A stretch of 24,284 bases of DNA from positions 1 to 24,284 of the IMG/VR virus record IMGVR_UViG_3300023242_000702, one strand, 5' to 3'. The notes beneath the pieces are model-generated. The model ran no database searches. It worked only from the letters and a program-made list of their open reading frames with translations, and had not been told where the DNA came from. Positions 1-24,284 of this stretch are shown one piece after another. The translations under genes were made by a program, and so were the position numbers. This DNA is from a virus. Every line of letters begins with the position of its first letter. Positions within the stretch are counted from its first letter, which is position 1.

Positions 1-609
1 AGTTAATAATGTACCAGGATTACTTAATAAATTAAGAGTGCCTATAGGTCTATATTGCGTTAAAGTAACAGTTCCAGACGTAGACGAAACTATTAAATCC
101 CAATTAGGTGCTATGTTTACAATTTCATTAACAGCAGCCGTGAAATTATAGCTATAACTAGCTGTAGTGGTATCAAAATTAACAATTGAAAATTGTGGGT
201 TGGAAAGTTCGTTTGTGATGACGCTAGACATGCCTGCATCACCACCACCAGCGCCAGGAATAAAGGGCACTGATTCGCGTACAAACTGCGTCACACTTCC
301 AGAGCTTTCTACAGTAACGTAGTAATATTCTGGCTGTCCATCACCATCGTAAGGGAAAAAATACGGAACTATAGGGTTGCCGAGTGCATCTTCAAACGTT
401 CCAACTGAGCTTAAAATTAATGGATTAGTAAGCCGGATAAAAGAATAATTTGGCTCTGTACCTGTAAGCTGCCAAACATATTTCATAGTTGCACGTTGAT
501 TATCTTGATAAAAAGTGACAATACCGCCAGACAAAGGTTGCCCAGTATCTTTATCAATGAATGTTTCTTCCAAGCTAAACGCTGGAATATAATTTGGGTC
601 TATAGCCAT
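1..609 (-). CDS. Tail spike/fibre protein, N-terminal part (cut by left edge)
   Basis: The minus-strand frame is open from an ATG at 609 to the window edge, giving 203 residues and no stop, so the C-terminal receptor-binding part is missing. The start MAIDPNYIPAF follows AAAGGATTGTG, a good Shine-Dalgarno. The first ~110 residues have a layout like the head-binding domain of P22-type tailspikes: a GGIVTFYQD strand, then LTNPLILSSVGTFEDALGNP, then a YYYVTVESSG strand (compare P22 gp9 GKIYIGQ...QPLIINAAGKIVYNG...HSMAIYDANG). A Gly-rich linker (PGAGGGDAG) follows, then a beta-rich segment. It is the last gene of the leftward virion block, where gene 9 sits in P22. A fibre rather than an enzymatic spike is equally possible because the catalytic or receptor part is not visible. 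Confidence 0.72.
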   Translation of the reverse strand, partial: MAIDPNYIPAFSLEETFIDKDTGQPLSGGIVTFYQDNQRATMKYVWQLTGTEPNYSFIRLTNPLILSSVGTFEDALGNPIVPYFFPYDGDGQPEYYYVTVESSGSVTQFVRESVPFIPGAGGGDAGMSSVITNELSNPQFSIVNFDTTTASYSYNFTAAVNEIVNIAPNWDLIVSSTSGTVTLTQYRPIGTLNLLSNPGTLLT

Positions 610-653
610 CACAATCCTTTGTAATGTAATTAAATTTAATTGTAACTTTTATT

Positions 654-676
654 TATTAAACTATATATGTTTAATA
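654..676. repeat. AT-rich perfect hairpin, 8-bp arms
   Basis: TATTAAAC (654-661) and GTTTAATA (669-676) form a perfect inverted repeat around a 7-base loop, just after the stop of the 16-codon ORF on the minus strand. A separate 14-bp palindrome AATTAAATTTAATT lies at 628-641, directly in front of the tail gene. They could be operators or a weak terminator. There is no clear T-run after the hairpin. Confidence 0.45.
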
Positions 677-677
677 G

Positions 678-728
678 TTACAGATTAGCCATCCAAAAGA
701 ATATAACAAAAAGTGTTAGTGCAAGCAT
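678..728 (-). CDS. Possible 16-residue hydrophobic peptide
   Basis: An ATG at 728 preceded by AGGGGATGAT, a good Shine-Dalgarno at normal spacing, opens a 16-codon frame: MLALTLFVIFFWMANL, then TAA. Nearly every residue is hydrophobic, consistent with a single short membrane segment. It lies immediately downstream of a convincing promoter (749-776), between the ejection-protein genes and the tail gene. P22 keeps its immI/sieA accessory region, including membrane proteins that alter superinfection, in the equivalent place. Function is unknown; it could be chance, since short AT-rich frames are easily hydrophobic. Confidence 0.35.
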   Translation of the reverse strand: MLALTLFVIFFWMANL

Positions 729-748
729 ATCATCCCCTAAATAAAATA

Positions 749-776
749 ATTATACAGCACTACGGATAAAATTCAA
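749..776 (-). promoter_or_regulatory. Sigma70-type promoter for the tail gene transcript
   Basis: On the minus strand TTGAAT (776-771) and a perfect TATAAT (754-749) are separated by 16 bases. It sits in the gap after the ejection-protein gene and reads toward the small hydrophobic ORF and the tail spike gene. This would give the tail gene its own transcript. Confidence 0.55.
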
Positions 777-796
777 TCAAAAAGGTAAAGCTAATT

Positions 797-2062
797 TTAC
801 TTTCCTAGCAGCCTATTTGCTTCTTCCACCCCGATTGAAATTGCCCCTACCTTCCCCAAGCCTTTGGCTATTTTCTTTTTTGTATTATATTTTAATGATT
901 TTTTTAAAGCTTTTTCTATTTCTGGGTGAGCTTTCATAAACCTATTCATTTCAACGCTATCTTCTGCAAGCAAAGTTGCAGGGTTTTTAGGAACTTTCTG
1001 GCTTTTGCCGAAAACTTTTGCTAACTGTGGTGTTGAGAAATATGTTTTTTGAATATCAGCATAATTACCTCTAGCTTTGTTAAGTTTATTAGCTAGGTCT
1101 TTATATCCTGTATTCTCTAAATGACTTTGAATAGCTGTGTTAATTTCTTCTCTTGCCGCTAATATTTCTTCGCCCATAGTATTTTCCGCCGCAAGTTGAG
1201 ATGATAATGCCTTCTCGCCTTTTACCCGTAAATCAGCTTGTAGCTGACGTAAAGCTTTATAATCGCCTGTATGCGCTCTTTCTATTAATTTTTTGTTAGC
1301 ATTTGTTCTAGCTAAATAATTTTGTGCTTGATCTATAATATCCATGTCTATTGGTATTTTAGATAAGCCTTTTTCTCCCACTTCTTTTTCAACTGCATCA
1401 AATATTTTACCTGTTTTAGAACTAGCTTCATTTACCTTATTTTGCGTTTGTTTTATTGATTTTTTTAAATCTGGATTAACAAATTCTTTAAATTGAGATC
1501 CTACTTTTTTCCCTTTAATACTTCCTTGTCCTAAAGCGGCTGCATCAGTTAATGCTCTTACTAATGAGTCCCCTTTACCTGGGTCAGCCTCTAATCCTAA
1601 CGCTTTCTCGGCTCCTTCTGGTATTCTAGGGATAGTATATTTCCCAATTTTACCTATAATTTCTGGTAACAGATGCTTTCTGGCTAAATATTGGTTTAGA
1701 TTATACGGTGCATTTATTATTTCTTTTCCAATATCTGCGGCTTCAGCACCTACCTGTCCTACGTTGTGAAAAAACGAACCAACAGGATTTTCTCTTTCGT
1801 ATTGGCGACTTTTTTCTAGGTTTTCTGGCGCATCATTAATAAACTGATTGCCTTTTTTTAACGCGCCAGCTAGCCCTTGAATCATATCAGATCCAACGCT
1901 TATTAAGTTACTACTTGCATTTAATAAACCAGTTTTTTCTTCTGGCGCAAATCTTTCTTCGCTTTCATCGATGTTCTGTGCCGCATATTGTGACCAGTCT
2001 ATATTTCCTGATGCATCGTCATCTTTGACTTTATAATTTGACCAGTCTATTTCGTTAGCCAT
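797..2062 (-). CDS. Probable DNA-ejection/internal virion protein (third of three)
   Basis: This encodes 421 residues. No enzymatic motif is visible. The N-terminus carries a short tandem motif (EIDWSNYKV near residue 4 and NIDWSQYAA near residue 20). Residues ~45-200 are Gly/Ala/Lys-rich. Residues ~200-340 look helical and coiled-coil-forming (LKKSIKQTQNKVNEASSK, LANKLNKARGNYADIQ). The C-terminus is basic and ends in a Gly/Ala-rich possible amphipathic segment (KGLGKVGAISIGVEEANRLLGK). Position is the main argument: it is the last of three genes between the gp10-like protein and the tail spike, where P22 has ejection genes 7, 20 and 16. The gene starts one base after the upstream gene's stop. 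Identity with gp16 is inferred from order, not from recognised similarity. Confidence 0.5.
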   Translation of the reverse strand: MANEIDWSNYKVKDDDASGNIDWSQYAAQNIDESEERFAPEEKTGLLNASSNLISVGSDMIQGLAGALKKGNQFINDAPENLEKSRQYERENPVGSFFHNVGQVGAEAADIGKEIINAPYNLNQYLARKHLLPEIIGKIGKYTIPRIPEGAEKALGLEADPGKGDSLVRALTDAAALGQGSIKGKKVGSQFKEFVNPDLKKSIKQTQNKVNEASSKTGKIFDAVEKEVGEKGLSKIPIDMDIIDQAQNYLARTNANKKLIERAHTGDYKALRQLQADLRVKGEKALSSQLAAENTMGEEILAAREEINTAIQSHLENTGYKDLANKLNKARGNYADIQKTYFSTPQLAKVFGKSQKVPKNPATLLAEDSVEMNRFMKAHPEIEKALKKSLKYNTKKKIAKGLGKVGAISIGVEEANRLLGK

Positions 2063-2063
2063 A

Positions 2064-3281
2064 TTATTTAGCCCCCGAATGTTCGCTCATGAATTTATCA
2101 ACTAACTCATTTGGTATATTAAAAAGCTCACCATTGTTTTTAATGACAGTAAATTTATCTTGTTGTTTAATAATTTCAGGTGAGTTTTCATCAAACATTT
2201 TGTTTTTTATTGGGTTATCTTTTTTGGGAATATTTTTTGCTCCTGTACCCATGTATAATGAAGGGTCAGTAGCGGCACGCACCAATGTTTGACTTTCCCT
2301 ATTGTATAAATCCCGCATAAATTCAAAATTTTCTATGGCCGTTTTAGGCGAAACATTCCAAGCTTCAGGTCTACTTAATTTTTCAAGCTTTTCTTGCGAG
2401 AATTTTTGAATAGAATCGCCTAAATATTGGCGCATTTGTTTTGCTGCAAAATTAGCTTTATTAACTTCCTTTATATAATCTTGATATTTTTTTGAACCTT
2501 CCCCCATGCCTTCTAAGATGGCATCCCCTATCTTATCCGCTTTACCTTGTATTCCTGAGTAGCTCGACAAAGCTTTAGGGTTTATGTCACCCAAGGTAAT
2601 ATTCATATTATTGGCATTAATTAACTTTTCTCGTATTTTAGGATCTGTAATGTCTTTAACAATACTTAGCATAATGTCGCTTCTTAATTTTCCTTGTTGT
2701 TCATCTGTTAAAGGGGTTTTAGTACCTGGCAACACCCCTTTATTAATTTCAATTAATTCTTTTTCTTTTTTCATTACAGACGATGAATTTCTAGTATGTT
2801 GTGTTTCATTTAAAACATTTGATCGTCCTGTACCTGCCTGGGTATGTTCCTGCTTAATATCTAGCACGCGCTGTAGTCTGTTTGCTAAATCAGGATTTTG
2901 TTCTTTAATAGAATCAATATACATTTGGTTAGCAACATCACCTGATGGCTTTAATGCTCCGCCACCAGGTCTATTATTTTTATCAATCTGAGATTGCTTA
3001 AACGCATCCGCTAAGTCATATTCTTTTGGCTTATGGTTTAGTGCTAGTTCAGATAAAGAGTTAACAAGCGATTTTTGTCTATCACCCAAAGCGTATTCAG
3101 TAGGCTTGTGCTTAAGCTCTAAATCTTTAAGTTTAGTGGCAAGCTCTCTTTGGCTTTGTTCTTCGCGCATTTTTGCTGGCTCTTTAGATATTTTGTATCC
3201 TTTGAGCACGTCCTCAAAAATGGTTTTCGCAGCCGAGTCTATTAAGGGCGCTTTGGAAAAGTCTGTAAAGTTTATAGCCAT
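2064..3281 (-). CDS. Probable DNA-ejection protein (gp20-position)
   Basis: The start is taken at the ATG giving MAINFTDFSKAP because AAGGGAAGAAAT precedes it. A longer frame upstream has no such site. The product has about 405 residues, is very Lys/Gln/Asn-rich and mostly helical. Near the N-terminus there is an internal repeat, LELKHKPTEYALGD followed ~27 residues later by LALNHKPKEYDLAD. Low hydrophobicity and no signal peptide fit a soluble protein packaged in the head and injected with the DNA. The place in the operon, second after the gp10-like gene cluster, matches P22 gene 20. No motif proves the role. Confidence 0.5.
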   Translation of the reverse strand: MAINFTDFSKAPLIDSAAKTIFEDVLKGYKISKEPAKMREEQSQRELATKLKDLELKHKPTEYALGDRQKSLVNSLSELALNHKPKEYDLADAFKQSQIDKNNRPGGGALKPSGDVANQMYIDSIKEQNPDLANRLQRVLDIKQEHTQAGTGRSNVLNETQHTRNSSSVMKKEKELIEINKGVLPGTKTPLTDEQQGKLRSDIMLSIVKDITDPKIREKLINANNMNITLGDINPKALSSYSGIQGKADKIGDAILEGMGEGSKKYQDYIKEVNKANFAAKQMRQYLGDSIQKFSQEKLEKLSRPEAWNVSPKTAIENFEFMRDLYNRESQTLVRAATDPSLYMGTGAKNIPKKDNPIKNKMFDENSPEIIKQQDKFTVIKNNGELFNIPNELVDKFMSEHSGAK

Positions 3282-3291
3282 ATTTCTTCCC

Positions 3292-3921
3292 TTAAAATAG
3301 ATTAGCACCAATTGTAGCGCCAGGAATACCGCCAGTTAAGCCACCTACGCCAGCGCCCAAAGCTTTACCAAACATACTCCACATATCGCCTTTGTTTTTG
3401 TTTTTTTGCTGTGCATCTTGAAAGGCTAATCCGCCTTGCTGATTTAAAGCGCCACCTACAGCATCAGTCAATTTACCTGACGCATCGTAACCACGAGTAG
3501 CAACGCCTTCTTCGCCAGATAGGCCAGTGTTAAATACGCCTAAAGCATTTTGCAAATATTGTTGCATATCCTTAGACATTAAACCTTGTATGCCTTCAGC
3601 TTGGTTCATCTGGTCAAGTGGAGTTCCAGCAATACCTCCTGCGGCTGCCGTATTGCCCATCTGCTTTCCTAACTTGTCGCTCTGGTACTTATAGGCATCT
3701 GACTCTTGATAGTTCTCCATAAGCTTGCTGATAAACGCTTGTGGGTCATTCATAAGCGATTCATAGGTGTCTTTAGTTTTTCCAGACGCATCTTTACCAG
3801 CATCTATATATGAATCGTAACCCTCATGCGCTACACCTGGGATTTGATCTAAGTATTCGTTGGCGGCATCCATAGGATTGTTTTTGTTGCCACCGCCAAA
3901 AAGTCCGTCTAATATTCCCAT
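3292..3921 (-). CDS. Probable DNA-ejection protein (gp7-position)
   Basis: This encodes 209 residues and starts MGILDGLFGGGN after AAGGATATGGC. The sequence begins and ends with glycine-rich hydrophobic stretches (GILDGLFGGG; GKALGAGVGGLTGGIPGATIGANLF) around a Gln/Asp-rich helical middle. The C-terminal glycine-zipper-like segment, GAGVGGLTGGIPGATIG, is the kind seen in phage proteins that insert into or cross membranes. It is the first of three ejection-type genes in the P22 order (7, 20, 16). The next gene starts 10 bases after its stop. The role is inferred from position and composition. Confidence 0.55.
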   Translation of the reverse strand: MGILDGLFGGGNKNNPMDAANEYLDQIPGVAHEGYDSYIDAGKDASGKTKDTYESLMNDPQAFISKLMENYQESDAYKYQSDKLGKQMGNTAAAGGIAGTPLDQMNQAEGIQGLMSKDMQQYLQNALGVFNTGLSGEEGVATRGYDASGKLTDAVGGALNQQGGLAFQDAQQKNKNKGDMWSMFGKALGAGVGGLTGGIPGATIGANLF

Positions 3922-3930
3922 GCCATATCC

Positions 3931-4230
3931 TTATGGGTAAGCGGTCGTTGTTACTTTTCTCAACGCACCATTAATTTTTACAACTACCTCATATACCATT
4001 GTATCATCATCATGCACATTCCAAATAGTCCCATTGGGCATGGCTTCTATGCCTGTAAGTGCATCAATAACTGCTAGTTGCGCTTGTGTCACCTGGGGCA
4101 ATGTCCACCCATTATCGCTTAAACCATTTCGCAGCACATTATTTAATTCATCGCTATATAATTGCATTTGCGTGGTCAAATATCCATCTTCTTCAACAAA
4201 CTTTACGCTTTGAAATGTAGGTATAATCAT
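3931..4230 (-). CDS. Small phage protein between gp10-like and ejection genes
   Basis: This encodes 99 residues. Its ATG overlaps the stop of the upstream gp10-like gene in an ATGA arrangement, so translation is probably coupled. The N-terminus (IIPTFQSVKFVEEDGYLTTQMQLYSDELNNVL) resembles short phage virion proteins of the pattern 'P-x-F-x-x-V-x-F-V-D-x-x-G-x-L-x-x-x-x-Q'. The C-terminal half is beta-rich. In P22 this position holds gene 26 (tail needle) and gene 14, but at 99 residues with no heptad pattern it does not look like a trimeric coiled-coil needle. A minor tail or neck component is plausible, unproven. Confidence 0.6.
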   Translation of the reverse strand: MIIPTFQSVKFVEEDGYLTTQMQLYSDELNNVLRNGLSDNGWTLPQVTQAQLAVIDALTGIEAMPNGTIWNVHDDDTMVYEVVVKINGALRKVTTTAYP

Positions 4231-5825
4231 TGATAAACCTCTAATTTACCATTTGCCACCACAACTGCGCCTGTACCCCAGAATCGCATCTGTATTGTAA
4301 ATTGGTTAGCTTCACCAAGTTTATTAAATCTTGGCTGATTTTTGTAGTTGCCTGTTTTATGCATATAATATGGCACAGCATTGCTATATGTTTCTCCACC
4401 ATTTTTAGATATGGTTACGTCTACTCTAGGACGATATACCTGGCATCCGCCACCTTCCACTATTAAAGGTTGATCGTCTTCTGAAAACATTATGTCGGAA
4501 CTTACTTCGCCTAAAATGTATCCTTCACATTCGAACTGATAATCCACGCCAGGCTCAACGCCATTTTCTATAGTGAAGCTAAATTGGTTCACAATAAAAC
4601 GTTCGCTTCCAGGTAACCTATAAGTATCGCATTTTCTTATGCGCGGTATTTCATAATCATTTTGCACGTCAGTAGATATCGAAGTTAAGTTTGTACTAAT
4701 GCGCATTAAGCTTCCTTGCTTTAAAGACGCAAAGTAAATTTGATTATTAAAGTAGGCCATTTGCCGCGCTGGATGAAATGTAAAATCCCAGTCTGTAATG
4801 TCAAAGAACTTTTGAGTTGTAAAATCATACATGATTGTGAAATTATCTAATTCATCAAAGAACGTCAATATGTAAAAAACATGACCATCTTGACGATAAA
4901 AAATAGCTGTAGACCTGTCTGGTCGCTGCACACCACCTAATAAATAATCAATCCCATCTGTAGATAGACGTTGAGCTTTGCCGCCAGCCATTACCATTAT
5001 TGCTGGTGATGATTTCTCATTGATACCAAGCCAAGCGATCATGTCTTCACCAGCAGCAATAGTTGATACGCTAGCTACACCGTAATCTATGTTAATTGAT
5101 GATTGACGCTGGTAAGTTTGCAAGCCAGCAATGTTAGTCCAAATTTCTGCAACCGTTGAGCCAAGAACTAGCAAGTTATTACCTGCGCTTGGTATCCTGA
5201 TACACGCTTTAGCAAAGTCTGGTTTAGTTTGCAGCGTTAGTGTTTGCACGTACTCTAAATCATACGCAGTTGCTGGTGAGCTTGGTAAATAACCAGTTTT
5301 ATATACATACCATTGCGAACCGCTTGAAGTCGTATTTCCGTTTCCAAAAATAAAATATGTGTTTTGATAGGTTACATAATTAGGCGTAAATGATTGAGCT
5401 GCACCAGTGAAATTAACCGCAGCTACATCGTTAATAGCGGAATCGTAATTATAAACATAAGCCGTTGCAGTACCATCAACAATAGCAATTTGTGAGCTTA
5501 AGTTTTCATCCATAAACACTTCACCAGTGCTTGTTGCTAAGCTAAATAAAAATGTGTAGCCAAGATTGCTGTTAATTCTATAAACGTTTGAGCCAAATAC
5601 AGCTACTAAAAAATCACCACGGTTAGAATGAAACAAGCCACGGCCTTCAACATCATCACCAAGTATTTCTACGGCTTGCTCATATCCAGCAAAGTTAATT
5701 AACCAGCCATCGGATAAAAACATATTCCAAGTGCGCTCGTCATTAATAATAGGATGGCGGCCAAATATGCTTGAACCAGCAATTTTTACTGGTATCTCTG
5801 TTGCTCCTGGCGTGCTTATAGCCAT
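4227..5825 (-). CDS. P22 gp10-like tail accessory / packaged-DNA stabilisation protein
   Basis: The start is set at the ATG giving MAISTPGATEIPVKIAGSS, because GAGGTG lies at proper distance from it. A GTG 9 bases upstream overlaps that site. The 532 residues are beta-rich with aromatic strands (GLFHSNRGDFLVAVFGSNVYRIN; FYILTFFDELDNFTIMYDF), as in the hub/knob proteins that P22 gp10 represents. In P22, gp10 binds below the gp4 ring and helps close the portal after DNA packaging. The gene lies directly after the gp4-like gene, apart from an inserted endonuclease gene, which is the P22 order 4-10. Family assignment rests on order, length and overall character. Confidence 0.75.
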   Translation of the reverse strand: MAISTPGATEIPVKIAGSSIFGRHPIINDERTWNMFLSDGWLINFAGYEQAVEILGDDVEGRGLFHSNRGDFLVAVFGSNVYRINSNLGYTFLFSLATSTGEVFMDENLSSQIAIVDGTATAYVYNYDSAINDVAAVNFTGAAQSFTPNYVTYQNTYFIFGNGNTTSSGSQWYVYKTGYLPSSPATAYDLEYVQTLTLQTKPDFAKACIRIPSAGNNLLVLGSTVAEIWTNIAGLQTYQRQSSINIDYGVASVSTIAAGEDMIAWLGINEKSSPAIMVMAGGKAQRLSTDGIDYLLGGVQRPDRSTAIFYRQDGHVFYILTFFDELDNFTIMYDFTTQKFFDITDWDFTFHPARQMAYFNNQIYFASLKQGSLMRISTNLTSISTDVQNDYEIPRIRKCDTYRLPGSERFIVNQFSFTIENGVEPGVDYQFECEGYILGEVSSDIMFSEDDQPLIVEGGGCQVYRPRVDVTISKNGGETYSNAVPYYMHKTGNYKNQPRFNKLGEANQFTIQMRFWGTGAVVVANGKLEVYQ

Positions 5826-5842
5826 ACTTGGCACCTCATTAT

Positions 5843-6490
5843 CTAATCTCTGTGATAGTGATGTTTAACATATTCAATGGCTCTCTCCATGAGATTAATA
5901 TCGTCTTTAAATCGTCCTATTGCTACGTTGCACCCTTGGCACAATAAACCTCTTGCTTTGCCACTTGTATGACAGTGATCGATTGATAATCTTCTTATCC
6001 TGTCATGCTTAGGGTCTTTGCAAGTTTCTTCTTGTAAACATATTGCGCATTTACCTTCTTGAAATTTAAATAAATTATTATAATCCTCTAAAGTAATTCC
6101 TCTGGCATTACATACCTTCTTTAAACTATATAAATCACCGTCAATCTCACGCTTATTCTGGTAAGCTCTCTTATAAATTTTATCCCATTTCTCAGGATTA
6201 ATCTTTCTATCTAATGACTGTTTGGCATTAAACTCTTCTCTATTGCCGTTGCGTTTAGCATTGGCTGTTTGTCTAAAACAAATTCTACAAGTGCCATGGC
6301 CTTTCTTAGTCGGCTTTATTAAATCTGTCGTTAATTCACCGTGGTACTTGCAGACAATTATAAACTTCTGCTCGGCAATCTCATGGCAATCATTGCATCT
6401 AACTTCTTTAACTATTCCTTTTCTAATAACACGACATCCTTCGTGCTCAAGTCTTCCGTGAGTGGTGCATTCGTAGAACATGTATCTCAT
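5843..6490 (-). CDS. Endonuclease VII-type HNH endonuclease with two N-terminal zinc ribbons
   Basis: This encodes 215 residues. Two zinc-ribbon-like units come first: C8-x2-H11 with C32-x2-C35, and C47-x2-H50 with C68-x2-C71. The C-terminal half is a recombination-endonuclease-VII-like domain: CAIC (148-151), then DHCHTSGKARGLLC (171-184) and QGCN. The His/Asn residues form the beta-beta-alpha-metal catalytic site and the four cysteines bind a structural zinc. A helical tail, INLMERAIEYVKHH, follows. The gene separates the gp4-like and gp10-like genes, which adjoin in P22, so it looks like a free-standing homing endonuclease. A T4 gp49-like resolving role is less likely in a virion operon. 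The ribosome binding site (AAGAGAAAG) is inside a hairpin at 6493-6513. Confidence 0.85.
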   Translation of the reverse strand: MRYMFYECTTHGRLEHEGCRVIRKGIVKEVRCNDCHEIAEQKFIIVCKYHGELTTDLIKPTKKGHGTCRICFRQTANAKRNGNREEFNAKQSLDRKINPEKWDKIYKRAYQNKREIDGDLYSLKKVCNARGITLEDYNNLFKFQEGKCAICLQEETCKDPKHDRIRRLSIDHCHTSGKARGLLCQGCNVAIGRFKDDINLMERAIEYVKHHYHRD

Positions 6491-6492
6491 TA

Positions 6493-6513
6493 CTTTCTCT
6501 TAGGTAAAGAAAG
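6493..6513 (-). promoter_or_regulatory. Hairpin covering the ribosome binding site of the endonuclease VII-type gene
   Basis: On the minus strand CTTTCT (6513-6508) pairs with AGAAAG (6498-6493) across a 9-base loop, and the ATG follows two bases later. The 3' arm is the Shine-Dalgarno-like AGAGAAAG of the endonuclease gene. Folding would limit translation from the late virion transcript. Confidence 0.5.
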
Positions 6514-6546
6514 CATTATATCATGTAACCCATCCTAGTGCTAGTA

Positions 6547-7251
6547 TCATCCTATCCAACCGTGACCCAAATTCACTTGGCCGTAATTGATCGAACCACG
6601 TCTCTGTAAACTAGACACTTTGATCAATCTTAAATCCATCGGGCCACTTCGTTTACTAATAGCGTCTTCAAGTTTCGATAATGATTTAGCTAGCCCTGGT
6701 GGTACTGAATAATTAAACTCTGCGCATAGCCTATTGGCTAAGTCTAATTTTAAATAGTTAATGTAAAATCTATCTAGGGTTAATGATAAATCTTGGTTAA
6801 TCGCAACTTCATTAAGCCTAAACTGTCCCCATATAGTTAGCGGAAAATTTTGGTCAGGCTTAAAATAAATATATAAATTAGCGCCACCGAATGTGCGCTC
6901 CATATGCCAACTACCAGGCAACGATTGAATGTTATCAGCTCGTGATGTTCCAAAATATTCGCGTCTTGCTCTGTTTTCAGTCTGATATCGAACCGTGTTG
7001 ATGTAAAATACAAAAGTATCAACATTTATTAAATCTGGTACAAAGTAGGCTTCTTGTCCTATAACCGCATTAAAATTATATTCTTCATAATAAGGGATCA
7101 GACCGTTTTCCACGGTCTTCTCCGCTATTAAATCATTTAGAAAAATCAAACCATCATTGGCTTGCTGGCCTGACACAGTTTCAAAGCCGCGAGACACAAT
7201 ACCTGCTTCGTAATAGGCTCTATTTATAAGCTGTAAAGTTGTGTAGGCCAT
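6547..7251 (-). CDS. P22 gp4-like head-to-tail adaptor (portal-binding ring)
   Basis: This encodes 234 residues. It starts MAYTTLQLINRAYYEAGIVSRG after AAGGAAATGAT. The N-terminus (tLxLIxxAxxxaGixxxGexxsgxxxxDGLxxLNxLI) is the typical opening of gp4-family proteins, which form a dodecameric ring under the portal and close the filled head. P22 gp4 has 166 residues; the extra length here is mainly in the middle and tail. It lies between the coat cluster and the gp10-like gene as expected, with the endonuclease gene inserted downstream. Confidence 0.78.
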   Translation of the reverse strand: MAYTTLQLINRAYYEAGIVSRGFETVSGQQANDGLIFLNDLIAEKTVENGLIPYYEEYNFNAVIGQEAYFVPDLINVDTFVFYINTVRYQTENRARREYFGTSRADNIQSLPGSWHMERTFGGANLYIYFKPDQNFPLTIWGQFRLNEVAINQDLSLTLDRFYINYLKLDLANRLCAEFNYSVPPGLAKSLSKLEDAISKRSGPMDLRLIKVSSLQRRGSINYGQVNLGHGWIG

Positions 7252-7260
7252 ATCATTTCC

Positions 7261-8076
7261 TTACGCTACGATATTAACTGCAAGTTGGTCTAGGTATGCT
7301 TGAACTGATATCGCAACCGCAGAACCAGTGACCTTGTAGTCAATAGCATCAGTGTTTGGCGAGTCAGTCGGGCAAACTAGATTTGTACTTACAGCCACGC
7401 CAGCAACGTCACCTGAAGCAACCGCGTATCCGCCAGCAGCAGTAGACGTTCCAGGAACTAATACCAGCGCATCTTCAGCAGCAGTTGGAGTGAATACGCA
7501 AGCCCAATTAACCATGGTTGGTTGAGAGCTTGGCAAACCAGCACTTGCATCAACCGCAGCATAAGTTGCCGAAGCTCCAGCAGTCACGTCAGTAGCAATT
7601 ACAGCGTCATACCACATCCAACGGTCAAGGCCAGTTCCGTTTTGTCTAAATGCTAAAAGGTCAGCCGAACCATCAGATTTAACATAACCGATACGAAAAT
7701 ACATATCGTAGCCAGATGGCATCAATGGAGAGGTTAAGTTTTCGGAAATAACTACAGAGCCAGCGTTGTTATCGAAACTATCGCCAATTGCATACACTGC
7801 ATAAAAAGTGTTGTTAGCCATAGCACCAGTATCTAATCCACCTGCACCAGAAACCGCAGTATCTAGTGTAAATGCGCCAGAGCCAGCAGCTACAGGTTCA
7901 GTTCCCGTTTGAGTCGCGGCTACGTTTAAAGGTAAGCCAACAGTAATAAAGTTTTGATTGCTAGAGTTCGCACATGCGCCAGCACTAATCGTCAGAGTAG
8001 TTCCAGTAGCATAAGATAACTGCAAGCCGTTAATGTAATATTGATTTGGTTGAACAATAGGTTTTGAAATAGCCAT
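7261..8076 (-). CDS. Putative virion protein downstream of coat (decoration or head fibre type), function unknown
   Basis: This encodes 271 residues and starts MAISKPIVQPNQYYINGLQL after AAGGATATAAAA. Its composition is low in charge and rich in Ala, Gly, Ser, Thr and Val, with many predicted beta strands (TTLTISAGACANSS, NTFYAVYAIGDS, YDMYFRIGYVKSDGS). This fits an extracellular or capsid-surface structural protein. It lies between coat and gp4-like genes, ten bases from the latter. P22 has no gene exactly here, but other P22-like phages often carry an extra head protein after coat. The exact role cannot be read from the sequence. Confidence 0.6.
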   Translation of the reverse strand: MAISKPIVQPNQYYINGLQLSYATGTTLTISAGACANSSNQNFITVGLPLNVAATQTGTEPVAAGSGAFTLDTAVSGAGGLDTGAMANNTFYAVYAIGDSFDNNAGSVVISENLTSPLMPSGYDMYFRIGYVKSDGSADLLAFRQNGTGLDRWMWYDAVIATDVTAGASATYAAVDASAGLPSSQPTMVNWACVFTPTAAEDALVLVPGTSTAAGGYAVASGDVAGVAVSTNLVCPTDSPNTDAIDYKVTGSAVAISVQAYLDQLAVNIVA

Positions 8077-8096
8077 TTTTATATCCTTATAATTAT

Positions 8097-8115
8097 GGAG
8101 AGCCTCATGCCCTCC
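8097..8115 (-). repeat. Hairpin between the HNH gene and the next virion gene
   Basis: On the minus strand GGAGGGC (8115-8109) and GCTCTCC (8103-8097) pair with one G-U wobble over a 5-base loop. It lies just after the stop of the HNH gene. No T-run follows, so it is probably a processing or mRNA-stability element rather than a terminator. Confidence 0.4.
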
Positions 8116-8122
8116 TGTTATA

Positions 8123-8923
8123 TTACACGTTTTTCTCGTTTTTGTGATGCTCTGCGTGATGCTTCCTGCACAACCACCTTACATCTAATGGCTTCATATA
8201 ATCATCATGATGCGCATCGACATTTTCTGTTGCACTACATTTTTCACATGCTTGCCTAACTAAATAACCATTTTTAATTGCTTTATAAGTTAATCCTCTA
8301 ACATATACCTTAAATTGTTCTTCTGTATTATTTTTATAGCGTTCTTTAGCACTTTTATTTAACTTTTCTTTTACTTTAGGATTAGAATTTATATAATTTC
8401 GCCTCCATTCAGAGGCGCATTTTACGCAATAACAATTACTGTACGAAGCCATTTCATTTCCGCACTGGCATTTGCCAGTTCTATTTTTAATACTTCTGCC
8501 AGTTCTTACTCTCCACTCTCTATCTCTCTTTCTATGGCATTTATTACAATACCCCACATTTATATTTTCTTTTAAATCCTCGCATTCGCTACAAGTATCT
8601 TTTCTGCCAGCGCCCCATGCTTTTAAGCCTAAACTTGCTCTCTTAGCAGCATTGTTAGCCTTATAAGCATCACTCTTGCATTTTTTGCATCGACTTTCGT
8701 TCTCCCTTCCTTGTTCTTTAATATTTTTACAGGTTGTGCAATATATGCTTCTTCCAGAGCCTTTAGGCGGCTTGCCTTTAGCTATTCGTATTTCCTCACG
8801 CTTATTCTTGTTAATAAAACTTCTGCATTTGGCACAATGATTATCGTTCATGTAATTAATTTCTTTTAATCCGTTACATGTGTTGCAAGTTTTTTTTCGG
8901 GTTTCTCCACATTTTACTACCAT
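8123..8923 (-). CDS. HNH-type endonuclease with four tandem zinc ribbons
   Basis: This encodes 266 residues. Four C-x2-C...C-x2-C units are visible at about residues 13-33, 62-82, 111-129 and 152-169. Most are followed by a basic helix (RSFINKNKR, KSDAYKANNAAKR, HRKRDREWR, ASEWRRNYI), forming an array that could read a long DNA site. The C-terminal block (226-260) is HNH-like: CEKC, then VDAHHDDYMKPLDVRWLCRKHHAEHH, matching phage homing endonucleases of the 'H-H-D-D-Y-x-K-P-L-x-V-x-W-L-C-x-x-H-H-x-x-H' type. The gene interrupts the virion operon directly after coat. The start follows AAGGGGAAATTA, and that site is part of a hairpin at 8930-8975. A homing role is inferred. Confidence 0.85.
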   Translation of the reverse strand: MVVKCGETRKKTCNTCNGLKEINYMNDNHCAKCRSFINKNKREEIRIAKGKPPKGSGRSIYCTTCKNIKEQGRENESRCKKCKSDAYKANNAAKRASLGLKAWGAGRKDTCSECEDLKENINVGYCNKCHRKRDREWRVRTGRSIKNRTGKCQCGNEMASYSNCYCVKCASEWRRNYINSNPKVKEKLNKSAKERYKNNTEEQFKVYVRGLTYKAIKNGYLVRQACEKCSATENVDAHHDDYMKPLDVRWLCRKHHAEHHKNEKNV

Positions 8924-8929
8924 TAATTT

Positions 8930-8975
8930 CCCCTTGAATAAATTGAAAATATATCATATCGTCAGCTTCAAGGGG
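8930..8975 (-). promoter_or_regulatory. Hairpin sequestering the HNH-gene ribosome binding site
   Basis: CCCCTTGAA (minus strand 8975-8967) and TTCAAGGGG (8938-8930) are perfectly complementary 9-mers with a 28-base loop. The 3' arm contains AAGGGG, the Shine-Dalgarno of the HNH gene whose ATG is at 8923. It also lies 25 bases past the coat stop, so it may act on both coat mRNA end formation and HNH translation. Confidence 0.55.
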
Positions 8976-8999
8976 AAGGAAATTTATGTTAATATTATA

Positions 9000-10238
9000 T
9001 TATAAAGGATAAATCACGCCCATAGAATATTCTGGAACCAGTTTCTTACCCCATATACAGTCATGAATCATGCCTCTTTGGTTTTGCCCAAATAAACTAC
9101 CATAGTACATGCGCATAGACACGCCAGTATCAGGGTCAACTTCGTTACCAGTAGGGAATGGCACTTCTTCAGGAAGCATAGGCATGCCCAAGAACAAAGG
9201 ATTACCAGCAGTAATCACACCAGCTCTGTGAGAAGGTAATGCAGTTACTTGCATTCCAGCAGCCACATCGTAGTTCAAGTTACGAGTATTACCAGCAGCC
9301 GATTTCAAAGGAGGATAAACATCAACAGTGACGTTGCCGCCAGATGATGCAGAATCAGCCGTTGCTCGGAACTGTACAGGGTTACTTGATACCTTATGCC
9401 CGATGAAAGTTAGGTAGCGCAAGTTAGGCTGACCAGAAACACCATCAGAGAACTGGAACTTATCAAACTCTTTAACCGCATCTGAATCAGTACCAGCGCC
9501 AGAGAAAACAATTTGCGTAATCTCGTCATTGGCATTTTTAACAGTAGAAACTACAGTCAAAGTTGTTCCTGCTTCTCCGATAGAGCCAGCAGTGTGCACA
9601 GGAAGTAAGTTAGAAGTGTAGAACGCAGCTCTGTCAAAGTCTCCGACTTCCCAAGAGTTAGCAATTTCATCGTTACGGTCTAAAGTGAATTGGTTTAAAC
9701 CAGTATTTACGATTGCAGATTGCGCAATATCGCTCAAATAAAACTTAGTTTGGTCTTTAGCTGCGCCATAGTTACGAAACATTGCTAAAGCTGCTGCCAA
9801 CTGACCATATGAGTTAATTAATGTACTTCCATCACCATAGAAACGGTATGGAGCTTCTACGCAGACTCGTGCAACATCAGCTTCGATTTCAGCAGATAAC
9901 TCCATTACGGCCGCTTTACCAAACTTGTCCATGTAGTCTTCAACATTGAAGATGAACTGTTGAGCGGTGAAAGCGTAAGATACGTTAGAGGCTTTATCTA
10001 CGGTTAGGTTTTCAACTCTTTGGTCAGCAGACTGGAAAGTTGCAACTAAGCTGGCCGCAATAGTGAAACGTGGTGGCAAATCAAACGTCACTGTGTCGCC
10101 CAGGTTGGCTTCCATCTTTTCAAAGTTTTTAAATTTTGTATTAGCTGTAGAAATAAAGCAATTTAAGTTCTGTAAGTAAGCAAGGTTGCTTAATTGATAG
10201 GTTTGTACTTGTTGTAAAATATTATTTGGAACGGCCAT
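9000..10238 (-). CDS. Major capsid (coat) protein, P22 gp5-like
   Basis: This encodes 412 residues, close to the 430 of P22 gp5. The start MAVPNNILQQVQTYQLSNLAYLQN follows CAGGAGATTATGAC, a strong Shine-Dalgarno. The N-terminal half (NTKFKNFEKMEANLGDTVTF, then DLPPRFT, VDKASNVSYAFTAQQFIFNVEDY, MDKFGKAAVMELSAEIEADVAR) has the pattern of P22-type coat proteins, an HK97 fold with an inserted domain. The inserted region here is the beta-rich middle (roughly 210-340). It follows scaffold by 60 bases, as in P22 (8-5). It should be the most abundant virion protein. Confidence 0.88.
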   Translation of the reverse strand: MAVPNNILQQVQTYQLSNLAYLQNLNCFISTANTKFKNFEKMEANLGDTVTFDLPPRFTIAASLVATFQSADQRVENLTVDKASNVSYAFTAQQFIFNVEDYMDKFGKAAVMELSAEIEADVARVCVEAPYRFYGDGSTLINSYGQLAAALAMFRNYGAAKDQTKFYLSDIAQSAIVNTGLNQFTLDRNDEIANSWEVGDFDRAAFYTSNLLPVHTAGSIGEAGTTLTVVSTVKNANDEITQIVFSGAGTDSDAVKEFDKFQFSDGVSGQPNLRYLTFIGHKVSSNPVQFRATADSASSGGNVTVDVYPPLKSAAGNTRNLNYDVAAGMQVTALPSHRAGVITAGNPLFLGMPMLPEEVPFPTGNEVDPDTGVSMRMYYGSLFGQNQRGMIHDCIWGKKLVPEYSMGVIYPL

Positions 10239-10298
10239 GTCATAATCTCCTGTGAATATCCTTATTCAGAGACAGACATGACCGTTTAGGTAAGATTA

Positions 10299-11072
10299 TT
10301 ATCCGCGAAGGTATGATGCAGATTTATAATCTCGCACAGTTTTCGTGCCGTTGTCTGTCCCCGTTGGCGAAGATTTCAGACGTGACAATGGATTTTGCGC
10401 TTCTAGCAGTGACCCTTTAGCTTCATCATTTCGCTTTATTGATTCTGAAAGCTTAGTAATTTCGCTTCGTGCCATGCCAGGTGATTTCTCAACTAACACG
10501 GCCAGGTCAGCTAACTTGCCTGGATTTTTACGCAGCTCATAAATAACGGCTGCGGTATTATCCGCTTGGTTAGCTAAAAAAACTAACTGTGGAAATTCAG
10601 CAGGATTAAAGTCGGCTGTCATAGACTCAAAGTCATCATAAATATCTTTACCTTGCGCCATCTTGCCAAAATACTGCTTCGCCACCTCATTTACTTCTTG
10701 CTCAAGTTGCTCAGCTTGCTTTTTTTCTTCAGCTTCGCGTTGTTGTTCGGCCAACTTTTGCATTACTTGCATCTGCAACTTTTCAGTATCGAACCCTTGC
10801 TGCTCTTGTGGAGCTGGCGCAGGTGCGGCTTGTTGTTGCGGAGCTTGTTGCTGCTCTTGTTGCGCCTTTAACTCGTTAAGCTGTTGAGTTGCGGCATCTA
10901 ATTGCTCTTGCATTTTCTGCTCTCCTTTGCGTTTGGCTTTTTTAACAAGCTCGTTCACATAGGAAGCAGGAAGCATTTTTTCAGGTGTCGAATCTTCGGG
11001 TTCTTGCGTTCCCTCAGTTTCCACGTTTTCATTAGTTTCTTGCAATTGTTCTGCAATATCCTTATCGCCCAT
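10299..11072 (-). CDS. Scaffolding protein (P22 gp8-position)
   Basis: The start is placed at the ATG giving MGDKDIAEQLQETNE, which has GTGAGGT seven bases upstream. A longer GTG-started frame exists but lacks such a site. The 257 residues are acidic and helical at the N-terminus, extremely Gln/Ala/Pro-rich in the middle (runs like QQQAPQQQAAPAPAP), and Arg/Lys/Ser-rich at the end. This is the usual composition of phage scaffolds, which bind coat through a basic C-terminal helix and leave the procapsid. It lies between portal and coat, the exact place of P22 gene 8 (303 residues). Confidence 0.78.
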   Translation of the reverse strand: MGDKDIAEQLQETNENVETEGTQEPEDSTPEKMLPASYVNELVKKAKRKGEQKMQEQLDAATQQLNELKAQQEQQQAPQQQAAPAPAPQEQQGFDTEKLQMQVMQKLAEQQREAEEKKQAEQLEQEVNEVAKQYFGKMAQGKDIYDDFESMTADFNPAEFPQLVFLANQADNTAAVIYELRKNPGKLADLAVLVEKSPGMARSEITKLSESIKRNDEAKGSLLEAQNPLSRLKSSPTGTDNGTKTVRDYKSASYLRG

Positions 11073-11108
11073 CTGAAACCTCACTGTTTCCGGTGTGACC
11101 GTGATCAC

Positions 11109-11186
11109 CTATCATCCGTGATAGTACCGACTATTTATGCCGCATAGATGCGTATTCGTCCTAGATTGTCCCCTGTCTAGTCAGGG
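11109..11186. repeat. Two hairpins in the portal-scaffold gap
   Basis: CTATCA-TCCG-TGATAG (11109-11124) and CCCTG-TCTAGT-CAGGG (11171-11186) are perfect short hairpins in the 218-base gap between portal and scaffold. They lie in the leader of the scaffold-coat transcript if the promoter at 11245-11272 is used. They may stabilise the mRNA or slow read-through from portal. No T-run is present. Confidence 0.4.
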
Positions 11187-11244
11187 TTGATACATAAGTT
11201 TGTTACTGGGATAGTTTTAACACTATATGTATTCTTTCGCAATT

Positions 11245-11272
11245 AGTATAGCAAACTTTATCCTATTTGAAA
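11245..11272 (-). promoter_or_regulatory. Possible promoter for scaffold-coat genes
   Basis: On the minus strand TTTCAA (11272-11267), 16 bases, then an extended minus-10 TGCTATACT (TATACT at 11250-11245). It would start a transcript in the gap upstream of scaffold, allowing higher coat expression than portal. The minus-35 match is only partial. Confidence 0.4.
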
Positions 11273-11290
11273 GTATTATTAAAAATGAGT

Positions 11291-13423
11291 TTAATCATCT
11301 GCTTTTTCATTTGTAGTTTTTGGTCTTGTTATTTCGTGATGATGTTTGCTTACATCAACGGCCATATTCACTGCTGTGCGAGCGTTTTCCGCATCAATCT
11401 TCTCTTGTTTAATGGCAAGATCGGTATCAGAGTCCTCTATATCTGCCATTACTTTTAAGAAGTCGATATCAGCTTGTTTGTTTTTAACTGCATCGTCTGT
11501 AGCAATTTTAGTAAGGTCAACTTGCGCCTGGATTTCAGTAGCTTGTGCTTTTTGCTGAACTTTCATCATGTCTGCTTTAGCTTGTTGTGCCATCACTTCT
11601 TTTGGATCTAATTGTTGCTGCATTTGCTGCATAGCCATTTGCTCTTGCTGCGCTTGTTTTTGCTGCATCTCTTGCATAAATTGCGCAGCCTCTTGTCTTA
11701 GTCCTTCAATGCCACGAATATCAATATTATCAAGCAATATGCCGATACCTTTAGCGTTAATGAAGGCGGCAAACGTTTCTGAAGTTTGCATAAGCTGGAT
11801 AATAGTTTCTAGGCTAATTTGTTTTTGAACCTCAAAGTTCACGCCAGCTTCGACTTTTACATCGAGACTCATGGCATTGTAATCCATGTAGGGATTACCA
11901 GGCTTATTAACTACTTCGTAGGAGCGCTTGCCATCTGGCTTAACAATAGGAAGTGAGCGTGGGGTTACATAGTATTTTGGTATTAAGTCTAATATGACCT
12001 GGCAAACTCTATTAAGTCCTTTCATAAATCCGACCGTATAAGGCATAGCTGCGGCATTGGAGTGCATAGCGCCTTGCATGATTGCTACGCCTGAAAGCTC
12101 ATTATTTTGAATACCAAGAGCTGCGTCATAACTACCTAAAATTCCTTGTATTAAATTGTCAGACATTTGGAAAGTTTCAGAAATTTGAGGCGGTATTGGT
12201 GTGCGCACAACTTCTCGTGGAGGAGCTAGTGGCACATTCGTATCGCCTTCATGAAAAGCGTTGTATAGAAGTGTTCCAGGCTTTTGAACATCAATATAAG
12301 CGTCAATGTAATCTTCTGGGATTGATTCTACTGAAGCTATAAATTTATGTTCCACGGTATTTTCTAGCTCGTTAGCTAGCGATTGCCCTGCGTAGTTTTT
12401 AAGTCTTTGCGCATCTTTTACATTATAAATGTACGGTCTTGTCATTTGTTCTGCGCTAGAGTCGTTATTATCGCGTAGAACAGCGCTATTACCATCAAAG
12501 AAGACAAGCGGAAGCATGTTGAAGTTTGTTTTTTCTACTTTGATAAGCTCTGCGCCAGAAAGCGTATAACGGCAGATTTCTTCAATGGTTGTTTCACGGG
12601 TTTTCCCGATGGGAATAGGAGGTTGTTCGATGTAGCCAGCTTCATCCCACATAACTAACAATTTCTCATAGTTGTCTACGGTTACGACTCTACCGTTTGA
12701 AAGCTTAGTAATTTTTTTCTTTTTGTATTCTTTTTTATCGTACTGGCATAAAAGAACAATGTCTTTTTTAGACGAGCGGTATGACCAGTTAAAACCAGAA
12801 AATGCTCTAGCATATTTAAGTCCTTTAAGCGCATTTGAGCCATATTCGCGCTCAACTTCTTCAGCTTCTTTTGGGAATAGCTGAAAAGCAAACGCGCCAT
12901 CACCTTTATGCGATTTTCTAGCTAGTGGGTCGAAGCCGCAAAGGGTTGGGTCAAAGACTCGGCCTGTGCAAATCTTTTGATCCATACTCATTTCAGACAT
13001 GTAATCGGTAAATAGTTCTACTACAGAAAATCCGCCAACTAACAGGTCTGTGTATACGTCATAGCTAAAACCATCATTGTCAGAGTCTACTAGAATCGAT
13101 CTAAAATGCGCTTCGAGTATTTCCAGCAACTTAGGGTCAATATCTTCATAGCCATCTTGTGCCCTAACTATAAACCCAGGTTCCATGCGTGAGAACTCAC
13201 CTCTTAGTCTTGAGATATAAGCTTCCATCATATTGAACTCAATTTGAGGTTTGCCGAGCGTTGTTAAAACGGATATGTCATCTGGTGTAAGCGTAGTTTT
13301 ATAAACAAAACGCATGAATTGATGATATCGCTCATAGTTTGGTCTGAAATATGTATACGCTTGTTCTACAGATGCTTTAATTTTCTCAAGCTCTGATGTG
13401 TATTTTTTTGCTATATGAGCCAT
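11291..13423 (-). CDS. Portal protein, P22 gp1-like
   Basis: This encodes 710 residues from an ATG at 13423 (MAHIAKKYTSELEKI), two bases after the terminase stop and preceded by AAAGGA. A TTG two codons upstream is not preferred. P22 gp1 has 725 residues. The N-terminal part (AYTYFRPNYERYHQFMRFVY, IEFNMMEAYISRLRGEFSRMEPGF) and middle (DSDNDGFSYDVYTDLLVGGFSVVELFTDY) have the P22-portal pattern. The C-terminal ~120 residues are a Gln/Met-rich helix, resembling the barrel helix of gp1. It forms the dodecameric DNA channel and docks terminase during packaging. Confidence 0.88.
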   Translation of the reverse strand: MAHIAKKYTSELEKIKASVEQAYTYFRPNYERYHQFMRFVYKTTLTPDDISVLTTLGKPQIEFNMMEAYISRLRGEFSRMEPGFIVRAQDGYEDIDPKLLEILEAHFRSILVDSDNDGFSYDVYTDLLVGGFSVVELFTDYMSEMSMDQKICTGRVFDPTLCGFDPLARKSHKGDGAFAFQLFPKEAEEVEREYGSNALKGLKYARAFSGFNWSYRSSKKDIVLLCQYDKKEYKKKKITKLSNGRVVTVDNYEKLLVMWDEAGYIEQPPIPIGKTRETTIEEICRYTLSGAELIKVEKTNFNMLPLVFFDGNSAVLRDNNDSSAEQMTRPYIYNVKDAQRLKNYAGQSLANELENTVEHKFIASVESIPEDYIDAYIDVQKPGTLLYNAFHEGDTNVPLAPPREVVRTPIPPQISETFQMSDNLIQGILGSYDAALGIQNNELSGVAIMQGAMHSNAAAMPYTVGFMKGLNRVCQVILDLIPKYYVTPRSLPIVKPDGKRSYEVVNKPGNPYMDYNAMSLDVKVEAGVNFEVQKQISLETIIQLMQTSETFAAFINAKGIGILLDNIDIRGIEGLRQEAAQFMQEMQQKQAQQEQMAMQQMQQQLDPKEVMAQQAKADMMKVQQKAQATEIQAQVDLTKIATDDAVKNKQADIDFLKVMADIEDSDTDLAIKQEKIDAENARTAVNMAVDVSKHHHEITRPKTTNEKADD

Positions 13424-13425
13424 TA

Positions 13426-14982
13426 TCAAATCCTTTGTTTATAGGCTTTACTTTTTAAGAGGTGTAGTCGCTTCATGCGGCTCGTGGCTTCTCTTGTCGT
13501 TTGTTTCATTGCTGAATCTTTACGCGAACTTCCATTTATTAACTTATCCATTAGAGCAATCTTTACCCCATCTGAACAAGTATCTGCTATATCGTCGTGC
13601 GCGTGAGAATCGTTGTTAGTAATTTTCTTCATGTGGTCTACGCACATTTTTGTATGCGTACCGTGGGCTGGCAAAGATACTTGCTTGCTCGCAATATAAG
13701 GCTGTATATCAATAAATCGTTGTGATTTTGAGCCTGATTTTTTGGTGCGCTCGATTTCTCGTATTTTTAAGCCGCGCATCCCTTTAAGAACTGATATCAG
13801 TGTTACGCCTGTTGATTTTTTTTCAATGTAGGCGGTCATTGGTGGCATTTCATGTCTTGCGCAATCTTGCCAGAAATCTAAAAACTCGGTTTCAAGGCGT
13901 TTAGGCTCAACGCGCATTTCTCTACACGCTATCCAGTGAATAGCCATGATTCCAGTTTTTCTTCCCTGGGTTTCTATCTCGTACATGCCCCAAAAAGAAA
14001 AAACAGTTGCATCGTTACGCGCATCTTCTGTTTCTGCGGTATCTGCGGTAATAAAAGTAGCAATATATTCTGGCTCGATGGCAAGTAATGGGAAATCTTC
14101 TGGTGAGTACAAGCCACCGCCAGCAGGTTGTGGATCTTGCTGATGCTGTGCTGCAAAAACGTACCTGTCTTTTTCTTGTCTAATATGCAACATATCTAAC
14201 GGGAATGCTTCAGGGTAAAGCGCGTGTCCAGCCTCATCTAAAGACTTTAAGACAACCGCATCCCAGGTGTACCCATCTTCACCAGCTAAAAAGAACGCTG
14301 GCAAGTCTTGCTCATGTAGCCTTTGCCCGATAAAAACAATAGGAACATTTATGCCCCGTGGTCGCTGCTGTATTGTTTCACGGAAGTTGGTAATGATACC
14401 TTCACGAATTAAATCACTATGTACTTCATCAGGTTTATGCGCATCATCTATAATAACGCAGCCGCTAAACCTGTCTAATCCAGGAAGACCAGCGTTACGA
14501 CCTGTAATCGCTCCAGATGAACCAAAGGCCGCTACTGTTCCGCCAGCTTGCGTAGTAAAGGCATCTTTTGCTTGGGAGTCATCCCTAAGATGGACGTTAA
14601 AAATAGTTTTATATTGAGATAAAGACATTATGCGCTTAATAACCTCTGTGTGTGAGGCGGCTAATGTTTTTGAATAAGAGATATAAAGAAAGTTACAATC
14701 AGGCCATTTGGCATAACACCACGCTACCCAAAAGCTAATCATTACACTTTTTCCGTGTCCAGGTGGCACGTTTACCAAAAGACGCAAAGCCTCAAGCCTT
14801 GTGCATTTAGTTAATGCTTTAGCAATGGTAATAAAGTGCGATTCCCTGCCAACAGGAGCAGAGATGATAAAATCTCGACCTGTAAGAATGGGAAAAAATG
14901 CTTGAATGAATAGCAGTAAACTGCCTTTAAGCTTAGCAGCAGTTTCAGCGTTTTTAAGCTTAGATTGTAGCTTTTTATCCAT
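13426..14982 (-). CDS. terL: Terminase large subunit (packaging ATPase-nuclease)
   Basis: This encodes 518 residues. The start is the ATG giving MDKKLQSKLK, with AAAGGA upstream; a TTG three codons earlier is not preferred. The ATPase half has Walker A PPGHGKS (about 73-79) and Walker B GCVIIDDAHKP (acidic pair about 179-180). The nuclease half has acidic residues in FITADTAET, AYIEKKSTG and HAHDDIADT. It powers DNA translocation into the procapsid and cuts the concatemer. It is followed directly by portal, as in P22. No small-subunit gene precedes it. A candidate lies ~6.6 kb to the right (21624-21983). Confidence 0.93.
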   Translation of the reverse strand: MDKKLQSKLKNAETAAKLKGSLLLFIQAFFPILTGRDFIISAPVGRESHFITIAKALTKCTRLEALRLLVNVPPGHGKSVMISFWVAWCYAKWPDCNFLYISYSKTLAASHTEVIKRIMSLSQYKTIFNVHLRDDSQAKDAFTTQAGGTVAAFGSSGAITGRNAGLPGLDRFSGCVIIDDAHKPDEVHSDLIREGIITNFRETIQQRPRGINVPIVFIGQRLHEQDLPAFFLAGEDGYTWDAVVLKSLDEAGHALYPEAFPLDMLHIRQEKDRYVFAAQHQQDPQPAGGGLYSPEDFPLLAIEPEYIATFITADTAETEDARNDATVFSFWGMYEIETQGRKTGIMAIHWIACREMRVEPKRLETEFLDFWQDCARHEMPPMTAYIEKKSTGVTLISVLKGMRGLKIREIERTKKSGSKSQRFIDIQPYIASKQVSLPAHGTHTKMCVDHMKKITNNDSHAHDDIADTCSDGVKIALMDKLINGSSRKDSAMKQTTREATSRMKRLHLLKSKAYKQRI

Positions 14983-15022
14983 TAGGGGCAATCCTTTGCC
15001 TAGTTGCGTCCTGCAAACCTTC

Positions 15023-15106
15023 TGAAGTACTTCAAGGATAAAATAGCACAGTTTTAGTAAAAAACACTAAATATAGTGGTAAATTTTGTTAGTTGACACT
15101 AAATAT
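15023..15106 (-). promoter_or_regulatory. Palindromes and direct repeats upstream of terL
   Basis: The 138-base gap in front of terL contains a perfect palindrome TGAAGTACTTCA (15023-15034). It also has two copies of ACACTAAATAT (15064-15074 and 15096-15106), 32 bp or about three helical turns apart. The first copy is part of CACTA-AATA-TAGTG (15065-15078). These look like regulator binding sites controlling the start of the virion operon. No strong minus-10/minus-35 pair is obvious, which would fit an activator-dependent late promoter (inference). Confidence 0.45.
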
Positions 15107-15120
15107 GGGATGGTAAAGGG

Positions 15121-15528
15121 CTAATTCACATCAAAAATGACCAGTCTATCAATGAGATTTTTTAACGATGGGATTAAATAGATAAATTCTTCTGTGAATT
15201 TTACGTGCGGTAGTTCTGATGCGTACTCGAACATAGGCGCAATTTGCTCTGGCGTAAATCCAGCTAATCCGCAGCCGACTTTTGTAACTACATAAATGTT
15301 TTCTGGGGTATGTTTTGCATACATTAAAAACTCAGCAACGTAATAATTTACTTCAAGCAAGCTTAGAGATTCATAAGGAGTTTTTTTAGTTGGTATAGCG
15401 TAAGAGCTGCCTTGCATCCCAGAGCCTTGACCTATGATAGCACCATGTTTTTTAAAAGCGCATAGAGCTGCACCTTTTTTGTGTATGCCAAGAAGATTGC
15501 TTCCAAACACGAATATGGGCTTTGTCAT
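15121..15528 (-). CDS. A1S_2505-type phage non-structural protein, macro-like
   Basis: This encodes 135 residues. The start is MTKPIFVFGSNLLGIHKKGAAL after AAAAAGGTCGAA; a longer frame would run into the Met tRNA. The pattern FGSNLxGxHxxGAA, then GQGSGMQGSSYAIPT, then YVVTKVGCGLAGFTPEQIAPMF is characteristic of a widespread phage family annotated as A1S_2505-type. Its glycine loops recall macro domains that bind ADP-ribose-like ligands. Biochemical function is not established to my knowledge. It lies between terL and the tRNA cluster, in the same direction. Confidence 0.72.
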   Translation of the reverse strand: MTKPIFVFGSNLLGIHKKGAALCAFKKHGAIIGQGSGMQGSSYAIPTKKTPYESLSLLEVNYYVAEFLMYAKHTPENIYVVTKVGCGLAGFTPEQIAPMFEYASELPHVKFTEEFIYLIPSLKNLIDRLVIFDVN

Positions 15529-15543
15529 TTTCGACCTTTTTGT

Positions 15544-15615
15544 AAGCGGATAATGAAATTGCACCATTGGCCTCTTGGGTATGAACCAAGCGTTCTATTA
15601 CTGAACTAATCCGCA
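15544..15615 (-). tRNA. tRNA-Met(CAT), or Ile2 type with modified CAT anticodon
   Basis: A cloverleaf can be drawn. The acceptor TGCGGAT pairs with ATCCGCT in six of seven positions (the 1:72 pair is T-T). The D stem is GTTC/GAAC. The anticodon stem CTTGG/CCAAG is perfect around loop TTCATAC (CAT). The T stem is AATGG/TCATT with loop TGCAATT. The 3' CCA is not encoded. The T-loop has G instead of T at the second position. It lies 15 bases upstream of the macro-like gene. A CAT anticodon can also be a lysidine-modified Ile tRNA; the sequence alone does not decide. Confidence 0.72.
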
Positions 15616-15619
15616 ATTC

Positions 15620-15694
15620 TGGCTGTGGCGGCTGGACTCGAACCAGCATATGGCAGCTTAACAGGCTGTTGCCTTACCAATTGGCTACACCACA
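15620..15694 (-). tRNA. tRNA-Asn(GTT)
   Basis: The acceptor TGTGGTG/CGCCACA pairs fully with one G-T. The D arm is GCCAATTGGTAAGGC. The anticodon loop is CTGTTAA with GTT. The T arm GCTGG-TTCGAGT-CCAGC is canonical, and the sequence ends GCCA with an encoded CCA. It lies four bases upstream of the Met tRNA in the same orientation, so the two are probably processed from one transcript. Confidence 0.92.
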
Positions 15695-15705
15695 ATAATT
15701 GGGTG

Positions 15706-15791
15706 AGGGAAGGACAGGATTTTCACCTGCAACCGTTTGCATTCATTGCTAGCATTACCTGCAACCGCTCTAAAAGTTAAGCTACCTTCCT
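15706..15791 (-). tRNA. Degenerate third tRNA-like sequence, anticodon unclear
   Basis: On the minus strand AGGAAGG pairs with CCTTCCC (one A-C at the end). TA and a good D arm (GCTT-AACTTTTA-GAGC) follow. A T arm GCAGG-TGAAAAT-CCTGT sits at the right place, but its loop lacks the usual TTC. The 35 bases between do not give a normal 7-base anticodon loop: GTTGC/GCAAT would enclose 11 bases. They contain an 11-bp direct repeat, CGGTTGCAGGT. It is in line with the two real tRNAs, 11 bases upstream of tRNA-Asn. It is probably a decayed or rearranged tRNA, or an unusual tRNA-like RNA. Confidence 0.35.
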
Positions 15792-15800
15792 CCATTGCTA

Positions 15801-15865
15801 CGCTCAAATAATATCAGCACCGAAAAGCAGGGATAAGTTGCCGCGATATAAATAATATTTGAGCG
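15801..15865. repeat. Long inverted repeat between tnpB and the tRNA cluster
   Basis: CGCTCAAATA (15801-15810) and TATTTGAGCG (15856-15865) are perfect 10-bp arms. After one mismatch three further bases pair, and the loop is about 37 bases. It lies in the gap between the IS66-type tnpB stop and the tRNA-like sequence. It could end the tnpAB transcript or mark an element boundary. No T-run is seen on the minus strand after it. Confidence 0.5.
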
Positions 15866-15904
15866 AAATTTGAGTATAGTAAAATTACTGTTATAAATCT
15901 ATAG

Positions 15905-16252
15905 CTAAGGTTGGTGCTCGATATAATTACTGTTCTCAACGTTACGTGGTTCAAATCCAGATAATAAAATCTCTAGTTCTTCAGCGCTGATAGATTCTAT
16001 GTTATTAAGCATTTTTTTCATTTTGAATCGTGTTTTATCTAATCGTTTATAATACAAAACAAAACCATTCCTATCCCAAAATAAGCATTTAATTTTATCT
16101 TTATGTTTATTATAGAACACATAAATACTTCCATCGTGAAGATGCGCGCCTTTTTCGTGTTCAACAAAAGTTGACAGTCCATCAATGCTCATTCTTAAAT
16201 CAACAGGGTTGGATGCGATAAATATTTGCTTATTTTCATATGGTATTAACAT
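15905..16252 (-). CDS. tnpB: IS66-family accessory protein TnpB (IS66 Orf2)
   Basis: This encodes 115 residues, the usual full length of IS66 Orf2/TnpB. The signature is clear: PVDLRMSIDGL (16-26), then YVFYNKHKDKIKCLFWDRNG (44-63) and VLYYKRL (65-71), followed by a basic segment. IS66 elements normally need TnpA, TnpB and the DDE transposase TnpC. Here TnpC is absent, and tRNAs follow downstream. The ATG overlaps the tnpA stop (TAATG), so translation is coupled. This protein is unrelated to the RNA-guided TnpB of IS200/IS605. The gene is intact with no frameshift, so it may be retained for another use. Confidence 0.9.
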   Translation of the reverse strand: MLIPYENKQIFIASNPVDLRMSIDGLSTFVEHEKGAHLHDGSIYVFYNKHKDKIKCLFWDRNGFVLYYKRLDKTRFKMKKMLNNIESISAEELEILLSGFEPRNVENSNYIEHQP

Positions 16253-16812
16253 TATAAATCCTTTAGTAATTCAATTATTTTTATAAATTTATCGGATGGG
16301 AAATCAGGAGAAACTATTACCTTCACGCCTTTGGTAATAATCAATTCTATATCGTTTTTTTTTGCTGTAAACTTTGGCTCAGGGTTATCTGAATTAATTC
16401 TTCGTGATACAGATTGCGGCACAGATATAAAACTTGGAATTTTTTTACCTGTGTTTTCTTGATTATTTTCTTGGATATAATTCTCATATTCTTTAATTAA
16501 TTTAAGAGCTGATAAATGTGCTTTGGTTTCCCCTAAATGAGCTTTTTTTATATTATATTTTTTTAAAAAATCTTGTTTTGATAAATTACTAGACTTATAT
16601 TCATTAGCGTAATTAACGTACTCACTGTACCATTCTGGTTGCGTGTACCTTTTGTAGTTAATTAAATAATTTAATTTGCATAATTTTCTGTAATCAAAAT
16701 TGTGTTTTTTTGCGTAAACGCTAATGTTACCTCCATATTCTTTCATTTTATCTAAATGAATTTTGGCTTCCCATAATTCTTTTGCTCTTGGTATCTTATG
16801 TCTTGCCAGCAT
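16252..16812 (-). CDS. tnpA: IS66-family TnpA-like accessory protein
   Basis: This encodes 186 residues, starting MLARHKIPRAKELWEAKI after AAGGAGATATA. Two helix-turn-helix-like segments are visible, around residues 27-55 (GGNISVYAKKHNFDYRKLCK) and 75-100 (NLSKQDFLKKYNIKKAHLGE). The end (NDIELIITKGVKVIVSPDF...KIIELLKDL) fits the conserved 'iEl-lpnGv-v-v-p--d---l--il--L' C-terminus of IS66 TnpA. It is longer than many IS66 TnpA proteins and very Lys/Asn/Tyr-rich, in line with low-GC DNA. It is directly linked to tnpB. Together they form the two accessory genes of an IS66 element lacking its transposase. Confidence 0.78.
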   Translation of the reverse strand: MLARHKIPRAKELWEAKIHLDKMKEYGGNISVYAKKHNFDYRKLCKLNYLINYKRYTQPEWYSEYVNYANEYKSSNLSKQDFLKKYNIKKAHLGETKAHLSALKLIKEYENYIQENNQENTGKKIPSFISVPQSVSRRINSDNPEPKFTAKKNDIELIITKGVKVIVSPDFPSDKFIKIIELLKDL

Positions 16813-17002
16813 TATATCTCCTTAAAAAACTTTCACCCTGACTAATAATGTTGCCTAATGTTGTCGCAGATAAAGAAATGCTTTCGCTTGGTGACTTCAT
16901 TATGCCCGTGTACGAACATTTATCTTTATCGCAATAAATAGCTACATAAACGTTAGGGTACTTTTTTGCCCAGTATTTTTTTAAATCCTTTAATTCGTCC
17001 AT
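16796..17002 (-). CDS. 68-residue protein leading the tnpA-tnpB cassette
   Basis: This encodes 68 residues from an ATG preceded by AAAAGGAATTGT. It overlaps tnpA by 17 bases, so it belongs to the same transcript. The sequence (LKKYWAKKYPNVYVAIYCDKDKCSYTGIMKS...TLGNIISQGESFLRRYN) has a beta-strand-like first half and a helical second half. No family is recognised. Standard IS66 elements do not carry this gene in front of tnpA, so it may be a phage gene or a cargo/partner of the cassette. Confidence 0.65.
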   Translation of the reverse strand: MDELKDLKKYWAKKYPNVYVAIYCDKDKCSYTGIMKSPSESISLSATTLGNIISQGESFLRRYNAGKT

Positions 17003-17027
17003 ACAATTCCTTTTAATGATCTAACGT

Positions 17028-17057
17028 ATTAAATCACATAACATAGATTGTGGTCAA
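17028..17057 (-). promoter_or_regulatory. Promoter for the IS66-like cassette
   Basis: On the minus strand TTGACC (17057-17052), 18 bases, then TTTAAT (17033-17028): five of six matches in each box. It lies 26 bases upstream of the 68-residue gene, so the cassette can be transcribed independently of the early operon. Confidence 0.55.
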
Positions 17058-17095
17058 CTTAGTTTTAATAAAATTGGCTTAAGTAGGGTAAATGA

Positions 17096-17117
17096 GCGGC
17101 CACAAGAAAGCAGCCGC
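17096..17117. terminator. Weak hairpin after the early operon
   Basis: GCGGC (17096-17100) and GCCGC (17113-17117) pair over a 12-base loop, just past the stop of the coiled-coil gene at 17125. It may end the minus-strand operon, but the stem is short and no T-run follows. Confidence 0.3.
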
Positions 17118-17124
17118 GAGTAAT

Positions 17125-17406
17125 TTAGTCTTCTGGGAACATTTCACTGATAATTTTTTCAAACTGCTCTTTGCGTCTAATCGTTAGGTCAAGCTCGTCA
17201 ATTGCGTCAATAAGCGCATCAAAGTAAACAGGATAACTAGAACCAAGCTCGTGGATTGATTGCTCTTTTTCAGCAATGCTACTTTCAAGCTTACATAGCT
17301 CAAGTTCAGCTTTTTTGCGCATCTCACGTACACGCAAAGGGGCTACGGCTTCAGCCATTTTTTCCTTGCACAAAGTTAAAACATCTTTGTATTTTATTAA
17401 ACTCAT
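17125..17406 (-). CDS. Small coiled-coil phage protein, unknown function
   Basis: This encodes 93 residues, starting after AGGAGCTTCAA. Nearly the whole protein is predicted helix with heptad-like spacing (VREMRKKAELELCKLESSIAEKEQSIHEL, then LIDAIDELDLTIRRKEQFEKIISEMF), split by a short SSYPVYF break, so an antiparallel two-helix hairpin is likely. The ATG overlaps the stop of the preceding gene (ATGA). It is the last gene of the early minus-strand operon. No family is recognised. Confidence 0.72.
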   Translation of the reverse strand: MSLIKYKDVLTLCKEKMAEAVAPLRVREMRKKAELELCKLESSIAEKEQSIHELGSSYPVYFDALIDAIDELDLTIRRKEQFEKIISEMFPED

Positions 17407-17600
17407 TTGAAGCTCCTTAGTAGTAAAAGTTTTTTGTTGCTCGGTACTGGCTCGTCCAAATAGCCATTATTCTGTGATTTCATCATGTCGTATCTTTCTT
17501 TTCCCCTTTCTCGCACGGTAGAAACACAAGCTACGCCGCGATGGTCGCAACTAAAAGAACAGCACTCAAAGCAATAATCGCTAAACATTACGTCCGACAT
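17403..17600 (-). CDS. Small Cys-rich phage protein with NKKLLLL tail
   Basis: This encodes 65 residues. The N-terminal part has cysteines at 10, 13, 14, 18 and 25 with a nearby His (CFECCSFSCDHRGVAC), a likely zinc site. The end is VPSNKKLLLLRSFK. The preceding gene ends in a very similar PNKKLLLLCRT although the codons differ. The start overlaps the previous stop by 13 bases and no clear ribosome binding site is seen. An internal ATG four codons later (MFSDYC) is possible. Function unknown. Confidence 0.6.
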   Translation of the reverse strand: MSDVMFSDYCFECCSFSCDHRGVACVSTVRERGKERYDMMKSQNNGYLDEPVPSNKKLLLLRSFK

Positions 17601-17806
17601 AATAATAACAACTTTTTATTAGGTTTAGGGTCGCAATCTCTGTAAGCGCGGTTTATAAAATCAATAACAAATTCGCGGTGTTTATGCGCGGCTAATATTT
17701 GCTCAGCTTGCAAATAATGAAGCGGCTTAGCCATCCCTAATCCGTTACAAAACGTTCCTCCCCTAAAGGCAATGCAATCCTCCTGGTGACAATTCATGAA
17801 CAGCAT
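17588..17806 (-). CDS. Small phage protein with Cys/His motif, unknown function
   Basis: This encodes 72 residues after AGGAGAATAAT. The N-terminus MNCHQEDCIAFRGGTFCNGLG has Cys/His residues that could bind a metal. A helical middle (LQAEQILAAHKHREFVIDFINRAY) follows, and the C-terminus PKPNKKLLLLCRT resembles that of the next gene. It starts one base before the upstream gene's stop region ends, in a tight operon. No family is recognised. Confidence 0.62.
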   Translation of the reverse strand: MLFMNCHQEDCIAFRGGTFCNGLGMAKPLHYLQAEQILAAHKHREFVIDFINRAYRDCDPKPNKKLLLLCRT

Positions 17807-17807
17807 A

Positions 17808-18383
17808 TTATTCTCCTATTGGTTCGCCGTAAGAGCCGTAGTTTGCTTTTTTTTCTTTTATATAATTACACCCTTGCGCCCAGCACATGCCTCTAACTCG
17901 TTGCATGCCACATTTAGGACACATTGCGCTTGCGCTGACTTTTTCTACCTCTGTAGCTAGTAGTTCTTCCCAATATTCAATCTGGCTTTCGATTAGGGCT
18001 TGGCGTGTGGGGTAGAGTTTAATCTCTGGCATCCATGTTAAACCATATCCATGTCCTGAAACTGTGTAGTGCCATTCGTTATCTAAATGTTTAACATTAT
18101 CAACCTTAAAATCTGTTAGTTTATTTTCATGAATTATAAATATAACATCATCTATTTTATATTTTGGTTGTGGCATTGTTAGTTCTTTAAACTCTTCTAT
18201 TAGTTCATCTATATTAATACAACGACCTGTAAGAATATTGCCATCATAAGAAGAGTAATTAATAGTCTCTTTGCCTTCACCATCAACTATTACTTTCATA
18301 GTAAATGTCAAAAGACCCTCAGATCCTTTACATAGTTTTTTTTGTAGACTCAAAACCAAAGCTATTTTTTTGTAATCAATCAT
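17808..18383 (-). CDS. Conserved phage protein with C-terminal zinc ribbon
   Basis: This encodes 191 residues, starting MIDYKKIALVLSLQKKL after AGGAATAAA. The middle (KYKIDDVIFIIHENKLTDFKVDNV...EWHYTVSG...LYPTRQALIESQIEYWEELL, about 74-142) matches a common small-phage-protein pattern: an SH3-like strand set and then a helix of the form LYPTKQALIDAQIEYW. After it comes a zinc ribbon CPKC...CWAQGC (155-172). The protein may bind nucleic acid or another protein. Its start overlaps the Cro-like gene's stop. Confidence 0.68.
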   Translation of the reverse strand: MIDYKKIALVLSLQKKLCKGSEGLLTFTMKVIVDGEGKETINYSSYDGNILTGRCINIDELIEEFKELTMPQPKYKIDDVIFIIHENKLTDFKVDNVKHLDNEWHYTVSGHGYGLTWMPEIKLYPTRQALIESQIEYWEELLATEVEKVSASAMCPKCGMQRVRGMCWAQGCNYIKEKKANYGSYGEPIGE

Positions 18384-18562
18384 TTTTTTATTCCTACATC
18401 CATTTTAAGCTTGCCCTCTGTAATTCTTTCGATTCTATATTGCTGCAACCGTGGAATGTAACCGCGCATCCTCCAGGCATTAAATGTAGTACGGCACAAT
18501 CCTAGCTCACGGCCTATAGCCGCGCCTGTGCCAAAATAATTTAGTACTTCTTCAACGGTCAT
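18380..18562 (-). CDS. Cro-like repressor (P22 Cro type)
   Basis: This encodes 60 residues. The layout is that of P22 Cro: MTVEEVLNYFGTGAAIGRELGLCRTTFNAWR is followed by IPRLQQYRIERITEGKLK. P22 Cro reads VIDHFGTQRAVAKALGISDAAVSQWK, then IPEKDAYRLEIVTAGALK. The helix-turn-helix covers about residues 10-32. It would bind phage operators as a dimer. Unusually, no CI-type partner is divergent from it: the gene lies in the middle of a minus-strand operon, overlapping both neighbours. It may control the palindromic sites seen elsewhere in the window, but that is inference. Confidence 0.8.
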   Translation of the reverse strand: MTVEEVLNYFGTGAAIGRELGLCRTTFNAWRMRGYIPRLQQYRIERITEGKLKMDVGIKK

Positions 18563-18735
18563 ATATACTCGCTATCATCTAAAAGCTTTCGGTCAATGTC
18601 TAGCAGCGCTTGCTTGTAACCTGTTGCGTGGCCACACTCAAACGATGCAGGAGCTTGGTCTACGAACGATGGTAGCACGCTTGCTATGTCTGATAGCTTA
18701 TTGTTTATGTGTATCTGTAGTTCGTTTTTATTCAT
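18559..18735 (-). CDS. Small phage protein, unknown function
   Basis: This encodes 58 residues, MNKNELQIHINNKLSDIASV at the start and KQALLDIDRKLLDDSEYI at the end. It fills the gap between two overlapping genes: its start overlaps the previous stop by 8 bases and its TGA overlaps the Cro-like ATG (ATGA). The product looks like two helices joined by PSFVDQAPASFECGHATGY. No motif is recognised. Coding status rests on perfect nesting in the operon. Confidence 0.65.
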   Translation of the reverse strand: MNKNELQIHINNKLSDIASVLPSFVDQAPASFECGHATGYKQALLDIDRKLLDDSEYI

Positions 18736-18925
18736 TTACACCACCATGCAACCGCGTTCGTTCTCGTATCTGCTCTACAGTATCGTACTCGCAATAGTTA
18801 TCGATTAGACTTGTAACTTTTTTAATAATGGACGCATAAAATTCATTGGGATTTTGTGATTTATTAAATCCAGCAGATAGGTCATTTAAAATAATCAGCA
18901 ACTCTTCTTTTGTAAAATCATTCAC
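18728..18925 (-). CDS. Small phage protein of the 'TKEEL...LIDNYCE' type
   Basis: The start is taken at a GTG giving MNDFTKEELLIILNDLSAGF (65 residues). This opening is typical of a short phage family with TKEEL near the N-terminus and a (I/L)IDNYC motif, here SLIDNYCEYD. A longer frame starts at an ATG at 18940 but adds MIGCF and overlaps the Tad2-like gene more. A weak GGGTG site precedes the GTG. It is entirely helical with no known function. Confidence 0.62.
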   Translation of the reverse strand: MNDFTKEELLIILNDLSAGFNKSQNPNEFYASIIKKVTSLIDNYCEYDTVEQIRERTRLHGGVNE

Positions 18926-19181
18926 AAAACACCCAATCATCAGCCATTAAATTACCCATGCTTGCAAGCCAAACGCCAACCGAACCATCTTGATACTTCA
19001 TATCAATGTGAGGACGATACGTCACCACTGTGCCATCTTCAAAAATATCAATTAAAGGTTTTCTATTTACAGTGAACTCTGAACCATTTACCAAAAAAAC
19101 AAACTGGTCTTTTCCGTTCCAACCTTCGCGCTTTAACAATTTACCGTTTTTAATTTCTTCTAAAGCTTTGCTAAAATTCAT
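18918..19181 (-). CDS. tad2: DUF2829 / Tad2-type anti-Thoeris protein
   Basis: This encodes 87 residues after AGAAGGAAATAAA. The family signature is complete: MNFSKALEEIKNGK, REGWNGK (18-24), FTVNRKPL, TYRPHIDMK (54-62), then DGSVGVWLAS (65-74) and ADDW (80-83). DUF2829 is the fold of Tad2, which phages such as SPO1 use to trap the cyclic ADP-ribose signal of Thoeris immunity; some members also bind CBASS cyclic nucleotides. This copy is full length with no obvious loss. It lies in the early operon next to the Cro-like gene, as expected for an anti-defence gene expressed soon after infection. Ligand choice cannot be read from the sequence. Confidence 0.82.
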   Translation of the reverse strand: MNFSKALEEIKNGKLLKREGWNGKDQFVFLVNGSEFTVNRKPLIDIFEDGTVVTYRPHIDMKYQDGSVGVWLASMGNLMADDWVFCE

Positions 19182-19342
19182 TTTATTTCCTTCTTATTAA
19201 TATCAAACTCACACCAGCCGCATACACCACTCAAAACATTAAGCCCGTAGTTTTCCTTATGGCACTTAGGGCAACGAACCAGCGCATAGCGGTTGCTGTC
19301 GTTTAATTTGAAATTGCAGTTGTAGTTAATAAGCTCGCGCAC
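19178..19342 (-). CDS. GTG-started zinc-ribbon protein, 54 residues
   Basis: A GTG at 19342 follows a strong Shine-Dalgarno, AGGAGAATTC. The frame runs 54 residues and ends in a TGA overlapping the Tad2-like ATG. Two CxxC pairs are visible, CPKC (24-27) and CGWC (41-44), with NYGLNVLSG between them, forming a classic zinc ribbon. It is easily missed because it has no ATG. It probably binds DNA, RNA or protein; the exact role is unknown. Confidence 0.72.
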   Translation of the reverse strand: MRELINYNCNFKLNDSNRYALVRCPKCHKENYGLNVLSGVCGWCEFDINKKEIK

Positions 19343-19350
19343 GAATTCTC

Positions 19351-19536
19351 CTATATCTCGTAATTAATTTGATTGGGATTCCACTCAAGCTCTTGCTGCT
19401 TAAACTCATTGGGTAATTTATTGATAACCTGCTCTTTAAATTCGCGCTGGTCTTTCCTGCGACAAGCGTTAAATGAGCGGTGCTCCCTGTCTGTATGTAA
19501 TCCTTTACCTTTACCTTTAACATCCTTGTCTGTCAT
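19351..19536 (-). CDS. Small basic phage protein, unknown function
   Basis: This encodes 61 residues after AAGGATTAAAA. The sequence is highly charged (MTDKDVKGKGKGLHTDREHRS...CRRKDQREFKEQVINKLP) with a Lys/Arg-rich first half that could bind nucleic acid. Its stop lies 8 bases before the GTG start of the zinc-ribbon gene. The overlapping frame at 19326-19523 has no ribosome binding site and is not preferred. Confidence 0.6.
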   Translation of the reverse strand: MTDKDVKGKGKGLHTDREHRSFNACRRKDQREFKEQVINKLPNEFKQQELEWNPNQINYEI

Positions 19537-19552
19537 TTTTAATCCTTGGTTG

Positions 19553-19747
19553 TTAATCTATTTTGTCAGTTGAGTAACTTACCTCAAAATGAATAGTAGT
19601 ATTGAAATATTTTTTGCAATCGCGGCATGTAATAAATAATTCAGATACACCTAAATCGTTATATTCCCATGAGTCTGTAAACTCATATCCACAGTAAGGA
19701 CAGACTATTTCGTCAGTACGCCAGTTGTCTATAATTTCTATGGCCAT
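19553..19747 (-). CDS. Zinc-ribbon protein, 64 residues
   Basis: This encodes 64 residues. CPYCGYEF (about 16-23) and CRDCKKYF (about 41-48) form a zinc ribbon, a common small phage gene type. The ATG overlaps the previous gene's TAA (TAATG), so reinitiation is likely. The only upstream site is a weak GGA. The function is unknown. Confidence 0.75.
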   Translation of the reverse strand: MAIEIIDNWRTDEIVCPYCGYEFTDSWEYNDLGVSELFITCRDCKKYFNTTIHFEVSYSTDKID

Positions 19748-20214
19748 TAGCTATCCATTTCGATTAACTGGTCAATCATTTTCTTGCACTCAGATTCCAT
19801 GTAATCGTATTTCTTTACTGTGCCATCTTCCCACTCAAACTCTCGATCTAAGCTTGAAAACTTGCGCCCGTACTTTTCGGCTGATTCAAAATCTTTCCTA
19901 TCACCATAGTGCATAGCATCAAAACCTAGCCATCTATCGTTGCAGTCAATGCCAAGCAATTCTTTAGTAAATTTTTCCCTGCTGTTAAAGGTGATACCAC
20001 CATGAACGTCTACATCTATATTATACGTGTCTTCTTCATCATCCAAAGGATGCCCAGGAGGGATAGCAACGTAACCGCACCTATGGCTACGCACAAAAGT
20101 AATTAGGTAATCGTAACCCTTGTAGCTTCCACCACCTTCAACAACACCTATGCCTTCTATCTTTAAAAAAGGATTATCACCTTTAAGCTTTAAAGTTTCT
20201 TGGATGCAGCTCAT
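19747..20214 (-). CDS. Conserved phage protein with HGG-TF and GFDxxHxGD motifs, first gene of early operon
   Basis: The start is placed at the ATG giving MSCIQETLKLKGDNPF (155 residues) because TTTAGGAGGGTAT precedes it, an almost perfect Shine-Dalgarno. A longer TTG-started frame is unsupported. Recognisable blocks are GYVAIPPGHPL, VDVHGGITF and WLGFDAMHYGD, a pattern common in phage proteins of unknown function. Conserved His and Asp residues suggest a metal site or enzyme, unproven. It heads the long minus-strand operon and sits behind a structured leader (20253-20297). Confidence 0.72.
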   Translation of the reverse strand: MSCIQETLKLKGDNPFLKIEGIGVVEGGGSYKGYDYLITFVRSHRCGYVAIPPGHPLDDEEDTYNIDVDVHGGITFNSREKFTKELLGIDCNDRWLGFDAMHYGDRKDFESAEKYGRKFSSLDREFEWEDGTVKKYDYMESECKKMIDQLIEMDS

Positions 20215-20252
20215 ATACCCTCCTAAAGTTAGGTTTAATAATACATGAAAGG

Positions 20253-20297
20253 AAAAGCAGTTACCAGGGCTATCACCACAGACAATAGGCTGCTTTT
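20253..20297 (-). promoter_or_regulatory. Structured 5' leader hairpin of the early minus operon
   Basis: On the minus strand AAAAGCAG (20297-20290) pairs perfectly with CTGCTTTT (20260-20253) around 29 bases that hold a further CTAT/ATAG pairing. The second arm runs into CTGCTTTTCC, so the form could also act as an attenuator. It lies 39 bases ahead of the first gene. Confidence 0.45.
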
Positions 20298-20329
20298 GTA
20301 TTGCGTCTGTGTTGATAGATTGCAAACAC

Positions 20330-20700
20330 TTATAATAATTAAATATATATTTTTAAATCCTTATTATTATTATAAGCAAACGCAAATCGGTTGGTAAGTT
20401 AAAGAACACTAACGATTTCTAACACTTACAGAAATTTTATCTTGTGTAATTGCCTGTGATTTAAATGCTTATCTAATGTTGATAACTTTAATAAAAAATT
20501 AAACCCACAGGAAAAGATGCCTTACACCCAAGTTATACAAAAAATATCCCCAGATATTGTGGATAAGAGCCTAGTAATTAAAAGCCATTCTGACTAAAAA
20601 AAATAATGATAACTCGCTTGTGCACTTGTTTAAAATTTGAACGAGACTTTTTGAAAATTTGCTGGGGATTTTTTGACAAGTATTTTTTTGTGAATATGTT
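20330..20700. other. Candidate replication origin with DnaA-box-like sites
   Basis: There is a perfect DnaA box (TGTGGATAA, reverse of TTATCCACA) at 20558-20566. Three one-mismatch versions lie close by: TGTTGATAA (20477-20485), TTATACAAA (20533-20541) and TGTGAATAT (20689-20697). An extremely AT-rich stretch (about 20330-20380), suited to strand opening, adjoins. No coding frame with a ribosome binding site is found. It lies in the 808-base gene-free region between the divergent early operon and the recombinase. Origin function is inference. Confidence 0.5.
20673..20700 (+). promoter_or_regulatory. Possible rightward promoter in the origin region
   Basis: A perfect TTGACA (20673-20678), 16 bases, then TATGTT (20695-20700). 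No gene follows for 320 bases, so it would make a non-coding or primer-type RNA through the G-rich block, or a long leader for the recombinase. Confidence 0.4.
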
Positions 20701-20702
20701 TT

Positions 20703-20816
20703 GGGGTGGCTTATAAAGGGAAAAAGGGGTTTGGGAATTTTGAAAATAGACTGGGGGTGCGAGGGGTGGAGCCTCCGCCAGTGCAACGGGGTGGCTTTTG
20801 CCTGGGGTGCACCCCC
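20703..20816. repeat. G-rich structured block with direct and inverted repeats
   Basis: This stretch is far richer in G on the plus strand than its surroundings. GGGGTGGCTT occurs at 20703-20712 and 20788-20797. GGGGGTGC (20753-20760) is the inverse of GCACCCCC (20809-20816). GGGGTGCACCCC (20804-20815) is a perfect palindrome. Neither strand shows a convincing gene. It could be part of a replication origin (single-strand start or primer RNA), or an inserted piece from elsewhere. Confidence 0.5.
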
Positions 20817-20871
20817 TCTTAACGCTCTTAGAGTACTGCCCCACCAGCCTACAGCAATCGCAAGCTATAGC

Positions 20872-20944
20872 GTAACTGCATGATGCAGTATAACTATACT
20901 ATAAGTTACACGCATTACTGCACCTGCAACAGTGGTGCATTAAT
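20872..20944. other. Candidate res-type site for the serine recombinase
   Basis: Three inverted repeats lie in a row: ACTGCA-TGA-TGCAGT (20875-20889), AGTATA-AC-TATACT (20887-20900) and ATTACTGCACC/GGTGCATTAAT (20914-20944, one mismatch, 31 bp). GTAACT (20872) and AGTTAC (20904) also pair. Tn3-type res sites carry about three such ~28-34 bp subsites directly upstream of the resolvase gene, which fits here (gene at 21023). Confidence 0.5.
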
Positions 20945-20959
20945 ATAATATAATAACTT

Positions 20960-20988
20960 TTGTTTGCATATGAATTAAAACCTATATA
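20960..20988 (+). promoter_or_regulatory. Possible promoter of the serine recombinase
   Basis: TTGTTT (20960-20965), 17 bases, then TATATA (20983-20988). The start would fall ~28 bases before the gene's ATG. It lies next to the res-like repeats, so bound recombinase could repress its own gene. Confidence 0.4.
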
Positions 20989-21022
20989 CAATTCCATCTT
21001 TTAATAACAAAGAGGTATAAAG

Positions 21023-21577
21023 ATGGATATTGGATATAAGCGAGTAAGTACAAAAGAGCAAAGCACGGATCGTCAGCTTAAAGACTTAAAGCTTGACAGA
21101 GTCTATGAAGACTATATAAGCGGGGCAAAGAAAGATAGGCCAGAACTTAACCGCTGCTTAGACGCGCTAAGAGAGGGCGACACAGTGCACGTTCACAGTG
21201 TTGACCGAATGAGTAGAAGTATGATCGACCTTATATATATAGTAGAACAGATACTAAAATCAGGCGCATCTATCATTATATATAGTCCTCGATTAGAGTT
21301 CACCAGCAAAGCTGATAACTATATGCAAACGTTCCAGCTGCAATTGTTCACTGCCATTGGGCAGCTTGAAAGATCAATGCTTAAAGAAAGACAAAGGGAA
21401 GGTATTGCAATAGCAAAAGAGAAAGGAACTAAAAGCGGTAAGCCGTGGGGTCGACCACCTTTAGACATGAACCGAAGACCTGAGGCAATAGAATTAAGCA
21501 AAACTGGAAAAAACATTTCTCAAATAGCAAAAATAATGAATTTATCTCGCCCCTCAATTTCTAAACTACTTTCATAA
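21023..21577 (+). CDS. Serine recombinase of the resolvase/invertase family
   Basis: This encodes 184 residues, starting after AGAGGTATAAAG. The catalytic block is present: YKRVST with Ser9, TDRQ, VDRMSR (Arg62 and Arg65), then the QLERSMLKERQREGIAIAK helix. A C-terminal helix-turn-helix follows (KNISQIAKIMNLSRPSISKLL). Length and domain order match Tn3-type resolvases and DNA invertases, not large serine integrases. It may resolve multimers of a circular replicon or invert a segment. The inverted repeats immediately upstream look like its binding sites. It is the only plus-strand gene between the two minus-strand blocks and converges with the small terminase gene. Confidence 0.9.
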   Translation: MDIGYKRVSTKEQSTDRQLKDLKLDRVYEDYISGAKKDRPELNRCLDALREGDTVHVHSVDRMSRSMIDLIYIVEQILKSGASIIIYSPRLEFTSKADNYMQTFQLQLFTAIGQLERSMLKERQREGIAIAKEKGTKSGKPWGRPPLDMNRRPEAIELSKTGKNISQIAKIMNLSRPSISKLLS

Positions 21578-21607
21578 ATTTTCTATTTTATCATTATATA
21601 GCTTTAA

Positions 21608-21625
21608 AAGCGCAGGGACGCGCTT
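21608..21625 (-). terminator. Probable terminator of the small-terminase operon
   Basis: On the minus strand AAGCGC-GTCCCT-GCGCTT is a perfect 6-bp GC-rich hairpin that begins in the stop codon of the small-terminase gene. It is followed by a short run, TTTTAAA. It sits in the 46-base gap between two convergent genes. The T-run is short, so termination may be partial. Confidence 0.5.
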
Positions 21626-21983
21626 AATAGTCTTGTTCGTATTTACTTTCTAGCTCTTGTATCTTCTCTTGAAGTTCTTTTGTTTCTTCACTCGAAGTAC
21701 TTTCGACAACTTGTTTTTCAACCCACCCGAATTTAGCACCCTGAGTTTTCAAGTACAACGCTTGGCTCTTTTCGTTACCTTCTTCAGCTTGGCGCGCTAC
21801 ACACTGAGCTATTCGATTCACTTGTTCAGCTTGAGCGCAAAGTAATTCGCGCTGATAGTGCTTCGTAAGCGTCTCATCATCTAGCTCAACAATTTTAGCG
21901 ATTAAATATACGGGAATGCCGGCCTTAGCCAAATCTGATATTCTAAGCTTAAGCGCATCAGTTACAATATGTTTATTAGACAT
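21624..21983 (-). CDS. Probable terminase small subunit / phage HTH DNA-packaging protein
   Basis: This encodes 119 residues after AAGGAATAGTT. The N-terminal helix-turn-helix (LKLRISDLAKAGIPVYLIAKIVELDDETLTKHY, 12-43) is followed by a helical segment ending ALYLKTQGAKFGWVEK (75-90). This layout is typical of small terminase-like proteins: 'pe-ia--lgid--TL-khyr-El', then 'a-fwlK-r-gW-e'. A coiled coil closes the protein. P22 gp3 is longer (162). It would recognise the packaging site for terL. It is unusual in lying ~6.6 kb from terL, separated by the early operon, origin region and recombinase. A transcription regulator with the same fold is the alternative. Confidence 0.62.
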   Translation of the reverse strand: MSNKHIVTDALKLRISDLAKAGIPVYLIAKIVELDDETLTKHYQRELLCAQAEQVNRIAQCVARQAEEGNEKSQALYLKTQGAKFGWVEKQVVESTSSEETKELQEKIQELESKYEQDY

Positions 21984-21985
21984 AA

Positions 21986-22267
21986 CTATTCCTTATTCTT
22001 TTTTTTATAAATGCTATTCTTACGAGTAGCTTTAACAGCATCTTTTGCTTGCTCAACTTCAACTGCTTCTGCTACTGCTTCGCTAACAGCTTTTTTAATA
22101 TCAATTACACTTTCAACTTCAACCGCTTCAACTTTTTGGGGTAGTTCACTTTCTAATATTTTTCCCGTTCCCTCACACTTGTCACATTCACCCAGTATGC
22201 CCCCGAGCTTATAAACTTGCTTCATTCCGCGGCAATTAGGACACCTTACTTTCACTTTCTTACTCAT
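21986..22267 (-). CDS. CxxCxG zinc-motif protein with acidic-basic tail
   Basis: The start is the ATG giving MSKKVKVRCPNCRG (93 residues), preceded by AAGGATTGTT; an upstream extension has no site. Two CxxCxG repeats, CPNCRG and CDKCEGTG, form a DnaJ-like or RNA-binding zinc knuckle. They are followed by a Val/Glu/Ala helix and a very basic end (KATRKNSIYKKKNKE). The stop lies two bases before the small-terminase ATG, so the two are co-transcribed. The function is unknown. Confidence 0.72.
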   Translation of the reverse strand: MSKKVKVRCPNCRGMKQVYKLGGILGECDKCEGTGKILESELPQKVEAVEVESVIDIKKAVSEAVAEAVEVEQAKDAVKATRKNSIYKKKNKE

Positions 22268-22289
22268 TTTTAACAATCCTTTGCTGTTT

Positions 22290-22328
22290 AAGTACTTACA
22301 ATATAGCGCATTTTTTAAAAACATTAAA
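22290..22328 (-). promoter_or_regulatory. Leftward promoter with AAGTACTT operator at the start site
   Basis: On the minus strand TTTAAT (22328-22323), 17 bases, TATATT (22305-22300). The 10-bp palindrome TAAGTACTTA (22289-22298) lies where transcription should begin. The minus-35 is poor but flanked by very AT-rich DNA. It would drive the zinc protein and small terminase. Confidence 0.4.
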
Positions 22329-22350
22329 ATAAATAAACTTTATTAAAGTA

Positions 22351-22385
22351 AAGTACTTGACTATTAAAGCTAGCTTTACTATAAT
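22351..22385 (+). promoter_or_regulatory. Strong rightward promoter with two palindromic operators
   Basis: TTGACT (22357-22362), exactly 17 bases, and a perfect TATAAT (22380-22385) make the best sigma70 promoter in the window. AAGTACTT (22351-22358) overlaps the minus-35. The 14-bp palindrome TAAAGCTAGCTTTA (22365-22378) fills the spacer. Both are ideal repressor sites. It faces the replication-type operon. Confidence 0.75.
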
Positions 22386-22400
22386 GGCCGCAAGTTAAGC

Positions 22401-22607
22401 AAATACACAAAAATTAACGGTAAGCTGATAGGGAACATTGGCAACTATCACTTAGATCAAGCTTATGGCGGTGTCAAGTTGGTAAGAATGCATAATGAAA
22501 GTGGTGGCATTGAAGAAATTACACGCACAGGATTTACAACTAAAAGAGATTTATATTTTCAACTTGACGCGATAATAACAGGCTTACAAATTAAGGGTTC
22601 GCTATGA
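22401..22607 (+). CDS. Small phage protein, start codon not identified
   Basis: The frame is open from the promoter to a TGA whose last bases overlap the next ATG (ATGA). It reads SKYTKINGKLIGNIGNYHLD, then QAYGGVKLVRMHNESGGIEEI and ends LDAIITGLQIKGSL, a pattern seen in small phage and plasmid proteins ('Y-ld-AYGG--LvR--NesGGi-di...GTk-el'). The conserved-looking part begins before the first ATG (22488), and the start of the transcript predicted from the promoter is near 22392. Either a rare start (ATT at 22413 or 22437, CTG at 22425) is used, or a short frame shift has removed the start. The coordinates given are the supported coding span, not a proven start. Confidence 0.5.
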   Translation, partial: KYTKINGKLIGNIGNYHLDQAYGGVKLVRMHNESGGIEEITRTGFTTKRDLYFQLDAIITGLQIKGSL

Positions 22608-22771
22608 AAAACTTAGCAGAATTAAAAAGAAACGCGCACAAATACACGTGGGAACTAACCAAAAATAGTTGGTATAGAACGGTTGCACCTGTACAAGCTA
22701 AACCGCGCAAAGTATCGCGTGTATTAAGTAATAAGCTAGCGTTTGAAACAATAAAAAATGGCTTTAAATAA
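22604..22771 (+). CDS. Small basic phage protein, unknown function
   Basis: This encodes 55 residues, MKNLAELKRNAHKYTWELTK at the start, then NSWYRTVAPVQAKPRKVSRV and FETIKNGFK at the end. The ATG overlaps the preceding TGA by four bases, so translation is probably coupled. The protein is strongly basic and may bind nucleic acid. No family can be named. Confidence 0.65.
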   Translation: MKNLAELKRNAHKYTWELTKNSWYRTVAPVQAKPRKVSRVLSNKLAFETIKNGFK

Positions 22772-22786
22772 AAAGAGGAATAAAAA

Positions 22787-23422
22787 ATGATACACGATAA
22801 AACTATAAAAACTTTTGACGTTACAATATTTGACGATAAACACGGACGTTTTACGGTTGACGTAAAATACCCATGTGGTGAATCCTTGGCTGGCTGGTGT
22901 GATTTAGATACCAAAAAAGAGGCGCAAAAAATAGCAAAGAATTTTATTGATGAAATTCCAAAACTTTCAAAACCACATTGTGACAATCACTATTGCATAG
23001 AGAAATTTAAAAAGCGCAATAGGGTTTTGTGGGCAGAAAACAAAAGAATGCCCAATATTCGCGACTTTCGCGCCCTAGTAATTGGCTCAATTACCGAAGA
23101 TGCGCCAAGCGAACCGCACGAAAAGCGCGCCTACGTTTTGGACATGATAACAAGTGAAAAGCTACACGCTAACCAGCCAGAATTAACACCAGAAGTTTGC
23201 ATAGATTGGCTTCAAGGCTTATGCAGTACTGTAGAGGTTCTTTTTTACAATCACGATATTTTAAAATGGGCGCGCTCAAAAGTTCATCATGATTTTACGG
23301 ATAAGCAAGAAAATAAAATCCTAGAAAAATATTTTGAAATTTGCGGTGGCGCTTTATATCAGTACCTTGCCAGCACGAATTTAATACTTGATAACGGCTA
23401 TATATCTAGGGGTAAAAAATGA
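22787..23422 (+). CDS. Phage protein of unknown function, early rightward operon
   Basis: This encodes 211 residues after AGAGGAATAAAA. Residues 1-60 are beta-rich (KTFDVTIFDDKHGRFTVDVKYPCGESLAGWCDL), followed by helices to the end, including IDWLQGLCSTVEVLFYNHDILKWA and ENKILEKYFEICGGALYQYLAS. No catalytic motif is recognised. The stop overlaps the next ATG. It is placed between the strong promoter and the sliding-clamp-like gene, so a role in early replication is possible but unproven. Confidence 0.7.
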   Translation: MIHDKTIKTFDVTIFDDKHGRFTVDVKYPCGESLAGWCDLDTKKEAQKIAKNFIDEIPKLSKPHCDNHYCIEKFKKRNRVLWAENKRMPNIRDFRALVIGSITEDAPSEPHEKRAYVLDMITSEKLHANQPELTPEVCIDWLQGLCSTVEVLFYNHDILKWARSKVHHDFTDKQENKILEKYFEICGGALYQYLASTNLILDNGYISRGKK

Positions 23423-23850
23423 AATTTAATATTAAAACGATCCAAGCTGACGTAAAAAATAAATCCATAATAATTGAAATTGACTCGCATAATATTTTCA
23501 AATTCTATTTTAATGACTATCACGCACGTATATTTCGTGCTGATTCTTTGGATATGATAAGCGAAAAATCACTTGAAAAAACTAGGATTGAACTTTTAGT
23601 TGAGCTAAAAAAACTAGAAAGTTTAAAGCTTTTGGATACTTTAAAATATAAAGATCATGTCTTTTCTTTTGGCAATGAGCAAATGTTTTTAACAAAATTT
23701 AATCAAGGTAATATTAGATTCAACACGGAATTTGGATCGTTAACATATCAAGATATAAAAGAGTTAAGCGAAAAAACATATAATTTTTTAGATGCGTGTA
23801 GCGCTATCCTTGAAGAAAACATTTTCATTGATAAAGAGGCAACAAAATGA
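23419..23850 (+). CDS. Phage protein of unknown function
   Basis: This encodes 143 residues. Its ATG overlaps the stop of the previous gene, and its TGA overlaps the next ATG. No upstream Shine-Dalgarno stronger than GGGG is seen. Beta strands (IIIEIDSHNIFKFYFNDYHARIFRA) come first, then a Leu/Lys-rich helix (LVELKKLESLKLLDTL) and another mixed segment. It has no recognised motif. Translational coupling on both sides indicates co-expression with the clamp-like protein. Confidence 0.7.
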   Translation: MKFNIKTIQADVKNKSIIIEIDSHNIFKFYFNDYHARIFRADSLDMISEKSLEKTRIELLVELKKLESLKLLDTLKYKDHVFSFGNEQMFLTKFNQGNIRFNTEFGSLTYQDIKELSEKTYNFLDACSAILEENIFIDKEATK

Positions 23851-24284
23851 AATTATCAAAAGAGCTGGCCATGCTTAAACTGGCTGCAAAATTTGCAAAC
23901 AAAAAGGATTATGCAGCACGTTTACACGTTGTTAATTTTGTAAAGTGTGACGATAACCGATCCGAACTTCAAGCAACAAATGGACACGTTGCCATAAAAA
24001 TTAATTTTGAAGGTGACTTTTTACCAGAAAATAATATTTTACAATATGAAGTTTGCGCAATTGAAACAGCGTGCAAAGTAAACAATGTTAGCTTGCTTGA
24101 AGCTGGATATGCTGGACGTTTTCCGACTTTTGAAAAAGTTTTTACTGACAACACCGCACAAAATCCTAACCGCGCAACATTCGATATTAAATACATGGCG
24201 TTAATTTTTAAAGCACTAGAAGCGTTTTGCAAAGATACAAAATGCAAATTTAAAGCGGTAACTTTTGAACCTTTGCGCAGTAAT
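23847..24284 (+). CDS. DNA sliding-clamp-like (DnaN-type) protein, cut by right edge
   Basis: The frame runs 146 codons from an ATG overlapping the previous stop to the window edge with no stop. Sequence blocks fit the beta-clamp pattern: LQATNGHVAIKI ('aTdGHrl'), then GRFPTFEKVF ('yPdf-kv-P') and FDIKYMALIFKALEAF ('fn-kyl--i-ka---'). Phage members of this family act as processivity factors or recruit the host polymerase. At this point about one and a half of three clamp domains are visible. It marks the rightward operon as a replication module. Confidence 0.68.
   Translation, partial: MKLSKELAMLKLAAKFANKKDYAARLHVVNFVKCDDNRSELQATNGHVAIKINFEGDFLPENNILQYEVCAIETACKVNNVSLLEAGYAGRFPTFEKVFTDNTAQNPNRATFDIKYMALIFKALEAFCKDTKCKFKAVTFEPLRSN

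Follow-up and report, generated by a model that had tools for sequence, protein, structure and literature searches.

A family of uncultured phages, which probably infects Legionellales, the relatives of Legionella, keeps the IS66 accessory genes tnpA and tnpB intact. The pair does not amount to an IS66 element: searches for a transposase and for the element's ends found neither. IS66 transposition needs all three proteins, TnpA, TnpB and TnpC. From the sequences, we favor with modest confidence the reading that the two accessory proteins were captured from a Legionellales-type IS66 and exapted as a transposase-free DNA-binding complex.

The gene pair and its distribution

The stretch of DNA analyzed here, which we call the window, is IMG/VR virus record IMGVR_UViG_3300023242_000702 at its full length of 24,284 bp, and includes phage genes for terminase, portal, and major head proteins (Table 1). 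The cassette had been described in the initial annotation as undamaged, coupled and equipped with good ribosome binding sites, and this is borne out: tnpA, tnpB, and the 68-residue frame that leads them are all intact on the minus strand, AAGGA/AAGGAG-like sites precede the starts, and tnpA overlaps tnpB by 1 nt (TAATG). The leader and tnpA overlap by 17 nt. A promoter of the cassette's own, proposed at 17028-17057, fails a sigma-70 scan, which returned 9 sites against 11.1 expected from shuffles and thus no excess. In place of tnpC, tRNA-Asn and tRNA-Met follow tnpB, as had been noted, and DDE_Tnp_IS66 was not found in the record; tRNAs follow the cassette in most relatives also.

Table 1. 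The cassette and landmark features of the window
Feature	Position	Strand	Basis or remark
tnpB, IS66 accessory protein TnpB, 115 aa, complete	15905..16252	-	PF05717 and NCBIfam IS66_TnpB
tnpA, remodelled IS66 TnpA, 186 aa	16252..16812	-	AF2 model and family profile match
Leader gene of 68 aa, outside known families	16796..17002	-	14-member alignment
tRNA-Met (15544-15615) and tRNA-Asn (15620-15694)	15544..15694	-	At the expected place of tnpC
Terminase large subunit (terL), conserved downstream landmark	13426..14982	-	PHROG 38, E 8.5e-79
Small conserved gene, PHROG 2072 (no assigned function)	15121-15531		Between the tRNAs and terL
HTH-like gene, possible small terminase	21624-21983		Such a gene also in a tnpAB-lacking prophage

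Some smaller features lie downstream. The gap between tnpB and tRNA-Asn holds a tRNA-like stretch on the minus strand at 15714-15865, GGAGGAAGG...CCTTCCCTC, which is not called by ARAGORN, as well as the inverted repeat CGCTCAAATAATAT/ATAATATTTGAGCG, located at 15801-15865. The PHROG 2072 gene adjoins terL in many relatives too.

TnpB is readily placed in its family, matching Pfam TnpB_IS66 (PF05717) with E 2.2e-30 and NCBIfam IS66_TnpB above cut-off with E 1.2e-27. The phage copies share 70% identity on average and retain the residues that are invariant across IS66 TnpB. A search of the PDB gave no significant structural match for the TnpB model, and no homologous PDB chain for its sequence.

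The tnpA-tnpB pair recurs in 33 further records, comprising 32 virus contigs and one genome bin, for a total of 34 with the window. A TnpB search of viral contigs yielded 26 other records at 50-79% identity, and an alignment search added five; the set is completed by G189 and by L057, a contig from a Desulfosporosinus genome bin that appears to be a misbinned phage contig and was excluded from host inference. A TnpA-like reading frame stands immediately ahead of tnpB wherever the sequence extends that far. Many of these records are 35-42 kb long, and are therefore probably near the whole-genome size for the clade.

The transposase is missing throughout the set that was scanned. DDE_Tnp_IS66 was found in none of 27 records and none of six further carriers, making 33 scanned records with the window included and G189 outside the scan. 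The same search did detect a true IS66 in another contig, control G036 being positive; L056, a genuine complete IS66 that turned up alongside the carriers, was used as a control. Related phages with a complete IS66 at this place, and a unique recent deletion in the window, had been named as the outcome that would speak against a retained function. This possibility was tested and is rejected, as tnpC occurs in no scanned record. The recommended search of phage genomes for the block without tnpC finds the pair in many of them.

The leader, which had been presented as the first gene of the cassette, is instead an independent phage gene. A leader is present ahead of tnpA in the window and in 15 other records examined, and is lacking in about half of the carriers; there, the place upstream of tnpA is taken by other genes, among them a helicase gene and an XRE-type HTH gene. 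Its membership of the cassette is rejected, since it also stands without tnpAB, in L066, L074, and L075.

Remodelling of TnpA

TnpA has diverged much further. The window protein alone finds no library match at a useful E-value, and its kinship is apparent at the level of the family: of 22 aligned TnpA homologues, 19 hit NCBIfam IS66_ISAeme5_TnpA (best E 2.6e-11), and a profile built from the family can be aligned to the TnpAs of true IS66 elements (hhalign 96.7%, E 4e-10) across the first HTH and the C-terminal tail. Searching viral contigs and phage records with TnpA itself returned nothing, because the protein diverges too fast. The TnpA model has no significant structural match in the PDB or BFVD, and its sequence gave one insignificant match only among PDB chains.

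Annotation as a plain IS66 TnpA needs correction. The phage protein is built from tandem HTH units (residues ~4-52 and ~58-121), a variable linker, and a beta-beta-alpha tail (152-186). The AF2 model predicts two three-helix units with pLDDT ~97 over most of residues 1-121, separated from the tail by a disordered linker. By comparison, the nine IS66 TnpAs in our comparison set, of ~108-124 aa, have one HTH each and a shorter linker. Both phage units match this single HTH in profile comparison, and the second matches the first (hhalign 96.5%, E 7e-10), which indicates that HTH2 is a duplicate of HTH1. The tail on its own matches IS66 TnpA weakly (57%, E 1e-4).

Conservation is distributed unevenly over the protein. 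Among the phages, mean identity is 23% for HTH1, 22% for HTH2, 25% for the linker, and 54% for the tail, to be compared with 70% for TnpB and 81% for TerL. We propose docking of the tail on TnpB, with the HTH units recognizing phage-specific DNA. Between L004 and L062, TnpA identity falls from 96% to ~67% at codon 50, and synonymous change rises too, so we read the step as segment exchange, not positive selection. A caution on this reading is that tnpA of L062, which lies at the end of its contig, continues from ~4189 onward as unrelated sequence, probably an assembly chimera.

Borders, position, and descent

A search for IS66 end sequences at both borders, which the initial annotation had recommended, found none in the window. 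No pair of inverted repeats flanking the cassette was found there, and the end of the Legionellales IS66 described below is absent with up to 3 mismatches allowed, a threshold that could overlook the ends of a diverged element. The cassette of many relatives overlaps the neighboring genes on both sides by a few bases, and there is therefore no room for IS ends. Nor does the pair show the multiple copies and varied insertion sites of an insertion sequence: each record has one copy, and in 12 of the 15 records with both genes tnpB lies in a similar place, on the same strand as terL and at most 2.4 kb upstream of it. Five further tnpAB carriers have no matching TerL. It is thus very improbable that the pair is a non-autonomous mini-IS66, moved by a host TnpC acting on ends around it, even though its location elsewhere in the genome in G189, G033, and G035 would suit such an element; the ends not found in the window, the overlapping neighbors, and the single copy per record all speak against it. 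In G189 (L167, reverse strand 460-1860), an SSB-like gene precedes the pair, which lies far from terL, and TnpB is more diverged.

The comparison of synonymous and nonsynonymous change that had been called for points to purifying selection. Median Nei-Gojobori (NG86) dN/dS is 0.11 for TnpB and 0.40 for TnpA, the leader and TerL having medians of 0.24 and 0.035, respectively, values that are rough because they come from the few pairs with finite dS, most pairs being saturated at synonymous sites; over all pairs, TnpB pN/pS is 0.23. By these measures TnpB appears strongly constrained and TnpA only weakly so. Descent of the pair within the clade appears to have been mostly vertical, with exceptions: TnpB and TerL distances correlate with r 0.63 (matched in 0 of 2000 permutations) when two long-branch records are left out, and weakly, with r 0.39 (158 of 2000 permutations), over all 19 records.

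Loss of the pair has left a trace in one genome. In L074, the sequence separating the leader from the gene after it encodes LEILLSGFEPEPAERKPMLLEHRA-stop, the last 24 codons of tnpB, with an alignment score of 100 against at most 49 in 2000 shuffles. Hence an in-place deletion removed tnpA and the larger part of tnpB, which makes the pair old yet dispensable. An IS66 that recently lost tnpC and lingers as neutral debris would decay by just such deletion, but this explanation is scarcely credible for a pair that is intact in diverse records, with a TnpB dN/dS of ~0.1 and tnpC in no relative scanned. The pair is also lacking in the near-complete relatives L066, L075, and L090, and as some phages of the clade do without it, it is not essential. 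This weighs against the idea that the pair belongs to the phage core as a DNA-binding factor, such as an activator of late genes or a factor for packaging or replication at the early/late boundary. The position just upstream of terL and the tandem HTH architecture would both fit such a factor, but we consider it quite improbable given the four relatives without the pair, the in-place loss in L074, and the separate HTH-like candidate for a small terminase (Table 1), a counterpart of which is found in the tnpAB-lacking prophage.

Taken with the 34 records, purifying selection, the lack of tnpC and IS ends, and integration into the phage operon argue that the pair is probably domesticated; constraint persists across diverged lineages, and the machinery of mobility is gone. 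To that extent the domestication proposed in the initial annotation stands.

Probable host and donor, and possible roles

The TerL of this clade occurs in three Legionellales genomes, in one case inside a contig of 3.3 Mb and in another on a 98-kb contig whose TerL region matches IMG/VR record L090, so the hosts are probably Legionellales. The nearest cellular TnpB found, at 48% identity, is present as ten copies with equal match score in one Legionellales genome. The element concerned, in G152, is a complete IS66 that measures 2470 bp, has the ends GTAARCGCTTAATTAACC, and is flanked by 8-bp target repeats, its boundaries set by comparing five of the ten copies. A sampling of the same class, 369 genomes in all, gave weaker full-length TnpB matches (40-45% at best). 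Phage-type TnpB was not found in the Legionellales genomes examined.

We propose that a phage ancestor captured tnpA-tnpB, the donor probably being an IS66 in a Legionellales host, that tnpC and the IS ends were then lost, and that the pair was kept as an accessory two-gene cassette. TnpA would bind DNA via its tandem HTH units, the sequences of which diverge from phage to phage, while its conserved C-terminal tail would hold the constant TnpB. With the DDE subunit missing, such a complex could not cut or transpose, and may act through DNA occupancy as a regulator or roadblock. A bolder version, which we regard as unlikely, is that the constant TnpB core and the exchangeable duplicated HTH units of TnpA make up a modular DNA-targeting complex that is deployed without a transposase against rival elements, either as a weapon or as a regulator. 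A PADLOC scan for a known defense family gave no match.

The main rival to DNA occupation by the TnpA-TnpB complex is an action on host IS66, whereby phage TnpAB would titrate or mis-assemble TnpC or occupy IS66 ends, shielding the phage genome from IS66 insertion while infection proceeds, or else would aid host copies in trans. That Legionellales carry a complete and recently active IS66 of the nearest lineage, with 10 identical TnpB copies and 8-bp target repeats, is consistent with this, as is the retention in phage TnpB of residues invariant across the family. Yet the fold, or contact with TnpA, would explain those residues equally well, the HTH units (22-23% identity) vary far more widely than expected of a protein with one target, and no IS66 end-like site was found in the window; we hold such an action to be a rather doubtful alternative to occupancy of phage-specific DNA.

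Several known systems invite comparison. IS66 insertion sequences (tnpA-tnpB-tnpC), as exemplified by the Legionellales element, share with the phage pair a homologous TnpB, a TnpA, and the order of the two genes; the phage pair differs in lacking tnpC and detectable terminal repeats and in having one copy per genome. TnpB is also present in the genomes of cultured phages, namely Pseudomonas phage Marin, the Leptospira phage LE1 group, and Escherichia phage 4A7, but these IS66 copies include a transposase gene, unlike the present pair, and their TnpBs are at most ~40% identical over a partial match. The modules of IS66 are separable in the ISBst12 group also, members of which have a single ORF, the transposase (PMC12898284); there a transposase persists without accessory genes, the reverse of what is seen in the phages. 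In a paper about captured insertion sequences, the role of the extra ORFs of IS21 and IS66 is described as mostly unknown and probably regulatory (PMC3281130). No earlier account of phages that retain the IS66 accessory genes but lack the transposase was found in the literature searched, in which subscription papers are under-covered. That a natural lineage should maintain TnpA-TnpB under selection with TnpC gone suggests an activity of the pair's own, and at 301 residues the pair provides a small system in which to study that activity apart from transposition.

Further observations concern the clade at large. A prophage-like region in a Legionellales genome (L185, which is on contig 26 of G167, and L090) lacks both tnpAB and the leader, and has a 919-aa ORF upstream of a PHROG 2072-like gene. 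TerL of L011 (5680-8364) and L053 (5473-8094) reads as a single ORF, 873-894 codons long, that contains an intein-like insert, at which the profile matches to TerL are split.
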